Shown one piece after another: positions 1 to 64,000 of a stretch of DNA of 64,000 bases (positions are counted from its first letter, which is position 1; every line of letters starts with the position of its first letter). The notes under the pieces were generated by a model. That model was not told the DNA's origin, made no database searches, and saw only the letters and a list, made by a program, of their open reading frames with translations. This DNA comes from Flavobacteriaceae bacterium UJ101 (GTDB lineage Bacteria; Bacteroidota; Bacteroidia; Flavobacteriales; UJ101), in contig CP016269.1 in assembly GCA_001880285.1 (NCBI GenBank), positions 2,552,501-2,616,500 on the forward strand, read 5' to 3'. A program made the translations under genes and the position numbers.

Positions 1-593
1 GTAATTTCATTAGTGGTAGAAACCACTTCATAAATACTGATACCTTCCCAGGCAATACGTTTAAACAATTGGTAATATAAACCTTTGATTAAACTACTTT
101 CTTTTGGAAGTTCAATGGTAATGGCAGATAAGTCATCTTGAGATGAAAGTAAGGTTTCATTTTTAAAAATAGTAGAAACTTTCTTTTTAAGATTACTATT
201 AACCAATAAATTCGTTTCGTGGATTCCTCTAGTAAATGTTAAGATTTCTTCCCGAGTACTTTCAGAAGATTGTAAAAACTTCAATTGATTTTGAATAATA
301 GAAGGTGAATTTTTAAATGTATAATCTATAATGTTCATTCGTAAGGTAATATTACCTAGTTGATGCAATCTTGAGTCTGCATCATTTTTAATCCCCAACC
401 CTGTAGGGAGATGTAAACGACGTAATGCCATCATAATAGCCCCAGATTTTACAGGTTTTCCCATTCTTTTTTCAACCTCAGGAAGCATATGCTCTGCTAA
501 AGCACTATAATTGATGATTTTTAGTTTTAAAGACTCTTCTAAGTACAAACTTTCCTGTATAATTTCTTCTACGTAATCAGCAATGGTCTTCAT
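1..593 (-). CDS. ACT-like domain protein divergent from aspartate kinase (partial, runs off left edge)
   Basis: An open frame of 197 codons begins with ATG at 593 and continues past base 1. The translation starts MKTIADYVEEIIQES. Its first ~65 residues look like a small helical or winged-helix segment (INYSALAEHMLPEVEKRMG, then SGAIMMALRRL). The last visible stretch, ISIYEVVSTTNEIT, resembles the second strand of an aspartokinase ACT domain. No kinase domain is visible in the part present. It is divergent from the aspartate kinase gene with a 98-bp gap. Neighbourhood and ACT-like end suggest an amino-acid-sensing regulator, but this is inference; the 3' part is missing, so the family cannot be settled. 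Confidence 0.75.
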   Translation of the reverse strand, partial: MKTIADYVEEIIQESLYLEESLKLKIINYSALAEHMLPEVEKRMGKPVKSGAIMMALRRLHLPTGLGIKNDADSRLHQLGNITLRMNIIDYTFKNSPSIIQNQLKFLQSSESTREEILTFTRGIHETNLLVNSNLKKKVSTIFKNETLLSSQDDLSAITIELPKESSLIKGLYYQLFKRIAWEGISIYEVVSTTNEI

Positions 594-666
594 GTTAAAT
601 ATTTAACTATTTGTAATAAATTGGTCTAAAAATAATCAAAATTTATCTATAAATTAGCATAAAAAA

Positions 667-674
667 TATATTTG
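667..674 (+). promoter_or_regulatory. Putative -7 box of lysC promoter
   Basis: TATATTTG matches the Bacteroidota housekeeping -7 consensus TAnnTTTG. It lies 18 bp before the aspartate kinase ATG, giving a short leader. Confidence 0.5.
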
Positions 675-691
675 ACCAAAATAATAAAAAC

Positions 692-1993
692 ATGAAAGTT
701 TTAAAGTTCGGAGGGACTTCAGTTGGAAATGTTGAGAATATGCGTCAGGTGATGAAAATTGTCAACGATGGTGAACAAAAAATAGTGGTTTTATCGGCCA
801 TGGCAGGAACAACTAATTTTTTAGTTGAACTGTATGAGTTAACCAAAAAACGTAACGAAGGGTTTTCAGTTAAACATAAAATTGATGTCTTAAAAGAACA
901 ATATATTGATGTTGTAGAGAATTTGTATAAAACAGATGTAAAGAAAGAAGCCATGCGTTTTGTGCGCAATCGGTTTGGAAAAATTTACCAAGCTATTGAT
1001 GAGAACCCACGTGATTTAGAAGGGTATATTTTAGCACAAGGAGAAATTCTTTCGACACGCCTTTTTACTTATTTATTAAAAGAGAATAATATTGATGCAG
1101 AATGCATTCCTGCGTTAGAATTTATGCGTATTGACATGAATGGGGAACCTGATCGTTTTTTTATTAAAAAGACATTAGGTTATTATATGGAACGCTATCC
1201 TGCTACTATTTATGTAACTCAAGGGTATATTTGTCGTGATTTTTATGGTCGAATTACCAATTTAAAACGTGGAGGGTCAGATTATACGGCTTCGATTATA
1301 GGTTCTCGTTTACGAGCAGACAATATTCAAATTTGGACGGATGTTGATGGTTTTCAAAATAATGATCCTCGTTATGTTAAGAAAACACAGCCTATTTCAG
1401 AACTTTCTTTTGAGGAAGCAGCAGAATTAGCTTACTTTGGAGCAAAAATATTGCATCCACAAACGGTTTTCCCTGCACAAAGAAGAAACATTCCCGTTTA
1501 TTTAAAAAATACCTTAGATCCGAAAGCAAAAGGAACAAGAATTTCTTCGGACGTTAAGGCAAATGGTGTGAAAGCTATTGCAGCAAAAGATGGTATTACA
1601 GCCATTAAAATTAAATCAGAAAGGATGTTACATTCACATGGGTATTTACATAAAATATTTGAAGTATTTTCACGTCATGAAACTCCAATTGATATGATTA
1701 CCACTTCAGAAGTAGCCGTTTCATTGACCATTGATAATGCAAAAAATCTAGATAAGATTGTACCAGAACTGGAAAATTTTGCTAAAATAGAAGTAGATCA
1801 AGAACAATCTATTGTATGTTTAGTAGGACATGAGATTACAAAAAGTAACGCAACATATAAACTTTTTGGCGTGTTAAAAGATCATACCGTACGTATGATA
1901 TCATATGGAGGTAGTTCAAATAATATTTCGATATTAGTAGATACAGATAAAAAAGTGGAAGTCTTAAATAAATTACATAAGTTGGTTTTTTAA
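692..1993 (+). CDS. lysC: Aspartate kinase (monofunctional)
   Basis: This enzyme phosphorylates L-aspartate, the first step to lysine/diaminopimelate, threonine and methionine. The 433-residue product has the family's opening KFGGTSVGN (residues 5-13), an amino-acid kinase domain to about residue 290, the substrate loop LKRGGSDYTAS, and a C-terminal pair of ACT domains (GITAIKIKS and SIVCLVGHEI mark their first strands). Length fits a stand-alone aspartokinase; there is no homoserine dehydrogenase fusion. The ATG follows a good -7 box, and a strong hairpin terminator follows the stop, so it is probably monocistronic. The ACT domains imply feedback inhibition by an end product; which one cannot be read from the sequence. 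The divergent neighbour carries an ACT-like segment too. Confidence 0.95.
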   Translation: MKVLKFGGTSVGNVENMRQVMKIVNDGEQKIVVLSAMAGTTNFLVELYELTKKRNEGFSVKHKIDVLKEQYIDVVENLYKTDVKKEAMRFVRNRFGKIYQAIDENPRDLEGYILAQGEILSTRLFTYLLKENNIDAECIPALEFMRIDMNGEPDRFFIKKTLGYYMERYPATIYVTQGYICRDFYGRITNLKRGGSDYTASIIGSRLRADNIQIWTDVDGFQNNDPRYVKKTQPISELSFEEAAELAYFGAKILHPQTVFPAQRRNIPVYLKNTLDPKAKGTRISSDVKANGVKAIAAKDGITAIKIKSERMLHSHGYLHKIFEVFSRHETPIDMITTSEVAVSLTIDNAKNLDKIVPELENFAKIEVDQEQSIVCLVGHEITKSNATYKLFGVLKDHTVRMISYGGSSNNISILVDTDKKVEVLNKLHKLVF

Positions 1994-2014
1994 GAAAATA
2001 GCTTTGCAATGAAA

Positions 2015-2048
2015 AAGGAAATCAATTAAAAATTGATTTCCTTTTTTT
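2015..2048 (+). terminator. Rho-independent terminator after lysC
   Basis: AAGGAAATCAATT (2015-2027) pairs perfectly with AATTGATTTCCTT (2031-2043) across a 3-base loop and is followed by a T run to 2048. Confidence 0.9.
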
Positions 2049-2098
2049 GTTTGAAGATCATATAGATTGAAAAAATGAGAAAAGGCGCTTTTAAATGA

Positions 2099-2175
2099 TG
2101 TTTATGAAATAGTTATATATTTGAAAGGAAAATAATAACAACAATACAAGTACTGAATTCAGTTTATGTGGATGT
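2099..2175 (+). repeat. Spacer repeat copy A of cassette-like array (partial)
   Basis: Part of the 318-bp gap 1994-2311, which otherwise holds the lysC terminator and AT-rich sequence. The segment TTTATGAAATAGTTATATAT and the following AACAACAATACAAGTACT...CAGTTTAT align, with gaps, to the better preserved copies near 4549-4611 and 6105-6166. It is the weakest of the three copies. Confidence 0.45.
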
Positions 2176-2311
2176 TACTAGTAATAAGATTTTAGTTCCA
2201 AATTTTTAATGTTTATTATTAGTTTTATTGGTTATTAGTGATTTATTTAATTTTAATAATATTGAGATTAATATTGATGGATTCATAATTAAAGATTAAA
2301 AAATAAAATAG

Positions 2312-2836
2312 ATGACTTTTGAAATAGATAAAGCAATTGAAATTCTTGAAAGGACACCATTTACTATAGAAGTATTATTAAAAGGAATCTCTGAGGAATG
2401 GATAATGAACAATGAAGGGGAAAATACATGGAGTCCATATGAAATTGTAGGTCACTTAATTCATGGAGAAAAAACGGATTGGATAATAAGAACAAAAATA
2501 ATCCTTTCAGATTCAAAAAATAAAACTTTTGAACCTTTTGATAGATTTGCACAAAAGAGAGAAAATCAAACAAAGATGATCTCAGAGTTATTAGATGAAT
2601 TTAAGATGTTAAGGACTAAAAATATAAAGGAATTGAAATCATTAAAAATCGATGATTTAACTTTATGTAAAAAAGGAATTCATCCTGAATTGGGAGAAGC
2701 AAAATTAAAAGAATTGCTTTCTGCTTGGGTCGTACATGACTTGGGACATATAGCTCAAATTACCAGAGTAATGGCAAAGCAATATAAAGGCGAAGTTGGG
2801 GTATGGAAAGAATATTTAGGAATCTTAAAAAAATAA
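2312..2836 (+). CDS. DinB-fold family protein
   Basis: A 174-residue protein of the DinB/DfsB four-helix-bundle superfamily, whose members are cytoplasmic metal-binding proteins, several acting as thiol-dependent transferases; the substrate here is unknown. The sequence shows the three spaced histidines expected for the metal site: GHLIHGEKTDW (His48, His51) and VVHDLGHIAQI (His142, His146). Trp40 in the NTWSPYEIVGHL segment is also family-typical. It has no signal peptide. It stands alone in its orientation-matched array, 317 bp after lysC and 86 bp before a methyltransferase, and the leader holds no clear Shine-Dalgarno. It is the first gene of a cassette-like run and may be a recent acquisition. 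Confidence 0.8.
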   Translation: MTFEIDKAIEILERTPFTIEVLLKGISEEWIMNNEGENTWSPYEIVGHLIHGEKTDWIIRTKIILSDSKNKTFEPFDRFAQKRENQTKMISELLDEFKMLRTKNIKELKSLKIDDLTLCKKGIHPELGEAKLKELLSAWVVHDLGHIAQITRVMAKQYKGEVGVWKEYLGILKK

Positions 2837-2922
2837 AGATAAGACATACACCATAAAAGTATAGAACGATCATACTTAACTTATACACGAATACTTTTAT
2901 AGATACTTAAAGTAAAACAACA

Positions 2923-3765
2923 ATGAAAGTAAAAAATATTGTAAGAATTACTGAGAAACCGAACCTCTATGAGAAAGGAACCTCTTTTATGTGGACTGAT
3001 TTACATATTTCAAAGCAATTATTACAAATACATCTAAATCCAGATATTGATTTAGCGAGTCGTAAAAAATCAACAATAGAAAAGACAGTTAAATGGATTT
3101 TAGAAACTAAAAATAGCAATGAGAAACTAAATATTTTAGATTTGGGCTGTGGGCCAGGCTTGTACACAGAACTTCTTGCAAAGAAGGGGCACAATGTTAC
3201 AGGAATTGATATCTCAAAGAATTCGATTGATTATGCTATTAAATCAGCAAAAGAGAAAGGATTGGATATTGATTATCAAAATGCAAGTTATTTGGATGTT
3301 GATTTTGGACAAGAAAAATTTGATTTAGTAGTACTTATTTATACGGATTTGGGAGTATTATTACCCATGCAGAGAGAAAAACTTTTAATTAATGTTTTTC
3401 GAGCGCTAAAAAGAGGTGGAGTCTTTATTTTTGATGTTTTAAAGGATAGAAGATTGAGTGATAAATTATTGCCTAAAACATGGGAAGCCAATAATGCCGG
3501 TTTTTGGAAAGAAATACCATATTTAGCCTTGTCAGAATCGTTTTTGTATGAGAAGGAAAAAGTAATTTTGTTTCAGCACTCTATAATTGCAAGTAATGAA
3601 AATATAGCAATTTACCGCTTTTGGACTCATTTCTTTTCTCAAAATGATATAGTGAAAATGTTAGATAAACAGAATTTCAGAAGTATTGAATTCCAAGAAG
3701 ATATTTTACCTGAAAGTGATATGTGGAATGGAGATCATGTAATATTTACAAAGTGTAAGAAGTAG
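2923..3765 (+). CDS. Class I SAM-dependent methyltransferase
   Basis: A 280-residue cytoplasmic methyltransferase. Motif I is ILDLGCGPG (residues 71-79), followed by the acidic residue ending strand 2 (GID, Asp96) and a post-motif YTDLGVLLP region. The N-terminal SFMWTDLHISKQLLQIHL segment matches a group of stand-alone small-molecule methyltransferases in Bacteroidota and Firmicutes; the substrate is not known. It starts at an ATG after an 86-bp spacer that contains a short inverted pair (AAAAGTAT near 2856, ATACTTTT near 2891). Neighbours are unrelated in function, so context gives no substrate clue. Confidence 0.85.
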   Translation: MKVKNIVRITEKPNLYEKGTSFMWTDLHISKQLLQIHLNPDIDLASRKKSTIEKTVKWILETKNSNEKLNILDLGCGPGLYTELLAKKGHNVTGIDISKNSIDYAIKSAKEKGLDIDYQNASYLDVDFGQEKFDLVVLIYTDLGVLLPMQREKLLINVFRALKRGGVFIFDVLKDRRLSDKLLPKTWEANNAGFWKEIPYLALSESFLYEKEKVILFQHSIIASNENIAIYRFWTHFFSQNDIVKMLDKQNFRSIEFQEDILPESDMWNGDHVIFTKCKK

Positions 3766-3836
3766 AATGAAAGAACCCTATCAGCTGTATTATTCTTGAA
3801 AAATTTTTAATTCAGCTAAAAAAATACAATAATAGT

Positions 3837-4436
3837 ATGAAGTACAAAGAAATTGCAAGAATTATAATTGAGTTAAAAAATGTGGATTTAGAATTTCGAG
3901 ATAAACTTATACAGAATGGTCAACTTGGAAAAGGATATAATAAAGAAATGGAAGCTATACATAATAGAAATGCAAGCGAATTATGTGAAATAATAGACAA
4001 GATTGGTTATCCAACAATAGATAAAGTGGGTAAGGAAGCAAGTGAAGCTGCTTGGTTAATTATTCAGCATGCTATAAGTCAACCTAGTTTTATGAAGAAA
4101 TGTATCAAATTATTAGCAATAGAAGTTGAGCGTAAACAAGCGAATCCTATAAACTTTGCTTATGTGACAGATCGAATAGCAGTATTTGAGGGGAAGCCAC
4201 AATTGTATGGTACACAGTTTGATTGGGATGAAAATGGAGAAATGAGCCCTAATGAGTATGATGATTTGAATAAAGTGAATGAAAGAAGAAAGCTTATTGG
4301 GCTTAATACATTAGAAGAGCAAATTCAAATAATGAAAGAGCGGGTTAAAAATGAAAGATTAACTCCAATAAAAGATTTTGAAGAAAGAAGAAAAGAATAT
4401 AATAATTGGAGAAAATTAGTAGGTTGGATAGATTAA
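3837..4436 (+). CDS. DUF6624 domain protein
   Basis: A 199-residue protein with no signal peptide or membrane segment. It shows the conserved blocks of the DUF6624 family: AAWLIIQHA (71-79), AYVTDRI (108-114) and YGTQFDWD (124-131). The biochemical role of this family is unknown. The C-terminal third is charged and helical (EERRKEYNNWRKLV). The gene lies 71 bp after the methyltransferase. Immediately after its stop comes GGTGTACAACCA, the beginning of a spacer repeat that recurs, degenerate, further along this array. Confidence 0.8.
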   Translation: MKYKEIARIIIELKNVDLEFRDKLIQNGQLGKGYNKEMEAIHNRNASELCEIIDKIGYPTIDKVGKEASEAAWLIIQHAISQPSFMKKCIKLLAIEVERKQANPINFAYVTDRIAVFEGKPQLYGTQFDWDENGEMSPNEYDDLNKVNERRKLIGLNTLEEQIQIMKERVKNERLTPIKDFEERRKEYNNWRKLVGWID

Positions 4437-4444
4437 GAAAATTG

Positions 4445-4656
4445 GTGTACAACCATATGTTTTTTAGTTGATTAATATTATACACGTGGAGAGAGAATGA
4501 AGTATGTGAAAGAAGTTTTGGACTTATATTGATGACACATGAGCTTTGTTTTATGAAATATTAGTATATTAAGATCATAATCAATACTAGTGTTCAGTTT
4601 ATTTCTATTATAGTTATGAGTTATCAAATTCGATTTATCTGGGCATTGTATGCAAA
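4445..4656 (+). repeat. Spacer repeat copy B of cassette-like array
   Basis: Nearly the whole gap between the DUF6624 gene and the next gene aligns with 6005-6210. Matched blocks: 4499-4522 with 6026-6049 (22 of 24), 4549-4570 with 6105-6126 (21 of 22), 4597-4611 with 6152-6166 (14 of 15) and 4626-4648 with 6183-6205 (18 of 23, all differences transitions). The order of blocks is the same in both copies. Confidence 0.8.
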
Positions 4657-4668
4657 CAAAAGATAGTT

Positions 4669-5367
4669 ATGAAAAACAATTTTCTATTATTAATTATTTT
4701 TTTCATTAGCAGTAATGTTTTTACTCAAGAAATATCAATAGAATTGAAAGCGGGCCAAGTTTTCGATATTTTACCTCTTAAACGAAATCAAAATGTAAAC
4801 CCGGAGTTAAGGCAATTCTATTTGAAAGATTCCATTTCTCCAAGGGCAAAAGAATTAGGGTATATCCCTTTAGGTGGAGTTAGAACATCAGAAGTTGCGA
4901 TTCAAGGAAATTTCTCCCCAGATTTAATTGCTTTTGGAGCCTGGAAAGATATGGAAAGTGTGTATGAAATTATGGAGCAAATAGAAAAAGAGTTTCCGAA
5001 TTTTCACCTTTTAAGAAGAAAGATTTGGAGTGTTTTTTATAATACTCATTACGAATTAAAAGAAGATGTGAACTTAAAATTTACAAAAGACAAATTTTAT
5101 GTTGCAACATCCTATTGGACAAAACAACCTTCTTATTACAAGAACTTGATAAAATTGACAACTCAGAATATCAAGAAATATAAGGGGAAGATCATCCTTG
5201 AACTTTCTGAAGGTGAACCTCCTTATGGGTATTATTATAATCCTGATTATTTTTTCATTACTGAATGGGATAGTGAAAGTGAGTTTCAGAAGTTTTTGAA
5301 AGATCATAAATCATTGGAAAAACAATATTTACAACATATTAACCAATTTAAAATAATCATTAACTAG
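4669..5367 (+). CDS. Exported protein with two DUF1330/ABM-like halves (putative)
   Basis: A 232-residue protein beginning with a clear signal peptide (KNNFLLLIIFFISSNVFTQ, cleavage near residue 20), so exported. The mature part seems to hold two similar halves, each ending in a pattern typical of dimeric alpha-beta barrel folds: PDLIAFGAWKDMESVYEIMEQI in the first half and YYNPDYFFITEWDSESEFQKFL in the second. DUF1330-like or antibiotic-monooxygenase-like ferredoxin folds are the best guess; no catalytic residue can be assigned. The preceding gap is spacer copy B and the following gap again opens with GTGTACAAC. Confidence 0.6.
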   Translation: MKNNFLLLIIFFISSNVFTQEISIELKAGQVFDILPLKRNQNVNPELRQFYLKDSISPRAKELGYIPLGGVRTSEVAIQGNFSPDLIAFGAWKDMESVYEIMEQIEKEFPNFHLLRRKIWSVFYNTHYELKEDVNLKFTKDKFYVATSYWTKQPSYYKNLIKLTTQNIKKYKGKIILELSEGEPPYGYYYNPDYFFITEWDSESEFQKFLKDHKSLEKQYLQHINQFKIIIN

Positions 5368-5370
5368 TCC

Positions 5371-5390
5371 GTGTACAACAGCTATATCCT
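5371..5390 (+). repeat. Spacer repeat remnant D (GTGTACAAC start)
   Basis: Three bases after the stop at 5367 the spacer reads GTGTACAACAGCTATA, the same opening as 4445-4453 after the DUF6624 stop. The rest of this 89-bp spacer does not align with the longer copies. Confidence 0.4.
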
Positions 5391-5456
5391 TGCCTCACAA
5401 ATCCTTTTGTATGATACTATAAAAACCATTAAATTGAAATAAAAAAACTCTATATT

Positions 5457-5909
5457 ATGAAACATTCTTTAATTATTATGATTTCAAGTCTCTTTTTTTT
5501 AACTTGTTATGTTAAAGGGCAAACGAAACAGGATTCTTTAGCTATCAAACAAGTTGCTTTAGATTATATCGAATCTCAACATAATGTTAAGCCTGAACAA
5601 TTTGAAAGAGCAGCTCATCCAAGAATGGTTAAAAGAACTTTTTGGACGAATAAAGAAACGGGAAAGGAATATTTGCGAGAGACTTTTACCGATGCTATGA
5701 TTTTACTTGCTGAAACATATAATCAAGATGGGGAAAAATTTCCAAAGAACCCTAAAAAAGAGGTTATCATACTTGATATTTTTGATAGAACAGCTTCTGT
5801 GAAACTTATTGCTGATGCCTGGATTGATTATATGCATATAGTCAAACTCAATGGAGAATGGAAACTTGTGAATGTGTTGTGGCAATTCAATGACTCTGAA
5901 AAACATTGA
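5457..5909 (+). CDS. Exported NTF2-like protein (putative lumazine-binding family)
   Basis: A 150-residue protein with a signal peptide (hydrophobic residues 4-18, cleavage probably after VKG near 21). The mature part reads as a small NTF2-like fold: QVALDYIESQHNVKPEQFERAAHP, a central helical segment, then strands VIILDIFDRTASVKLIADAW and MHIVKLNGEWKLVNVLW. This pattern matches the putative lumazine-binding group (Lumazine_bd_2) common in Bacteroidota; ligand binding is not demonstrated here. It is the fifth single gene of the cassette-like run. Confidence 0.75.
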   Translation: MKHSLIIMISSLFFLTCYVKGQTKQDSLAIKQVALDYIESQHNVKPEQFERAAHPRMVKRTFWTNKETGKEYLRETFTDAMILLAETYNQDGEKFPKNPKKEVIILDIFDRTASVKLIADAWIDYMHIVKLNGEWKLVNVLWQFNDSEKH

Positions 5910-6004
5910 CAAGAAATCTTATCGAATGAATCTGGTACGGTAAAGTAATAGAAGAAACAGTTTTACATGTAAAAAAAACTAAAAATCTTTTTGTTTGACA
6001 ATTA

Positions 6005-6210
6005 CGGTACAAATGGAGTAGAAAGGAAGTATGTGAGATAAGTTTTGGATTTAAAATAGTATTTAATAATGTTTAGTTACTATTTTAATTATATATGAGA
6101 ACTATTTTATGAAATAATAGTATATTTAATAATCAACAACACAAGCACTCGGTTTATTCCTATTATTTAGTAAGGTTATACCGAATTTGGTTTATCTGGG
6201 TGTTGATCTT
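6005..6210 (+). repeat. Spacer repeat copy C of cassette-like array
   Basis: This fills most of the 317-bp gap 5910-6226. It opens CGGTACAAAT and closes GGTTTATCTGGGTGTTG, and aligns block by block with copy B (4445-4656). The first ~95 bp of the gap hold no visible feature. Confidence 0.8.
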
Positions 6211-6226
6211 AATTAAGAAAATTGAA

Positions 6227-6697
6227 ATGAAAATTAGAGAAACTTATAGAAATGATTATACCATTTCAACTGACAAGGATAAATTAGATATTTTGAGTAT
6301 TCACAAATTCCTTGCAAATGAAACTGATTGGGCTAACGGAATTCCAATTGATACTTTGAAAACATCAATTGAAAACTCTTTGAATTTTGGGCTTTATTAT
6401 GAAAACAAGCAAATTGGTTTTGCTAGAATAATTTCAGACTATTCAACTATTGCATATTTAGGAGATGTTTATGTTCTAAAAGAATATAGAGGAAAGGGAT
6501 TAAGTAAATGGCTAATAAATGAAATAATGGAACATCCTAATCTTCAAGGATTAAGACGTTGGATTTTATTGACTAATACAGCTGAATGGCTTTATAAAAA
6601 GTTTGGGTTTACGGAAATACCTAATCCTGAATTTTATATGGAGAAACATAACCCAGATGTATATAATCACCGTTCTCGCACGAATCCTTCCATGTAG
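6227..6697 (+). CDS. GNAT family N-acetyltransferase
   Basis: An acetyl-CoA-dependent N-acetyltransferase of 156 residues; substrate unknown. Acetyl-CoA binding motif A is visible as YLGDVYVLKEYRGKGLSKWL, with the R-G-K-G turn, and the C-terminal WLYKKFGF is the usual motif B. I chose the ATG at 6227 (MKIRETYRNDY) over an in-frame GTG at 6200, because the upstream codons lie inside spacer repeat copy C and would add a non-homologous tail. It is the last gene of the + strand cassette-like run and converges on acs. Confidence 0.85.
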   Translation: MKIRETYRNDYTISTDKDKLDILSIHKFLANETDWANGIPIDTLKTSIENSLNFGLYYENKQIGFARIISDYSTIAYLGDVYVLKEYRGKGLSKWLINEIMEHPNLQGLRRWILLTNTAEWLYKKFGFTEIPNPEFYMEKHNPDVYNHRSRTNPSM

Positions 6698-6734
6698 TAA
6701 TGTGATTTTATAAAATCATCAAGTTAAAAAAAAT

Positions 6735-6772
6735 AAACCTCTCAATAAAGAAAAATCTTTACCAAGAGGTTT
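6735..6772. terminator. Bidirectional hairpin between GNAT gene and acs
   Basis: AAACCTCT (6735-6742) pairs with AGAGGTTT (6765-6772), with an inner AAAGA/TCTTT pairing. A-rich sequence on the left and T-rich on the right let it serve both convergent genes. Confidence 0.7.
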
Positions 6773-6795
6773 TAATATAATAGCCTTATATATTT

Positions 6796-8709
6796 CTAAA
6801 CCAAAGCCCCTTCCATAATTTCTTCTACAATTTCAGGGTTTAGTAGGGTAGAAGTATCCCCCATATTCGAAGTGTCGTTCGATGCAATTTTACGTAAAAT
6901 ACGACGCATAATTTTTCCAGAACGTGTTTTAGGTAATCCGCTAACAAATTGAATCTTATCCGGTTTTGCAATAGGTCCAATATGTTTGGAAACCAATTCT
7001 TTAATTTCTCGTTCTAAGTCTTCATTCACTTCAACGCCATCATAAACGGTTATATAAGCGTATAAAGCTTTCCCTTTTATATCATGAGGAAAGCCTACAA
7101 TAGCCGATTCTACTACTTGCTCATGTTCATTAATTGCATTTTCAATAGGAGCTGTTCCTAAGTTATGACCTGAGACAATTACTACGTCATCTACACGACC
7201 TGTGATACGGTAGTTACCTGTTGCATCTCGATAGGCACCATCTCCAGTGAAGTATTTACCTTCATAAGCTGAAAAATATACTTCTTTATAACGCTGATGA
7301 TCTCCATAAATAGTTCGGGCAATAGAAGGCCAAGGATATTTAATGGTTAAACGTCCCTCAGCTGCGGTACTGTTAAATTCAATTTCATTACCCTGTTCAT
7401 CCATTAAAGCGGGTTGTACACCGGGTAGTGGTAAGGTAGCAAAAGTAGGACGTGTCGGTGTAATGCCGGCAATAGGAGAGATCATAATACCGCCCGTTTC
7501 AGTTTGCCACCATGTATCTACAATAGGGCAATTCGACTTTCCAATATGATCATTGTACCAGTGCCATGCTTCTTCATTAATTGGTTCTCCAACCGAACCT
7601 AATACCTTTAAATGTGATAAATTGTGCTTTTCAACTAATTCTAAAGGATGCTTTTCTAATGCACGAATAGCGGTAGGTGCTGTGTAGAAATGAGTGATGC
7701 GTAGTTTTGCACAAATTTCCCAAAAACGCCCGTAATCAGGATAAGAAGGAACGCCTTCAAACATAACCGTTGTTGCCCCTGAGCATAAAGGTCCGTAAAT
7801 AATATAGGAATGTCCTGTAATCCAACCGATATCTGCTGTACACCAATAACGATCGTTTTCCTCCATTTGGAAAACATTTTGGAAGGTATAAGTAGCACCT
7901 ACCATATAGCCACCACAGGTATGGACCATTCCTTTTGGCTTTCCAGTAGAGCCAGAAGTGTATAAAATAAACAACATATCTTCTGCGTCCATTTCTTCAG
8001 CAGGACATTCGGCTTCGGCTCTTAATAATTCATCTGCCCAGAAAACATCACGACCACCCATCATAGGAGTTGATTCTACCATTCGACGGTATACAATCAC
8101 GCGTTCAATAGAAGGACAATCTTTTAATGCTTCATCACATATTTCTTTTAAAGCTACACGTTTGGTTCCTCTATATACTTCATTTGCTGTAATTAATAAT
8201 TTACATTGTGCATCATTAATTCGGCTGGCAATAGCAGTAGAGGAGAAGCCAGCAAAGACAATAGAATGTACGGCTCCGATTCGAGCACATGCTAACATAG
8301 CAATAGCTAATTCAGGAATCATAGGCATGTACAGGCAGACACGATCACCTTTTTTGATACCGTTGTTTTTTAAAACATTGGCAAAACGGTTTACTTTTAC
8401 GTACAATTGTCTGTATGTAATGTGACGAGATTCTTCATCAGGATCATTAGGCTCCCAGATAATAGCAGTTTTGTTTCCTCGTTCTTCTAAGTGACGATCT
8501 AAACAGTTCTCTGTAATATTAAGCTTTCCACCTTTAAACCAGTTGATTTCAGGTTTACTAAAATCATATTCTAACGTTTTATCCCAAGGCTTTTTCCAAA
8601 GAAATTGGTGTGCGATGTTGTCCCAAAAAGCTTCAGGATTTTCAACACTTTCTTTGTATGCTTTTTTATATTCAGCGAAGGTTTTGATTTGAAAATTTTC
8701 TTGACTCAT
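6796..8709 (-). CDS. acs: Acetyl-CoA synthetase (AMP-forming)
   Basis: Converts acetate, ATP and CoA to acetyl-CoA through acetyl-AMP. The 637-residue product has the N-terminal Acs extension, the phosphate loop YTSGSTGKPKG, the motif TWWQTETGG, and the C-terminal hinge and catalytic-lysine region TRSGKIMRRILRKIA, in which the lysine is the residue acetylated in known enzymes. Length is standard. It is the last gene of a - strand block: the response regulator ends 21 bp upstream, and symporter, porin and sensor kinase lie further up. This makes acetate scavenging under two-component control the likely role. Confidence 0.96.
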   Translation of the reverse strand: MSQENFQIKTFAEYKKAYKESVENPEAFWDNIAHQFLWKKPWDKTLEYDFSKPEINWFKGGKLNITENCLDRHLEERGNKTAIIWEPNDPDEESRHITYRQLYVKVNRFANVLKNNGIKKGDRVCLYMPMIPELAIAMLACARIGAVHSIVFAGFSSTAIASRINDAQCKLLITANEVYRGTKRVALKEICDEALKDCPSIERVIVYRRMVESTPMMGGRDVFWADELLRAEAECPAEEMDAEDMLFILYTSGSTGKPKGMVHTCGGYMVGATYTFQNVFQMEENDRYWCTADIGWITGHSYIIYGPLCSGATTVMFEGVPSYPDYGRFWEICAKLRITHFYTAPTAIRALEKHPLELVEKHNLSHLKVLGSVGEPINEEAWHWYNDHIGKSNCPIVDTWWQTETGGIMISPIAGITPTRPTFATLPLPGVQPALMDEQGNEIEFNSTAAEGRLTIKYPWPSIARTIYGDHQRYKEVYFSAYEGKYFTGDGAYRDATGNYRITGRVDDVVIVSGHNLGTAPIENAINEHEQVVESAIVGFPHDIKGKALYAYITVYDGVEVNEDLEREIKELVSKHIGPIAKPDKIQFVSGLPKTRSGKIMRRILRKIASNDTSNMGDTSTLLNPEIVEEIMEGALV

Positions 8710-8730
8710 AACGGTATATTTTAAAAGATA

Positions 8731-9099
8731 TTAGTTTTGTATTAATTCATTAATTTCAGTAAGCACTTTTTTGATGGAAAAAGGTTTTGATAAATAAAGA
8801 TCCGCACCTAGGCTTAATCCTTTATCAATATCAGCGGTTTTGTTTTTGGCAGAAAGAAAAATAACTTTCGTATGTTTTAGTTGATCATTTTGTTTAATTT
8901 GTTTTAATGTTTCGTAACCGTCTACATTGGGCATCATAATATCCAGTAGAATAACATCAGGTATATTTTGTTCTAAAATGGTTAAGGCTTCATCACCATC
9001 TCGAGCAATAAATACTTCAAAATGATTCTTTTTAAAAGCATATTCTAACGCCATTACAATATTGGGTTCATCGTCTACAATCAAAATCTTTTTTTTCAT
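8731..9099 (-). CDS. Response regulator, receiver domain only
   Basis: A single CheY-like receiver domain with no DNA-binding output domain. Using the ATG at 9099 (MKKKILIVDDEP), 122 residues are made: acidic pair in IVDDEP, phospho-acceptor Asp53 in VILLDIMMPN, switch Ser in VIFLSAK and Lys105 in YLSKPF. The ATG at 9099 forms an ATGA overlap with the kinase stop at 9096, which favours it over the ATG at 9105. It sits between the symporter-fused kinase and acs. Lacking an output domain, it must act by protein contact or phosphorelay; its target is not in the window. Confidence 0.92.
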   Translation of the reverse strand: MKKKILIVDDEPNIVMALEYAFKKNHFEVFIARDGDEALTILEQNIPDVILLDIMMPNVDGYETLKQIKQNDQLKHTKVIFLSAKNKTADIDKGLSLGADLYLSKPFSIKKVLTEINELIQN

Positions 9100-11777
9100 G
9101 AACATGGAATTTTAAACTCTAATTTAGCACCTTGTGTATAGGTTGAATCAGCCCATATAACCCCTTTGTGACTTTCTATAATACGTTTACAAATGGCTAA
9201 TCCAAACCCACTTCCGAGTGGTTTTTTAATATTTTGGTTTTTAGATTGATAGAATTTATCGAAGATAAAGGGAATGTCATCTGTGGGTATTCCTTTACCA
9301 TTATCTTGAACAGAAAGATACAATTGATTTTCTTTTTTACGAGCATAAATTTGAATAAAACCTTTTTTAGGTTCACAAAATTTTAAAGCATTGGAAATTA
9401 GATTTGTCATAACCTGTATGATTCGGTCTTCATCGTAAAAAACTTGAAAGTCTTTTTCAGTAGTGTTTTTTATTTGTATTTCTTTTGTTGATGCAATATG
9501 TGCGATTCCATTGATTACTTTATGTAAGGTTTGTTGAATGGAATATTCTTGAATATCCAATTGTTCTCTTCCTGAAGCTAACTTTTCTAAATCGAGAATA
9601 TTATTAATTAACCTAGACAAACGATCGGAATCGTAAAGAATATTCTTTAAAAATTGTTGTTTAAGTTCCGAAGGCATATCATGGTCCATTAAAACTTCAC
9701 TCGCTGCTCGGATAGAGGTTAACGGTGTTTTTAATTCATGTGCAACGGTATCTAAAAAATCATCTTTTTGTAAGTTGAGTAATTGGAGTTCTTTGTTAGC
9801 TTCCTTTAATTGATGGGTTAAGGCCGTTAATTGATTCGATTGTTCTTTCAAAATACGATTGGTAGAAATCGTTTCTTTTGATTCTTCTAGTATTTTTAAA
9901 ACTTCTTGAATACTGATTTCTTCTTCTTTTACTACATTAGATATCAATATTTTGGCAGAAGCACTTCCAATAGATCCAGTGAGTAATTTTTCAGCAAAAT
10001 TGATCAGCTTAGCATTGGCCATTTGAATGTCTTTGGAAATATTGTGCTTTTGGTAAAATAGATTTAAAGCCCTTTCTGTTCTATATTCTCCTAAAAATCG
10101 ATTTAAGACATTTCGAATATCATCTACATAAGCTTCTCCTTTCCATACATATGAATTTTCTTGTGCAATCGTATGTGAATTGTTTACAATCATTTCAGCG
10201 TAATTACGCTCACGATAGTTAACTTTAGAAGAAAGAGAAAAGTATAAGTAGCAAATTAAATTAAAAAATAAACTCCAAAAAACAGAATGAGCAGCAGGTG
10301 AAAGAAAATCGATTCCAAAAAGTTGATAAGGTTTTAAAGCCGTAATTCCCCAGGGACCTAATTGTGAGAAATTAGAATCGTTTAAAATGGTATCCGTGAT
10401 AAAAGGAGCGATGAGGGTATAAGTGGTAATTCCAAAACCGACTAGAATACCTATAATGGCTGCTTTTGAGGTTCCCCTGTTCCAAAATAATCCGATTAAA
10501 AAAGCAGGCGCTAATTGTGCAATAATCGTAAAAGACATTAATCCAATGGAAAATAAGGAACGTTCTACGGAAAATAAAACATAAAAGAAATAGGCAAAAA
10601 TAATCAGTGAAAAAATAGAAATTCTACGAATGTTTTTGATATAGGTTGCATTTTTCTCTTGATTACTTTGACTTAATTTAGAAATAAAACCATAGGGAAT
10701 AATCAAGTTGTTACTGAGCATGGTTGATAAGGCTAGGGTAGAAATTAAAATCATAGAAATGATAGCAGAAAATCCACCAAAAAATACCAAACACGCTAAG
10801 AAAATATGGTTGTTTTCTAGCGGTATTAACAGAGAAAAGTAATCTGGATTGGCTTTTGGGGAAATAGTTAGCAAACCACCCCACGCAATAAAGATTACAA
10901 ATAAATTGAACAATAAAAGGTACAAAGGAAACAGCCAAATAGATTTTTTTAAATATTTCTCTCTATCATTTTCTACAACAGCAACATGAAATTGTCTCGG
11001 AAGCAAGAAAATAGCTAAAAAGGACAACAAAATCATGAAAAACCAATTTAATCCGGCTTCTAAGCCATTTAAAGTAGTAAGGTTTTTAAAATTTTCATGA
11101 GTTGTTATTTGGTTATAAATAGCAGTTGGACCATCAAATACAAAATAGGTAACATAAATTCCAATGATTAAAAAGAAAATAAGTTTAATAATCGATTCAA
11201 AAGCAATGGAAGCAATAATTCCTTTTTTTCTTTCAGAGGCATCTGTTTTTTGAGTACCAAAGAAGGCTGTGAATAAAGCGAGCAATACTGCAATATAAAA
11301 TGTTAAATCTTTGAAAATAGTGGTAGAATCAGAAGAAACACTATGGGTTATGATTTCAAAAGTTTCAGATAGGGCCTTTAATTGTAAAGATATATAAGGA
11401 ACAATTCCTATTAAACATATTAAAGTAACCAAAGCACCTAAAGTACGACTATTTCCGTAACGTAAAGAAATAAAATCTGCAATAGAAGAAATTTTTTGTT
11501 GTTTTGAGATACGAATCATTTTTCGCATGATGACAATCCATAGAGGAAAGGCAATGAGAGGTCCTAAATAAATTGTAAGAAAATGAATTCCTGAAGAAGC
11601 TGCAATACCCACACTTCCATAATAGGTCCATGCTGAACAATAAACAGCCAAGGATAGAGTGTAGATATAAGGGTTGTTGACCCATTTACTTTTGGCATTT
11701 TTTTCTGCCCATAAGGCTATAAAAAATAGGCAAACAAAATATAATAGAATGATAATGACTAAAACCGGACTACTCAT
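9096..11777 (-). CDS. Hybrid sodium:solute-symporter / sensor histidine kinase (CbrA-like)
   Basis: An 893-residue inner-membrane sensor. Residues 1 to about 520 form a 13-helix SSS/SLC5 transporter-like domain (AVYCSAWTYYGSVG, then repeated hydrophobic helices). A cytoplasmic linker and a coiled coil (~620-670, ending ELQLLNLQKDDF) precede the HisKA box VAHELKTPLTS with His680, N box NLISNALKF, G1 DNGKGI and G2 GSGFGL. CbrA of Pseudomonas has the same transporter-plus-kinase architecture. The next gene encodes the receiver partner (ATGA overlap), and the preceding small membrane gene overlaps by 8 bp. Position inside an acetate transport/activation block suggests acetate or related flux is the signal; that is inference. 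Confidence 0.93.
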   Translation of the reverse strand: MSSPVLVIIILLYFVCLFFIALWAEKNAKSKWVNNPYIYTLSLAVYCSAWTYYGSVGIAASSGIHFLTIYLGPLIAFPLWIVIMRKMIRISKQQKISSIADFISLRYGNSRTLGALVTLICLIGIVPYISLQLKALSETFEIITHSVSSDSTTIFKDLTFYIAVLLALFTAFFGTQKTDASERKKGIIASIAFESIIKLIFFLIIGIYVTYFVFDGPTAIYNQITTHENFKNLTTLNGLEAGLNWFFMILLSFLAIFLLPRQFHVAVVENDREKYLKKSIWLFPLYLLLFNLFVIFIAWGGLLTISPKANPDYFSLLIPLENNHIFLACLVFFGGFSAIISMILISTLALSTMLSNNLIIPYGFISKLSQSNQEKNATYIKNIRRISIFSLIIFAYFFYVLFSVERSLFSIGLMSFTIIAQLAPAFLIGLFWNRGTSKAAIIGILVGFGITTYTLIAPFITDTILNDSNFSQLGPWGITALKPYQLFGIDFLSPAAHSVFWSLFFNLICYLYFSLSSKVNYRERNYAEMIVNNSHTIAQENSYVWKGEAYVDDIRNVLNRFLGEYRTERALNLFYQKHNISKDIQMANAKLINFAEKLLTGSIGSASAKILISNVVKEEEISIQEVLKILEESKETISTNRILKEQSNQLTALTHQLKEANKELQLLNLQKDDFLDTVAHELKTPLTSIRAASEVLMDHDMPSELKQQFLKNILYDSDRLSRLINNILDLEKLASGREQLDIQEYSIQQTLHKVINGIAHIASTKEIQIKNTTEKDFQVFYDEDRIIQVMTNLISNALKFCEPKKGFIQIYARKKENQLYLSVQDNGKGIPTDDIPFIFDKFYQSKNQNIKKPLGSGFGLAICKRIIESHKGVIWADSTYTQGAKLEFKIPCS

Positions 11778-11964
11778 AATATTGATTTAGAATATAAAAT
11801 GAGATGATAATGGTTAATAGCCAAATGAAGAAAATAGAAAAATAGAGGATAGGATATCCCAAAATAGTCGTTTCACCATTGAATATAAATACTAAAGGTA
11901 TATTCAATAGAAAAAATAATACAATGGATAAAACGATTAATTTTTGTTCATGTTTTTTCTTCAT
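11770..11964 (-). CDS. Small two-helix membrane protein next to symporter-kinase
   Basis: A 64-residue product with two hydrophobic helices (about residues 9-28 and 36-60), separated by a short polar loop FNGETTILGYP. Size and topology resemble the small DUF4212/DUF485-type partners of SSS symporters, although no signature is shared. Its 3' end overlaps the kinase gene by 8 bp, implying coupled translation. A reasonable inference is that it is the small subunit for the symporter domain of the kinase, as DUF4212 is for the genuine symporter upstream. Function unproven. Confidence 0.75.
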   Translation of the reverse strand: MKKKHEQKLIVLSIVLFFLLNIPLVFIFNGETTILGYPILYFSIFFIWLLTIIISFYILNQYYE

Positions 11965-12060
11965 ATTCTTAAATATAGTAATAAAGGTGTTGTTAGTTTA
12001 TATGATTTATATAAAAAGATTTAAAATTTATACGAATGGAATTGGATTGATTTAAAATGT

Positions 12061-12093
12061 ACCTTGACAAGATCTTAAAAACCTTGTCAAGGT
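12061..12093. terminator. Hairpin downstream of the symporter gene
   Basis: ACCTTGACAAG (12061-12071) pairs with CTTGTCAAGGT (12083-12093). The T run lies on the + strand side, so as a terminator for the - strand symporter gene it is unusual; it may be an attenuating or mRNA-stabilising hairpin between symporter and kinase genes. Confidence 0.5.
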
Positions 12094-12100
12094 TATTTTT

Positions 12101-13801
12101 TTAATGATGTGTTGCTTCACCCGCTCCACTTGGAATTCTAATATTCTCAACAATATCTTGTACTTCTTTTGGTGGTGCAGAAGTAAAATGACAAATTACT
12201 AGAGAAACAATAAAATTCAATAACATGGCAATGGTTCCAAATCCTTCAGGAGAGATTCCAAACCACCATTCATCTTTAGAAGGAAGTTCAGCATCAAACC
12301 ATCCTAGTTTATATTTAATCATATACAATAGCATAGTCGTAATTCCCACAACCATTCCTGCAATAGCACCTTCTTTATTCATTCGTTTATAGAAAATTCC
12401 TAAAATAATAGCAGGGAAGAAGGATGCAGCAGCTAATCCAAATGCTAAGGCGACGACGGCGGCGACAAAACCTGGAGGATTAATTCCAAAATATCCCGCA
12501 ACGCAAACAGCTGCAACAGCAGATAAACGGGCTGCAATTAATTCGTTTTTCTCTGAAATATCAGGTTTAATCATTTTTTTGATTAAATCATGTGAAACAG
12601 AGGCTGAAATGACCAATAATAATCCTGCGGCAGTGGATAATGCAGCGGCTAAACCTCCTGCAGCAACTAATGCAATTACCCAATTAGGTAAGTTAGCAAT
12701 TTCAGGATTAGCCAATACCATGATGTCACGGTCTACTTTTAATTCATTGGTTGCTTTATCGGCTACGTATTGAATCTTACCATCATTGTTTTTGTCGGTA
12801 AAGGTTAAAAGTCCTGTAGTTTCCCATTTGTTAAACCATTCCGGCATTTCAGAATAATTACGGTTGCTTACGGTTTCAATAAGATTGGTACGAGCAAAAG
12901 CGGCCACGGCAGGTGCTGTGGTATATAAAATAGCAATTAAAAACAAGGCTAATCCTGCTGATTTTCGAGCATCTTTTACTTTTTTAACGGTAAAGAAACG
13001 TACAATTACGTGAGGTAAACCAGCTGTACCTACCATTAAAGCTAAGGTAATGGCAAATACATCAATGGTACTTTTAGTTCCTGAGGTATATTCTGAAAAA
13101 CCTAATTCAGTAGAGAGCCCGTCTAGTTTATCGAGTAAATAGGTTCCTGTTCCATCAGCTAAGGTATCTCCAAAACCAAATTGAGGAATAGGATTTCCTG
13201 TCATTTGAATGGAAATAAAGATAGCGGGAACCATGAAAGCAAAAATTAATACACAATATTGAGCAACTTGGGTATAGGTAATACCTTTCATTCCACCTAA
13301 AACAGCGTAGAATAAAACGATAATCATTCCAATGATAACGCCTGTATCAATATCTACTTCTAAAAATCTAGAAAATACCAAACCGACCCCTCTCATTTGC
13401 CCTGCTACATAAGTGAAAGACACGAGTAAAGCACATAGTACTGCTACAAATCGAGCTGTTTTGGAATAGTAGCGATCACCAATAAAATCAGGAACAGTAA
13501 ATTTTCCAAATTTTCGTAAATAAGGAGCTAGAAGTAAGGCAAGAAGTACATAGCCCCCTGTCCAGCCCATTAAATATACAGCACCATCATAACCCGCAAA
13601 GGAAATGATTCCAGCCATGGAAATAAAGGAAGCTGCTGACATCCAATCGGCAGCTGTTGCCATGGCATTGGCTAAAGGAGAAACGCCTCCTCCAGCTACA
13701 TAAAATTCTTTTGTTGAACCGGCTCTTGACCAAATAGCAATTCCGATATATATTGAAAAGGTTACACCTACTAAGATGTACGTCCACATTTGAACATCCA
13801 T
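12101..13801 (-). CDS. Sodium:solute symporter, acetate-permease type
   Basis: A 566-residue SSS-family inner-membrane symporter. The N-terminus (WTYILVGVTFSIYIGIAIW, then GSTKEFYVAGGGVSPL) and the ADWMSAASFISMAG helix are typical of the ActP/YjcG subgroup, which imports acetate and other short monocarboxylates with Na+. About 13 membrane helices can be counted. A periplasmic or loop insertion of ~70 residues (NLIETVSNRNYSEMPEWF through VADKATNELKVD) separates helices in the second half. The DUF4212 small-subunit gene lies 27 bp upstream, the usual pairing. Acetate as substrate is inferred from acs in the same block; no experiment is visible. Confidence 0.92.
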   Translation of the reverse strand: MDVQMWTYILVGVTFSIYIGIAIWSRAGSTKEFYVAGGGVSPLANAMATAADWMSAASFISMAGIISFAGYDGAVYLMGWTGGYVLLALLLAPYLRKFGKFTVPDFIGDRYYSKTARFVAVLCALLVSFTYVAGQMRGVGLVFSRFLEVDIDTGVIIGMIIVLFYAVLGGMKGITYTQVAQYCVLIFAFMVPAIFISIQMTGNPIPQFGFGDTLADGTGTYLLDKLDGLSTELGFSEYTSGTKSTIDVFAITLALMVGTAGLPHVIVRFFTVKKVKDARKSAGLALFLIAILYTTAPAVAAFARTNLIETVSNRNYSEMPEWFNKWETTGLLTFTDKNNDGKIQYVADKATNELKVDRDIMVLANPEIANLPNWVIALVAAGGLAAALSTAAGLLLVISASVSHDLIKKMIKPDISEKNELIAARLSAVAAVCVAGYFGINPPGFVAAVVALAFGLAAASFFPAIILGIFYKRMNKEGAIAGMVVGITTMLLYMIKYKLGWFDAELPSKDEWWFGISPEGFGTIAMLLNFIVSLVICHFTSAPPKEVQDIVENIRIPSGAGEATHH

Positions 13802-13828
13802 ATTCTTTTTGTTTTTAGAGTTAATACA

Positions 13829-14092
13829 TTATTCTTCATCAAATCCATATTTCTTATCCAATTTGTTCATAAGACGAACATAAATAAAAATAAGAATGAC
13901 AAATACATAGATCGAACCTTGTTGTGCAAACCAGAATCCTAGTTTGAAACCACCTATTTGTATAGTATCTAAAGATTCTTTAAATAAAATTCCAGCACCA
14001 TAGGAAACAGCAAACCATATGAGTAACAATATAGTTAGATAACGTAAATTTTCTTTCCAGTAGGCTGTAGCCTTATGTTGTTTTTCTGACAT
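13829..14092 (-). CDS. DUF4212 symporter small subunit
   Basis: An 87-residue protein with two membrane helices (about residues 19-36 and 54-72) and charged ends, fitting the DUF4212 family found beside SSS symporters. YWKENLRYLTILLLIWF and the conserved FWFAQQGSIYVFVILIF are family-typical. It lies 16 bp after the porin gene and 27 bp before the symporter, so all three are probably one transcript. It is expected to associate with the large subunit. Confidence 0.92.
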   Translation of the reverse strand: MSEKQHKATAYWKENLRYLTILLLIWFAVSYGAGILFKESLDTIQIGGFKLGFWFAQQGSIYVFVILIFIYVRLMNKLDKKYGFDEE

Positions 14093-14108
14093 AGTGTATT
14101 GTTTTAAA

Positions 14109-15335
14109 TTATAAATAAATCATCGCTTGTAATGTTACAATGCTGTTGTCTTCATCTCCAAGCTTCTCGTTTTTATATTCTAAAGTGAGTTTAGAATTAT
14201 GACCGCTTAGGTATAAATTAGAACCAATACTAAAAGTACTTCCGTTGTCGCTGATAGCATCGTAATTTCTATTGGCATAGGATACGTAGGGCTGAATTCG
14301 AGGTTTGGTTTTACTTCCAGGGATTAAGTATCCTACATGACCGTAGATCATATCTCCTGTACCGTAAGCACTATAGAGATAGTCTTTTCCATAATCATTG
14401 TTTTGGTAAGTGGCATAAGCAGTAATAGCACTACCATTTTCACCGAGAGGTGCATCATAAAAAGCATCTACAGCAAAAATAGAAACATCATCGCCTTTTA
14501 AGTTACCATTAGTATCAGCAATGACAGAACCGTTTGGATGGCTGAAGAAACCAGCTCCAATATTAAAGACCCTTTTGGTTCCTAAATAAGTACCCACTTT
14601 AAATGGAAGAAAGTTGGATTCTTGATCTAAAAGGTTGTATTCAAAGTAACCAGCAAAGGTTTTTCCGGCATCTTTTGTTCCTAATAAATTGGCTCCGCCA
14701 TAAACGGCTGAACCACCATTTTCGGGAGTTCGTTCATCCAATCCATTTTTAATTGCATCATTAATGGCTACACGGTATTGTAATTTTCCAAATTTTCCTT
14801 TAGCAAAAACACCAATATGACGTGCAAATTGATCTGATAGCCCCAATGTAGCCCATGATTGACGATTGTTATCTAAGGTTAACATGTTTAAGGTACTCTG
14901 ATTATTTAGTCTGGAAATACCATTGAAGTAATGTAATCCACCTCCAACGGTGTGGTTCTTAGCGACTTGATATTGAGCCCAAACATCATGGAAAAATAAT
15001 TCAGCACCATCTCCTTTTCCTAAAGGTTCTAAGGTTGAATTGTTTAAATTGTTTAATCCGAAGTGGGTTAAAATTAAAAATTTGTCTGTGATTTGTGCAT
15101 AAGAGAGAATTCGAGCCCTACGTAAATTAAAATTGGTATGACTTTCATCTTCTGCAACATCGTTATTATAAACACCTTGGACTTGTGCCCATGAAATAAA
15201 GCGAATGTATTTTGATCCGTCTTCATTTAGCTTCAGTTTTATACCTCCATTATAATCTGGAGATCCTTGTGCGAGTACTGTTTGAAAAGCAAATAAACCT
15301 AAGCTAATCAACAGTAGTAAGTGAGTTGTTCTCAT
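14109..15335 (-). CDS. Outer-membrane porin
   Basis: A 408-residue protein with a signal peptide (RTTHLLLLISLGLFAFQTVLAQ, cleavage near 23) and a series of amphipathic beta strands ending in an aromatic/hydrophobic C-terminal strand (IVTLQAMIYL), as expected for a barrel. Segments YIRFISWAQVQGVYN and NFNLRRARI recall the phosphate-selective/OprO-type porin group in Bacteroidota. Given its place at the head of the acetate block, uptake of a small carboxylate is plausible; specificity cannot be read from sequence. A 12-bp palindrome lies 16 bp before its start. Confidence 0.88.
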   Translation of the reverse strand: MRTTHLLLLISLGLFAFQTVLAQGSPDYNGGIKLKLNEDGSKYIRFISWAQVQGVYNNDVAEDESHTNFNLRRARILSYAQITDKFLILTHFGLNNLNNSTLEPLGKGDGAELFFHDVWAQYQVAKNHTVGGGLHYFNGISRLNNQSTLNMLTLDNNRQSWATLGLSDQFARHIGVFAKGKFGKLQYRVAINDAIKNGLDERTPENGGSAVYGGANLLGTKDAGKTFAGYFEYNLLDQESNFLPFKVGTYLGTKRVFNIGAGFFSHPNGSVIADTNGNLKGDDVSIFAVDAFYDAPLGENGSAITAYATYQNNDYGKDYLYSAYGTGDMIYGHVGYLIPGSKTKPRIQPYVSYANRNYDAISDNGSTFSIGSNLYLSGHNSKLTLEYKNEKLGDEDNSIVTLQAMIYL

Positions 15336-15351
15336 AAATAATAAAAGTTTT

Positions 15352-15363
15352 ATATGGCCATAT
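15352..15363. promoter_or_regulatory. Palindrome upstream of porin operon (candidate operator)
   Basis: ATATGGCCATAT is a perfect 12-bp palindrome 16 bp upstream of the porin ATG. GC-containing perfect palindromes are uncommon in this AT-rich leader. It is a candidate site for the zinc-ribbon/HTH protein encoded next door. Confidence 0.4.
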
Positions 15364-15457
15364 TTATGATTATAACATTATGTTTTAATGCTATATAAAG
15401 CTCTTAATTATTTTTTATGATAGAAAAATTAGTATCGTTTTTTGGTAACTAGTATAG

Positions 15458-15877
15458 TTAATCACGAAAACGTTCCCATTTTATCAGCATAAATTTATCT
15501 CCAAGTTCGGTTACAACAACGCCTGCGCCTTGTAAGTTTTGAGTGTTTTGAAAGTAAGATGCCAATTCTGAAGCATTTAGAATTTTGTATGTTGGATGGT
15601 AATTGCTTTTGTAGGGACGTTTGATTCCGTATTTTTTAACCCAATTCATAATACTGACATGAGATATTCCTAATATACGTTCTATTTCACGGTAACTTAA
15701 ACCTTCTAAATAAAGCTGTAATGATTTGTTTACGTAATAATCGTCAATTTTCTTTCCTGTTTTATTGACGGTAAAATAATAGTTGCATTTTTTACATTTG
15801 TAACGCTGTCTATTTTTTATAATACCGCTTTTTACAAACTCTTCAGAATTGCAATTTGGACAGGAGTCAATCTTCAT
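15458..15877 (-). CDS. IS1 InsA-like zinc-ribbon/HTH protein, likely domesticated regulator
   Basis: A 139-residue protein. Residues 1-40 form a zinc ribbon (CPNCNSEEFVKSG, CKKCNYYFTV: two CxxC pairs) and residues 52-82 a helix-turn-helix (GLSYREIERILGISHVSIMNWVKKYG), exactly the layout of IS1 InsA. The ~50-residue C-terminal part (ASELASYFQNTQNLQGAGVVVTELGDKFMLIKWERF) is not the IS1 transposase domain. No DDE catalytic domain, partner ORF or terminal inverted repeats flank it. Therefore I infer a DNA-binding regulator derived from InsA rather than a mobile element. It is 122 bp upstream of the porin gene, same strand, and probably controls the acetate block. Confidence 0.8.
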   Translation of the reverse strand: MKIDSCPNCNSEEFVKSGIIKNRQRYKCKKCNYYFTVNKTGKKIDDYYVNKSLQLYLEGLSYREIERILGISHVSIMNWVKKYGIKRPYKSNYHPTYKILNASELASYFQNTQNLQGAGVVVTELGDKFMLIKWERFRD

Positions 15878-15994
15878 AGATACTAAATTAGCAAATATAT
15901 ATTAAATTAGCAAATTTAGTTTTAAGGTATAATGATATAGGTTGTTATATTCTTTTTGAAAAGAAGTACTATTTTATGTTCTCATTATAATCCT

Positions 15995-16002
15995 TAAATT
16001 TG
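15995..16002 (+). promoter_or_regulatory. Putative -7 box before the 16026 gene
   Basis: TAAATTTG fits TAnnTTTG and lies 24 bp before the ATG at 16026. Confidence 0.5.
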
Positions 16003-16025
16003 TCATAAATAAAAAAATCAAGCAA

Positions 16026-16481
16026 ATGGATCGATTGTGGGTTTTCCAATCTGACAGACCTTTTACAGAAATAGAAACTGAAAAAATTTCAAATAGAATA
16101 AAGCAATACTTATCCCAATGGAATGCGCATGGGATTCCTTTAGAAGGAGGTTTTACGATACGTTATAACCAGTTTATTGTAATTAATGTAGATGAAGAGC
16201 AAGGACAGGCTTCAGGTTGTTCTATTGATAGTTTAACACATATGATTCAAGATCTTGAAAAGGAATTTAATTTATCCTTATTGAATCGAATGAACATTGC
16301 TTATAAAGAGCAAGATAGAGTTAAAATACTTTCATTAAAAGAATTTAAAAATGCAGTAACAACGGGTGATCTTTCTTCCGAAACTATTCTTTTTAATAAT
16401 GCTGTAAGCTCATTAGAAGAGTTTAATACTCAGTGGGAAATACCGATTAAAAATAGTTGGGCTAAAACTTTGGTAAAGTAA
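16026..16481 (+). CDS. Conserved Bacteroidota protein of unknown function
   Basis: A 151-residue cytoplasmic protein beginning MDRLWVFQSDRPFTEIE. Proteins like this are often labelled ABC transporter ATPase in Bacteroidota genomes, but no Walker A, signature or Walker B motif is present, so I do not accept that name. Visible features are a conserved N-terminal WVFQSDR strand, a central beta segment (FTIRYNQFIVINVDEEQGQASGC) and a C-terminal helical end (WEIPIKNSWAKTLV). It is 38 bp upstream of the GH3 fusion gene and probably co-transcribed. Function unknown. Confidence 0.85.
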   Translation: MDRLWVFQSDRPFTEIETEKISNRIKQYLSQWNAHGIPLEGGFTIRYNQFIVINVDEEQGQASGCSIDSLTHMIQDLEKEFNLSLLNRMNIAYKEQDRVKILSLKEFKNAVTTGDLSSETILFNNAVSSLEEFNTQWEIPIKNSWAKTLVK

Positions 16482-16519
16482 TTGTATTATAGTTTAAAAG
16501 AAAAAATCACGAATATAAG

Positions 16520-19459
16520 ATGATCAAAAATATACTAAAGGTATTTATAGGAGGACTATGCCTGTTTTCAACGGTTTGTGCACAAAATAAAAATATTTTC
16601 TATAAAGATACTCTTCAAAAAGCATGGGTGGATAGTGTCTATAATTCAATGAATCAAGATGAAAGAATTGGGCAACTTTTTATGGTAGCAGCCTATTCTA
16701 ATCGAGATGCGAATCATAAAGCAACAATTACAAAATTGGTTCATGATGAACATATAGGAGGACTGATTTTTATGCAAAATGATCCAGTAAAGCAAGCAGT
16801 TTTAACCAATCATTACCAACAAAATGCAAAAACTCCTTTATTGATAGGAATTGATGGAGAATGGGGGTTGGATATGCGTTTAAAAAATACCTTTCGTTTT
16901 CCTTGGAATATGACATTGGGAGCTGTGCAAGATGATGATGAAATATATGAAATGGGAGCACAGTTGGCACAACATTGTAAACGATTAGGAATTCACATGA
17001 ATTTTGCACCAGTTGTAGATGTTAACACGAATCCTGAGAATCCTATTATAGGTAATCGTTCTTTTGGTTCTGATGTGCACAATGTTGCACGTAAAGGACA
17101 AGCTATTGCACAAGGAATGCAAGATAATGGTGTGATACCATCAGCAAAACATTTTCCTGGGCATGGTGATACAAGTACAGATTCACATAAGGCTTTACCC
17201 ACAATAGAACATGATCGTCAACGTTTAGATGAGGTAGAATTATATCCTTTTAAAAAATTGATTGATGCAAATGTAGGGAGTATTATGGTAGCTCATTTGA
17301 ATGTTCCTGAATTAGAATCCGATTCAAAATTACCTTCTTCAATATCTCCTAAAATTGTGGATGGTCTGTTGAAAAAAGAAATGGGATACCAAGGTTTGAT
17401 TATTACGGATGCTTTAAATATGAAGGGAGTAGCTGATTTATATGCTCCAGGAGAAGTAGATTTAATGGCTTTCAAAGCTGGTAATGATATTTTATTGTTT
17501 TCTCAAGCAGTTCAGGTGGGGAAATCAAAAATCAAAAATGCTTTAACAAAAGGAACATTAACAGAGGCACGTTTAGAAGAGAGTGTTAAAAAGATTTTGA
17601 ATGCAAAATATTTTGTAGGATTAAATCATTATCAGCCTATTAATTTAAATAATTTGGTTAATGATTTAAATGATAGTCGTAGTAAAGTGGTAAATCGTAA
17701 ATTGGTAGAAGAATCGATTACGGTTTTAAAAAATGAAAAGAAGATACTTCCTATTGTCAATTTAGCAGATCAAACATTTGCTTACGTTGGATTAGAAGGG
17801 GATAAAGGAACTGAGTTTTATACGATTCTTAGAAAATATGTTGATGTGAAAAAGGTAGATATTAAATCTATAGCAGCTGTTTCTAAATTAAAGGATTATG
17901 ATTATGTTTTTATAGGAGTACATAAATCAAATAAGAACCCTTGGAAAAGTTATAAGATCTCGCAAAATAGTCAAAATATTATCAAAGCCATTGCTGCACA
18001 AAACAAAGCTATTGTTTCCGTTTTTGCAAGCCCTTATAGTTTGTTGAATGTAAATACGGAAGGAGTAGAAGGTTTGATAATGTCGTATCAAAATAGTGAA
18101 GAAGCACAAAATGTAACACCACAAGTAATCTTTGGAGCCTTACCTGCAAAAGGGAAATTACCAGTAACATTGAATGATACTTTTAAAGCAGGGTACGGTA
18201 TTACTTATCAAGATATTGAGCGATTAGGCTATGCGTTTCCTGAATATGTTGATATGAGTTCAATAAACTTGAAAAAGATTGATGAAGTTGCACAAAAAGC
18301 TATGACATTGCCTGCTACTCCAGGAATGCAAGTTTTGGTTGCACGTGATGGGAAAGTAATCTTTGAAAAATCATATGGTTATAAATCGAAAAAGCATTAC
18401 CAAAGAGTAACTCATGATGATTTATATGATTTGGCATCCATTACAAAAATTGCAGGAACATTACCCATGATTTTTAAATTAAAGGATGAAGGACAATTAA
18501 GCTATGACCAACCTTTGATTGCCTATACAAAAAAAGCAAGTGGAACGAATAAGGCGAACTTGACTTTACGAGAAATTTTGGCCCATCAGGCTGGTTTAAA
18601 AGCATGGATTCCTTTTTATAAGAAAACGTTGAATGAAGATTTGTATCCAAGTAGTCGTTATTACTCCAATACACCTAAATCAGGTTTTGAAACAAAAGTA
18701 GCAGATGGGTGGTATATTATGGATACCTATCGAGATTCTATTTTAACAAAAATATATGCCTCTGAATTAGGGAGTAAGAAATATAAATATTCTGATTTAG
18801 GTTATTACATTATGCAAGATATTATTGAATCTAAAAGAGGAAAAACATTAGATCAATTAACCGAAGAAGAAATTTATAAACCTTTGGGAGCCTATACAAT
18901 GGGTTATTTACCATTAAATCATTATAAAAAAAATGATATTATTCCAACTGAGTTGGATACATATTTTAGAAGACAACTAGTGCAAGGATATGTGCACGAT
19001 CAAGGAGCAGCAATGAAAGGAGGAGTGGCAGGCCACGCGGGTGTTTTTTCTAATGCAAATGATTTGGCAAAATTAATGCAATTATATCTCCAAAAGGGAT
19101 ATTATGGTGGGAAACGTTATTTTCAAGAGAAAACAGTTGAAGAAGCAACTAAATATCAATATAAATGGAACGATAATCGTAGAGGACTAGGATTTGATAA
19201 AAAACCCTTGGATCGTATAGGTCAAACTTGTGAAAGTGCTACAGAAAATGTCTTTGGTCATGCAGGTTTTACAGGAACCATTACTTGGGTTGACCCTGAT
19301 GAGAAATTGGTTTACGTTTTCTTATCCAATCGTATTAACGAACGAGTAGATCGGAATGTTTTATCAAAAGAAGATATTCGTGAAGATATTTTTCAAGCAA
19401 TTTATGATGCGATTATGATTCGTCATAAACCAATACAAACTACTAATACAAATTCATAA
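16520..19459 (+). CDS. GH3 beta-N-acetylhexosaminidase fused to beta-lactamase-fold serine hydrolase
   Basis: A 979-residue exported protein with a signal peptide (residues 1-21, ending TVCAQ). Residues ~35-365 are a family 3 glycoside hydrolase of NagZ type: KHFPGHGDTSTDSH (210-223) carries the Asp/His catalytic dyad and IITDALNM holds nucleophile Asp297. A ~200-residue GH3 C-terminal-like domain follows. Residues ~585-970 are a class C beta-lactamase/esterase-like domain with Ser640-Ile-Thr-Lys643, YSD (757-759) and HAGFTGT. NagZ enzymes release GlcNAc from muropeptides. The fused serine hydrolase suggests coupled sugar and peptide or ester removal in the periplasm; this is inference. Such fusions recur in Bacteroidota. 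Confidence 0.92.
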   Translation: MIKNILKVFIGGLCLFSTVCAQNKNIFYKDTLQKAWVDSVYNSMNQDERIGQLFMVAAYSNRDANHKATITKLVHDEHIGGLIFMQNDPVKQAVLTNHYQQNAKTPLLIGIDGEWGLDMRLKNTFRFPWNMTLGAVQDDDEIYEMGAQLAQHCKRLGIHMNFAPVVDVNTNPENPIIGNRSFGSDVHNVARKGQAIAQGMQDNGVIPSAKHFPGHGDTSTDSHKALPTIEHDRQRLDEVELYPFKKLIDANVGSIMVAHLNVPELESDSKLPSSISPKIVDGLLKKEMGYQGLIITDALNMKGVADLYAPGEVDLMAFKAGNDILLFSQAVQVGKSKIKNALTKGTLTEARLEESVKKILNAKYFVGLNHYQPINLNNLVNDLNDSRSKVVNRKLVEESITVLKNEKKILPIVNLADQTFAYVGLEGDKGTEFYTILRKYVDVKKVDIKSIAAVSKLKDYDYVFIGVHKSNKNPWKSYKISQNSQNIIKAIAAQNKAIVSVFASPYSLLNVNTEGVEGLIMSYQNSEEAQNVTPQVIFGALPAKGKLPVTLNDTFKAGYGITYQDIERLGYAFPEYVDMSSINLKKIDEVAQKAMTLPATPGMQVLVARDGKVIFEKSYGYKSKKHYQRVTHDDLYDLASITKIAGTLPMIFKLKDEGQLSYDQPLIAYTKKASGTNKANLTLREILAHQAGLKAWIPFYKKTLNEDLYPSSRYYSNTPKSGFETKVADGWYIMDTYRDSILTKIYASELGSKKYKYSDLGYYIMQDIIESKRGKTLDQLTEEEIYKPLGAYTMGYLPLNHYKKNDIIPTELDTYFRRQLVQGYVHDQGAAMKGGVAGHAGVFSNANDLAKLMQLYLQKGYYGGKRYFQEKTVEEATKYQYKWNDNRRGLGFDKKPLDRIGQTCESATENVFGHAGFTGTITWVDPDEKLVYVFLSNRINERVDRNVLSKEDIREDIFQAIYDAIMIRHKPIQTTNTNS

Positions 19460-19506
19460 AGGATTATTCTTTGATAAAATATTTTTTTATCAGGACAAAA
19501 TAAAAT

Positions 19507-19566
19507 TGACATTATAGTGTCAAAAGATCGACATTGTAATGTCAAATCATTGAGACTATAATGTCA
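19507..19566. repeat. Three phased 22-bp iteron-like repeats with dyad symmetry
   Basis: TGACATTATAGTGTCA (19507-19522), CGACATTGTAATGTCA (19529-19544) and TGAGACTATAATGTCA (19551-19566) are related 16-mers whose starts are spaced exactly 22 bp apart. Each has inverted GAC/GTC arms; the third is nearly the reverse complement of the first (1 mismatch). They lie between two convergent genes in the 262-bp gap 19460-19721. Confidence 0.8.
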
Positions 19567-19721
19567 GTCAAATTACACACATAAATCAATCTATTTTATC
19601 AAGAAGAAATTAGAAAAGCGTTTTGATGTAATCAGTATTTTGTTTGTATAGATAGTAAATTATTTAATTTTATAATATTGATGATCTATTATAGTACGGT
19701 TTGTTTTTCATTCTGTGCTTT

Positions 19722-20423
19722 TCACTTTTCACTTTTTAACGTATTTATGATATTAGCTTTCACTTGATTAAAAACAGTATTTTGAGCTTCTGCAAATGAA
19801 ATATCGTAATGTCGTTCAATATCTCGATACTGTTCAGGATATTTTTGTAACAATTGGTTGTAATAATTGTCTAAAACTGCTTTAGAAGGAAGTTGATAAT
19901 CGACAACTAAATTAAAGCGTCTACGCAAAGCATGATCTATCAAATTTAATTGATTGGTTGCAGCAATTAAAATACTATCTTTTGGTAAATGATCAATTAA
20001 TTGGAGTAGTGTATTGACAACTCGTTTCATTTCTCCGTTGTCATGTATTTCTAAATCACGCATTTTTCCAAGAGAATCAAATTCATCAAAAAAGAGAATA
20101 TCATTTTGGTATTTAACACGGTTAAATAATGAAGTAATATTAAGTGATGTTTCTCCTAATTTAGAAGAAACAATGCTTCCTAAGTTAACCGTATACAATT
20201 TTTTATCTAAATGATTCGCAATGGCTTTAGCTGTCATGGTTTTTCCACACCCAGTATGACCGTGTAATAACAACTTATTGGCTACAGGTAATTCGTATTG
20301 ATTCAAAATATCAAAATGAACATATTCTTTTAAAAATTGTTCTATTTTTTGTTTTGATTCGTTATTTAAAACGATATCATGTATTTGTGTGTCAGAATAA
20401 TCACTTAAATATAATTGACTCAT
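19722..20423 (-). CDS. Small AAA-family ATPase
   Basis: A 233-residue protein that is essentially one AAA module. Walker A is GHTGCGKT (55-62), Walker B FFDEFD (111-116), sensor 1 IAATN (153-157) and the arginine-finger region ALRRRF (165-170). The order and spacing match classical AAA proteins of the FtsH/SpoVK kind, but no protease or substrate-binding domain is attached; the N-terminal ~45 residues are the only extra part. It starts 9 bp after the amidotransferase stop and ends a six-gene operon. A remodelling role for another product of the operon is possible. Its 3' end runs into a TTTTCAC-type heptamer repeat, which encodes the final KSEK. Confidence 0.88.
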   Translation of the reverse strand: MSQLYLSDYSDTQIHDIVLNNESKQKIEQFLKEYVHFDILNQYELPVANKLLLHGHTGCGKTMTAKAIANHLDKKLYTVNLGSIVSSKLGETSLNITSLFNRVKYQNDILFFDEFDSLGKMRDLEIHDNGEMKRVVNTLLQLIDHLPKDSILIAATNQLNLIDHALRRRFNLVVDYQLPSKAVLDNYYNQLLQKYPEQYRDIERHYDISFAEAQNTVFNQVKANIINTLKSEK

Positions 20424-20431
20424 AGAATGTG

Positions 20432-21133
20432 TTAAACGGTTAGACGGTCTAATATCGAATAAAGATATTGATTGTTTGTCTGTATAAAATGATTTTTTGC
20501 TATAATTTCCTCAGCAGATTGTACAAAAAGATCTTCTTTAAGTTCTTCTTGCCCTTCTTTAACCATGTCAAGCATTGTCTCTTGGTTAACTTCCATATGA
20601 AATTGTAACCCAAGAACATGTTCTTTATATAAAAAAGCTTGATTAAGACATGCTTTAGATTGAAATAGAGGAATACTATCTTTTGGAAGCTCAAATGTAT
20701 CACCATGCCAGTGAAAGGTAGTGAAATCATTAGGGATGTCTTGAATTAAATTAAGATTAGAAGCTACTGAACTTTTTGAAATTGGATACCAGCCTATTTC
20801 TGTATGTGTATTCTTCTTGATTTTAGCACCTAATGTAGATGCAATCAATTGAGCGCCAAGACAAATACCGATTACAATTTTATTTACTAAAATAGCCTGA
20901 TAAATGATTTCTTTTTCTTTTTTTAACCAAGGATATTGTATTTCATCGTATATGTTCATAGGTCCTCCCATAACAATTAAACAATCAAATTCATCTATTT
21001 GAGGAAGAGAATCATTCTCATAAAAACGTGTATAGGTCAAAGTATGCTGATTTTTATAAATCCAATTTTCTATAGACCCTAAAGGTTCATATGAAACATG
21101 TTGTAAACAATGTATTTTTAAATGATTGTTCAT
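20432..21133 (-). CDS. Class I glutamine amidotransferase-like protein
   Basis: A 233-residue stand-alone GATase1 protein of the GMP-synthase-like type. Catalytic Cys91 lies in VIGICLGAQLIA, and His179 and Glu181 in LGLQFHMEV, so the triad is intact. The MGGPMNIYDE segment is typical of the group often described as gamma-glutamyl or GMP synthase-like hydrolases. I prefer ATG 21133 over the upstream in-frame ATG at 21196, because that would overlap the YggS gene by 59 bp while 21133 lies just 4 bp after its stop. The substrate is unknown. Confidence 0.88.
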   Translation of the reverse strand: MNNHLKIHCLQHVSYEPLGSIENWIYKNQHTLTYTRFYENDSLPQIDEFDCLIVMGGPMNIYDEIQYPWLKKEKEIIYQAILVNKIVIGICLGAQLIASTLGAKIKKNTHTEIGWYPISKSSVASNLNLIQDIPNDFTTFHWHGDTFELPKDSIPLFQSKACLNQAFLYKEHVLGLQFHMEVNQETMLDMVKEGQEELKEDLFVQSAEEIIAKNHFIQTNNQYLYSILDRLTV

Positions 21134-21137
21134 ATAC

Positions 21138-21875
21138 TTAATTAACTTTTTTAGTTTCGTCCCAATAGTAGCTATCTGGGTAGATACGTTCTCCAAATAT
21201 GGCCGTCCCTACTCGAATAATGGTAGCACCTTCTTCAATAGCAATTTCTAAATCTCCACTCATTCCCATAGATAATTCTTTCATTTCAACATTTGGGAGA
21301 TTTAGATTAATTACTTGTTGTTGAATATTTTTTAAAAGTTTAAAACATTTTCGGACTTCGTCATCTTGAGAACTTAATAGTCCAATTGTCATTAAACCTT
21401 TTATATTAAGGGTTTCAAGTTTTGAAATCTTTTCAATTAATTCTAATGCATCTTCAGGCTTGGCTCCAAACTTACTTTCTTCATATGATGTATTAATTTG
21501 AACATAAATGTCCATTGTTTTTTCCTCAAATAAGAGCCGTTTATGAAGCTTTTCTGCAAGAGAATATCGATCAACAGATTCAATACAAGTTACCCATTTA
21601 ATGACCTCTTTAATTTTATTGGTTTGCAAGTGACCTATAAAATGTACTTCTGGATTTAAATCACTTACAAATTGACATTTTTGTTTCAGTTCTTGTACTT
21701 TATTTTCACCCATTAATAATTCTCCTTGTTCCATAGCAAACCGAATTCGATCTGTGTCTACTGTTTTGGTTGCTAACAATAAACGAACATCATCTTCCTT
21801 TCGATTGGCTTTTATACATGCGTTTTGTATACGTTTATGTATAATATCTAAATTGTGTTTAATTGAATTTTCCAT
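21138..21875 (-). CDS. YggS/PLPBP-type pyridoxal phosphate homeostasis protein
   Basis: A 245-residue PLP-binding TIM-barrel protein. The PLP lysine is Lys37 in LLLATKTVD; HFIGHLQTNK and the C-terminal ELSMGMSGDLEIAIEEGATIIRVGTAIFGER (split over residues ~200-230) are family hallmarks. Members buffer PLP and affect amino-acid and vitamin B6 balance rather than catalysing a known reaction. Its start overlaps the MarR gene by 17 bp and its end is 4 bp from the amidotransferase gene, so it is firmly part of the operon. Confidence 0.95.
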   Translation of the reverse strand: MENSIKHNLDIIHKRIQNACIKANRKEDDVRLLLATKTVDTDRIRFAMEQGELLMGENKVQELKQKCQFVSDLNPEVHFIGHLQTNKIKEVIKWVTCIESVDRYSLAEKLHKRLLFEEKTMDIYVQINTSYEESKFGAKPEDALELIEKISKLETLNIKGLMTIGLLSSQDDEVRKCFKLLKNIQQQVINLNLPNVEMKELSMGMSGDLEIAIEEGATIIRVGTAIFGERIYPDSYYWDETKKVN

Positions 21876-22479
21876 TGTGATTAATATCTATAGGTTGATA
21901 GTCATAGCAGTCAATTTGAAGCTCAGATACATGTAGTTTTTTCTTTAATAAATTACAATAATGATTATTACCTTTTTTTTCATATTGATAACAAGTAAAG
22001 CACATACGTTGGATAGAAATAGTGCCTTGTTGGTTTAAAGAGTAGATGATATCGAGTAGGTTTTTATAAAATAGATGTTTATCAATTTCATTAATCTTTT
22101 CAATAGGGAGTTTTAAAGCATTAGGATATAAGCTTAGTTTTTTGGCTATATTAGTTCCTTCATGAGTTAAATGAATACAAAAACTACGAGAATCAATAGG
22201 ATCTTTTTCTTTAATAATGAACCCTTTATTCAATAATGTTTTGATAGAGTCACTTATAGTAGCTTTTGAAAGGTTAAATTCTTTTGCCAAATAGCTTACT
22301 TTTCTTTTTTCTTCGGAATGAAAGAGAAAAAATATAAGCATTTGTATTTGGATAGGACTTAGTTTATGAGTATCATATTCTTTCCATAGTAAGTGCCTAA
22401 AGGCATTAGAAAGACGTTCTAGTGCTTCTATAATTTTGTGATCTAAAGATTGATCATTCAAATCGAATACTGACTTCAT
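21859..22479 (-). CDS. MarR-family regulator with a C-terminal four-cysteine segment
   Basis: A 206-residue protein. Residues ~15-150 form a MarR winged helix-turn-helix (LSPIQIQMLIFFLF, VSYLAKEFNLSKATISDSIK, wing region DPIDSRSFCIHLT). The extra ~55 residues contain C160-x2-C163-x11-C175-x15-C191 (RMCFTCYQYEKK, HYCNLL, IDCYDY). That spacing looks like a metal or Fe-S site, or a redox switch, which ordinary MarR proteins lack. The DUF2024 gene abuts it (stop and start separated by nothing) and YggS overlaps it. It is probably the autoregulator of the operon, sensing thiol or metal state; that is inference. Confidence 0.88.
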   Translation of the reverse strand: MKSVFDLNDQSLDHKIIEALERLSNAFRHLLWKEYDTHKLSPIQIQMLIFFLFHSEEKRKVSYLAKEFNLSKATISDSIKTLLNKGFIIKEKDPIDSRSFCIHLTHEGTNIAKKLSLYPNALKLPIEKINEIDKHLFYKNLLDIIYSLNQQGTISIQRMCFTCYQYEKKGNNHYCNLLKKKLHVSELQIDCYDYQPIDINHNGKFN

Positions 22480-22752
22480 TTATTTTGGTTTAAAGTTACA
22501 ATGACCTAATTCTAAAATATAATATCCTTTTTGCTCAATTTCCTTTTGAACTTCAGGACTGGCTTCTCCTACATGACAAAATTTACAATAACTTTTATTG
22601 AGCATTAAATTTTGCTTCTTTTTGTCTAAATACTCTTGACCAAATAGATGAATAACAGCTGGATTGTTTAATTTTGGTGGAACTAATATACCAAAGTGCA
22701 TAATTTCTTCATCAGGTCTTTCCAAGTAAGTACACCACATCGCTACTTCCAT
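22480..22752 (-). CDS. DUF2024 family protein
   Basis: Starting from ATG 22752 (MEVAMWCTYLERPDEEIMHF) gives a 90-residue protein that matches the compact DUF2024 family from its first residue; a longer in-frame start at 22809 would add 19 residues with no family match. Cysteines: Cys7, a CxxC at 56-59 (SYCKFCHVGEAS) and Cys85 (LGHC). The family function is unknown. It lies between a CxxC thioredoxin-like protein and a MarR protein with four cysteines, so a shared thiol or metal theme is suggested. Confidence 0.85.
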   Translation of the reverse strand: MEVAMWCTYLERPDEEIMHFGILVPPKLNNPAVIHLFGQEYLDKKKQNLMLNKSYCKFCHVGEASPEVQKEIEQKGYYILELGHCNFKPK

Positions 22753-22813
22753 ATCTAATAATTGATATAAAAACACTTCAAAGTTAGTAATCCTAACATT
22801 GAAGAGCAAATTT

Positions 22814-23050
22814 TTACCCCTTTAAATCATCTATACTTGCTCCAAAATTGATATGAAGTACATTCCCTGAGCTTGTAACTAAGGCAGGTACTGATTTTAC
22901 ACCCAAGTCTTCAGCTTGTTTGATTAATTGTTTTTCTTCTCCTAAATGAACGAGATGAATATAAGTGTTTGAGTTGACTAACTCAAGAATATCATCTTCC
23001 GCACTAATGCATACAGGGCAGCCTGCATGATAAAATGTTACTTTTCTCAT
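22814..23050 (-). CDS. Small thioredoxin/glutaredoxin-like protein
   Basis: A 78-residue protein with an N-terminal strand RKVTFYHAG followed by active-site CPVC (Cys11, Cys14) and the cis-proline strand VKSVPALVTSSG. It is shorter than classical thioredoxin (~105) and closest to mini-thioredoxin or glutaredoxin-like folds. It is the first gene of the operon and has its own -7 box. Probably a cytoplasmic thiol reductant for its neighbours; partner unproven. Confidence 0.88.
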   Translation of the reverse strand: MRKVTFYHAGCPVCISAEDDILELVNSNTYIHLVHLGEEKQLIKQAEDLGVKSVPALVTSSGNVLHINFGASIDDLKG

Positions 23051-23074
23051 TTATTACAATTTTTAAATTTAATA

Positions 23075-23082
23075 CAAATATA
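23075..23082 (-). promoter_or_regulatory. Putative -7 box of the thioredoxin/DUF2024/MarR operon
   Basis: TATATTTG on the - strand, 25 bp before the thioredoxin-like ATG. Just upstream the - strand reads TTTAGTTAGCACTCCTTAC, where TTAG repeats could be a repressor site. Confidence 0.5.
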
Positions 23083-23228
23083 GTAAGGAGTGCTAACTAA
23101 ATAAAAATATTTTTAAATAAAAAGAAAAGAAATAATGTAATGTATTGATTATTAGTTGTTTTTGTTTATGAAAGATTTGATAATAAATGGATAGTTTTTT
23201 TTATTTAATAATACTTGATTATCTTTAG

Positions 23229-23236
23229 TAAATTTG
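23229..23236 (+). promoter_or_regulatory. Putative -7 box of bshA
   Basis: TAAATTTG, 21 bp before the bshA ATG at 23257. The gap to the divergent operon is 206 bp. Confidence 0.5.
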
Positions 23237-23256
23237 AAAAAAGATTTTAAAACTAC

Positions 23257-24384
23257 ATGAAAATAGGAATTGTATGCTACCCAACATTTGGAGGGAGTGG
23301 AATTGTTGCCACAGAATTAGGAATGGAATTAGCTAAGCAAGGTAACGAAGTTCATTTTATAAGTTATAGTGAACCCGCACGATTAAATGTATTAATGCCT
23401 AATATTACTTTTCATCCTGTTGAAATAGAAAATTATCCTTTGTTTCAATACCAACCTTATTCATTGGCGTTATCAACCTTAATGGTTGATATTGTAAAAC
23501 AACATGGTTTAGATGTAATTCACGTACATTATGCTATTCCACATGCCTATGCGGCTTTTATAGCTAAACAGATTTTAAAAGAAGATGGAATTGAATTACC
23601 CGTTGTTACTACTTTACATGGTACGGATATTACACTGGTAGGTAAACATCCTTCTTATAAATCAGCTGTTGAATTCAGTATTAATCAATCAGATATTGTT
23701 ACAAGTGTTTCTCAAAGTTTAAAACAAAATACATTAGATGTTTTTAAAATTAAAAAAGAAATACATGTGATTCCTAATTTTATTGAGTCGGAGTTATTTG
23801 ATCATTTGAAGCAAAATTGTCCTAGGGAAAATTTTGCAACAGAAGATGAAAAATTATTAGTGCATGTTTCGAATTTTAGAGAGGTGAAAAATGTACCTCA
23901 TGTTGTGGAAGTTTTTCATTTAGTTCAGAAAAAAATAAAAGCAAAACTTTTGCTAATTGGTGTAGGGCCAGAGCGTGAAAAAGTGGAGCTTTTAGTTCGA
24001 AAATTAGGATTAGAGGATCAAGTGTTTTTCTTGGGGAAAATACGTCAATTATACCAAATATTATGTGCTTGTGACCTATTTGTATTACCTTCTTCACAAG
24101 AAAGCTTTGGTTTAGCTGCATTAGAAGCGATGGCTGCAAGTTTACCTGTAATTTCTTCAAATGCTGGAGGTATTCCAGAAGTTAACGTGGAAGGTGTTAC
24201 CGGTTATTTATCGAATATTGGAGATATAGAAGAAATGGCAGAAAATGCTATTGAGTTATTATCAAATGAAGAAAAATTGAAGGAATTTAAAGAGAATGCC
24301 AAAGCATATTCCTTTAAATTTAGAAAGGAAAAAATCCTCCCAATGTATATGAATTTATATGAACAAGCAATTAAAAAGGATTAA
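23257..24384 (+). CDS. bshA: N-acetyl-alpha-D-glucosaminyl L-malate synthase
   Basis: First enzyme of bacillithiol biosynthesis: transfers GlcNAc from UDP-GlcNAc to L-malate. The 375-residue GT4 glycosyltransferase begins KIGIVCYPTFGGSGIVATEL, which is BshA-specific, and has the donor-site ESFGLAALEAMA (E-x7-E) typical of GT-B retaining enzymes, plus NAGGIPEV. It directly abuts the acyl-CoA ligase gene (stop at 24384, next ATG at 24385). BshB and BshC are not in this window. Presence of bacillithiol matters for reading the thiol-rich operon on the other side of the shared promoter region. Confidence 0.95.
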   Translation: MKIGIVCYPTFGGSGIVATELGMELAKQGNEVHFISYSEPARLNVLMPNITFHPVEIENYPLFQYQPYSLALSTLMVDIVKQHGLDVIHVHYAIPHAYAAFIAKQILKEDGIELPVVTTLHGTDITLVGKHPSYKSAVEFSINQSDIVTSVSQSLKQNTLDVFKIKKEIHVIPNFIESELFDHLKQNCPRENFATEDEKLLVHVSNFREVKNVPHVVEVFHLVQKKIKAKLLLIGVGPEREKVELLVRKLGLEDQVFFLGKIRQLYQILCACDLFVLPSSQESFGLAALEAMAASLPVISSNAGGIPEVNVEGVTGYLSNIGDIEEMAENAIELLSNEEKLKEFKENAKAYSFKFRKEKILPMYMNLYEQAIKKD

Positions 24385-26145
24385 ATGAATTTTGTAACAG
24401 AAATATTAAAACACAAAGGAACTCTTGATCAACGTCCTATTATTGGATATCAAAATACAAATGGAGATTGGGAAGAAGAAACATATGAAGTATTATATCA
24501 AAAAATACAAAAAACTTCAAATGCTTTATTGAATATAGGCATAGAAGAAAATGAAAATGTAGCGATCTTTTCTCAAAATATGCCGCAATGGACGATAACT
24601 GATTTAGCGATTATAAATATTGGAGCTGTAACGATACCTATTTATGCAACGAATACAGCAGATCAAGCAGAATATATTTTGAATGAAACCGAAACACGGT
24701 TTTTATTCGTAGGAGATATAGAACAATATGAAAAAGCCTTAGAAATTTTTGAAAAGAGTTCGTTTCTTGAAAAAATCATTGTTTTTAAGGATTCTGTTGA
24801 ATTAAAATCAGAAGAGTCTCTTTATTTTTTAGATTTTATAAAAGATCAAAAAATAGAGTTTGAAACGGTATCAAGAAACTTGGATGATTTAGCTACTATT
24901 ATTTATACTTCAGGAACTACAGGAGTTCCAAAAGGAGTGATGTTAACTCATGATGCTATATTACATGGGTTTAAAATTCATACCATTCGATTTGATTTAA
25001 ATCCAGAGAAAGAGCATTCTTTATGCTTTTTACCTTTGACTCATATTTTTGAACGTGCATGGACATTATTTATGCTTAATTCAGGTATTAAGGTTTCATT
25101 TTTAGAGAACCCAAAAACGATTGCAGAGCAGTTGAAAATTGTAAAACCGACTGCTATGTGTGCTGTTCCACGTTTGTATGAAAAAGCGTATAATACCATT
25201 AAAACTAAAGTAGAAAATGATGCTGCTATAAAACAGAAAATTTTTAATTGGGCCTACAAAATAGGAGAGACGTATTCTAATTTGAAAAATAATGAAAAAC
25301 CAATTGGAAGAATATTGGATTTTAAGTATTCCTTGGCAACTAAATTAGTGTTTTCAAAAATCAAAGAGCAATTTGGAGGACAATTAACTTTTATGCCAGT
25401 AGGAGGAGCTCCTATTTCAAAAGAAATTTCTAGTTTTTTCACTAATATAGGGATGCCTTTTGTAATTGGTTATGGATTAACTGAGACCACTGCAACAGTT
25501 TCTTGTTTTGAATATACAAATGTAACTCATGGGACAGTTGGAAAATTAATGCCGGAAACAGAAGTTAAAATTGGTTTAGAAGATGAAATCTTAGTAAAAG
25601 GGAAAACGGTGATGAAAGGTTATTATAAAAAGCCAATTGAAACAGCAGAGGTTTTTACTGAAGATGGATGGTTTAAAACAGGTGATGTAGGTATGTTTGA
25701 TGCAAAGGATAATTTAGTTATTACGGATCGAATTAAAAACTTAATGAAAACTTCCAATGGGAAATATATTGCGCCTCAGCCTATTGAAGGGTTATTAATG
25801 AATGATCATTTAATAGAGCATGCTATCATTATTGGGGATTGCCGTTCGTTTGTAACCGCCTTAATCGTTCCTAATTTTGAGGCTTTGCCAGAATTAGCTG
25901 AAAGTTTATCATTATCATTTGAAAATACAGAACAATTTTTAAAGTTAGATTTAGTGAAAGAATTTTTTAAAAATAGAATTGGTATATCACAAGCTAATTT
26001 AGCTGCTTTTGAAAAAATTAAAAAGTTTGAATTAATTACACATGATTTTACTATGGAATCTGGAGAGTTGACACCAACTTTAAAAATTAAACGTAAGGTA
26101 GTGCTTGAAAAGTATAAGAATTTGATTGAAAATATGTATTGTTAA
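24385..26145 (+). CDS. Long-chain acyl-CoA ligase (AMP-forming)
   Basis: A 586-residue ANL-superfamily enzyme activating fatty acids with ATP and CoA. Phosphate loop YTSGTTGVPKGVMLTH, motif GYGLTETTATVS, GWFKTGDVG and ITDRIKNLMKTSNGKYIAP identify the long-chain acyl-CoA synthetase group. The final ALK-type lysine region is TLKIKRKVV. It abuts bshA with no gap, so translation may be coupled; the metabolic reason is not obvious. A strong terminator follows. Confidence 0.92.
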   Translation: MNFVTEILKHKGTLDQRPIIGYQNTNGDWEEETYEVLYQKIQKTSNALLNIGIEENENVAIFSQNMPQWTITDLAIINIGAVTIPIYATNTADQAEYILNETETRFLFVGDIEQYEKALEIFEKSSFLEKIIVFKDSVELKSEESLYFLDFIKDQKIEFETVSRNLDDLATIIYTSGTTGVPKGVMLTHDAILHGFKIHTIRFDLNPEKEHSLCFLPLTHIFERAWTLFMLNSGIKVSFLENPKTIAEQLKIVKPTAMCAVPRLYEKAYNTIKTKVENDAAIKQKIFNWAYKIGETYSNLKNNEKPIGRILDFKYSLATKLVFSKIKEQFGGQLTFMPVGGAPISKEISSFFTNIGMPFVIGYGLTETTATVSCFEYTNVTHGTVGKLMPETEVKIGLEDEILVKGKTVMKGYYKKPIETAEVFTEDGWFKTGDVGMFDAKDNLVITDRIKNLMKTSNGKYIAPQPIEGLLMNDHLIEHAIIIGDCRSFVTALIVPNFEALPELAESLSLSFENTEQFLKLDLVKEFFKNRIGISQANLAAFEKIKKFELITHDFTMESGELTPTLKIKRKVVLEKYKNLIENMYC

Positions 26146-26164
26146 ATCGTATATAAGTATAAAT

Positions 26165-26198
26165 AAAAAAGAGAGAAAAATAATTTTCTCTCTTTTTT
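26165..26198. terminator. Bidirectional rho-independent terminator
   Basis: A-run plus GAGAGAAAA (26165-26179) pairs with TTTTCTCTC plus T-run (26184-26198) across a 4-base loop; serves both the ligase gene and the convergent secreted-protein gene. Confidence 0.9.
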
Positions 26199-26206
26199 AT
26201 TTAGCT

Positions 26207-29200
26207 TTATGGAGTAATATTGTATTTGGTCATTAAATAATTTTCTACTTTTTCAATTTCAGCATCTGTTAAACGATAATTGTAAACAATAACTTCAGCA
26301 ATTTGTCCTTTCCATATTGAAGCTGAGCTTGTTTTGTTTCTAGAAAGTGATTCAAATTTAACATCAGTTCCATCTTTGACTCTAAAAATAGTTAAGGCAG
26401 GACTGGTAGGACGGTCAGTAGAATTTGCACTTGCGGTAATATCAGAACCATTTAGTTTTACTAAATCAAAGTTAGGTAATGAGGTTGAGTTGAGTATGTT
26501 TTTATTATTGTTAATAAAATCAGTGTTGGTACTATGTCCAAAATAAGGCCTGGTTTTATTTAGTGCATCAGTATCTTGATGACCCACAAAGAAAAAGGTT
26601 TTTCCATTAGCATATTCTTTATCAAGGTCAATTCTACAATAGTTATTACCTGATAAACGAAGAGCTTTATAAATGGTATTATTATAGTTTTCGACTTGTA
26701 GTGGAGCACCACAATTGTTGGCTATTCCATGTTCATTAGCATAGAAATCGGTAATATAATTATCAAATGTTTGACCTGTAACATTTTCAATTAAATCATC
26801 CCCTTTAAGCCAAAATTCAATGTTTTTTAAAGGAATTAAGATATTGTTTTGTTGATTATCAAAAGAACAACCTGGATATACGTATACTTTTTTAAGGATA
26901 GAAGATTTTAGGGTAGTACCATCATAAACATTTAAAGTTACATCAAAAATACCGTAATTATTAAAGGTTATTTGAGTAGATTGAGCAGAAGGTGTTGCAA
27001 TAGAAGCACCGGTTGCATTTGTAGTCCACTGATAAGTAGGAGTGAAATTAGAATATACTTCTGAATCAAAAGTAAATACATCTGTGCTTTCAATAACAAA
27101 GGTTTTATCACTTGAGATTTGTGTAAAAGGTTCTATAGCACTAGAGTTAGAATAAACATCAGCTGTCCAAAGTCCCATACCTTGGTTAGCTAAAATTAAT
27201 TTATTTTCACTATACATTACTTTCATAGTCATAGGTAAACTACTCGCAGGTAATCCTGAATTGTAATTATACCAAGTATCATTGTCAATTTCATAACGAT
27301 ATAATAAGTTGGAATTGGTTTTAAAGGCATACATATTATTGGAAGACCATTGGAAAAGTAATTCGGAAATATCTCCAGGAGGCGTTGCCAACTGATTAAA
27401 AGTAGTTCCACCATCTTTACTTTCATAGAGGATAGAAGAATCTTGTCCATAGGCCCAAACATGATCAGGATCTTGATCATCTACTTGGAGTCTGAAGTTA
27501 AGGCTTTCGGAGAAAGTATGAACTGTACTCCAAGTTAGCCCCCCATCGGTCGTACGTTGTAGAATATTAGAAGGATCACTATTATTGGTTCCGTTTTTAA
27601 GAGTAACATAGATATAGTTTTCATTGGTGGCACAGGGTTCCATGCTATAGGTGTCAGCACCGAATGTGTGAAGTAATAGAGCTTCTCCTACATCAATAAT
27701 TTTAAAGAGTTCACGTTCATTATCTTTACTAAAATAGTAGAAAATACCAGAAAGTGTTTTTTTAGCTCCGTAGGCTGGAGTATTTTGATCTTGTCTAACT
27801 TTAGGGTAAGTAGGGGATAGTTGGGATATAGAAGTATCTCTTTCACCATCTAAAGTTAAAGGGATAATAGCATCTGGAGCATCATTATAGTATACGGCCC
27901 TCTCGTCATGAGCTAAATAAACTAATCCAGTAGAAGCTTCACTTCCTCCCATACTTTTCCATCTGAATTCACTGGGATAAGTATGATAATAGGCAACATC
28001 TCCATTATGGTTTCTTCCACCAGTAATAGTAGGATGAAAGATTCCTACATCAAGTCCCCAAAATTCAGATGGGAGACCATAGGATTTAACTTCAAAGGGA
28101 GTACGAAAGAAATCTTCACTATAGATAATTCCTCCATCGTTAGAAACAAAGGTCTCTACAGTCCCGTTGACTATCATAGAATGAGCACTTTGAATATCAC
28201 TGTGGGCATCAAAATTTTGGCCACCAGATAATCGAATCCAGCTAACTCCACTATCTTCGGTTCGATATGTTTCTATTCCTCCTAAGAGTACTTCGTCATC
28301 ATTATTTGGGTTGACTGTTATGGCTGTATTCCAAAAACCCTGATGTATTCCCGATCCATAAGAAGCTACAGGATTTATATGAGTCCCACCTGAAACGCCT
28401 CTATTGTAACCTGAAGCTCCTTCTCCAGGTCCAAGAGGATCGGTCAAACTCCAATTGCCTCCTCCATCGTTGCTACGATAAAGTCCAATAAATCCAAAAT
28501 CTTGGGAAGAAGTGTAGTTTCCAATTACATGAACATAAACTAAATTTTCATTGGTTTCAGATAAACCAATTCTTCCTCCAGCAGAGATAATAAGTTCGGT
28601 ATAACCACTAGGAACAGCTAACCAGCCGTTTCCATCTTTACTAGTCCATGTATTTCCTCGGTTTTCAGATTTGTAAATAATTTGTCGGTTATCAGTATCA
28701 TCAAAAGTCAATACATAAATAATATCATGGTTTGTAGGGTGCATTCTAATATCAGAAGAAGGTTTTTGAAGTTTTGTGTATTGAGAAACCGTATTGGTAT
28801 CCAAATCGTATTCCCAGATTCCTCTTCTTCCTGTAATTAAAATAAGAGGTTTTTCACCAAGAGTAGGATTTGGAATAATTTCTACTGCAGTAATAGCATC
28901 AACATTAAAATCAGGAGAATTGGCTGGTAATCCACTTGATGAAATACCAGTATCAACCCAATTGATACCTCCATCTTGTGTTACATAAATACGATTAGTG
29001 GTGGTAAAAACAATAAAATCTTCGTCTTGAGGATGAAATTTAACCACGGATACTCTTTTATTGATATCTATATTATTCGTAATGGTAAACCAATTAGTTC
29101 CTTTATCATTTGATTTGAACACATTATACTCTTGGGTACCACAAACAATTACATCAGGATTAGATCGAGAGCGATCAATTGTCAGAACACAGCTTTGTAG

Positions 29201-29671
29201 ATTAGCAGTTTTATTCTCTGCAAATCGTGAGACCGTTTCGTGAGGGCCAATAAAATTCCAAACATTGGAAGTTTGTGTTTTCCAATCAACAATATTATCA
29301 GTAGTAGGAGCAGAAAGAGCTTGTATACTAGAGGTATTTAATCGAGCTGATCTATTAGAAATAGTTTGGGGTTGTTGAATAGTATGTTCTCTGATATCTC
29401 CATTTTGGTCAGCATGGTAGGCGTTTTGCTTTCTCCAATGATAATAATCATTAAAGGCCAATCCTAACTCTCTATGAGGTGTGAAAGTTCTGTATGGATT
29501 AATAGGTTCCCCTGTTATTTTAGCTACTTCAATTTTATAAAGTGAATCTGCAACAAAGAGATTAGGAGTTTCTTTTTCAATTTCTTTTATAAAAGAGTAA
29601 TGAGGTTCTTGTGAAAAAGAAAAAAATGATACAAAAGTAAAGGCTAAGATTATTAAATTTTTTCTAATCAT
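26207..29671 (-). CDS. Large secreted protein with Asp-box repeats, PKD-like and LamG-like domains
   Basis: A 1154-residue exported protein; signal peptide 1-20 (ending FFSFSQ). Residues ~165-860 contain at least seven Asp-box/BNR motifs, for example SNDKGTNWFT, TQDGGINWVD, SNDGGGNWSL, TTDGGLTWST and SKDGGTTFNQ, as in sialidase- or Vps10-like beta-propellers. A PKD-like domain follows (~865-945: TYQWTTNATGAS, YGIFDVTLNVYDG), then a LamG-like tail ending IAEVIVYNYRLTDAEIEKVE. No catalytic sialidase residues are recognisable. I do not see a canonical type IX secretion C-terminal domain. It is probably a surface or secreted adhesin or structural protein. Confidence 0.85.
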   Translation of the reverse strand: MIRKNLIILAFTFVSFFSFSQEPHYSFIKEIEKETPNLFVADSLYKIEVAKITGEPINPYRTFTPHRELGLAFNDYYHWRKQNAYHADQNGDIREHTIQQPQTISNRSARLNTSSIQALSAPTTDNIVDWKTQTSNVWNFIGPHETVSRFAENKTANLQSCVLTIDRSRSNPDVIVCGTQEYNVFKSNDKGTNWFTITNNIDINKRVSVVKFHPQDEDFIVFTTTNRIYVTQDGGINWVDTGISSSGLPANSPDFNVDAITAVEIIPNPTLGEKPLILITGRRGIWEYDLDTNTVSQYTKLQKPSSDIRMHPTNHDIIYVLTFDDTDNRQIIYKSENRGNTWTSKDGNGWLAVPSGYTELIISAGGRIGLSETNENLVYVHVIGNYTSSQDFGFIGLYRSNDGGGNWSLTDPLGPGEGASGYNRGVSGGTHINPVASYGSGIHQGFWNTAITVNPNNDDEVLLGGIETYRTEDSGVSWIRLSGGQNFDAHSDIQSAHSMIVNGTVETFVSNDGGIIYSEDFFRTPFEVKSYGLPSEFWGLDVGIFHPTITGGRNHNGDVAYYHTYPSEFRWKSMGGSEASTGLVYLAHDERAVYYNDAPDAIIPLTLDGERDTSISQLSPTYPKVRQDQNTPAYGAKKTLSGIFYYFSKDNERELFKIIDVGEALLLHTFGADTYSMEPCATNENYIYVTLKNGTNNSDPSNILQRTTDGGLTWSTVHTFSESLNFRLQVDDQDPDHVWAYGQDSSILYESKDGGTTFNQLATPPGDISELLFQWSSNNMYAFKTNSNLLYRYEIDNDTWYNYNSGLPASSLPMTMKVMYSENKLILANQGMGLWTADVYSNSSAIEPFTQISSDKTFVIESTDVFTFDSEVYSNFTPTYQWTTNATGASIATPSAQSTQITFNNYGIFDVTLNVYDGTTLKSSILKKVYVYPGCSFDNQQNNILIPLKNIEFWLKGDDLIENVTGQTFDNYITDFYANEHGIANNCGAPLQVENYNNTIYKALRLSGNNYCRIDLDKEYANGKTFFFVGHQDTDALNKTRPYFGHSTNTDFINNNKNILNSTSLPNFDLVKLNGSDITASANSTDRPTSPALTIFRVKDGTDVKFESLSRNKTSSASIWKGQIAEVIVYNYRLTDAEIEKVENYLMTKYNITP

Positions 29672-29740
29672 GTTTCAGTTATTATAGTCCCTTATTAAAG
29701 TTTATTAGATAAACCATAAATATATTTTTTTATTACGAAT

Positions 29741-29906
29741 ATTAAGTTATCCGTATTTTAAAAATAAAGATAAATTTAATAAAAAAAATAAAAATATAAA
29801 ATTAGATTACTTCAGTTTATTGTAAGATTGATGAACTGTAAAAACCGATTAATTATTTTAAATACATAAAAATGATCATCTTTTGAGAAAATAGTTATAG
29901 TAAGTT
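29741..29906. repeat. AT-rich direct duplication, copy 1
   Basis: The 483-bp gap 29672-30154 has no gene. Its main content is a ~160-bp imperfect direct repeat: 29741-29906 aligns with 30006-30166. Both begin ATTAAGTTATC, share AAGATA...TTTAATAAAAAAA, TTAGATTA, ACTTC, TAAGAT, CGATTAA and ATCATCTTTT, and end GTAAGTT. Confidence 0.75.
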
Positions 29907-30005
29907 TTTCAATTTTGTTTATATATTAATTACTGTTTTTATATTTAAATATTGTATTAGTCTAGGTTGTTTTAATAAATGAAATGATGCTTTTTTAATA
30001 TAATT

Positions 30006-30166
30006 ATTAAGTTATCTATTTGTTTAATTAAAGATAGTTTTAATAAAAAAATAAAGATTTAAATTAGATTATTACTTCTTGTTCTAAGATAAATAAACAA
30101 AATATAACGATTAAAATATTGTTAGTGATATGAAATCATCTTTTAAAAAGATGTTTAAAGTAAGTT
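30006..30166. repeat. AT-rich direct duplication, copy 2
   Basis: Second copy of the 29741-29906 block, 265 bp downstream. Its last ~12 bases extend into the 3' end of the DUF58 gene (stop at 30155), so part of that coding end derives from the repeat. Confidence 0.75.
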
Positions 30167-31495
30167 CTTAGATTTTATTTCTAAGTATTGATTAATGGTA
30201 TTGATTATTAAATAATTTGGGTTGGTTAAAATAGTTAAAATCCCATTTTTATTGAGCTCTTTTTCTATCAACTTTTTTTCGTAGATGAATTTTTCAGCTA
30301 GGGTTTTATCATATACATCATGGATATGTTTTGATTTTTTTTGTGTTAATTGATCTAATTCGGAGTTTTTAAAGAGAATAACAACTAGTAAATGGTTCTT
30401 ATTAATGGCTCTTAGGTATTTTAATTGTCTTTTTAAAGAGTCTAACGTTTCAAAATTTGTATAAAGGAACAATAGGCTTCTATGTGTGATTTTATGTTTT
30501 AAGTATACATATAATCGTCCAAAATCAGTTTCTTTAAAATGAGTGTTTATATTGTATAAAGCTTGCTGAATTAAATGCATTTGATTGTTTCTTCGATCTG
30601 CAACAATTAAGTCAGAAAGAGAAGTTGAAAATGTAGCCAAACCAGCTTTATCTTCTTTTTTTAAAGCTACATTTGAAATAACTAAAGAAGTATTGATGGC
30701 ATAATCTAATAATGTCATTCCGTTGAAAGGCATTTTCATAGATCGCCCTGTGTCAATTATAGAATAAACTGATTGAGATTTTTCTTCTACATATTGATTA
30801 ACCATTAATTGGTTTCTTTTTGCTGTCGCTTTCCAATTAATATGACGTATATCATCACCTTTTACATAATCTTTAATTTGATCAAACTCAGAGGAATTAC
30901 CAACACGTCGTAGTTTTTTTAACCCTGATTCTGTCAAAGTTTGTGAAAAAGCGATTAAATCATATTTTTTTAATTGAATGAAAGATGGATAACAAGGGAT
31001 CTCTTGGTTTAGAGGTGTTTCGATATTAAATCGACGCATGACAAACCCTAACTTTTTAGTAAAAACAAAAATATTAATATTCCCAAAAGAGTATAATCCT
31101 CTTTGTGTTGGGCGAAGATAATAGGTTAATGTTTTTTTCTCTTCTGATGGTATGGAAAGTGTTTTTTTGAAATCACGGATTTGAAATTCAATGGGGATTT
31201 CGTCAATAATTTCAGTTTCAATATCAAATGTATAATGATTTTGAATAGCAATTTGTATAGGGTTTTTGTCACCATTAGAAAGTTTATCGGGAACAAATCG
31301 ATCAGCAGATATACCTTTTTTAAGATATAATAAAGCTAAGTCAGTAAAAGTTAAAAATATTAGAATTCCTAAAGCTAGCTGAGCGATATAATATAAAAAA
31401 TCAAAGAAATAGGATAGGAAAAAAAGTAAAGTGATAAACCCTATGCTATAATAAAAACGAATATTTAAATAAAGACTTTTTATAAATGCTATCAT
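30155..31495 (-). CDS. DUF58 domain protein
   Basis: A 446-residue membrane-anchored protein. Two hydrophobic helices lie near residues 10-50. The DUF58 block appears as SSEFDQIKDYVKGDDIRHIN, followed by WKATAKRNQLMVNQY and a von Willebrand factor A-like segment (SVYSIIDTGRSMKMPFNGMTLLDYA) with a partial MIDAS (DTGRS). DUF58 proteins accompany MoxR ATPases. It is the last gene of the five-gene block; MoxR ends 69 bp upstream. The role is probably in assembly or activation of an envelope enzyme complex, but no substrate is known. Confidence 0.9.
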   Translation of the reverse strand: MIAFIKSLYLNIRFYYSIGFITLLFFLSYFFDFLYYIAQLALGILIFLTFTDLALLYLKKGISADRFVPDKLSNGDKNPIQIAIQNHYTFDIETEIIDEIPIEFQIRDFKKTLSIPSEEKKTLTYYLRPTQRGLYSFGNINIFVFTKKLGFVMRRFNIETPLNQEIPCYPSFIQLKKYDLIAFSQTLTESGLKKLRRVGNSSEFDQIKDYVKGDDIRHINWKATAKRNQLMVNQYVEEKSQSVYSIIDTGRSMKMPFNGMTLLDYAINTSLVISNVALKKEDKAGLATFSTSLSDLIVADRRNNQMHLIQQALYNINTHFKETDFGRLYVYLKHKITHRSLLFLYTNFETLDSLKRQLKYLRAINKNHLLVVILFKNSELDQLTQKKSKHIHDVYDKTLAEKFIYEKKLIEKELNKNGILTILTNPNYLIINTINQYLEIKSKNLL

Positions 31496-31564
31496 ATATT
31501 TAAGTAATAATTGAAAAACTAACTTGTGAAATTTTGAAGTTTAATTATTGAAAAGTGCTATTTT

Positions 31565-32599
31565 TTACCTAGGTATTTCAACAGAATCAATAATTTGATT
31601 CAAAACAACTTCAGAAGTTATACCTTCCATTTCACGTTCAGGTGTAATAATAATTCTATGTTGCATGACAGGATAAACGGCTTTTTTTATATCTTCAGGT
31701 GTTACAAAATCACGCCCAGCCATTAAAGCAAAGGCTTTAGATGCTGATAAAATGGCAAGAGAAGCTCTTGGAGAGGCTCCTACATACAAAAATGGATTGT
31801 TGCGAGTATTACTAGCAATTTCGGCTATGTATTTAATTAAATTTGTTTCTATTTGAATTTGCGTTACAATTTGTTGATAATGTGTTATTTCTTCAGAAGA
31901 AACAATTGATTGAATACTATCTGTTTCCTTTTTATTTGATCGTTTATGTTTTTGTTCAATAATTTTAATTTCTTCTTCTACAGAAGGGTAATCTACATTT
32001 ATTTTAAATAAAAAACGATCTAATTGAGCTTCAGGCAAGCGATACGTTCCTTCTTGTTCAATTGGGTTTTGAGTAGCAAAGACTAAAAATGGTGCTGCCA
32101 TTTCATAAGTTTGACCATCTACAGTAATTTGTCGTTCTGCCATAGCTTCAAATAAAGCTGCTTGTGTTTTAGCAGGAGCTCGATTGATTTCATCAATTAA
32201 AATAATATTTGAAAAAATAGGTCCTTTTATAAATTCAAAATCATTTGTTTTATTATTGAAAATAGAAGTTCCGATAACGTCTGAAGGCATTAAATCAGGT
32301 GTGAATTGAATTCGGCTGTACCCTGTGTTAATTGTTTTAGCTAATAATTTTGCTGTGATGGTTTTGGCAACTCCAGGTACTCCTTCAATTAAAGAATGTC
32401 CATTTGCAAGGATAGAAGCTAGGAGCAAATCGATAAAAGTATCTTGCCCAACAATAATTTTTCTTAATTCTTCTTTAATTTTAGTAATAGAAGATTGAAT
32501 AACACTTAAATTTATGCGATTTTCGAACATATTATTTGTAAGTGGTTGTGGAGTTTCTGATTGAGGATAGTGCTCTGTATTTGATGTGTTGTTTTCCAT
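31565..32599 (-). CDS. MoxR-family AAA ATPase
   Basis: A 344-residue AAA+ ATPase: Walker A EGVPGVAKT (72-80), Walker B IILIDEINR (132-140), sensor ATQNPIEQEGTYRLPEAQLDRF split at residues ~172-194. MoxR ATPases act as chaperones for metal insertion or complex assembly together with DUF58/VWA proteins. Start ATG at 32599 is 2 bp after the DUF4350 stop (32602), so they are translationally linked. The first ~25 residues (SNTEHYPQSETPQPL) are a polar, disordered extension. Confidence 0.95.
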   Translation of the reverse strand: MENNTSNTEHYPQSETPQPLTNNMFENRINLSVIQSSITKIKEELRKIIVGQDTFIDLLLASILANGHSLIEGVPGVAKTITAKLLAKTINTGYSRIQFTPDLMPSDVIGTSIFNNKTNDFEFIKGPIFSNIILIDEINRAPAKTQAALFEAMAERQITVDGQTYEMAAPFLVFATQNPIEQEGTYRLPEAQLDRFLFKINVDYPSVEEEIKIIEQKHKRSNKKETDSIQSIVSSEEITHYQQIVTQIQIETNLIKYIAEIASNTRNNPFLYVGASPRASLAILSASKAFALMAGRDFVTPEDIKKAVYPVMQHRIIITPEREMEGITSEVVLNQIIDSVEIPR

Positions 32600-32601
32600 G
32601 T

Positions 32602-33834
32602 TTATAATAATTTTGTTTTGGTATAAAATGTATGAATAGCTTGATCTAACCGAAGTAAATCATCATCCTTTAAAATTTGACCTTTTATTTTATCATTTGT
32701 TTTTCTAATGGTAATAAATAAATCATTAATTTCTTTTCTAGAAAGTCCTGTTTTTTGCTCAAGATTTTTTAAAAAGGTATCATTGATATGTTGAGTGCTA
32801 ATTCGTAGTTCTGTTCGTATTTTTTCATAGAAGAAAGTTAGTTTCTTAGAGGCGATATCTTCATTTGATTTATTGTTTAAATATAAATTAGAAATGGTTT
32901 TAGTAAAATCAACTGATGTGTTCCGTACAGGAGGAATGAATGGAATAATACGTTGTTTTCTCTTTACTTTGAATAATAAAAAAAGTCCAAAACCAATTAA
33001 AGTAGAATATAAAGTCATTCTTAGAGAATCATTTTCTAAAAAATAATCTAATTCAGAAAAAGCCTCAGGTTGATTATTGCTATTAAGTTCTTCATATGTT
33101 TTCGAACGGCTTCGCTTTGAAATATTGTAGTTATCCCAAAAAATATGATCTTCTCTTAGATAAGAAAAACAGTTACTTACATATTGAGAGTGAGAAGGAT
33201 CGTTTAATAGATAAAAATTGGTGAATACAAGAGGCTGTGTGTGGATATAAAAAGCACCATCTCCGTAAATAATACGAACAAAGTTTACTTTTTTATTTCC
33301 AATTTCATTTTCAAAATAACCTAAGACACTCGTAGTTTGGTCGTTGTATTGTTGAATTGATACATTGTGTAAATAGCGTTCAAAAAAATAATGATTTTGT
33401 TGTAGATTTTGAGCAACAAATGATAAAGTATAGTCATCATCTTTTTCAGAGATAGGGATAGGGAAATCTATAGTAAGGTTAACTCCTAAAGCTTCTTCTA
33501 ATGTGTAATTCAGTTGATGTGTTGCAATAAAAGCAATATTTCCTTCTTCAACAAAGGCTAAAAGTTCATCAATACTACGTTTATTCATATTAAAGTTGGA
33601 GTCAAGGGCAATATAATTCCCTGTTGGATCAAGTTGTTCATTCTCAATAATATCGTCAATAAAATTTTTTTTGATAATAGTGAATTTTTTATCTGGGAAT
33701 AGGGTAGAAGTTTCATTTTCTAAAACTTTTGTACTAAATGCTTTTGTTTTTTTAGAGTCAAAATTTTCATCCCAATCTGAAGAACAACCGATTAAAAAGA
33801 ATAAAAGAGGTATTATGTATAAGTGTTTTTTCAA
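32602..33834 (-). CDS. DUF4350 domain lipoprotein
   Basis: A 410-residue lipoprotein: IIPLLFFLIGCSSDW puts the lipid-anchored cysteine at 17. The soluble part (residues ~45-280) fits DUF4350, an NTPase- or ThuA-like fold (NYIALDSNFNMNKRSIDELLAFVEEGNIAFIA, split). A transmembrane helix lies near 283-302 (YSTLIGFGLFLLF), followed by a cytoplasmic helical tail. DUF4350 is routinely found with MoxR and DUF58. The ATG overlaps the upstream gene by 4 bp (33831-33834). Confidence 0.85.
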   Translation of the reverse strand: MKKHLYIIPLLFFLIGCSSDWDENFDSKKTKAFSTKVLENETSTLFPDKKFTIIKKNFIDDIIENEQLDPTGNYIALDSNFNMNKRSIDELLAFVEEGNIAFIATHQLNYTLEEALGVNLTIDFPIPISEKDDDYTLSFVAQNLQQNHYFFERYLHNVSIQQYNDQTTSVLGYFENEIGNKKVNFVRIIYGDGAFYIHTQPLVFTNFYLLNDPSHSQYVSNCFSYLREDHIFWDNYNISKRSRSKTYEELNSNNQPEAFSELDYFLENDSLRMTLYSTLIGFGLFLLFKVKRKQRIIPFIPPVRNTSVDFTKTISNLYLNNKSNEDIASKKLTFFYEKIRTELRISTQHINDTFLKNLEQKTGLSRKEINDLFITIRKTNDKIKGQILKDDDLLRLDQAIHTFYTKTKLL

Positions 33835-34619
33835 GATAGGTGTTTTAAAATCGTTTCGAATTCTAATAAAGCTTTGTTATAAAGTAGGCTATCAATGTAA
33901 TATTCCCCATACCAAACATAGTCATACCAATGTACTATTTTTTTAAAAGAGGTTTTTAATTCTTTTGAATCAATTTCATTATAGTAATCATAATTAGTTT
34001 TGTCTTTTTTAAATTGAAAAATTTCTTTTTCAATCATTTTTTTAAAGACTTTTAAAAATTGTAAGCGTAGAGCTAAACGATAATTATGTTCTTGTTTTGC
34101 ATTAAGAATTAATTGATCAATTTCATTTAAATTAGAAGTGTTGATAATTTCTTCTTCGGAAAGGTTTTCTACTTCTTTTAAATTTCTATGAATTATTTTT
34201 TGAGATCTAAAAGTAGAATTGGAAAGATTTAAGTATAAAAAATATCCTAAAATAATAATTAAAAATAAAACAGAAACCCATGTGATAAAGGAAGCAATTC
34301 CATCGGAAGTTAAACTATTGAGCCAATTCCATGAAAAATCAAATGAAGTATTTTTACGATCTTTTTTAGTTTTTTTAGGAGGATCTTTTTCATTTTGAAG
34401 AGGAATTTCTTCGTAATGATAATCTTTTGAAAGATATTTTTCTTGAAAATTTTCTTCAAAATGAGCTATTTTTTCTAAAGGAAGGGTGTCTTCAAGCTGA
34501 GATAGTGGAATTTTTTTTTCCTCTTCATTTTCTTGTAATTGAATAGGAGAAACCTGTTGACCTTGACCAAAGCTGGAAATAATAAAGAATAAAAAAAATA
34601 TATAAGGAAGGCTTTTCAT
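33831..34619 (-). CDS. Membrane protein of the MoxR/DUF58 block (DUF4129-like)
   Basis: A 262-residue protein with a signal peptide (KSLPYIFFLFFIISSFGQ), a low-complexity charged stretch (PPKKTKKDRKN) and one membrane helix near residues 110-130 (SVLFLIIILGYFLYL). The cytoplasmic C-terminal part (YRLALRLQFLKVFKKM, DYVWYGEYYIDSLLY) resembles DUF4129, the usual companion at this position. It is 7 bp from the SpoIIM gene and overlaps DUF4350 by 4 bp. The function is presumably shared with the complex. Confidence 0.8.
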   Translation of the reverse strand: MKSLPYIFFLFFIISSFGQGQQVSPIQLQENEEEKKIPLSQLEDTLPLEKIAHFEENFQEKYLSKDYHYEEIPLQNEKDPPKKTKKDRKNTSFDFSWNWLNSLTSDGIASFITWVSVLFLIIILGYFLYLNLSNSTFRSQKIIHRNLKEVENLSEEEIINTSNLNEIDQLILNAKQEHNYRLALRLQFLKVFKKMIEKEIFQFKKDKTNYDYYNEIDSKELKTSFKKIVHWYDYVWYGEYYIDSLLYNKALLEFETILKHLS

Positions 34620-34625
34620 AAAGTA

Positions 34626-35609
34626 TTATTCAATAAAGTTTAGCGGTTTAGATGTTATTTTTTTATATACTTTTCTAGGGTAAATCATATAATACCAGAT
34701 GATAAAAGATAGAGTTCCTAAGCTAATAATCGTTTTAGGAATCCAAATCATTTCATCTGCAAAACGTGTAACATACCCCTCAATAAAGGCTGCAAATGTA
34801 ATAAAAGGAATTGTGCTGATGTAAACTTTTATTGCCGCCGCCGCACCATTACGAATGGATAATTTTCTAGAATAATTTTTAGGAAATAGTAAACTCCCTC
34901 CAAGCATTAACCCTGACATTAAAGCTATTACAATAGAAAAAATTTCAAAGGCTCCATGCATCCAAATTCCTAATGCGGATTCTAAAAGTAGATTTTCAGT
35001 ATGAAAAAAATATTGAAAAGCTCCTACCATAATACCATTCTTAAAAGCAAAGTAGATTGATCCTATTCCGAAAATAATACCAGAGGTAAAAACCATAACA
35101 GAAATACGTAGATTATTTAATCCTATTCCTATAAAACTTTCAAAAGCAGACCCCGTTTTATAAACATTTAATGGATCTCCATTTTTAATGTTCTCTTTTG
35201 TCATCTCAACATAGCTTGTCCCTAATATTTCTTCAACATATAAAGGATCTTGTATGGAAGAATAAACCCCAACAGCTATAAAAAATATAAAGATGATAAA
35301 GGCAATTAACATATAATGCCTATTTTTATAAAGTGTTAAAGGTAAATCGTATTTAAAGAAATAAGAAATTTGTCCCCAACTTGTAGCACGAGAAGTATAA
35401 ATCTTGTGAAAAGCCCGGGCAGATAAATCATTTAAATATTGAATGGTTTTGCTTTTAGGATAATAAGTTTGAGCATAGGCTAAGTCGTTGGTTAAATGGA
35501 TAAATAAATCAGCTAGTTCATCGGGAGTTTTTTCTGTTTTCCCAAACAAAGCTTTTTCAAAATCCAACCATTTTTGCTTATTTTGCTTTATGAATGCAAC
35601 TTCTCTCAT
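34626..35609 (-). CDS. SpoIIM-family (stage II sporulation protein M-like) membrane protein
   Basis: From ATG 35609 (MREVAFIKQNKQKW) the product has 327 residues. The first ~90 are cytoplasmic and helical; then about six membrane helices follow, including ISVMVFTSGIIFGIGSIYF and the family-typical LLESALGIWMHGAFEI segment. In non-sporulating Bacteroidota this family stands next to MoxR/DUF58/RDD genes. I chose 35609 over 35627 because a TACATTTG promoter box on the - strand (35632-35625) overlaps the longer start. Confidence 0.88.
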   Translation of the reverse strand: MREVAFIKQNKQKWLDFEKALFGKTEKTPDELADLFIHLTNDLAYAQTYYPKSKTIQYLNDLSARAFHKIYTSRATSWGQISYFFKYDLPLTLYKNRHYMLIAFIIFIFFIAVGVYSSIQDPLYVEEILGTSYVEMTKENIKNGDPLNVYKTGSAFESFIGIGLNNLRISVMVFTSGIIFGIGSIYFAFKNGIMVGAFQYFFHTENLLLESALGIWMHGAFEIFSIVIALMSGLMLGGSLLFPKNYSRKLSIRNGAAAAIKVYISTIPFITFAAFIEGYVTRFADEMIWIPKTIISLGTLSFIIWYYMIYPRKVYKKITSKPLNFIE

Positions 35610-35624
35610 AGTATTGAGTTGTAA

Positions 35625-35632
35625 CAAATGTA
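35625..35632 (-). promoter_or_regulatory. Putative -7 box of the SpoIIM-to-DUF58 block
   Basis: TACATTTG on the - strand, 15 bp before the ATG at 35609. It decides the start of the SpoIIM gene and lies only ~7 bp from the divergent RDD gene start. Confidence 0.55.
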
Positions 35633-35638
35633 TGAAAA

Positions 35639-36418
35639 ATGAACGATATTCAGATTACAACTTCCCAAAATGTTGCAGTGAATTTTAATTTAGGTTCAGT
35701 GGGGCATCGAGTGGGAGCTTATTTGATTGATTTTATAATAAAATGTGCCTATATGTTTATTGTAGGGACTGCTTTTGAGCGTTATACAAGTGATAATACA
35801 GAAATAGGAATCGTTTTTCTTTTCAGTCCAGTTTATTTTTATACACTTTTAAGTGAAATTTTAATGGGAGGCCAAACCATAGGGAAAAAAATAGTCGGTA
35901 TTAAAGTGGTAAAATTAGAAGGATACGCAGCAGGTGTTAAAGAGTTTTTTTTACGATGGGTATTAAATGATGTGTGGTTGTTTTTATCATTATCCATCGT
36001 TGCATATGCTTTTTCAGGAAGTTGGGAAGTTTGGCTAAGTTTGTTTCCCTTAATATTTATTGTAGATTTTATCGTTATGGTAGTAAGTAAAAAAAATCAA
36101 CGAATAGGTGATATTTTAGCAGGGACAACAACTGTTACAATACGGAATCATACGCATATAAATCAGACTATCTTAGAAAATCTGTCAGAAGGTTATCAAC
36201 CTGTTTATTCGCAGGTTATCAAATTAACTGATGGAGATGCTAGAATTATAAAGGAAGCGTTTAAAACAGCACGTAATTTGAACGATAAAGCCACATTAAA
36301 ACGATTACGAAAACGTATTGAAGATGTTATAGAAATTCAAGATCAAGAAAAAACCGATATTCAATTTATAGCTACGGTGATGAGAGATTTTAATTATTAT
36401 ACTCAAGATATGGTTTAA
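35639..36418 (+). CDS. RDD-family membrane protein
   Basis: A 259-residue inner-membrane protein. The RDD domain spans residues ~20-165 with its hallmark GHRVGAYLIDFIIK, then GGQTIGKKIVGIKVV and NQRIGDILAGTTTV. A ~90-residue soluble helical tail follows (RIIKEAFKTARNLNDKATLKRLRKRIEDV). It is divergent from the SpoIIM gene, with only 29 bp between starts. RDD proteins are often found with SpoIIM and MoxR; some act in ion exchange. Function in this organism is unknown. Confidence 0.9.
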   Translation: MNDIQITTSQNVAVNFNLGSVGHRVGAYLIDFIIKCAYMFIVGTAFERYTSDNTEIGIVFLFSPVYFYTLLSEILMGGQTIGKKIVGIKVVKLEGYAAGVKEFFLRWVLNDVWLFLSLSIVAYAFSGSWEVWLSLFPLIFIVDFIVMVVSKKNQRIGDILAGTTTVTIRNHTHINQTILENLSEGYQPVYSQVIKLTDGDARIIKEAFKTARNLNDKATLKRLRKRIEDVIEIQDQEKTDIQFIATVMRDFNYYTQDMV

Positions 36419-36530
36419 ATTGAAATCATAGTATTTTATAGTCATTATATTACTTTTCATGGTTAATTTTAAATTACAACTTACTAATTTTACTATATTG
36501 CCGTATTTTTAAAGAAAGTATATTATAGAA

Positions 36531-37145
36531 ATGGAAGTTGTAACTATTTTAGATATTATAGGAACAGGTTTTTTTGCTATTTCAGGAGCTTTGTCAGCTA
36601 TGAATAAGCGATTGGACTTGTTTGGAGTTTTTATCATTGCAGGAGCAACAGCAATAGGAGGAGGAACTATTCGTGATTTATTAATAGGTGATCAACCAGT
36701 TGCTTGGATCAGATCATTAGTTTACCCAACTACCATTTTTGTAGGATACATTCTAGCTATTCTTTTTAGAGAAAAATTAGGCTATTTAAGAAGAACCTTT
36801 TTTATTTTTGATACAATTGGATTGGCTATTTTTACTATTGTAGGAGTTGAAAAAGGATTGAATTTTGGAATAGATCCTTTTTTGTGTGTTATGTTAGGTA
36901 TGATGACAGGTACCTTTGGAGGAGTTACACGTGATATATTGATAAATGATGTTCCTCTAATTTTTCATAAAGAAATATATGCCTTAGCAAGCGTTTCAGG
37001 AGGATTACTTTTTATTTTACTATATAAAATAGGTATTGAAGATAATATAATTTATATATCAACCGTTTTAACTGTTATAATTATTAGAACAATAGTAGTT
37101 CGGTATAATATTTCATTACCCACAATTTATCATGATAAAAAATAA
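36531..37145 (+). CDS. Trimeric intracellular cation channel (TRIC/UPF0126) family protein
   Basis: A 204-residue membrane protein with seven predicted helices made of two repeated halves. GTGFFAISGALSAMNKR and IAGATAIGGGTIRDLLIG in the first half correspond to IFTIVGVEKG and MLGMMTGTFGGVTRDILIN in the second; the GGG-T-RD/GG-T-RD pairs are diagnostic. Bacterial members form homotrimeric cation channels. Its 3' end overlaps the NUDIX gene by 14 bp. Confidence 0.93.
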   Translation: MEVVTILDIIGTGFFAISGALSAMNKRLDLFGVFIIAGATAIGGGTIRDLLIGDQPVAWIRSLVYPTTIFVGYILAILFREKLGYLRRTFFIFDTIGLAIFTIVGVEKGLNFGIDPFLCVMLGMMTGTFGGVTRDILINDVPLIFHKEIYALASVSGGLLFILLYKIGIEDNIIYISTVLTVIIIRTIVVRYNISLPTIYHDKK

Positions 37146-37758
37146 ATTAGAAGAACTTATAAATCATATTCAGTATACAAAATTAAGGGGAGAAGAAGCA
37201 CATAAAGAGATGTCTCCAACAAATCGTAGTATTTCTGCAAAAGGAGTAAATATAAATGAAATTCGAAAAGCTTCCGTTTTAATTGTATTATATGGAGAGG
37301 CAGAAACAATTAATTTTCCTTTGATAGAACGTCATGTATATGAAGGGAATCATTCTGGAGAAATAGGTTTGCCAGGAGGGAAAATAGAAGATTTTGATCA
37401 AAATACTTCTAGTGCAGCATTAAGAGAAACAGAAGAGGAATTAGGTATTTTACGTGATGATATAGAGATTATAAAAGAATTAACATCTATATATATTCCT
37501 CCAAGTAATTTTTTGGTAACACCTTATATTGGTTTTTTATCTAAAAAACCAGATTATGTGCCAGATCCTATCGAGGTGAAGAATATTATAGATATATCCG
37601 TTAATCAATTGGTTAATGAAGATAATAAAATAAAAGTATCTATTGATAAAAAACATATACAGGCAACAGTACCTGCTTTTCAGTTTGAAAATCATATCGT
37701 TTGGGGAGCAACCGCTTGTATACTAAATGAATTAAAATATTTACTAAAAAATCATTAG
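37132..37758 (+). CDS. NUDIX hydrolase, CoA pyrophosphatase type
   Basis: A 208-residue hydrolase. The Nudix box is GGKIEDFDQNTSSAALRETE followed by EELG (residues ~80-103), and upstream LPLIERH/NHSGEIGLPGG matches the CoA-pyrophosphatase (NudL/YeaB) signature (SGEI-PGG). It would cleave CoA or related dinucleotides to 3',5'-ADP and phosphopantetheine. The start overlaps the TRIC gene by 14 bp; the acyltransferase follows after 25 bp. Confidence 0.9.
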   Translation: MIKNKLEELINHIQYTKLRGEEAHKEMSPTNRSISAKGVNINEIRKASVLIVLYGEAETINFPLIERHVYEGNHSGEIGLPGGKIEDFDQNTSSAALRETEEELGILRDDIEIIKELTSIYIPPSNFLVTPYIGFLSKKPDYVPDPIEVKNIIDISVNQLVNEDNKIKVSIDKKHIQATVPAFQFENHIVWGATACILNELKYLLKNH

Positions 37759-37783
37759 ATTTGTCAGATTACTAAAATCCTAT

Positions 37784-38596
37784 ATGGAACAGAAAAAGAA
37801 AAAAGGAAATTTATTTGTTAACCCATTCGGTCATTTACATATTGTTAAACGATTCCTAATTTTTATTTTTGGAATTATTTCTTATAATCGATATAATGGA
37901 TTTAACAAATTAAAAATATCAGGAACAGAATATTTACATGGTTTAGATCCTAAAGGAGTTCTGTTTGTATCTAATCATCAAACGTATTTTGCAGATGTTT
38001 TTGCTATGTATCATGTGATGTGTAGTGTTAATAACGGTTATGATAATACAATTAAAAACCCAATTTATTTGTTAAATCCTAAAGTGGATATGTATTATGT
38101 AGCAGCTAAAGAAACAATGAATAAAGGTTTTTTAGCAAAAGTTTTTGGCTATGCAGGGGCAATTACTGTTAAAAGAACTTGGCGTAGCGCAGGTAAAGAT
38201 GTTAAACGAAAAGTAGATTTTTCTGAAATTTCGAATATTGGAATAGCATTAGAAAATGGATGGGTTATTACATTTCCTCAAGGAACTACAAAAGCTTTTA
38301 TGCCGGGTAGAAAAGGAACGGCTCATGTTATTAAAAAATATAAACCTGTGGTAGTACCCGTTGTTATTGATGGTTTTAGAAGAGCTTTCGATAAAAAAGG
38401 ATTGATTGTTAAAAAAAGAGGTGTCGAACAAAAAATGACATTCAAAGAACCTTTAGATATTGATTACGAAAACGAAAGTACTGAATCTATTATGAAAAAG
38501 ATAATGGATGCTATTGAGCAATCTCCTGAATTTTTAAAAGTAAAACCACTTGAAAATCAAGAAGAGGAAGAGATTACACCTAGAAACTTTTATTAA
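37784..38596 (+). CDS. 1-acyl-sn-glycerol-3-phosphate acyltransferase (PlsC-like)
   Basis: A 270-residue acyltransferase of phospholipid synthesis. The catalytic NHQTYFAD (HX4D) lies near residues 65-72, and FPQGTTKAF is the second, phosphate-binding motif (FPEGTR in most members, with Gln for Glu here). An N-terminal hydrophobic segment (RFLIFIFGIISYN) anchors it to the membrane. The last 25 residues are acidic (ENQEEEEITPR). A bidirectional terminator follows. Confidence 0.9.
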   Translation: MEQKKKKGNLFVNPFGHLHIVKRFLIFIFGIISYNRYNGFNKLKISGTEYLHGLDPKGVLFVSNHQTYFADVFAMYHVMCSVNNGYDNTIKNPIYLLNPKVDMYYVAAKETMNKGFLAKVFGYAGAITVKRTWRSAGKDVKRKVDFSEISNIGIALENGWVITFPQGTTKAFMPGRKGTAHVIKKYKPVVVPVVIDGFRRAFDKKGLIVKKRGVEQKMTFKEPLDIDYENESTESIMKKIMDAIEQSPEFLKVKPLENQEEEEITPRNFY

Positions 38597-38620
38597 ATAA
38601 AAGTTTAAATTGAAATATAA

Positions 38621-38655
38621 AAAAGCGTTCAAACATTTATGTTTGAACGCTTTTT
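38621..38655. terminator. Bidirectional rho-independent terminator
   Basis: AAAAGCGTTCAAAC (38621-38634) pairs with GTTTGAACGCTTTT (38641-38654) across a 6-base loop, between convergent genes. Confidence 0.92.
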
Positions 38656-38678
38656 ATCATATTCTTTTGTTCTATGTT

Positions 38679-39902
38679 CTAAGGAACTTTAATTTCTTCT
38701 AAAGTGATGAATACTTTAGTTGAGGAACAACTCCCAGCTGGACAAGTGGTTGTATTTGCTGCAGAACCAGGTGTTGATGACCCCATCATAAATCGTATAT
38801 TATAAAAGGTTTTATCACTACTGTCGGTTGCTGTAAAAGCATATATTCGTTGCTCTGGTAATCCTGATGCATAAACTCCAGGATCACCCCAACTAGGAAA
38901 GTTTCCAGCAGTTTGCCCTGTTGCAGTAACCAATCCTGCTGCACTTCCGTTGTATCCAGCCCATTGGTTTGCAGGAAGTCTTACCTGATTGGCCATAGAT
39001 CCTCCCATTCCTCCATATACAAAATGAACATTCTGAATGATGTCTATTGTGGAAGATGAATTGTTACGAATTTGAAGATTTGAGTCTGCAAAGGCAGTAC
39101 CTGTAGGTACAAAACAACGTACAGAGAAATTTCCATCAGGAGAGTCAATTACTATATCATACCCTTGTCTTCCATCAGCTGTAGTAAGTTCTAAAGATCC
39201 TAATACGGCTACCTTCTTAATATCCGCATTACTTGATGATGCTCCTACTACTGCATCACAATTTGTAAAGCTACTTCCTGTAGTTAATCCAATTCCAATA
39301 CCTGCTAAACCTGTTGAAGTAATATTAAAAGTTGCTGTAGTAGGTGAAGCTGCTGTTGGAGTTCCACTTACTACAAAAGTAAGTTCTCCATTTCCTACTT
39401 CTAATTTTCCTCCTTGTAATACAGCTGTTAAATTGTTTGTTGCAGCACTTGGTCCAATAGTATATCCACCATTGTATTGTCCTCCATTACCACCTGAATA
39501 CGGTACTTTAAGTATATAATCCGTTATAGCAGTATCTGGATAAGTAGTCGGAGATAAAACTGCATTTGCACAATTAATATCAGTTAATTCAGCTGGCGTA
39601 GAAGTTGAATTGTCCATAATTCTCCACTCTGTTCCATTCCAAAAATAGAAACCTTTTGCCAGACTTCCACCACTATTATATACTATCAATCCTTCAGGTT
39701 GAGTACTGTCTCCGTCTAAGTCCACTGTAGAAGAAGTTAAAGTAACACGAGGTACTAAAACTCCTTTGTCAGTTGATACCACATCTAATACTGATTCACT
39801 GTTTGGGTTATCGATTCCAATACCTACTTGGGCATTGATGGCTAATGAACAGCCCAATAGCACTAACATGCCTATGGCATGTTTAAAATAATTTTTTTTC
39901 AT
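38679..39902 (-). CDS. Secreted VGIG-type surface protein (copy 1 of 3)
   Basis: A 407-residue exported protein; signal peptide 1-24 ([10 protein letters not shown]). Right after cleavage comes the module [30 protein letters not shown] and [13 protein letters not shown]. The same module heads the genes at 57455 and 58346. The rest is Ser/Thr/Gly-rich beta sequence without an enzymatic motif; four cysteines cluster near the end ([11 protein letters not shown]). Such proteins are frequent in Bacteroidota and are presumed surface or extracellular; function unknown. A 254-bp leader precedes the start. Confidence 0.85.
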
Positions 39903-40027
39903 AATTTTCCCTTATCTATGTGATTAAAATATATCCCCAGTTCATATAAATATACTATACATACTTACATATGTTTAATATAATACGCAAAACAATTAAA
40001 AACATACTACAAAGTATTTATTATTCG

Positions 40028-40039
40028 TTACTATAGTAA
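40028..40039. promoter_or_regulatory. Palindrome in the gap before mpl
   Basis: TTACTATAGTAA is a perfect 12-bp palindrome in the 254-bp divergent gap 39903-40156. In sequence this AT-rich it could be chance; nothing else is distinct in the gap. Confidence 0.25.
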
Positions 40040-40156
40040 TATAATTTAGATAAATGGTAATGATTTATAGGTGAATGGAATTGTAGAGAATAGTGTTATA
40101 ATCTAAAATAAATACCTTAAATTTACTTCTTCAAATTAAAAACGTCGGTTTTACAA

Positions 40157-41503
40157 GTGAAAGTACATTTTATAGCAATAGGAGGGAGTGCCATGCATAA
40201 TTTAGCTATGGCTTTACATACAAAAGGTTTTCAAGTAACGGGTTCTGATGATGCTATTTTTGAGCCATCAAAATCTCGATTAGAAGCAAAAGGGTTACTA
40301 CCTAATGAAATGGGATGGTTCCCTGAGAAAATCACAGCAGATTTAGATGCTATTATTTTAGGAATGCATGCTCATGATGATAATCCTGAATTGGCTAAAG
40401 CAAAGCAATTAGGATTAAAAATTTATTCTTATCCTGAGTATTTATATGAACAGTCGAAAGATAAAACACGAGTGGTTATTGGAGGATCTCATGGGAAAAC
40501 AACCATAACATCGATGATTTTACATGTATTACATTACCATGAAATTGAGGTTGATTACATGGTTGGAGCACAATTGGAAGGATTTGATTGTATGGTGAAA
40601 TTAACTGAAGAAAATGATTTTATTGTTTTAGAAGGAGATGAATATTTGTCTTCTACATTGGATCGTCGCCCAAAATTTCATTTGTATAAACCTAATATAG
40701 CTTTATTGAGTGGAATAGCATGGGATCACATTAATGTGTTTCCAACTTTTGAAAATTATGTAGAACAATTTAGAATTTTTGTGTCTTCCATAACAAATGG
40801 GGGAGCTATGATATATAATATTCAAGACGAATATGTAAAAGATGTAGTAGAGAATACAGATAATATTCTTAAAAAGTTTCCTTACGAAATACCTACTCAT
40901 ACAATTGATGATGGTGTTACATTATTAGATACCCAAGATGGTCTTATTCCTTTAGAAGTTTTTGGAGATCATAATTTATCAAATATGGAGGGAGCGCGTT
41001 TAATTTGTAATCAAATGAGTGTAACGGATGAAATGTTTTATGAAGCAATTCAGAGCTTTAAAGGTGCTTCAAAACGTTTGGAAATTTTAATAGAAAAGCC
41101 AACATATAAAGTTTTTAAAGACTTTGCACATTCCCCTTCAAAGGTTAAGGCAACCACAGAGGCAGTTAAAAAACAGTTTGCTAACCGAAAAGTGATTGCT
41201 TGTTTAGAATTGCATACATATAGTAGTTTGAATGCAGATTTTACAGAGTTGTATCAAGGAGCTCTAGATCAGGCAGATGAACCGATTGTGTATTATAGTG
41301 AAGAAGCATTGAAAATTAAACGTATGGAAAAGCTTTCAGAAGATTTTATTAAAAATTCATTTAAAAATGATCGATTGAATGTTTTTACTAATCCAGAAGA
41401 TTTGAAACAACACTTAAAATCGATAGAGAAGGAGGGAACGGTTTTTTTAATGATGAGTTCAGGTAACTATGGAGGAATTGATTTAATGGAAATATTTAAT
41501 TAA
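40157..41503 (+). CDS. mpl: UDP-N-acetylmuramate:L-alanyl-gamma-D-glutamyl-meso-diaminopimelate ligase
   Basis: Recycles murein tripeptide by ligating it to UDP-MurNAc. The 448-residue Mur ligase has N-terminal VHFIAIGGSAMHNLAMAL, ATP loop VIGGSHGKTTITSM, acceptor-site LEGDEYLSSTLDRRPKF and C-terminal FKDFAHSPSKVKATT. Length and motifs separate it from MurC. Translation starts at GTG (40157); no in-frame ATG is close. It points to meso-DAP peptidoglycan with recycling, in agreement with the NagZ-type enzyme at 16520. The pentapeptide gene follows after 20 bp. Confidence 0.94.
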   Translation: MKVHFIAIGGSAMHNLAMALHTKGFQVTGSDDAIFEPSKSRLEAKGLLPNEMGWFPEKITADLDAIILGMHAHDDNPELAKAKQLGLKIYSYPEYLYEQSKDKTRVVIGGSHGKTTITSMILHVLHYHEIEVDYMVGAQLEGFDCMVKLTEENDFIVLEGDEYLSSTLDRRPKFHLYKPNIALLSGIAWDHINVFPTFENYVEQFRIFVSSITNGGAMIYNIQDEYVKDVVENTDNILKKFPYEIPTHTIDDGVTLLDTQDGLIPLEVFGDHNLSNMEGARLICNQMSVTDEMFYEAIQSFKGASKRLEILIEKPTYKVFKDFAHSPSKVKATTEAVKKQFANRKVIACLELHTYSSLNADFTELYQGALDQADEPIVYYSEEALKIKRMEKLSEDFIKNSFKNDRLNVFTNPEDLKQHLKSIEKEGTVFLMMSSGNYGGIDLMEIFN

Positions 41504-41523
41504 TATAATGTAGAAGTTCTTTG

Positions 41524-42093
41524 ATGAAGGAATATATAGCAAATGAAACTTTTGAAAAATATAATTTTTCAGAAATACCTTTTAAAAAAGGAGAATATGA
41601 ATTATGTGAGTTTTTTCATTGCGATTTTGCGGAGGTTAATCTTTCAGAAGTAAATTTTATAGATTGTGAATTTCATCATTGTAATTTAAGTTTAACCAAC
41701 TTAAACAGAACATCTTTTCAAAATATAAAGTTTAAAAATTGTAAGATGTTAGGAATGAATTTTAGTCGTTGTCATGATTTTGGTTTTTCAATTTATATTG
41801 AAGATTGCCAATTAAGTCACGCATCTTTTTATAAAGTTAATTTGCGTAATACTTCATTCCTAAATTCCAAACTTCATGAAGTTGATTTTACAGGTTGTGA
41901 TTTAACTAAAGCTCGTTTTTCAAAAAGTGATTTGTTAAATGCAACTTTTTATAATACAATACTTAAAGAAGCTAATTTTAAAGAATCATATAACTATATT
42001 ATTGATCCAGAGCTTAATCAGATTAATAAGGCACTGTTTTCTTTAGAAGGAATTCAGGGACTTTTGAGTAAATATGATATAAAAATTGAATGA
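41524..42093 (+). CDS. Pentapeptide-repeat protein (Qnr/McbG-like)
   Basis: A 189-residue right-handed quadrilateral beta-helix protein. A(D/N)LxN-type pentads run almost unbroken over residues ~30-155 (NLSEVNFIDCEFHHC, NLRNTSFLNS, DFTGCDLTKARF). The C-terminal FSLEGIQGLLSKYDIKIE is the helical dimerisation tail typical of Qnr and related chromosomal proteins that mimic DNA and bind gyrase. No resistance claim can be made from sequence. I use ATG 41524; a TTG precedes it by one codon. The OsmC gene follows 1 bp after the stop. Confidence 0.9.
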   Translation: MKEYIANETFEKYNFSEIPFKKGEYELCEFFHCDFAEVNLSEVNFIDCEFHHCNLSLTNLNRTSFQNIKFKNCKMLGMNFSRCHDFGFSIYIEDCQLSHASFYKVNLRNTSFLNSKLHEVDFTGCDLTKARFSKSDLLNATFYNTILKEANFKESYNYIIDPELNQINKALFSLEGIQGLLSKYDIKIE

Positions 42094-42094
42094 C

Positions 42095-42493
42095 ATGCCT
42101 ATAACAACCGTTACATTAAATGATCAAGATTATTTAACAACCGTTCGCCATGAAGAATTCTTATATCATGCGGATGAACCAAAAGAGTTGGGAGGAGAAA
42201 ATTTATTTGCAACACCTTCGCAATATTTGTTAGGATCGTTGGGTTCGTGTACTGCTATCACACTTAGAATGTATGCAAAACGTAAAGAGTGGGATCTAGG
42301 AGAAATAACGATAGCATTACGTTTTGTAGATCAATTAGTAGAAGGAAAAACAATTCGTACAATAGAAAAGAAATTGAATTTCTCAAATGGTGAGAATTTG
42401 GAAGAAAAACAAATAAAACGATTGTATACTATTGCTGAAAAATGTCCTGTTGCCAAAATTATTAAAGGAGAAACTAAAATTATAACAGTCTAA
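42095..42493 (+). CDS. OsmC-family protein
   Basis: A 132-residue OsmC/Ohr-superfamily protein, predicted to reduce organic hydroperoxides with two cysteines: LGSCTAITLRMYAKRK (first Cys, ~residue 53) and KCPVAKII (second, ~120). It belongs to the YhfA-like group rather than Ohr. The ATG at 42095 comes 1 bp after the pentapeptide stop. Its TAA overlaps the next ATG (TAATG at 42491-42495). Confidence 0.92.
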   Translation: MPITTVTLNDQDYLTTVRHEEFLYHADEPKELGGENLFATPSQYLLGSLGSCTAITLRMYAKRKEWDLGEITIALRFVDQLVEGKTIRTIEKKLNFSNGENLEEKQIKRLYTIAEKCPVAKIIKGETKIITV

Positions 42494-42861
42494 TGAAAGG
42501 AGAAGAATTGACAGAATTAGAAATTCATCATCTAGGAATGAACTATATCGGAGAGATACTTGAGAATGATGGTTTTGAGTTTTTAGCGATTAATTCTAAA
42601 TTAAAGAAACATCCTCAATTTGTATGTTTTAAAAAAGGGGAATCTACATTATTTGTATTGGTGAAAACAGTATTGTTTCCTAGAGATCCTGATTTATACG
42701 ATCAAAGATTAATCGAAAAAGTGAAGCAACGAGCGAAAGAAAGTGATGCTAGGGTATGGTTTGTAGGTGTTGGACTGTCTCATGCTGAAGATGTGACAAA
42801 GAAATTATTAAAGGGAGATTCTTATAAAATAAAATCTTCAGGATTTAAGAAAATACTATAA
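42493..42861 (+). CDS. Conserved Bacteroidota protein of unknown function
   Basis: A 122-residue soluble protein with conserved-looking blocks LEIHHLGMNYIGEILENDGFEF, NSKLKKHPQFVCFKKG and VWFVGVGLSHAED. From memory, homologues are sometimes labelled as Na+-translocating NADH-quinone reductase subunit F, but there is no ferredoxin cysteine cluster, FAD or NADH motif here, so that name is unsupported. The fold looks like a small alpha/beta (restriction-endonuclease-like or similar) protein. Start overlaps OsmC by 1 bp; ApbE follows after 32 bp. Its association with ApbE may explain the inherited label. Confidence 0.8.
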   Translation: MKGEELTELEIHHLGMNYIGEILENDGFEFLAINSKLKKHPQFVCFKKGESTLFVLVKTVLFPRDPDLYDQRLIEKVKQRAKESDARVWFVGVGLSHAEDVTKKLLKGDSYKIKSSGFKKIL

Positions 42862-42893
42862 ATTAAGATAATCTTACTCTAAAAAATAACAAA

Positions 42894-43901
42894 ATGAATT
42901 CAAAAATAACATTTTACTTCTCACTTCTCACTTTTTACTTTCTTCTCTTTTCATTTTTTTCATGTACTTCTTCTCAATCTGATTGGAAGTTGTCGCAAGG
43001 AGAAGTTTTTGGAACTACTTATGGAATACGATATGAAGCCAAAGAAGATTTTCAAGAAGCTTTTGATAGTGCTTTTTTAGCAATTAATCAATCCATGTCT
43101 ACCTATGATTCTTCTTCTTTGATTTCGAAGTTAAATAGTGGAGAAAAACGGGTGTTAGACCCGATGTTTGTAGAAGTTTTTACAAGGGCAAAAGAGTATA
43201 ATGAAGTAACAAAAGGATATTTAGATCCAACTATTGGTGATGTAGTGAATGCTTGGGGGTTTGGGGCTAAAGAAAAATTAGCACAAATTGATTCCGTTAA
43301 AATCGATTCTTTAATGCGTTTTGTAGGTATTCAAAACCTCAAAATTGAAAATAATCAATTAATTAAAAAATATCCAGAGACTTATTTAGAATTTAATGCT
43401 TTTGCAAAAGGTTATGCTTTGGATATTGTAGCTCGAATTTTAAATCAGCATGAAGTACAAAATTATTTAATTGAAATAGGAGGAGAGATTCGTTGTAAAG
43501 GAACTAACACAAAAGGAAAACATTGGTTGGTAGGTATAGATAAGCCTGTTGAGAATACAATTCATGGGGAGTTATCTGCTAAAGCTACTCTTTTCAATCA
43601 AAGTATGGCGACTTCAGGGAATTACCGTAAGTATTATGAGGATGAAATGGGAAATAAATATGTTCATACCATAGATCCACATACAGGATACCCAGCTCGT
43701 TCTAATTTATTGAGTGCTGTGGTTATTGCTGAAGATTGTATGACAGCAGATGCTTATGCAACCGCTTTTATGGCTATGGGAATGGAGAAAGTTCAATTGT
43801 TTTTATCTGAAAACCCTACCATTCAGAGTATGTTATTGTACGCAGATAAACAAGGGGGGATTAAAATATGGACTACTAAAGATTTTCCAATGGTTAAATA
43901 A
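42894..43901 (+). CDS. apbE: FAD:protein FMN transferase (ApbE), lipoprotein
   Basis: Attaches FMN covalently to a threonine of target proteins such as NqrB/NqrC or Rnf subunits in the periplasm. The 335-residue product has a lipoprotein signal ending FFSCTSSQ (Cys ~24), then YDSSSLISKLN, GYLDPTIGDVVNAWGFG, FNAFAKGYALDIVA, IEIGGEIRCKG, HTIDPHTGYPA and CMTADAYATAFMAMG, the full ApbE set. The signal-peptide codons are built on a TTACTTCTCACTTCTCAC-type heptamer repeat. The 43917 gene follows after 15 bp. Confidence 0.95.
   Translation: MNSKITFYFSLLTFYFLLFSFFSCTSSQSDWKLSQGEVFGTTYGIRYEAKEDFQEAFDSAFLAINQSMSTYDSSSLISKLNSGEKRVLDPMFVEVFTRAKEYNEVTKGYLDPTIGDVVNAWGFGAKEKLAQIDSVKIDSLMRFVGIQNLKIENNQLIKKYPETYLEFNAFAKGYALDIVARILNQHEVQNYLIEIGGEIRCKGTNTKGKHWLVGIDKPVENTIHGELSAKATLFNQSMATSGNYRKYYEDEMGNKYVHTIDPHTGYPARSNLLSAVVIAEDCMTADAYATAFMAMGMEKVQLFLSENPTIQSMLLYADKQGGIKIWTTKDFPMVK
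42914..42940. repeat. CACTTNT heptamer repeat inside the apbE signal-peptide codons
   Basis: TTACTTCTCACTTCTCAC followed by TTTTTACTT: about four units of a T(T/C)ACTT(C/T)-type heptamer. A similar run is at 19718-19738, and an AAGTATGAAGTAGT run at 46108-46135. Confidence 0.5.
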
Positions 43902-43916
43902 TAAGAAATATATTTT

Positions 43917-44192
43917 ATGTCAAAAATAAAAGAAGTTAAATGGAATCGTGTTGCTGAAGCATTAGAAGAACATTCTTTCTTTAAAAAATATCCATCATTA
44001 GAAGTTCGAAAACAATTTAGTCTTCAAACGGATACAGAATTAATTGCTCGTTTTTCTTTTTTACAAGAAGGAAAACCAATAGTTATTCAAGGTAAAACAA
44101 TTGTAGAGTTAAAACTAGCACTAGGTAATCCCTTGATTGAATCAGAATTGGTAAAGCAAATTATAGAAATATTACAAGAAGAAATGATGTAA
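43917..44192 (+). CDS. Small protein of unknown function downstream of apbE
   Basis: A 91-residue soluble protein, acidic and helical (VAEALEEHSFFKKYPSLEVRKQF), with a central two-strand hairpin (ELIARFSFLQEGKPIVIQGK) and a helical end rich in Glu (VKQIIEILQEEMM). No family recognised. It lies 15 bp after apbE and so is probably co-transcribed with the Mpl-to-ApbE run. Confidence 0.75.
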   Translation: MSKIKEVKWNRVAEALEEHSFFKKYPSLEVRKQFSLQTDTELIARFSFLQEGKPIVIQGKTIVELKLALGNPLIESELVKQIIEILQEEMM

Positions 44193-44247
44193 AAAAAATT
44201 AAGAAGGCGGTATTAAGAATTTTTATAAGTCTTATCATGTAGTCTAA

Positions 44248-45030
44248 CTACCAGCCACCACTGGCACCACCACCTCCAAAGCTTCCGCCACCACCAAAAC
44301 CTCCGAAGCCTCCGCTACCACCACCGAAGCCACCAGAACCTCCCCAAGAGCTTCTTCCGGATCCTGTTAGAATAATATCAATTGGGCTTACAGGTCTTCT
44401 ATAACGTCTTCCTCCATTGCCTCCTCGGCCACCTCCATCTTTACCTCCAAATCGAGAAATAATAATGATTAAAATAAAGATGATTAAAAAGATTACAATA
44501 GGGGAGATGGTAATATCTTCTTGTTGTTTAGGACGATCATTGTATTTTCCCTGGAGAACTTGGAAAATAGCATCGGTACCTTTGTCTAAGCCTCCATAGA
44601 AATTATTTTGCTTAAAATAAGGTGTAATGTCATTAGAAATGATTTGTTTAGCACGAGTTGCGGTTAAATAAATATTGGTTCCATAACCATTTTGAATGGC
44701 AATTTTACGATCCCCTTTACTAACTAAAATAACAATCCCGTTATCTTTTTCTTTTTCCCCAATTTTCCAATCTTCCCCAATTTGAGCTGCTACCATGTTT
44801 TCATTGGCACCTTCTAAGCTATTAAGGGTTACAATTAAGATTTCAGTAGAGGTGTTATTAAAATGATTAATCAATTTAGTATTCAATAATTGTTCTTCAC
44901 GATCAGTTAATAAATTAGCGTAATCATTAACAGGATAAATTTTCCCTTCAGGCTTTTTAGGAACTTGTCCAAAAGCGATAAAGAAACTAAAAAGAAATAA
45001 GAGTATATAATTAGCCTTTACTAATTTCAT
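44248..45030 (-). CDS. TPM-domain membrane protein with glycine-rich tail (YgcG-like)
   Basis: From ATG 45030 (MKLVKANYILLFLF) the product has 260 residues: signal peptide to ~residue 22 (FIAFGQVPKKPEG), a TPM domain (VNDYANLLTDREEQLLNTKL, KDNGIVILVSKGDRKIAIQNGYG), a membrane helix near residue 190 (ISPIVIFLIIFILIIIIS) and a Gly/Ser-rich tail of repeated SGGFGG units. TPM was once called a phosphatase domain; in YgcG-like proteins it is exported. A longer start at 45051 would overlap the upstream gene by 41 bp. It is third in a LemA-TPM-TPM operon. Confidence 0.88.
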   Translation of the reverse strand: MKLVKANYILLFLFSFFIAFGQVPKKPEGKIYPVNDYANLLTDREEQLLNTKLINHFNNTSTEILIVTLNSLEGANENMVAAQIGEDWKIGEKEKDNGIVILVSKGDRKIAIQNGYGTNIYLTATRAKQIISNDITPYFKQNNFYGGLDKGTDAIFQVLQGKYNDRPKQQEDITISPIVIFLIIFILIIIISRFGGKDGGGRGGNGGRRYRRPVSPIDIILTGSGRSSWGGSGGFGGGSGGFGGFGGGGSFGGGGASGGW

Positions 45031-45448
45031 CGGGAAGTTCATTAATATCATCTTTTTGATAAGGAAAGTAATGTTGTAAAGATTCTCCTGCCATTTGAAT
45101 CCCTTTAATCAAACCTTCAGCGTAACGTTCTTTTTTAAAATGTAAGATGATTTGATCTTTGATATCATTCCAAAAATTTAAAGGAACTTTTTTATCAATA
45201 CCTTCATCTCCAATTACAGAAAAAGTTTTGTTTTTAACGGATACATGAAACAAGATACCGTTTTGATCTTTCGTTTCATTCATTTTGAGTAAGTAGAAAA
45301 CTTCTTGAGCACGTTCTATTTGTCCACCATCAATATCTTGATCAATGTGAACGCGAATTTCACCTGAAGTTAATTTTTCAGCTTGTTGAATAGCTTGAAC
45401 AATTTGTTTTTCTTCTTCTGTGCTTAAGAAGTTTTCTACAACGCTCAT
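45011..45448 (-). CDS. Cytoplasmic TPM-domain protein
   Basis: A 145-residue protein without a signal peptide. Its TPM domain shows LSTEEEKQIVQAIQQAEKLTSGEIRVHI (split), then RAQEVFYLLKM and SVIGDEGIDKKVP. The domain repeats, at lower similarity, in the next gene, which overlaps its 3' end by 20 bp. It lies 18 bp after LemA. LemA/TPM triplets are common in Bacteroidota; the joint role (possibly membrane-protein or cell-surface quality) is unknown. Confidence 0.88.
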   Translation of the reverse strand: MSVVENFLSTEEEKQIVQAIQQAEKLTSGEIRVHIDQDIDGGQIERAQEVFYLLKMNETKDQNGILFHVSVKNKTFSVIGDEGIDKKVPLNFWNDIKDQIILHFKKERYAEGLIKGIQMAGESLQHYFPYQKDDINELPDEISKG

Positions 45449-45466
45449 ATTATATCTTGTAAGATA

Positions 45467-46060
45467 TTAAAATTCAACTTTAGGGGCTTTCTCAGATCCT
45501 TGTTCTGCTTTGAAATAACCCATTTCAAGAAAGTTGGTAAAGTTGGCCACTATATTTTGTGGAGCTTTTTTAATATACGTATTGTATTCTTGAACTTTTG
45601 TGTTAAATTTTTGTCTTTCAAACTTAATTTCGTTTTCAACACTACTTAATTCAGCTTGTAAAGCCATGAAATTTTCATTTGCCTTCAAATCTGGATAAGC
45701 TTCAAAAGTGGCTAATAATTTTGATAATGAAGAACTTAAACCTGATTGAGCACTTTGGAAAGCTGCAATGTTTTCAGGAGTTAAATTTGAAGCATCAATA
45801 TTAATCTTGGTAGCATTAGCACGGGCTTCAATTACTTCGGTAAGGGTTCCTTTTTCGTGTTCAGCATATCCTTTTACCGTATTAACCAAATTAGGTACTA
45901 AATCAGCTCTTTTTTGGTAGGCAGACTCAACATTAGCCCATTGTGATGTAGCAGGTTCTTTTAAACCAACCATATTGTTGTAAATTCCTACTCCCCACAT
46001 GATTGCAGCTAGAGCAAGTCCTACAATTGCTAAAACGGAAATACATCCAATTTTTTTCAT
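45467..46060 (-). CDS. LemA-family protein
   Basis: A 197-residue protein with one N-terminal membrane helix (ISVLAIVGLALAAIMWGVGIYN) and a LemA four-helix bundle: YQKRADLVPNLVNTVKGYAEHE is diagnostic, and NFMALQAELSSVENEIKFERQKFN closes the bundle. No catalytic residue is known in this family. First gene of the LemA/TPM/TPM operon, 18 bp from the next; it has a TATATTTG -7 box. Confidence 0.94.
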   Translation of the reverse strand: MKKIGCISVLAIVGLALAAIMWGVGIYNNMVGLKEPATSQWANVESAYQKRADLVPNLVNTVKGYAEHEKGTLTEVIEARANATKINIDASNLTPENIAAFQSAQSGLSSSLSKLLATFEAYPDLKANENFMALQAELSSVENEIKFERQKFNTKVQEYNTYIKKAPQNIVANFTNFLEMGYFKAEQGSEKAPKVEF

Positions 46061-46088
46061 AATTTTTAATTCTAATAATTTATTGATA

Positions 46089-46096
46089 CAAATATA
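46089..46096 (-). promoter_or_regulatory. Putative -7 box of the LemA operon
   Basis: TATATTTG on the - strand, 29 bp before the LemA ATG at 46060. Confidence 0.5.
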
Positions 46097-46107
46097 CGGT
46101 TTTTATT

Positions 46108-46135
46108 AAGTATGAAGTAGTAAGTATGAAGTATT
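46108..46135. repeat. Short AAGTATGAAGTAGT tandem repeat
   Basis: The unit AAGTATGAAGTAGT occurs once and then again with one change, in the 235-bp gap 46061-46295. The rest of the gap holds the LemA promoter and no gene. Confidence 0.6.
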
Positions 46136-46295
46136 GCAAATCAAAGATTGATAAAAAGGAGTAGAAAATACTTAAAAGTGAATAACAAAAGGTGAAAAGC
46201 TTGAATAGTCTTATTAATTTGTTGTAGACTGTATTCAAAACTTATTCATCACATATGATTCATATTTCCTTTAACTCAAAACCAATAACTTTTAA

Positions 46296-46790
46296 TTAAT
46301 GTCCCAATTTTTTCTTTAAATCAGCCATTTGTATAGCTGCAATAGCACATTCAACACCTTTGTTTCCATGTTTTCCTCCCGAACGATCTATAGCTTGTTG
46401 TTCTGTATGATCGGTTAGAAGACAAAAAATAGCAGGAGTGTCGGTTAGAATATTAATGTCTTTAATTCCTTGAGAAACAGCTTCGCAAACAAAGTCAAAA
46501 TGCTTAGTTTCACCTTGTATTACACTTCCGATAGCTAAAACAGCATCTACATTTTGTGTCTTAGCCATTTGATTACTTCCATAAATTAATTCATAACTAC
46601 CTGGAACATGCCAAATCGTAATGTTTTCGTCCTTAGCACCGTTTTCTTTGAATGCTTGTATAGCTCCTTTTAATAAGTTGCCTGTAATGTGCTGATTCCA
46701 CTCTGAAACAACAATGCCGAATCGTAAAGAATCGGCATTTGGTACGTTTTGGCTGTTGTATTCAGATAAATTTTTATTTACTGTAGCCAT
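46296..46790 (-). CDS. ribH: 6,7-dimethyl-8-ribityllumazine synthase
   Basis: Penultimate step of riboflavin synthesis: condenses 5-amino-6-ribitylaminouracil with dihydroxybutanone phosphate. The 164-residue product shows FGIVVSEWNQHITGNLLKGA, HVPGSYELIYGSNQM, VLAIGSVIQGETKHFDFV and SGGKHGNKGVECA, all diagnostic, with the substrate His in TKHFD. It lies 9 bp after the TPR gene and is therefore co-transcribed. Confidence 0.97.
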   Translation of the reverse strand: MATVNKNLSEYNSQNVPNADSLRFGIVVSEWNQHITGNLLKGAIQAFKENGAKDENITIWHVPGSYELIYGSNQMAKTQNVDAVLAIGSVIQGETKHFDFVCEAVSQGIKDINILTDTPAIFCLLTDHTEQQAIDRSGGKHGNKGVECAIAAIQMADLKKKLGH

Positions 46791-46799
46791 AATTTATTT

Positions 46800-47501
46800 T
46801 TATTTTGCGCGTGCAATGTATTTATCAATATCAGTAGCATAATTAGATTCTCCATATTGCTCTTTTATTTGAGTGAAGAATTTTAATGCTTGATCTTTTT
46901 TATTAAGGGTTAAAGCTAATTTTCCAGCTTTTAACAGATACATAGGTGTTGTAAACTCATTATCACGAGCATTTGCTGCATTTTGATAATATTCTAACGC
47001 TTTCTCATATTCAGCAGTTTGTACTAAACAATCTCCTTGCATACCAATTTTCATTGCAGCCAAGATTTCATCATTGGCATCAAATGCATTTAAATTATCA
47101 AAAGCTTTTGAGTAATCTCCTTGTTTATAATTTGCAACTGCAGCATAATAATTTGCTAAATTCCCAGCATTAGTTCCACTGTATTTTTCTTTAATCTCAT
47201 TCAACCCGATATAACCACCACTTTGCCCATCTAAAGCAAGGTTTAATGAATCTTTATCTAGTTCTACTTTAGCATTATATAAATCTTTAGTAGCAACTTG
47301 GTTTTGAGGTTCTTGATATAGTTTTACATAAGCGAAATAAGCTAAAACAATAGCTAATAATACACCAAATACTATAGAGATAGGCTTTGCATTTTTTTCT
47401 AAAAACTGTTCTGATTCTATTGCAGATTGATCTAAGCTTTCAAAAACTTCTTTTGTTGTACTTTCTTCAATTGCTTTTTTATTGTATTTCTTTTTCGCCA
47501 T
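46800..47501 (-). CDS. Membrane-anchored TPR protein
   Basis: A 233-residue protein: cytoplasmic N-terminus, one membrane helix (residues ~43-63, ISIVFGVLLAIVLAYFAYV) and a periplasmic part with two to three TPR-like repeats (NYYAAVANYKQGDYSKAFDNL, EYEKALEYYQNAANA, LTLNKKDQALKFF). Architecture resembles YfgM, an assembly-factor partner of outer-membrane proteins. Divergent from recF with an 86-bp gap containing both promoters. Confidence 0.88.
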   Translation of the reverse strand: MAKKKYNKKAIEESTTKEVFESLDQSAIESEQFLEKNAKPISIVFGVLLAIVLAYFAYVKLYQEPQNQVATKDLYNAKVELDKDSLNLALDGQSGGYIGLNEIKEKYSGTNAGNLANYYAAVANYKQGDYSKAFDNLNAFDANDEILAAMKIGMQGDCLVQTAEYEKALEYYQNAANARDNEFTTPMYLLKAGKLALTLNKKDQALKFFTQIKEQYGESNYATDIDKYIARAK

Positions 47502-47532
47502 AACTAAACGATTGTTATCTATAAATTTCGAG

Positions 47533-47540
47533 CAAAAATA
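47533..47540 (-). promoter_or_regulatory. Putative -7 box of the TPR-ribH operon
   Basis: TATTTTTG on the - strand, 32 bp before the TPR ATG at 47501. Confidence 0.5.
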
Positions 47541-47572
47541 AAGAAATTATCTTACATAATAAAAGTTATTTT

Positions 47573-47580
47573 TACCTTTG
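47573..47580 (+). promoter_or_regulatory. Putative -7 box of recF
   Basis: TACCTTTG ends 7 bp before the recF ATG at 47588, so the mRNA would be nearly leaderless. Confidence 0.55.
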
Positions 47581-47587
47581 TTGGAAT

Positions 47588-48670
47588 ATGTTTCTGAAAT
47601 CACTTAATATCGTCAACTTTAAAAATTTTGAATCATCTGATTTTATCTTTTCTGATAAAATTAATTGTTTAGTAGGAGAGAATGGAGTAGGAAAAACCAA
47701 TGTGTTGGATGCTATTCATTACTTAAGTTTTTGTAAAAGTTATTTTAATTTAGTTGATTCTCAAAATATTAATCATGATGCTTCCTTTTTTATGTTGGAA
47801 GGAGTTTTTGATAAAAATGAACGAAAAGAAGAAGTGTATTGTGGTTTGAAACGAGGGCAAAAGAAGATTGTTAAGAAAAATAATAAAGCATATTCAAGAC
47901 TTTCAGATCATATAGGGCAGTACCCTTTGGTCATTATTTCACCTTATGATAGAGACCTTATTACAGATGGAAGTGATGTGAGACGAAAGTTTATGGATAA
48001 TGTGATAGGACAATCGGATAAGAATTACTTAGCGACTTTAATAGCTTATAACCGTATACTTTCACAACGAAATGCATTATTGAAATATTTTGCGCAAAAT
48101 GGTCGTTTTGATGCTACATCATTAGCTGTTTATGATGAACAATTAATCGAATATGGAACTCAAATTCATGAAAAGAGGAAAGCATTCGTGAGGGAATTTT
48201 TACCTGTGTTTTTAAAACATCATCAAACAATTTCAAAAGGGAAAGAAGAAGTTGAGATTGTATATGAATCGCATTTGAATGAGAAAGTGTTTACAGAGGT
48301 TTTAAGAGATGGTTTAGCAAAAGATAAAGTATTGCAATACACTTCGGTAGGAATCCATCGTGATGATTTGAGTTTTTTGATCAAAACATTCCCTGTGAAA
48401 AAGTTTGGTTCACAAGGACAACAAAAATCATTTACTATTGCATTAAAATTAGCACAATTTGATTTTATTAAGGAGCATTTAGGAGTAAAACCTATTTTAT
48501 TGTTAGATGATGTTTTTGATAAGTTAGATGAAAATCGAGTATCACAATTGGTTTTTATGGTAAATGAAGATCATTTTGGACAAATTTTTATTTCCGATAC
48601 ACATCCTGAAAGAATGAAAGAAATTGTAGATCGAATTCATGGAGAACATAAAATTTTTCAATTAAAATGA
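47588..48670 (+). CDS. recF: DNA replication/repair protein RecF
   Basis: SMC-like ATPase that loads RecA with RecOR at gaps. The 360-residue protein shows LKSLNIVNFKNFESSDF, Walker A GENGVGKTN, signature KKFGSQGQQKSFTIALKLAQ and Walker B ILLLDDVFDKLDENR, followed by IFISDTHPER. Its stop overlaps the DUF721 ATG (ATGA, 48667-48670). Confidence 0.97.
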   Translation: MFLKSLNIVNFKNFESSDFIFSDKINCLVGENGVGKTNVLDAIHYLSFCKSYFNLVDSQNINHDASFFMLEGVFDKNERKEEVYCGLKRGQKKIVKKNNKAYSRLSDHIGQYPLVIISPYDRDLITDGSDVRRKFMDNVIGQSDKNYLATLIAYNRILSQRNALLKYFAQNGRFDATSLAVYDEQLIEYGTQIHEKRKAFVREFLPVFLKHHQTISKGKEEVEIVYESHLNEKVFTEVLRDGLAKDKVLQYTSVGIHRDDLSFLIKTFPVKKFGSQGQQKSFTIALKLAQFDFIKEHLGVKPILLLDDVFDKLDENRVSQLVFMVNEDHFGQIFISDTHPERMKEIVDRIHGEHKIFQLK

Positions 48671-48951
48671 GTGATGCAAAACCATTAAAAGGTGTTTTTG
48701 ATGCTATGATCGAGCGTTATAAAATGAAAGATCATTTTAAAGTAGAGCAAATTAAATCACTTTGGGAAGAAACGGTAGGAGCTTATATAGCTAATTATAC
48801 AGAGAAGTTGGTGATTAAAAAACACATTTTGTATGTGAAATTAAAATCACCTGAGTTACGAAATGAATTACAGTATGCTAAAACCAAATTAATTAAGAGT
48901 CTTAACCATAAAATAGGAGAAGATTATATAAAAGATATAAAATTTGGATAA
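48667..48951 (+). CDS. DUF721 protein (DciA-like)
   Basis: A 94-residue protein of the DUF721/DciA group. Family-typical: FKVEQIKSLWEETVGAYIANYT and LYVKLKSPELRNELQYAK. In many bacteria DciA proteins help load the replicative helicase; the link to recF by ATGA overlap supports a DNA-replication role. It converges on the peroxidase gene with a 7-bp gap and no hairpin. Confidence 0.9.
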   Translation: MSDAKPLKGVFDAMIERYKMKDHFKVEQIKSLWEETVGAYIANYTEKLVIKKHILYVKLKSPELRNELQYAKTKLIKSLNHKIGEDYIKDIKFG

Positions 48952-48958
48952 AAGTTTC

Positions 48959-49546
48959 TTATGATTCAATTAGTTTGATGATTTCTGGGGCAAAAGGTGT
49001 TACATTAGAAGGAAAATATTGAATCCATTCTCCATTTTCATCAATAAAAAATTTATTAAAATTCCAATTGACTTCTACATCTGCTTTACCGTTTAATTTT
49101 CGATTGGTTAACCATTTGTAAACAAGATTTTTATTTGATCCTTTAACATCAATTTTAGTCATCATTGGAAAAGTAACGCCATAGTTTTCTTGACAAAACT
49201 GTTGAATTTCTAAGTTAGAACCGGGTTCTTGTCCTCCAAAATTATTAGAAGGAAAACCAATAATGATAAAATTATGGTCCTTATATTGATCATATAGTTT
49301 TTGTAATGCTGCATATTGTTTGGTGTATCCACATTTTGAAGCTGTATTAACAATTAATACTTTTTTACCTTTTAATAGATCAAAAGAAAATAAAGTATCA
49401 TGAATATCATTTGTTTTTAAGTCATAAAATGAGCTTGGTTGAGTTTGAGTTATTTTGGAAGAGGAATTATTTGAAACAGGAGTATTATTTTTTTTACAAG
49501 AAAAAATGATACTACAAATAATTAATAGAGTTAATATTTTGTTCAT
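48959..49546 (-). CDS. Glutathione peroxidase-family lipoprotein
   Basis: From ATG 49546 (MNKILTLLIICSI) 195 residues are made, with a lipoprotein signal and Cys17 in SIIFSCKKN. The catalytic cysteine is Cys72 in NTASKCGYTKQY; FPSNNFGGQEPGS and WNFNKFFID complete the Gpx active site. Cysteine-type Gpx enzymes usually use thioredoxin. Export as a lipoprotein implies peroxide defence at the envelope. A longer start at 49567 would put charged residues before the signal. Confidence 0.92.
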   Translation of the reverse strand: MNKILTLLIICSIIFSCKKNNTPVSNNSSSKITQTQPSSFYDLKTNDIHDTLFSFDLLKGKKVLIVNTASKCGYTKQYAALQKLYDQYKDHNFIIIGFPSNNFGGQEPGSNLEIQQFCQENYGVTFPMMTKIDVKGSNKNLVYKWLTNRKLNGKADVEVNWNFNKFFIDENGEWIQYFPSNVTPFAPEIIKLIES

Positions 49547-49624
49547 TTGATATTGATTTTCAATCAAAAATAGGGATTTTAATTTATAATTATTTATTAT
49601 TTTCGATGTATAAAATGAAAAATC

Positions 49625-50134
49625 ATGAATTTAATTATAGAGGGAGCAGTCAGTACAAAAGAAAATAAACAAACAATATTAAATTTATTAAAGCATGCAG
49701 CAACTTGGTTAAAAGACGATGGTGTAGATCATTGGCGTGTTTGGTTAAATCCTACAGAAGAACGATTAAATTGGATGGAAGAAGGGTTGAATAAAGGACA
49801 ATTTTATTTATTGTATACTACGGAGAAGGATTTAATTGGAATGTACCGCTTAATGTATGAAGATGAATTGTATTGGGGGAAAACAGAAGATAAAGCAGCT
49901 TATGTACATTCTTTAGTAGTTAAAAATAATTTTAAGGGACAAGGAGTAGGAACAAAAGTTTTAGAAAGAATTGAAAAGGATTTAATAAATAAAAACTTTG
50001 ATTTTTTTAGGTTAGATTGTAATGGAGAAAACACAAAACTTTGTGCTTACTATGAAAAGGCAGGATTTAAAAAGGTAGGAGAAATTAAAATGCCTCATTC
50101 ACTTAATTTTTTGTATGAAAAGAAATTGAATTGA
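49625..50134 (+). CDS. GNAT family N-acetyltransferase
   Basis: A 169-residue acetyltransferase. Motif A reads YVHSLVVKNNFKGQGVGTKVL; motif B LCAYYEKAGFKKVGEI. The N-terminal half (LKHAATWLKDDGVDHW) is helical. Substrate unknown. The next gene's promoter lies just past its stop. Confidence 0.88.
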   Translation: MNLIIEGAVSTKENKQTILNLLKHAATWLKDDGVDHWRVWLNPTEERLNWMEEGLNKGQFYLLYTTEKDLIGMYRLMYEDELYWGKTEDKAAYVHSLVVKNNFKGQGVGTKVLERIEKDLINKNFDFFRLDCNGENTKLCAYYEKAGFKKVGEIKMPHSLNFLYEKKLN

Positions 50135-50145
50135 TAGGAGATTTT

Positions 50146-50153
50146 TATCTTTG
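50146..50153 (+). promoter_or_regulatory. Putative -7 box deciding the start at 50158
   Basis: TATCTTTG followed by CAGT then ATG at 50158, which excludes the longer in-frame start at 50131. Confidence 0.6.
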
Positions 50154-50157
50154 CAGT

Positions 50158-50619
50158 ATGAAATACAGAAGACTAGCAAAAGAACAATTAGAAGCTTTAC
50201 ATGAAGATTTTTCTAAGTTTTTAGCATTACAACAAATTGATGCCAAAGAATGGACTGATTTAAAGGAAAATCAGCCTGAAGTTGCTGAACAAGAAATTGA
50301 TGTGTTTAGTGATTTAGTTTGGGAAAAAATTTTAAATAAGGTTGAATATTTGGAGCATATTTCTCCTAATGTATTGAATTTGTTTAAATGTAATGAAACC
50401 AATATTGAGCGAATTGTTATAGAATCGGAGATTAAAGATTTTTCTTCTCAAGAAAATATTCAATGGATTTTGGATAATTTACATGAAGATAAAATTCAAA
50501 TAATGAAAGGAGCAAAAAACTATACTAAGGAACGAAATGCTGAACTTTTTGATTTAATTGAAAAGGGAGCAGAATTTTCAAAAGGAGAATTGTTTGAAGC
50601 GATACTTTCGAACGGATAA
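50158..50619 (+). CDS. DUF6495 family protein
   Basis: A 153-residue soluble acidic protein beginning MKYRRLAKEQLEALHEDFSKF. The pattern (EWTDLKENQPEVAEQEIDVFSDLVW) matches DUF6495, a Bacteroidota family of unknown function. It appears to be mostly helical and lacks metal or catalytic signatures. Its own promoter separates it from the GNAT gene; a terminator follows. Confidence 0.85.
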   Translation: MKYRRLAKEQLEALHEDFSKFLALQQIDAKEWTDLKENQPEVAEQEIDVFSDLVWEKILNKVEYLEHISPNVLNLFKCNETNIERIVIESEIKDFSSQENIQWILDNLHEDKIQIMKGAKNYTKERNAELFDLIEKGAEFSKGELFEAILSNG

Positions 50620-50647
50620 TATACGTTAAAGAGTTACTTAAATAAAA

Positions 50648-50680
50648 AAAGCCATCCTGAATTTATTTCGGGATGGCTTT
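50648..50680. terminator. Rho-independent terminator
   Basis: AAAGCCATCCtGAA (50648-50661) pairs with TTcGGGATGGCTTT (50667-50680); T- and A-rich flanks on either side serve both convergent genes. Confidence 0.9.
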
Positions 50681-50702
50681 ATATTTTAAATAAAAGAAGT
50701 TA

Positions 50703-51485
50703 TTAAATATTACTTAATAAATCTTGTAATTTTTCTTTTTCTTGAGTTGCTAAGTCAGCATCTACTAAAATACGACCACTATGCTCATCAATCACAATTT
50801 TTTTACGTTGTGCGATTTCCATTTGCATTTGTGGAGGAATGGTAAAATAAGAACCAGATGATGCTCCTCTTTCAACAGGAACAACAGCTAAACCATTTTT
50901 TACTTTTGATCTGATTCGTTTATAAGCTGTTAGTAAACGATCTTCAATATTCTTTGAATACTCAGCTGATTTTGAATTTAAGAAATCTTCCTCTTTCTTC
51001 GTTTCAGCAATTAAAGAGTCTAACTCACCTTTTTTGTGTTTTAAATGCTCTTTTAAACTGGTTAATTTTTCATCAGCAGAAGCAATAGTCTCTTTGTATT
51101 GTTCAGTTTTAGCTTTAAATTCTTTTATTCTTTTATTAGCTAATTGAATTTCTAGACCTTGGTACTCAATTTCTTTTGTCAAAGCATCAAATTCACGATT
51201 GTTTCGTACATTTTCTTGTTGCTTTTCGTATTTTTTTATTTGAGCTTCAGAAGTTTTAATTTCTTCTTTTTTAGTTTTTATTCGTGTGTCAAAATCTTTG
51301 ATTTTATCTGTAAGACCTGAAATACGTGTTTCAATTCCTGCTATTTCATCTTCTAAATCTTCAACTTCTAAAGGTAATTCACCACGGGTAAATTTAATTT
51401 CATCAATTCTTGAATCGATTAATTGTAAATCGAATAATGCTCTTAGTTTATCTTCTACAGTTAATTCTTGTTGTTTCTTAGCCAT
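50703..51485 (-). CDS. Coiled-coil protein with degenerate C4 zinc-ribbon (CT398/Rv2229c-like)
   Basis: A 260-residue protein. Residues ~35-185 are a long antiparallel coiled coil (TRISGLTDKIKDFDTRIKTK, EKQQENVRNNREFDALTKEI). The C-terminal region matches the family's zinc ribbon (LAVVPVERGASSGSYFTIPP, then KKIVIDEHSGRILVD), but every expected cysteine is replaced: the CxxC of the first pair reads SSGS and the second reads DEHS. Zinc binding is therefore unlikely. It starts 2 bp after Nif3, a conserved pairing, and seems to be the second gene of that operon. Confidence 0.9.
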   Translation of the reverse strand: MAKKQQELTVEDKLRALFDLQLIDSRIDEIKFTRGELPLEVEDLEDEIAGIETRISGLTDKIKDFDTRIKTKKEEIKTSEAQIKKYEKQQENVRNNREFDALTKEIEYQGLEIQLANKRIKEFKAKTEQYKETIASADEKLTSLKEHLKHKKGELDSLIAETKKEEDFLNSKSAEYSKNIEDRLLTAYKRIRSKVKNGLAVVPVERGASSGSYFTIPPQMQMEIAQRKKIVIDEHSGRILVDADLATQEKEKLQDLLSNI

Positions 51486-51487
51486 AT

Positions 51488-52582
51488 TTAATAATAATTG
51501 ACAGGATTAGTATTTACCTCAGATAAGGCGAATGCAAAATTAGTAAATTTTTTTGTAAGGACATCATATAAAAGTGATTTTATGAATTGTTCACTTTCAT
51601 AATGTCCAATATCACAAATTAAAATTTGATTTTCAGAACTAAAGAATTCATGATATTTAAAATCTCCTGAGATGTAAGCATCTGCTTCAACCCGTTTAGC
51701 TTGTTCCAATCCAAAGCTACCAGAGCCACCTAAAACAGCTATTTTTTGTATGGTTTTTCCTGTTAATTTAGAATGTCGAATACAATCTGTAGGTAATTTT
51801 TCTTTTACAAAGGCTAAAAACTCGTGTTCATCCATAGGTTTAGGTAAATTACCATACATACCAATCCCAATATGTTGGTTAATATTATCTAATGATGTGA
51901 TTTCATAGGCAACTTCTTCATAAGGATGTACTTTTTTTAAAGTTGAAACAATACGATGTTCTAAATACCATGGAAAAGTCATGTTGACAGCTGTTTCTTT
52001 TTCAAAGTGGAGCATTTCTTTTTTTCCTAAAGTAGGATTACTCTCTTTATTTCCTTTAAAACTTCCCATTCCTTCAATGTTGAAGCTACAATGATCATAA
52101 TTGCCAATAGAACCAGCTCCAATAGAGAATAAAGCATCTCGTACTTTTTCAGTTGAATCAATAGGAACATAGAAAGTGAGTTTTTTAATTGTATTTTCTT
52201 TAGGAATCAATATTTTAATATCAGAAAGGTCTAAAATATCACATAATTTTTTATTGCTTCCCTGCCATGCAAAATCGAGATTGGTATGAATAGCATAGAT
52301 AGAAATATCATGTTTGATAGCCTTTAAAACTACACGTTCTACATAATTTTTTCCTGTAATACGTTTTAATCCTTTAAAAATGATAGGATGGAAGGTTATA
52401 ATAAGGTTTGCTTTTTTTTGAATAGCCTCTTCTACAACTTCCTCAGTACAATCTAATGTTAACAAGGCTTTAGAAACGGTTTGTTTACTATTCCCTATTA
52501 GTAATCCTACATTGTCAAAACTTTCAGCGTAGGGTTGGGGAGCAATTTCTTCTAAAGCGTTCGCAATATCTTGTACGGTCAT
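51488..52582 (-). CDS. Nif3-like dinuclear metal centre protein (YqfO type)
   Basis: A 364-residue protein of the Nif3/DUF34 family with a central insert (~residues 125-230, YqfO-type). LGLLIGNSKQTVSKALLTLD-like opening, metal ligands in TFHPIIFKG and HTNLDFA, and C-terminal GGSGSFGLEQAKRVEADAYIS, ICDIGHYESEQ. Metal-dependent hydrolase activity has been proposed for the family; substrate unclear. ATG 52582 follows a TATCTTTG promoter, which rules out the longer start at 52639. Confidence 0.94.
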   Translation of the reverse strand: MTVQDIANALEEIAPQPYAESFDNVGLLIGNSKQTVSKALLTLDCTEEVVEEAIQKKANLIITFHPIIFKGLKRITGKNYVERVVLKAIKHDISIYAIHTNLDFAWQGSNKKLCDILDLSDIKILIPKENTIKKLTFYVPIDSTEKVRDALFSIGAGSIGNYDHCSFNIEGMGSFKGNKESNPTLGKKEMLHFEKETAVNMTFPWYLEHRIVSTLKKVHPYEEVAYEITSLDNINQHIGIGMYGNLPKPMDEHEFLAFVKEKLPTDCIRHSKLTGKTIQKIAVLGGSGSFGLEQAKRVEADAYISGDFKYHEFFSSENQILICDIGHYESEQFIKSLLYDVLTKKFTNFAFALSEVNTNPVNYY

Positions 52583-52597
52583 ATGATTATTTTTTAT

Positions 52598-52605
52598 CAA
52601 AGATA
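52598..52605 (-). promoter_or_regulatory. Putative -7 box of nif3-like operon
   Basis: TATCTTTG on the - strand, 15 bp before the Nif3 ATG. Confidence 0.6.
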
Positions 52606-52613
52606 CTAAAGAA

Positions 52614-52648
52614 AAAAAGAGACTGAAAAAAATTTCCAATCTCTTTTT
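52614..52648 (-). terminator. Terminator after alpha-amylase gene
   Basis: AAAAAGAGA (52614-52622) pairs with TCTCTTTTT (52640-52648), with inner GAAA/TTTC pairing. It follows the amylase stop on the - strand and precedes the Nif3 promoter. Confidence 0.75.
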
Positions 52649-52674
52649 AAGTAATATAGAAAAGTGAAATGTAA

Positions 52675-54051
52675 TTACTTAATTGACCATACTGAGTAAC
52701 TTTTAGGGGGGGTCTGAATTTTTACCCATCCATTTCCTTGTGTTGTTGGTTGCCAGTTTGAGTGTCCGGTATAATCTTTTATTATAGTGTTATTCCAATT
52801 GGTTTGAATCCATCTTTCTTGCCAATAATCAGCATTGTTGATATAAATGATTAACCCTGCTTTTTCAGCATGACCGTTTCTTTTTGCAATGTATTCATCA
52901 TGATCAGTCCATAAGTTTGTTGTAGATCCTGCTGCTAAATTATTATGGATCCAAATAAGGTTGTTTAAACGTTCTTTATCAAGCCATTCTTCATAGTCTT
53001 GATAGAAGATAGTAGGATAACCTTCATGAGTTAAAATATAGGCATAAGCTAACATTTTATTCCAAATTTCATCTGTGTCATGATTGGTCACAAATGTTAC
53101 AGCTTTAAAAGGGTTTCGTTTTAAGAGCATGTCGTTGTTTAGTTTTGTAAGATCATTATTATCAAATGCAGCATCCATAGCATAATAACAAGCAAAATCA
53201 AAAGCAGTAGAATTGGCTGCATTTGCCCATGATTCTAGCGTACTGGCATTACCATCCCATAATTCTCCTACTGAGAAACCACCATTGTGATTAAGCCATT
53301 CTTTTACAACCCAAGGTTCAAATCCTTTTACAAAGTCAAAACGCCATCCGTCAAAACCGATATCATTCATATAAAATTTTGCAACCGATTCATCAGAACG
53401 CCATAACCAGTCTTGAACATAACTTTTATGATGACATAAATCTGGGAATCCTCCAAAAACACCCGTATCATTTGAATGAGAATCATTTGGATGAAAATCA
53501 TATTGTGTACGTGTGAATTTACCTGAAGCAATTTCAGTAAAATCAGTCCATGTTTTAGTACCTGTAAAAATATTATCTTCTTGTTTATCTGCTCCAGAAT
53601 TATGATTTATAACAATGTCTGCAATAACAGCAATATTATGATTATGAGCATTGGCAACTAAGTTTCGTAATTCGTCTTCTGAGCCAAAGCGGGTTTCGGT
53701 AGAACCCTTTTGATCATATTTTCCTAAATCGAAGTAATCATAAGGATCATATCCCATAGAAGTAGCTCCATTCATAGCTTTTGAAGCGGGAGGGAGCCAA
53801 ATCGCATCGATACCAGCTTGTTCCCAATCTCCAATTTTTTGAGAGACTGTATTCCACCAATTTCCACCAGCAGGGACATCCCAATAGAAAGCTTGCATCA
53901 TAACCTTACTACCAGTATTCAAGATCGTTCTTGAACTTTTAGTAGGTGCTATAGCTGTTGATTCAGTTGTTATTTCGTTTGTATCATCATTACAATTAGT
54001 TGTTATGATACTGAGTAAAATAGAAAAAGTAAGTAAGTTTATTCTTTTCAT
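52675..54051 (-). CDS. Alpha-amylase family (GH13) lipoprotein
   Basis: A 458-residue starch-degrading enzyme. From ATG 54051 (MKRINLLTFSILLSI) a lipoprotein signal ends at TTNC, so it is probably anchored at the envelope. (beta/alpha)8 motifs: DIVINHNSG, GFDGWRFDFVKG (nucleophile Asp), SVGELWDG (acid/base Glu) and FVTNHDTDE (third Asp). Segment MQAFYWDVPAGGNWWN and the compact size suggest a bacterial alpha-amylase of the plant/archaeal-like GH13 subfamilies. No SusC/SusD pair is nearby, so it is not a classical polysaccharide-utilisation locus. A 16-bp perfect palindrome lies 30 bp upstream. Confidence 0.93.
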   Translation of the reverse strand: MKRINLLTFSILLSIITTNCNDDTNEITTESTAIAPTKSSRTILNTGSKVMMQAFYWDVPAGGNWWNTVSQKIGDWEQAGIDAIWLPPASKAMNGATSMGYDPYDYFDLGKYDQKGSTETRFGSEDELRNLVANAHNHNIAVIADIVINHNSGADKQEDNIFTGTKTWTDFTEIASGKFTRTQYDFHPNDSHSNDTGVFGGFPDLCHHKSYVQDWLWRSDESVAKFYMNDIGFDGWRFDFVKGFEPWVVKEWLNHNGGFSVGELWDGNASTLESWANAANSTAFDFACYYAMDAAFDNNDLTKLNNDMLLKRNPFKAVTFVTNHDTDEIWNKMLAYAYILTHEGYPTIFYQDYEEWLDKERLNNLIWIHNNLAAGSTTNLWTDHDEYIAKRNGHAEKAGLIIYINNADYWQERWIQTNWNNTIIKDYTGHSNWQPTTQGNGWVKIQTPPKSYSVWSIK

Positions 54052-54081
54052 TGTGAAATTTTTGTTAAAGATATGAAAAAA

Positions 54082-54097
54082 ATACATAATTATGTAT
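54082..54097. promoter_or_regulatory. Perfect 16-bp palindrome upstream of amylase gene
   Basis: ATACATAATTATGTAT lies in the 107-bp divergent gap between amylase (start 54051) and lpxK (start 54159). A perfect 16-bp dyad is a reasonable operator candidate. Confidence 0.5.
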
Positions 54098-54158
54098 GTA
54101 GTATTTGATAATTATGTTTATTAGTGAATTTGTAAATACTTTACTATTTTAGCAACCT

Positions 54159-55181
54159 ATGTTATTAAAAAAGTTAAGGTTAATATTATTCCCATTATCG
54201 ATATTGTATGGATGCATAATGTATTTTAGGAATTTGTTATATGATAAGGGGATATTTAAATCGACTTCTTTTGGTATTCCAATCATCTGTATAGGAAACT
54301 TGAGTGTGGGAGGTACTGGAAAAACACCGCATACAGAATATTTGGTACGTTTATTAAAAAGAAATTATCATATTGCTATATTAAGTAGGGGTTATGGTAG
54401 AAAGAGTAAAGGGTATATTTTGAGTAACGAAGAAGCTACTGCTGAAACATTGGGAGATGAACCTTTACAATTTTATTCAAAATTTGGAGAAGAAATAATC
54501 GTAGCTGTTGATGAGAATAGAGTAGAAGGGGTACAAAATTTAATTCGAGATGTAAATCCAGAGATTGTTTTGTTGGATGATGCTTTTCAACATCGCGCTA
54601 TTAAGGCAGGTTTTTATATTCTTTTAACACCTTATGAAGATTTATTTACGGATGATTACATTTTACCTGCAGGTAATTTGCGAGAGTCTAGAAAAGGGGT
54701 GGAACGAGCTAATATTGTAGTAGTGACAAAATGTCCGAATGAATTAAATTTAAAAAATAAAAATATAATAATCAGTAATATAAATAGTTTATCTAAAGTA
54801 AAAGTTTATTTCTCTTCTGTTGAGTATGATAATAAAATTTATGGTGTTGATGAATTGGATTTAGAATCTATTTATGGTCAAAAAATAGTAATGGTGACAG
54901 GGATAGCTAATCCAAAACCTATGGTTGAGTACTTAAAAGATAAAGTTCAAATTGAAGAACATTTGGCTTTTTCAGATCACTATAATTTTACTGAAAAAGA
55001 GGTATCTTTGATTAAAGAAAAAGCAAAAGATAAACTAATTCTTACAACTGAAAAAGATTATATGAGGTTACAACAATTTGAGTTCTTAAGAGAAAATTTA
55101 TATTATTTGCCAATTCAGATTAGGATGGATAAACCGAATGAATTTAATCAAGAAATACAACAATTTATCAATCGTTTTTAA
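54159..55181 (+). CDS. lpxK: Tetraacyldisaccharide 4'-kinase
   Basis: Phosphorylates the 4' position of the lipid A precursor at the inner membrane. The 340-residue product has the N-terminal membrane helix (LRLILFPLSILYGCIMYF), P-loop CIGNLSVGGTGKTPHTEYLV, ILSRGYGRKSKGY and VLLDDAFQHRAIK, the last being the catalytic D-D-x-x-Q-H region. Length is normal. The 3' end overlaps the convergent MscS gene by 14 bp. Confidence 0.95.
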   Translation: MLLKKLRLILFPLSILYGCIMYFRNLLYDKGIFKSTSFGIPIICIGNLSVGGTGKTPHTEYLVRLLKRNYHIAILSRGYGRKSKGYILSNEEATAETLGDEPLQFYSKFGEEIIVAVDENRVEGVQNLIRDVNPEIVLLDDAFQHRAIKAGFYILLTPYEDLFTDDYILPAGNLRESRKGVERANIVVVTKCPNELNLKNKNIIISNINSLSKVKVYFSSVEYDNKIYGVDELDLESIYGQKIVMVTGIANPKPMVEYLKDKVQIEEHLAFSDHYNFTEKEVSLIKEKAKDKLILTTEKDYMRLQQFEFLRENLYYLPIQIRMDKPNEFNQEIQQFINRF

Positions 55182-56055
55182 TATCGTAGATGCCTGCTTG
55201 CCTGAAAGCTTTTTTAGAAGCTTCTGTAACATCTCCTTCAAATCCTTTTTCATAACGAGTGTCCAACACATATGCTTTAATTTTAACATTAGTAGAAGGA
55301 TTACTATGAAAATGATCAAAAAATAGAATGGTAATGGGTTTGTCTAAATTTAAAAAACGAGAAGTAGCTGCAGCTTCGTAAGCAATTTTTCTTACTTGTT
55401 CAACATTAATATTAATGGGCAACCATAAGTTGACGACAACCATACAGTCTAAAGCTCCAGCATTTGCATTTGAAATATTATCGCTAATGATAGTTGAATT
55501 AGGAATGGTAACCAAATTATCGTCTAATGTATTAATTTGAGTGTTTCTTAAACCAATATTGACTACTTCTCCGTAATTCCCTTTAATGTTGATGCGATCT
55601 CCAATTTGAAAAGGTTTGTCTAAAATAATTAAAATTCCTCCAAAAATATTTTTAAGAATATCTTGTAAGGCGAAACCTAATGCTATAGACAGTGAAGCCA
55701 AACCGGCATATACTTTTTCTGCTGTTGGTTCAAATAGTGTAAAAATAAGAGCATTAATACCGATAATCCATATTAAAATATTGATTACCGGTTGAGCACG
55801 AAGAATTTTTAAACGATGACGATTAAATTTATTAACCAATTTGTCAAATAACCAATCAACTGTTTTGATAGAACCCCAAATTAAAATTAAAACCACTATA
55901 ACGGTTAAAATAATAGTAGGAGAAATAAAATCAGTAGCCTTGTCTAAGGCATCACTTACATTATTGGAAACATCTCCAACAGTTTCTTTTACTTGATCTT
56001 GAGCAAGAAAAAAGCTTGAAATAAATAAAAATATAGAGGATAATGGTGTTTTCAT
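55168..56055 (-). CDS. Small mechanosensitive channel (MscS family)
   Basis: A 295-residue inner-membrane channel. Signal-like N-terminus (LFISSFFLAQ), three membrane helices (~46-68, ~90-110 and the pore helix ~118-145: GLASLSIALGFALQDILKN) and the beta domain (FQIGDRINIKGNYGEVVNIGLRNT, LVTIPNSTII). It is 2 bp after the ATPase gene, so the two are co-transcribed. It should release osmolytes under hypo-osmotic shock. The tail overlaps lpxK antisense. Confidence 0.94.
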   Translation of the reverse strand: MKTPLSSIFLFISSFFLAQDQVKETVGDVSNNVSDALDKATDFISPTIILTVIVVLILIWGSIKTVDWLFDKLVNKFNRHRLKILRAQPVINILIWIIGINALIFTLFEPTAEKVYAGLASLSIALGFALQDILKNIFGGILIILDKPFQIGDRINIKGNYGEVVNIGLRNTQINTLDDNLVTIPNSTIISDNISNANAGALDCMVVVNLWLPININVEQVRKIAYEAAATSRFLNLDKPITILFFDHFHSNPSTNVKIKAYVLDTRYEKGFEGDVTEASKKAFRQAGIYDIKND

Positions 56056-56057
56056 TG

Positions 56058-57221
56058 TTATTTAAAATTTCGGTTTAAAATACTGTGCATAAGACTCTTT
56101 AAATCGGAATGATATAAAAGATTAATAGTGATTTCTTTTTGATTTGAAATGAGAATTAAATTTTTCTCAAGTAAATTTTCAATAGAAAGACGGATGGACT
56201 TACTAGAGTTTCTAAAAATATCTTTTATATCTTTTTGAGATAGAGCACCGTGTTGCATAACAGCTTCTAATATAAAAAGTTCATCTAAAGATAGATCACC
56301 AATTTCGGTGTTTTCAAATGGTTTGATGTATACGTTTTTGTCGACAAGACGTATAGCAGAATTTTTCATAAAGAGTAAAGCTCTTGATATGTTTCCATTA
56401 GAAAAATCATGAAGTTTTGTTAAATAGTAGTTCTTTAAAATAGTTTGTTTTTCCTCAGAAGAAGCATTTTTCAATTTATTATTCAAATTGGTATTAGGGG
56501 TTTTAGGCTTTAGATAAATAATTTCATATCCTTCATTACGTTTAAAAAATAAATCGGTTATAATTTGTTGACTGATAGGTTTTAAGTGAATAACATGATT
56601 AAAATTTGAAGATAATGAGAAAACACGATCTAAGTAATACAAACCATAGGAACTAATAGAGCCAATCCAAAATATTTTTTCTTTAGTGCTATGCATAAAA
56701 AGAAGAAAATCTTCTAATAAAGTAAAACCGTGTATTTTGCGAACAAATAAATGTTCAATATTTTCAAAAATAATAACATGTTCTTCTTCTGAAGACAATA
56801 TGTGTTTTTGAATATCAGTTAGTTTAGTAGCCTCTTTTATATTCAATTTTTCAGAAAGAATAGAGACTAAAGCTTTATGGTTTGACACAGGAGTACTGCT
56901 TTCAATCACTTTTGCATGAGGGAAATAAGCTGTACCACTTAATAGAAAAGAAGTAACTCCTGATCCTAATTCACCTGTAATTAATAAATTGTCTTTTGTT
57001 ATTTGCCAATTGTCATAAGCTGTTTTTAATAATTTTAATTCATGTTCTCTTCCTAAAATCTGTTCGATACTTTGTACAGAATATAAAGAAAAACGTGATG
57101 TATATTCAATAGGTAAATTAATTTCTTCTTGAACTTCTTCGATACTATTTTGATGTTCTTCTTGGAGTAATCCTATTTTATTTAATAAACGAGCTTTAAA
57201 ATAATCAAAATTATATTTCAT
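56058..57221 (-). CDS. P-loop NTPase-like protein with degenerate Walker motifs, paired with MscS
   Basis: From ATG 57221 (MKYNFDYFKARLL) 387 residues are made. The layout follows AAA/STAND-type ATPases: linker (SIEQILGREHELKLLKTA), P-loop region LLITGELGSGVTSFLLSG, Walker B region EEHVIIFENIEHLF, and a C-terminal winged helix (LDELFILEAVMQHGALSQKD). The Walker A lysine is Val (GELGSGVTS) and Walker B reads FEN for the usual D-E pair. ATP hydrolysis seems unlikely. Its role with the channel gene (2 bp downstream) is unknown. Confidence 0.85.
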   Translation of the reverse strand: MKYNFDYFKARLLNKIGLLQEEHQNSIEEVQEEINLPIEYTSRFSLYSVQSIEQILGREHELKLLKTAYDNWQITKDNLLITGELGSGVTSFLLSGTAYFPHAKVIESSTPVSNHKALVSILSEKLNIKEATKLTDIQKHILSSEEEHVIIFENIEHLFVRKIHGFTLLEDFLLFMHSTKEKIFWIGSISSYGLYYLDRVFSLSSNFNHVIHLKPISQQIITDLFFKRNEGYEIIYLKPKTPNTNLNNKLKNASSEEKQTILKNYYLTKLHDFSNGNISRALLFMKNSAIRLVDKNVYIKPFENTEIGDLSLDELFILEAVMQHGALSQKDIKDIFRNSSKSIRLSIENLLEKNLILISNQKEITINLLYHSDLKSLMHSILNRNFK

Positions 57222-57454
57222 AAAGCTAAAATACGAAATCTTAGCAAAAGGGAACATGAGATAAATTTAAGGTTTGTTTTTTTCAGTTTCAATAAGTTTA
57301 TTGTAGGGTTAATGAACTGTAATTTTAGTAAATGAATAGGTAATTCAACTATGTATATAGTTGTTTTGTCTAAAATGAAATATATTATATTGTGCTTAAG
57401 TACACTAATAGTTAAGTTTGCCCAATTGAATTAAATTAAAATAATAAGGAAAGT

Positions 57455-58102
57455 ATGAGGACAAATTTATTTTTTATAATATTAGTTCTATTGGGACTAA
57501 ATATTATGGCGCAAGTAGGGGTGAATACGAGTAATCCTTCCGTTACTTTGGATATTAAGGGTACAAATGATGGAGGAGCAGTAACGTCAAAAGATGGAAT
57601 AGTTGTACCTATTGTGAATGATTTAACCACTAATGGATCTGTTGTGGGGCAAATGGTGTTTTTAAATCAGAATATAGGATCGAATTTTATTAAAGGATTT
57701 CATTATTGGTCAGGAAGTGAGTGGATTAGAATTCTTAATGTTTCAAATACAGATATAGGAGAAGGGTTAGAAATAATTGATGGGAAACTAAAAGCGACAG
57801 GAGAGGCTGCTCCTAAATTAGTAAGTGCTGGATCATTAACAAGTGATCAAATACCTACGGGTTTTAATGGTGTTTTTATGTCAGATGGAAATTTTAGATA
57901 TAATTTAATAATGCCTACTCAAGGTGATTTTATTGGAGAGATCTTTATTATAAGGAATAATGCAGGTTTTACCTCTACGCTTAGCGCAGATAATACAGAT
58001 ATGAGTGCTTCTTTAACATTAGGTGGATATTTAAGTGCAAGTCCTACTCCTGGAGAAGCTTTTATATGGTCAGGAGATAAGTGGCTTCACCTGACAAATT
58101 AA
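57455..58102 (+). CDS. Secreted VGIG-type surface protein (copy 2 of 3)
   Basis: A 215-residue exported protein: signal peptide 1-20 (LLGLNIMAQ), then QVGVNTSNPSVTLDIKG, SKDGIVVPIVND and KGFHYWSGSEWIRIL, the module shared with 38679 and 58346. A C-terminal segment (NLIMPTQGDFIGEIFIIRNNAG, EAFIWSGDKWLHL) looks like a beta-rich head. No enzyme motif. The leader contains a 28-bp element also found near 29814. Confidence 0.83.
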   Translation: MRTNLFFIILVLLGLNIMAQVGVNTSNPSVTLDIKGTNDGGAVTSKDGIVVPIVNDLTTNGSVVGQMVFLNQNIGSNFIKGFHYWSGSEWIRILNVSNTDIGEGLEIIDGKLKATGEAAPKLVSAGSLTSDQIPTGFNGVFMSDGNFRYNLIMPTQGDFIGEIFIIRNNAGFTSTLSADNTDMSASLTLGGYLSASPTPGEAFIWSGDKWLHLTN

Positions 58103-58345
58103 GAAAAGATTAATTGAAAAGTTGAAATAGAAACTTATGATATATTTTGGCAATTCTAGATAGATTAATGATCAGGTAAGATGAATGCTTAAAATACAAT
58201 GAATACTTTATATTGATTGTTAATCGATGATTAATGTTGATTCGACTAATATATTATAGTTATTCATAGAGTGAGAGTGTTTCATGTATACATTTTCATT
58301 AAAAAAAGATAAATTGCTTTATAATTAACGAAATGAAGGTGAAAT

Positions 58346-59191
58346 ATGAAAAAATTATTATTAGGAACGTTATTAGTGACTTTTAGTGTTATGATAAGTG
58401 CTCAAGTAGGAATAGGGACGGGAACGCCTGATTCTTCTGCAATTTTAGACTTAGCAGCTACCAATAAGGGATTATTATTAACAAGAGTTGCATTAACAGG
58501 TACAGATGATGTAACAACAATTCCAAGTCCAAAAGCAGGATTAATTATTTTAAATACGGCTAATGCTGCCATAGGAACACCAACAGAAGTTGAAACCAAT
58601 CAAATTTATGGATATGATGGAACACAATGGGTGAAATTAGTTAATGAAAAAACATTGAGTGAAGAGCTAGGAGATATAAAAATACCTCAATTAGGTGGGT
58701 ATGCTTACTATGGTGGCTCTCAGGCAATGACAGAACTTTCAGGAAATATAAATGAAATTAATTTTACAAGTGGATCTGATACTGAAGAATTATTTTCAGA
58801 AGGTATATTAAAAAGAGTTTCGAGTTCTAATAGTCGTTTTGAAGTAATGACTGCTGGGAATTATGTGTTTTCAGGTTTTTTAAATTGGTTGATGTCAGGG
58901 GTTCCTGCAGGGAGTCCAACATATTGGACAGCAGGAGTACAAAAATCATCAGATGGAGGATCTACATGGAGCTATATGACAGGGATACGTTGTCCTTATC
59001 TTGAAGAATATAGAGGTCTAACAGTACCATGTAATTATTCAGGAGTAGGAGTATTGGCTGTAGGAGATATTATACGTTTTACTGCTCAAAGAAGGAATGG
59101 TAGTATACCCACTTTAGTGAGTGTTACAGCTTCTACTCCTTTAGGAATTCCTTATAGTGCAGGATTTAACGCAACTGTTTATACAAATTAG
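58346..59191 (+). CDS. Secreted VGIG-type surface protein (copy 3 of 3)
   Basis: A 281-residue exported protein: signal peptide 1-20 (TFSVMISAQ), then QVGIGTGTPDSSAILDL, TNKGLLLTRVALTG and YGYDGTQWVKL. The ~160-residue remainder (MTELSGNINEINFTSG to GFNATVYTN) resembles a C1q/TNF-like or tail-fibre head with strands NYVFSGFLNWLM and IRFTAQRRNG. It is 243 bp after copy 2 and ends at a terminator. Function unknown; surface location inferred. Confidence 0.83.
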   Translation: MKKLLLGTLLVTFSVMISAQVGIGTGTPDSSAILDLAATNKGLLLTRVALTGTDDVTTIPSPKAGLIILNTANAAIGTPTEVETNQIYGYDGTQWVKLVNEKTLSEELGDIKIPQLGGYAYYGGSQAMTELSGNINEINFTSGSDTEELFSEGILKRVSSSNSRFEVMTAGNYVFSGFLNWLMSGVPAGSPTYWTAGVQKSSDGGSTWSYMTGIRCPYLEEYRGLTVPCNYSGVGVLAVGDIIRFTAQRRNGSIPTLVSVTASTPLGIPYSAGFNATVYTN

Positions 59192-59210
59192 AAATATTTT
59201 TTAACAAATA

Positions 59211-59240
59211 AAAAGCCTTGTAACATGCTACAAGGCTTTT
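59211..59240. terminator. Rho-independent terminator
   Basis: AAAAGCCTTGTA (59211-59222) pairs with TACAAGGCTTTT (59229-59240) across a 6-base loop; works for both convergent genes. Confidence 0.92.
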
Positions 59241-59284
59241 CCCCCACTTGTATAAATAAATTTATTTACTAATCTTGTTATATT

Positions 59285-59788
59285 TTACTTCATTGACAAC
59301 TGAGTGTCTCTTATTGAACGATCAATTCTTGAAAGCATACGGTCAAAAAATTCACCAGCTAATTGTATCGTTTTTACATTTTTAGGTTTTGGAGTACCAT
59401 CTTTCTTAAACCAATGAGCCTCTGGTTGTCTATATCCAAACGTTGGACTTTTTATTTGGTAAACAATAGGCTTAGCTATCATTTTACTATCTCTAAATTT
59501 AAATTCTATAGCATATTGCATACTGTAGCATTCTTTACCTTTTTTCTCACAAGCTGCATCTGGAGCATAACCTTTTAATTTTAAATATTTTCCATGAGCA
59601 TCAGCTACAATAGCATTTTTTGGTTCCATAAAGTTTATATTAACCCAATCACGTAATTCAGAATGGATTTCTTCTGCCTTATAATTTTCATAAGTGAAAA
59701 TTTCGTAATTTAATCCTTCTACGGAAAATTTGAACTGGCTAAAGCTTACAATCGGTAAACAGATTAGCAATAATAATAGTTTTTTCAT
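59285..59788 (-). CDS. Exported protein of unknown function (DUF4468-like)
   Basis: A 167-residue exported protein: signal peptide 1-18 (LLLLLICLPIVSFSQ). Conserved-looking core: KFSVEGLNYEIFTYENYKAEEI, VNINFMEPKNAIVADAHGKYLKLKGY and QYAIEFKFRDSKMIA. The strand pattern recalls the DUF4468 TBP-like fold, without certainty. Two cysteines (CEKKGKEC) may form a disulfide. Confidence 0.65.
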   Translation of the reverse strand: MKKLLLLLICLPIVSFSQFKFSVEGLNYEIFTYENYKAEEIHSELRDWVNINFMEPKNAIVADAHGKYLKLKGYAPDAACEKKGKECYSMQYAIEFKFRDSKMIAKPIVYQIKSPTFGYRQPEAHWFKKDGTPKPKNVKTIQLAGEFFDRMLSRIDRSIRDTQLSMK

Positions 59789-59883
59789 TTGTGTATATTT
59801 TAGTGCGTTGTTGATTAATTTATATCTAAATTACAACGAAATAATAGTTTTTAAATAAATAATAGATATTTGGTATAAATATG

Positions 59884-59891
59884 TATTTTTG
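59884..59891 (+). promoter_or_regulatory. Putative -7 box of the deoxynucleoside kinase gene
   Basis: TATTTTTG, 32 bp before the ATG at 59924. Confidence 0.5.
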
Positions 59892-59923
59892 TGGTATTAT
59901 TTAATCGATAAACCTCATAAAGG

Positions 59924-60538
59924 ATGCATGTAGCGGTAGCTGGAAATATTGGAGCAGGGAAGACCACATTGACAAAATTATTAGCAAAACATTATAAATG
60001 GGAACCTCATTTTGAAGATGTAGAAACCAATCCTTATTTAAATGATTTTTATGATGATATGAGTCGTTGGTCATTTAATTTGCAAGTATATTTTTTGAAT
60101 AGTCGCTTTTCTCAAATAAAAAGTATCCGTGAGAGTGGTAAAAAAATAATTCAAGATAGAACTATCTACGAAGATTCTCATATTTTCGCACCTAATCTAT
60201 ATGAAATGGGGTTGATGAGTGAACGTGATTTTAGTAATTATAAATCATTATTTGAATTAATGGAGAGTTTTGTAGAAGCTCCTGATTTATTAATTTATTT
60301 AAGAGGTTCTATTTCCACATTGGTTAGTCAAATACATAAAAGGGGTCGTGATTATGAAAATTCAATTAGTATAGATTACTTGTCGCGATTAAATGATCGT
60401 TATGAAGAGTGGATAAAAGGGTATAATAAAGGGAAACTTTTGATTATCGATATCGATAATCTGGATTTTGTTGACAAAAAAGAAGATTTAGGATTAGTAG
60501 TTGATAAAATAGAAGCTGAGATTCATGGTTTGTTTTAA
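59924..60538 (+). CDS. Deoxynucleoside kinase
   Basis: A 204-residue kinase of the dNK/dGK-dAK family, phosphorylating deoxynucleosides in salvage. Walker A VAGNIGAGKTT (residues ~5-15), base-binding DVETNPYLNDFYDD, DRTIYEDSHIFA (ERS-like motif) and LID-type RGRDYE. Substrate preference cannot be assigned. A terminator follows. Confidence 0.93.
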   Translation: MHVAVAGNIGAGKTTLTKLLAKHYKWEPHFEDVETNPYLNDFYDDMSRWSFNLQVYFLNSRFSQIKSIRESGKKIIQDRTIYEDSHIFAPNLYEMGLMSERDFSNYKSLFELMESFVEAPDLLIYLRGSISTLVSQIHKRGRDYENSISIDYLSRLNDRYEEWIKGYNKGKLLIIDIDNLDFVDKKEDLGLVVDKIEAEIHGLF

Positions 60539-60562
60539 TTAAATAACCATTATATATAAAAG

Positions 60563-60600
60563 AGGCGGAAGTATAATCTACTTACGCCTTTTTCTTTTTT
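60563..60600 (+). terminator. Rho-independent terminator after dNK
   Basis: AGGCGgAAGTA (60563-60573) pairs with TACTTaCGCCT (60579-60589), followed by TTTTTCTTTTTT. Confidence 0.85.
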
Positions 60601-60641
60601 ATAAGGTGTGTATTTATTATTTAAACCTTATTAATTTATAC

Positions 60642-61367
60642 TTATTTTGAGGAACCACCTAGAACAGAATTTAAAATTCCTGCAGGATTATTTCGAGTTG
60701 TATTTTCAGCATCTTCTACAACATTAAATAAACCATCTACTAGTTGTTGTGTAACGGCTCCATTTAAATTTTGTGTTAAAGAAGTGCTTTGATTACCTCC
60801 TAAAACAGATCCTAAGATAGAATTTAAAGCATTGTTTCCACCAAGAGCGTTTCCTAATAAATTATTAACACCCAATTGATCCATTTGAGAAGATACAACA
60901 GGTGATATAGCATCCACTAATTGTGTGTAAGATTTATCTTTTAAAAATTGTGTGGCAGCACCTTTTCCTCCTGAAATGATGTTAATAGCATCCTGTGGAG
61001 TCATACTATTGATAGCATTTTCAACAATAGGTTTTGCTGTAGAAACAGAAGCACTGGCTATTTGACCTATCATAGCTTCTTCTTGATCTACAATCTGATT
61101 AAGTCCTAAATCAGTTAATTTTGAATTAATATCTTTTAATTCTTTTGGCATTGCTGCTTGAATTAGGGCGTTAGATAGAAAATTTTGGGAATCTCCGAAA
61201 ATATTTAAAGCATTGTTTAATCCTCCATTTAAAGTATTCTGAACTGTGCTTAATGCTACATTTGAATTTCCCAATGTAGTTCCAGTAGAAGTTCCCATAG
61301 TAGAACAGCTTGTTGCTCCTAGAAGAATTCCTCCAATTAAAGCAAATTGTACGATGTTGTTTTTCAT
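60642..61367 (-). CDS. DUF4197 lipoprotein
   Basis: A 241-residue lipoprotein (GGILLGATSCSTMG, Cys ~21). The DUF4197 domain spans ~40-240: LNGGLNNALNIFGD, FLSNALIQAAMP, NSMTPQDAINIISGGKGAATQFL and PVVSSQMDQLG are family-typical. The function of DUF4197 is unknown. Divergent from the DUF1684 gene with a 95-bp gap. Confidence 0.9.
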   Translation of the reverse strand: MKNNIVQFALIGGILLGATSCSTMGTSTGTTLGNSNVALSTVQNTLNGGLNNALNIFGDSQNFLSNALIQAAMPKELKDINSKLTDLGLNQIVDQEEAMIGQIASASVSTAKPIVENAINSMTPQDAINIISGGKGAATQFLKDKSYTQLVDAISPVVSSQMDQLGVNNLLGNALGGNNALNSILGSVLGGNQSTSLTQNLNGAVTQQLVDGLFNVVEDAENTTRNNPAGILNSVLGGSSK

Positions 61368-61462
61368 TTATAATTATTATTTTTTTATGTTCAATTCAAA
61401 AATGAGACCAAAATAGTAAGGAAGCTTGGTATTTTTTGTATTTTTAAATTAAAATTCGACTT

Positions 61463-62071
61463 ATGAGGAATATTTCAATTATTTTTTTGATCATTTTTAC
61501 AATGATCTCTTGTCAAAAAGAAATGAAAAAAGATGCTACTTTAGGTGCTAAGAATTTTCAAAGTGATTTGATTGCGTTTTATAATAGTGATCAATCTCCT
61601 ATAAAGATAGAAAATAGAAAAGATTTTAAAGGACTCACTTTTTTTCCTGTAGATAAAAAATATCAAGTCGAAGTAAATTTTACTAAAATTCAAGATGGAA
61701 AAGTATTAGAATTTCAAACATCATCAGGTAAGATTAAAAAATATGTGAGATATGGGAAAATAGCCTTTGAGTTTGATGGAAAAACCAATGAATTAACACT
61801 TTTTCAAAAATCACCTGTTGATTCAGATCATCCGAATCATTTATTTCTTCCTTTTAATGATAGAACTAATGGGGTGTCCTCATATGGAGGAGGGAGATAT
61901 ATTGATTTGAATTTGGATGATATAAAGGATAAATTCTTAATTGATTTTAATAAGACATATAATCCTTATTGTGCATATGAAGATGGTTACTCTTGTCCTA
62001 TTCCCCCTAGCGAAAATAGATTGGATATTGGAGTTGAAGCAGGAGTATCGTATTTAGAAGAAGAGCATTAA
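61463..62071 (+). CDS. DUF1684 domain lipoprotein
   Basis: A 202-residue protein; lipoprotein signal ending TMISCQKE (Cys ~17). The diagnostic DUF1684 block is YNPYCAYEDGYSCPIPP followed by ENRLDIGVEAG near the C-terminus; LFLPFNDRTNGVSSYGGGRY is also conserved. Three cysteines lie in the signature region. Function unknown. TatD starts 5 bp after its stop, so they form an operon with TcdA. Confidence 0.92.
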   Translation: MRNISIIFLIIFTMISCQKEMKKDATLGAKNFQSDLIAFYNSDQSPIKIENRKDFKGLTFFPVDKKYQVEVNFTKIQDGKVLEFQTSSGKIKKYVRYGKIAFEFDGKTNELTLFQKSPVDSDHPNHLFLPFNDRTNGVSSYGGGRYIDLNLDDIKDKFLIDFNKTYNPYCAYEDGYSCPIPPSENRLDIGVEAGVSYLEEEH

Positions 62072-62076
62072 ATTAG

Positions 62077-62712
62077 ATGTATACAAATATTCATACACAT
62101 CATTATTATGGTGAGGGTTTGGAAATATTAAATACCTATCCAAATGATTTTATTGAACCAGAATCTTATTTTTCTATAGGAATCCATCCTTGGTATATAA
62201 AAGAAGAAAATATCGATAAAGAGTTGTCAATATTAGAAGAAGTGATAAAAAAAAGTAATTGTGTTGCTATTGGGGAGTGTGGTTTGGATAAAAACTCAAA
62301 AGTTGAATTTTCTTTACAAAAAGAAGTTTTTTTGAAACAACTTGAGCTAGCTGAAAAATATTCAAAACCTGTAATCATCCATTGTGTGAAAGCTTTTGGA
62401 GAATTGATTTCAATATGCAAACCTTTTCATCATATCCCTTTAATTATTCATGGATATAACAAAAAACAGTTTTTAGGAGAACAATTAATAAAAGAAGGAT
62501 TTTTTCTGTCTTTAGGAGCACATTTTCAAGAAAAAGAAGAATTGAAAAACATATTAAAAATACATTTCAATAAAATATTTTTTGAAACAGATGATAAAGA
62601 AGTTTCGATTGAAAATATCTTCAAGGAAGCTGCGATTGTTTTATCAAAAAATAGCAATGAAATAAAAGAAGAACAATTTAGTAAAGTAAAAGAAATTTTT
62701 AATGTCAGATAA
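62077..62712 (+). CDS. TatD-family metal-dependent hydrolase
   Basis: A 211-residue TIM-barrel hydrolase, shorter than canonical TatD (~260). Metal-site HTHHYY near the N-terminus (H-x-H), catalytic-region IGECGLDK, IHCVKAFGE and FETDD. TatD proteins are 3'-5' DNA exonucleases. The 3' end overlaps TcdA by 11 bp. Confidence 0.9.
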   Translation: MYTNIHTHHYYGEGLEILNTYPNDFIEPESYFSIGIHPWYIKEENIDKELSILEEVIKKSNCVAIGECGLDKNSKVEFSLQKEVFLKQLELAEKYSKPVIIHCVKAFGELISICKPFHHIPLIIHGYNKKQFLGEQLIKEGFFLSLGAHFQEKEELKNILKIHFNKIFFETDDKEVSIENIFKEAAIVLSKNSNEIKEEQFSKVKEIFNVR

Positions 62713-63424
62713 TTGGTTAGAAAGAACAACATTGTTACTTACTCAAGAAAAATTGAATGATTTAAAAAATGCAAATGTTTTAATTGTGGGCTTAGGAGGA
62801 GTAGGGTCATTTGCAGCCGAATTTGTTGTTCGATCGGGTATTGGGAATTTAACAATAGTAGATGGTGATACAATAGATACGACAAATCGTAATCGTCAAT
62901 TACCAGCATTGATTTCAACTATTGGAAAATCAAAGGTAGAGGTAGTAGGCAATCGTTTAAAAGATATTAATGCTGAATTGAACTTAACGAAAATTAATGA
63001 ATTTCTTACTTCCGGTAGGATGAAAGAAGTAGTGTTGTCTCAAGAATATGATTATATAATGGATTGCATTGATAGTGTTTCTCCCAAAGTAGATTTAATT
63101 GAAATAGCTAAAAGACATAAAATTAAGATAGTTTCTTCAATGGGAGCTGGAGGGAAAATGGATCCTTCTCAAGTTAAAATCAGAGATTTATCTAAAACAA
63201 AAGATTGCCCTTTAGCTAAAAATATAAGAAAACGTCTTAAAAAACGTAAAGTTGATAAAGGAGTTCGCTGTGTATTTTCAACAGAACTAGTTAGAGAAGA
63301 GAGTTTATGTTTAACAGATGGATCAAATTTCAAACAATCATATTACGGAACCAATAGTTATATGCCTGCTTTATTTGGTTTATATGCTGCTTCTGAGGTG
63401 ATTAGGAAATTGAGTAAATCTTAA
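62702..63424 (+). CDS. tcdA: tRNA threonylcarbamoyladenosine dehydratase (ThiF/E1-like)
   Basis: Catalyses ATP-dependent cyclisation of t6A to ct6A at tRNA position 37. The 240-residue E1-like protein shows nucleotide-binding VLIVGLGGVGSFAAE, VDGDTIDTTNRNRQ, MDCIDSVSPK, SSMGAGGKMDPSQ and DCPLAKNIRKRLKKR, all typical of TcdA/YgdL. The start overlaps tatD by 11 bp. A strong terminator follows. Confidence 0.94.
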   Translation: MSDNWLERTTLLLTQEKLNDLKNANVLIVGLGGVGSFAAEFVVRSGIGNLTIVDGDTIDTTNRNRQLPALISTIGKSKVEVVGNRLKDINAELNLTKINEFLTSGRMKEVVLSQEYDYIMDCIDSVSPKVDLIEIAKRHKIKIVSSMGAGGKMDPSQVKIRDLSKTKDCPLAKNIRKRLKKRKVDKGVRCVFSTELVREESLCLTDGSNFKQSYYGTNSYMPALFGLYAASEVIRKLSKS

Positions 63425-63430
63425 AAACTA

Positions 63431-63461
63431 AAAAAGTCCCGAACATTATTCGGGACTTTTT
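63431..63461. terminator. Rho-independent terminator
   Basis: AAAAAGTCCCGAA (63431-63443) pairs perfectly with TTCGGGACTTTTT (63449-63461), loop 5 bases; bidirectional between tcdA and the DUF3332 gene. Confidence 0.95.
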
Positions 63462-63479
63462 TAGTTAATTGTATGATAA

Positions 63480-64000
63480 TTATTTAGCAACAGCTAAATT
63501 ATTTGCATAAACAAATGTGTTAATCATAGCAATACCTGTTTCTTTATCTGTATTGGCATCAATTTTAATTGCTTCACCTTGTGGTGTGTAAACATAAATA
63601 AATCCATCTTTATAAGAAGAAAGTTTTACTTTTTCACCTTGAGGAGTTACAGCATTCCAAGATTGATCTTCTTCTTGGTATACTAATTCCATTTTTTCCC
63701 CCTTGTTTTCTCCTTTTAGAACTTCTATAGCAAATTTGTTTTTAGTGGCAGTGATCTCGTATTTCTTACCATTTTTACGAACAATTTGCTTTTCTATTTC
63801 CCCTTCGTTCATTCCGATAGGATTTGAACCTGTCCAAAATTCAATAGGGTTGAAGATAAATAAATCTCCTAAAGCAAAAACACCGTATACAGGAATGATA
63901 TTTAATCCCCAGAATATAAGGTTATCTACAAATTTGCTATTTGTTAACCCGTCGTTCCAATCTCTTAATCCGTTAAAAGCGTTGAAAGACCCTAAGCAGC
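63480..64000 (-). CDS. DUF3332 lipoprotein (partial, runs off right edge)
   Basis: The frame is open from the window edge, so the ATG at 63812 is internal. Visible from residue CLGSFNAFNGLRDWND, where the Cys is very probably the lipobox cysteine; the signal peptide lies beyond 64000. GLNIIPVYGVFALGDLF and IEFWTGSNPI are DUF3332 hallmarks. The C-terminal ~105 residues (KQIVRKNGKKYEITATK, IDANTDKETGIAMINTF) form a beta-rich tail. Function unknown; likely an envelope lipoprotein. Confidence 0.9.
   Translation of the reverse strand, partial: CLGSFNAFNGLRDWNDGLTNSKFVDNLIFWGLNIIPVYGVFALGDLFIFNPIEFWTGSNPIGMNEGEIEKQIVRKNGKKYEITATKNKFAIEVLKGENKGEKMELVYQEEDQSWNAVTPQGEKVKLSSYKDGFIYVYTPQGEAIKIDANTDKETGIAMINTFVYANNLAVAK

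Follow-up and report, generated by a model that had tools for sequence, protein, structure and literature searches.

Two noncoding spacers between the aspartate kinase gene and acs, here called B and C, are homologous to one another, are confined to this locus as a pair and share a conserved stem-loop, which lies at a constant distance from the start codon of the gene that follows. The best of all the readings considered, to which we assign a probability of roughly 45%, is that they arose by duplication of one promoter and structured 5'-leader segment within a region of gene acquisition. According to this reading, the interval between the two flanking genes would be an insertion region that has gathered single foreign genes, and a noncoding segment of ~200 nt would have been duplicated there long ago to give B and C. 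The block TTTATGAAATA..TATATT would act as the promoter from which the transcript starts, while the hairpin within the leader may act on mRNA stability or translation; the promoter role is a predicted one and the regulatory role of the two copies a putative one. If the reading is true, the locus would be a small example, open to testing, of how a single regulatory segment can serve two acquired genes that are unrelated. The features are listed in Table 1, and the window denotes the whole stretch of DNA analysed, 64,000 nt in length.

Table 1. Genes, spacers and stem-loops of the locus (positions are those of the window).
Feature	Positions	Strand	Remarks
Spacer copy A (doubtful third copy)	2068-2173	+	one clear common block, 2101-2122
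DinB_2 superfamily protein, distant YfiT-like	2312-2836	+	Pfam DinB_2
SAM-dependent methyltransferase	2923-3765	+	Pfam Methyltransf_25
DUF6624 protein	3837-4436	+	Pfam DUF6624
Spacer copy B	4457-4651	+	wholly within the gap separating the DUF6624 and exported-protein genes
Conserved stem-loop, copy B	4589-4647	+	59 nt; ends 21 nt ahead of start codon 4669
Fourth gene ("exported protein"), apparent signal peptide	4669-5367	+	no Pfam, NCBIfam or PADLOC match
Short spacer opening with TCCGTGTACAACAGCTATA	5368-5456	+	ACAACA..GCTATA recurs behind a gene in the 828-kb relic array
Lumazine_bd_2 (NTF2-like) protein, apparent signal peptide	5457-5909	+	Pfam Lumazine_bd_2
Spacer copy C	5984-6207	+	wholly within the gap separating the NTF2-like and GNAT genes
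Conserved stem-loop, copy C	6144-6204	+	61 nt; ends 22 nt ahead of start codon 6227
GNAT acetyltransferase	6227-6697	+	Pfam GNAT

In the list of open reading frames, the interval from the aspartate kinase gene (692-1993) to acs (6796-8709) is occupied by six unrelated genes, all of which are present on the + strand with ATG starts; six single genes on one strand are what the original prediction had described. NCBIfam and PADLOC add nothing specific for the six genes, the matches of the methyltransferase and the GNAT protein being generic and far under the cut-off, and the label DUF1330-like, once given to the fourth gene, is unsupported by any Pfam match. Their base composition is not distinct either, with a GC content of 0.29-0.32 versus 0.318 +/- 0.034 in the rest of the window.

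The view that B and C are related spacers proved correct, since 138 of their 196 aligned bases are identical (70%), with 22 of 24 in the best 24-column stretch, and their pairwise score of 61.8 is far above the shuffle maximum of ~31. Their borders were set by profile search, and are narrower for B and wider for C than the 4445-4656 and 6005-6210 given before. The two copies are direct repeats 1.53 kb apart which flank exactly two genes, those of the exported protein and the NTF2-like protein, and copy C has an insertion of 29 nt that B lacks. Another short direct repeat pair in the window (29875-29923 and 30135-30183) measures 49 nt, with 78% identity and a distance of 260 nt.

The consensus fold of B and C keeps 13 pairs in both copies and breaks none, three pairs being changed on both sides and two on one side, and sliding the 3' stem arm by 1-3 columns cuts the pairing from 100% to 19-50%. 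By column shuffling, the 3' part, picked after the stem had been seen, has p 0.0003; over the whole 228-column alignment, the consensus energy reaches p 0.097 and double changes are not unusually frequent (p 0.66). When both strands are scanned in 80-column windows, the stem stretch alone stands out with sense-strand RNA energies (z -5.2), is weaker on the antisense strand (z -2.6), and yields nothing with DNA energies. In addition, several of the kept pairs are G-U, able to pair on the sense strand only. Folded as single copies, the stems of B and C are modest (z -1.4 and -1.7), a scan with a covariance model built on the stem yielded B and C and nothing further in the sequence that it covered, and neither copy has an Rfam match at the gathering threshold. 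Three properties by which a structured leader is recognized, namely compensatory changes, preference for the sense strand and a fixed place before a gene, are present in these two sequences, and two sequences being all on which the covariation rests, its support for the stem is suggestive but thin.

How widespread the spacer is can be stated for several collections. BLAST and a profile of both copies recover B and C as the only two in the 3.07 Mb genome, and hence the self-comparison proposed as a check on the original prediction uncovers no genome-wide spacer family. Among 99 genomes of the order, all outside the organism's own family, only chance short AT-rich matches were obtained, the best of which (in genome G012) sits inside a coding gene, and plasmids, phages and IMG/VR gave no convincing match. 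Spacers restricted to the locus were the very outcome that the same prediction had named as speaking against it, and this is what we found everywhere that was searched. A dispersed repeat or MITE was likewise rejected, as there are only two copies, 1.5 kb apart. A search of genome contigs with the aspartate kinase returned a single relative, a distant one, and no sister genome.

Repeat blocks had been claimed for three gaps, of which those of B and C stand, while copy A is suggestive only: it is the third-best match to the B/C profile in the window (E 0.0098), with pairwise p values of 0.05 (against B) and 0.22 (against C). Its block overlaps the promoter-like TATATTTG at 2116-2123, an exact Bacteroidetes-type -7 box. 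The consensus of this box is TAnnTTTG. Because the one clear block of copy A runs into TATATTTG, its resemblance may reflect promoter likeness rather than descent. The spacer opening reported behind the stop codons at 4436 and 5367 was seen in position, with GTGTACAAC at 4445-4453 and 5371-5379 (8 and 3 nt past the stops) and a count in the window of 3 versus 0.19 expected. Genome-wide, however, GTGTAYAAC is not enriched (29 sites, and 32 when the pattern is reversed), and nearly all of its remaining sites fall within ORFs; it was rejected as a cassette mark. Rejected as well was a flavobacterial site whose ends we take to be GTGTAYAAC..GTTRTACAC, which at that spacing is missing from 348 genomes, apart from one match.

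Relatives of the window genes were counted in samples of about 280-350 genomes of the order. The exported protein has relatives in 4 of 347 other genomes, once beside an integron-like recombinase; the DinB protein has them in 10 sampled genomes, with up to 64% identity, the NTF2-like protein in 9, and DUF6624 has close relatives (58-63%) in 7, scattered across two other families. The relatives of these four genes are patchy, and occur in different genera and in unrelated genomic places. DNA similarity to relatives in other families is confined to the ORFs and ends where they end. Lateral transfer of the NTF2-like gene appears well supported, because its protein is 74-77% identical in amino acids in three genomes of another family, whereas the adjacent aspartate kinase reaches at most 57%; for the remaining genes, lateral transfer is suggested by patchiness. 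None of the six genes is present in the inspected aspartate kinase neighbourhoods of relatives.

The genome encodes six tyrosine recombinases, the nearest of which is 262 kb off, in agreement with the statement that the window holds no integrase, and the proposed search for such an enzyme near the array turned up none closer. One of the six, at 828 kb, is a truncated relic resembling integron integrases; in this relic array (about 826.4-828.1 kb) two single genes come after the recombinase, and there is an attC-like gap that ends in ATACATAAAACGTTGTACTGC. This lineage has, to judge from such remains, met an integron-like system. In a relative from the Flavobacteriales, G078, an intact integron-integrase-like recombinase of 368 aa, which scores under the curated integron-integrase cut-off, heads a single-gene array at 3.05-3.15 Mb that includes attC-like spacers GCCAACACCGTGTAAAA..CTTACACATAAACGTTGTGGGC, several group II introns and a transposase. 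The plasmid NZ_CP041688 of Chryseobacterium sp. SNU WT5 carries an annotated integron integrase, then single genes and spacers with the matching arms AACAAGGTATTTC..GAAATACCCAACC, and has IS110 and a group II intron inside the array. In Bacteroidetes proper, IntegronFinder 2.0 named a complete integron for Salinibacter ruber M1 alone (PMC9024848), and we found no description of Flavobacteriales integron arrays in a literature search that covered subscription journals little. That integron-like arrays with attC-like spacers exist in the Flavobacteriales is a side finding which may outweigh the main one.

The next-best reading, less probable but still a serious rival, is a CALIN-like cluster of decayed integron-like cassettes that has no integrase. 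The single genes would have been inserted by an integron-type recombinase of the Flavobacteriales, of which only the 828-kb relic is left, and worn recombination sites would survive as B, as C and at the beginning of the 5368-5456 gap. The single unrelated genes on one strand and the restriction of repeats to gaps are in its favour, as are the truncated relic with two single genes in the same genome and the G078 array, in which an intact recombinase of the relic's family is accompanied by a homologue of the fourth gene. Copy C has the arms CAACAC..GTGTTG (6137-6204) and copy B the arms CAATAC..GCATTG, in which one pair is compensatory and one broken, but the window has 17 chance arm pairs of the R''/R' type, one of them in spacer C. 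ACAACA..GCTATA (match at 5375), common to the 5368-5456 gap and the 828-kb array, is found twice in the window versus 0.07 expected, as a pattern picked after the likeness had been noticed. A likeness in head and tail to the 828-kb array was rejected, being notable only with the AT-rich leader included. The ends of the comparators are unmatched beyond chance, the ~120 common nt upstream of the hairpin are unexplained by a short attC site, and three gaps (2837-2922, 3766-3836 and 5368-5456) contain no repeat copy. The active form of attC is the folded bottom strand (PMC8618304). The suggested check for an attC-like hairpin, a single-stranded DNA fold in which R''/L'' and L'/R' arms pair, was not convincingly passed: as single-stranded DNA, B folds no better than shuffles on either strand (z +0.4) and C only mildly better (z -1.4 overall, -2.0 for its 3' part). 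This fold test has some power and is not decisive, because four comparator spacers score -2.1, -2.4, -2.8 and -1.1, yet the 828-kb gap scores about 0. The proposal of integron-like cassettes is supported in part: it keeps its one-way unrelated genes, their patchy relatives and the 828-kb relic, and is weakened by the two copies, the unconvincing attC fold and the unmatched ends. We know of no cassette arrays in the family of the source organism; if the integron reading were true, such arrays would extend to a new family, and standard attC searches may miss worn ones.

The duplicated leader is favoured over attC because the stem folds best on the sense strand, keeps G-U pairs and stands at a fixed distance from the start codon; counting against it, the exact TAnnTTTG box is absent from B and C, and the genes behind them have no common function. 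It is quite improbable that both ideas hold at once, with B and C representing an undescribed Flavobacteriales integron variant with a long spacer ending in a hairpin that forms best on the coding strand, one element then being both a cassette border and the 5' leader of the next gene. A functionless leftover, in which intergenic DNA around a two-gene insert was duplicated long ago by a segmental or recombinational event, is rather unlikely. In its favour, the direct repeats flank exactly two genes, transitions and transversions are equal among the mismatches (29:29), and mismatch clustering is not significant (p 0.1-0.6), an absence that fits decay as well as constraint. The mismatches also lack codon phase, for which reason a coding origin of the repeat was rejected. 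Such a leftover would, however, leave unaccounted for the conserved stem equally distant from both start codons, and repeat borders that halt before coding sequence on either side. An ordinary conserved operon or syntenic block, to which the shared strand and short gaps might point, is scarcely credible: four of the genes have their homologues at different loci, mostly in different genomes, no inspected locus (all outside the organism's own family) has two of these four adjacent, and the aspartate kinase neighbourhoods inspected are devoid of them.

Compared with known systems, the locus resembles the arrays of G078 and NZ_CP041688 in its style of cargo, in the fourth-gene homologue of G078 and in the type of recombinase found as a relic in its own genome, whereas those arrays have an intact recombinase and matching spacer arms such as AACAAGGTATTTC..GAAATACCCAACC. 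With integron arrays and CALIN in general, it shares one-way unrelated single genes, repeats only in the gaps and a gene start soon after the repeat. B and C are 1.5 kb apart, and would come within the spacing that defines an integron or CALIN (at least two attC less than 4 kb apart) only if they were attC sites. It differs from them in having no nearby integrase and two copies only, in the DNA hairpin of attC type, which B lacks and C forms weakly, and in spacers of ~200 nt, half of which lie outside the hairpin. Although B and C belong to no Rfam family, have no known relatives and have a regulatory role that is putative, they are like structured 5' leaders and cis-regulatory RNAs in their sense-strand stem-loop, its fixed distance to the start codon and its compensatory changes.
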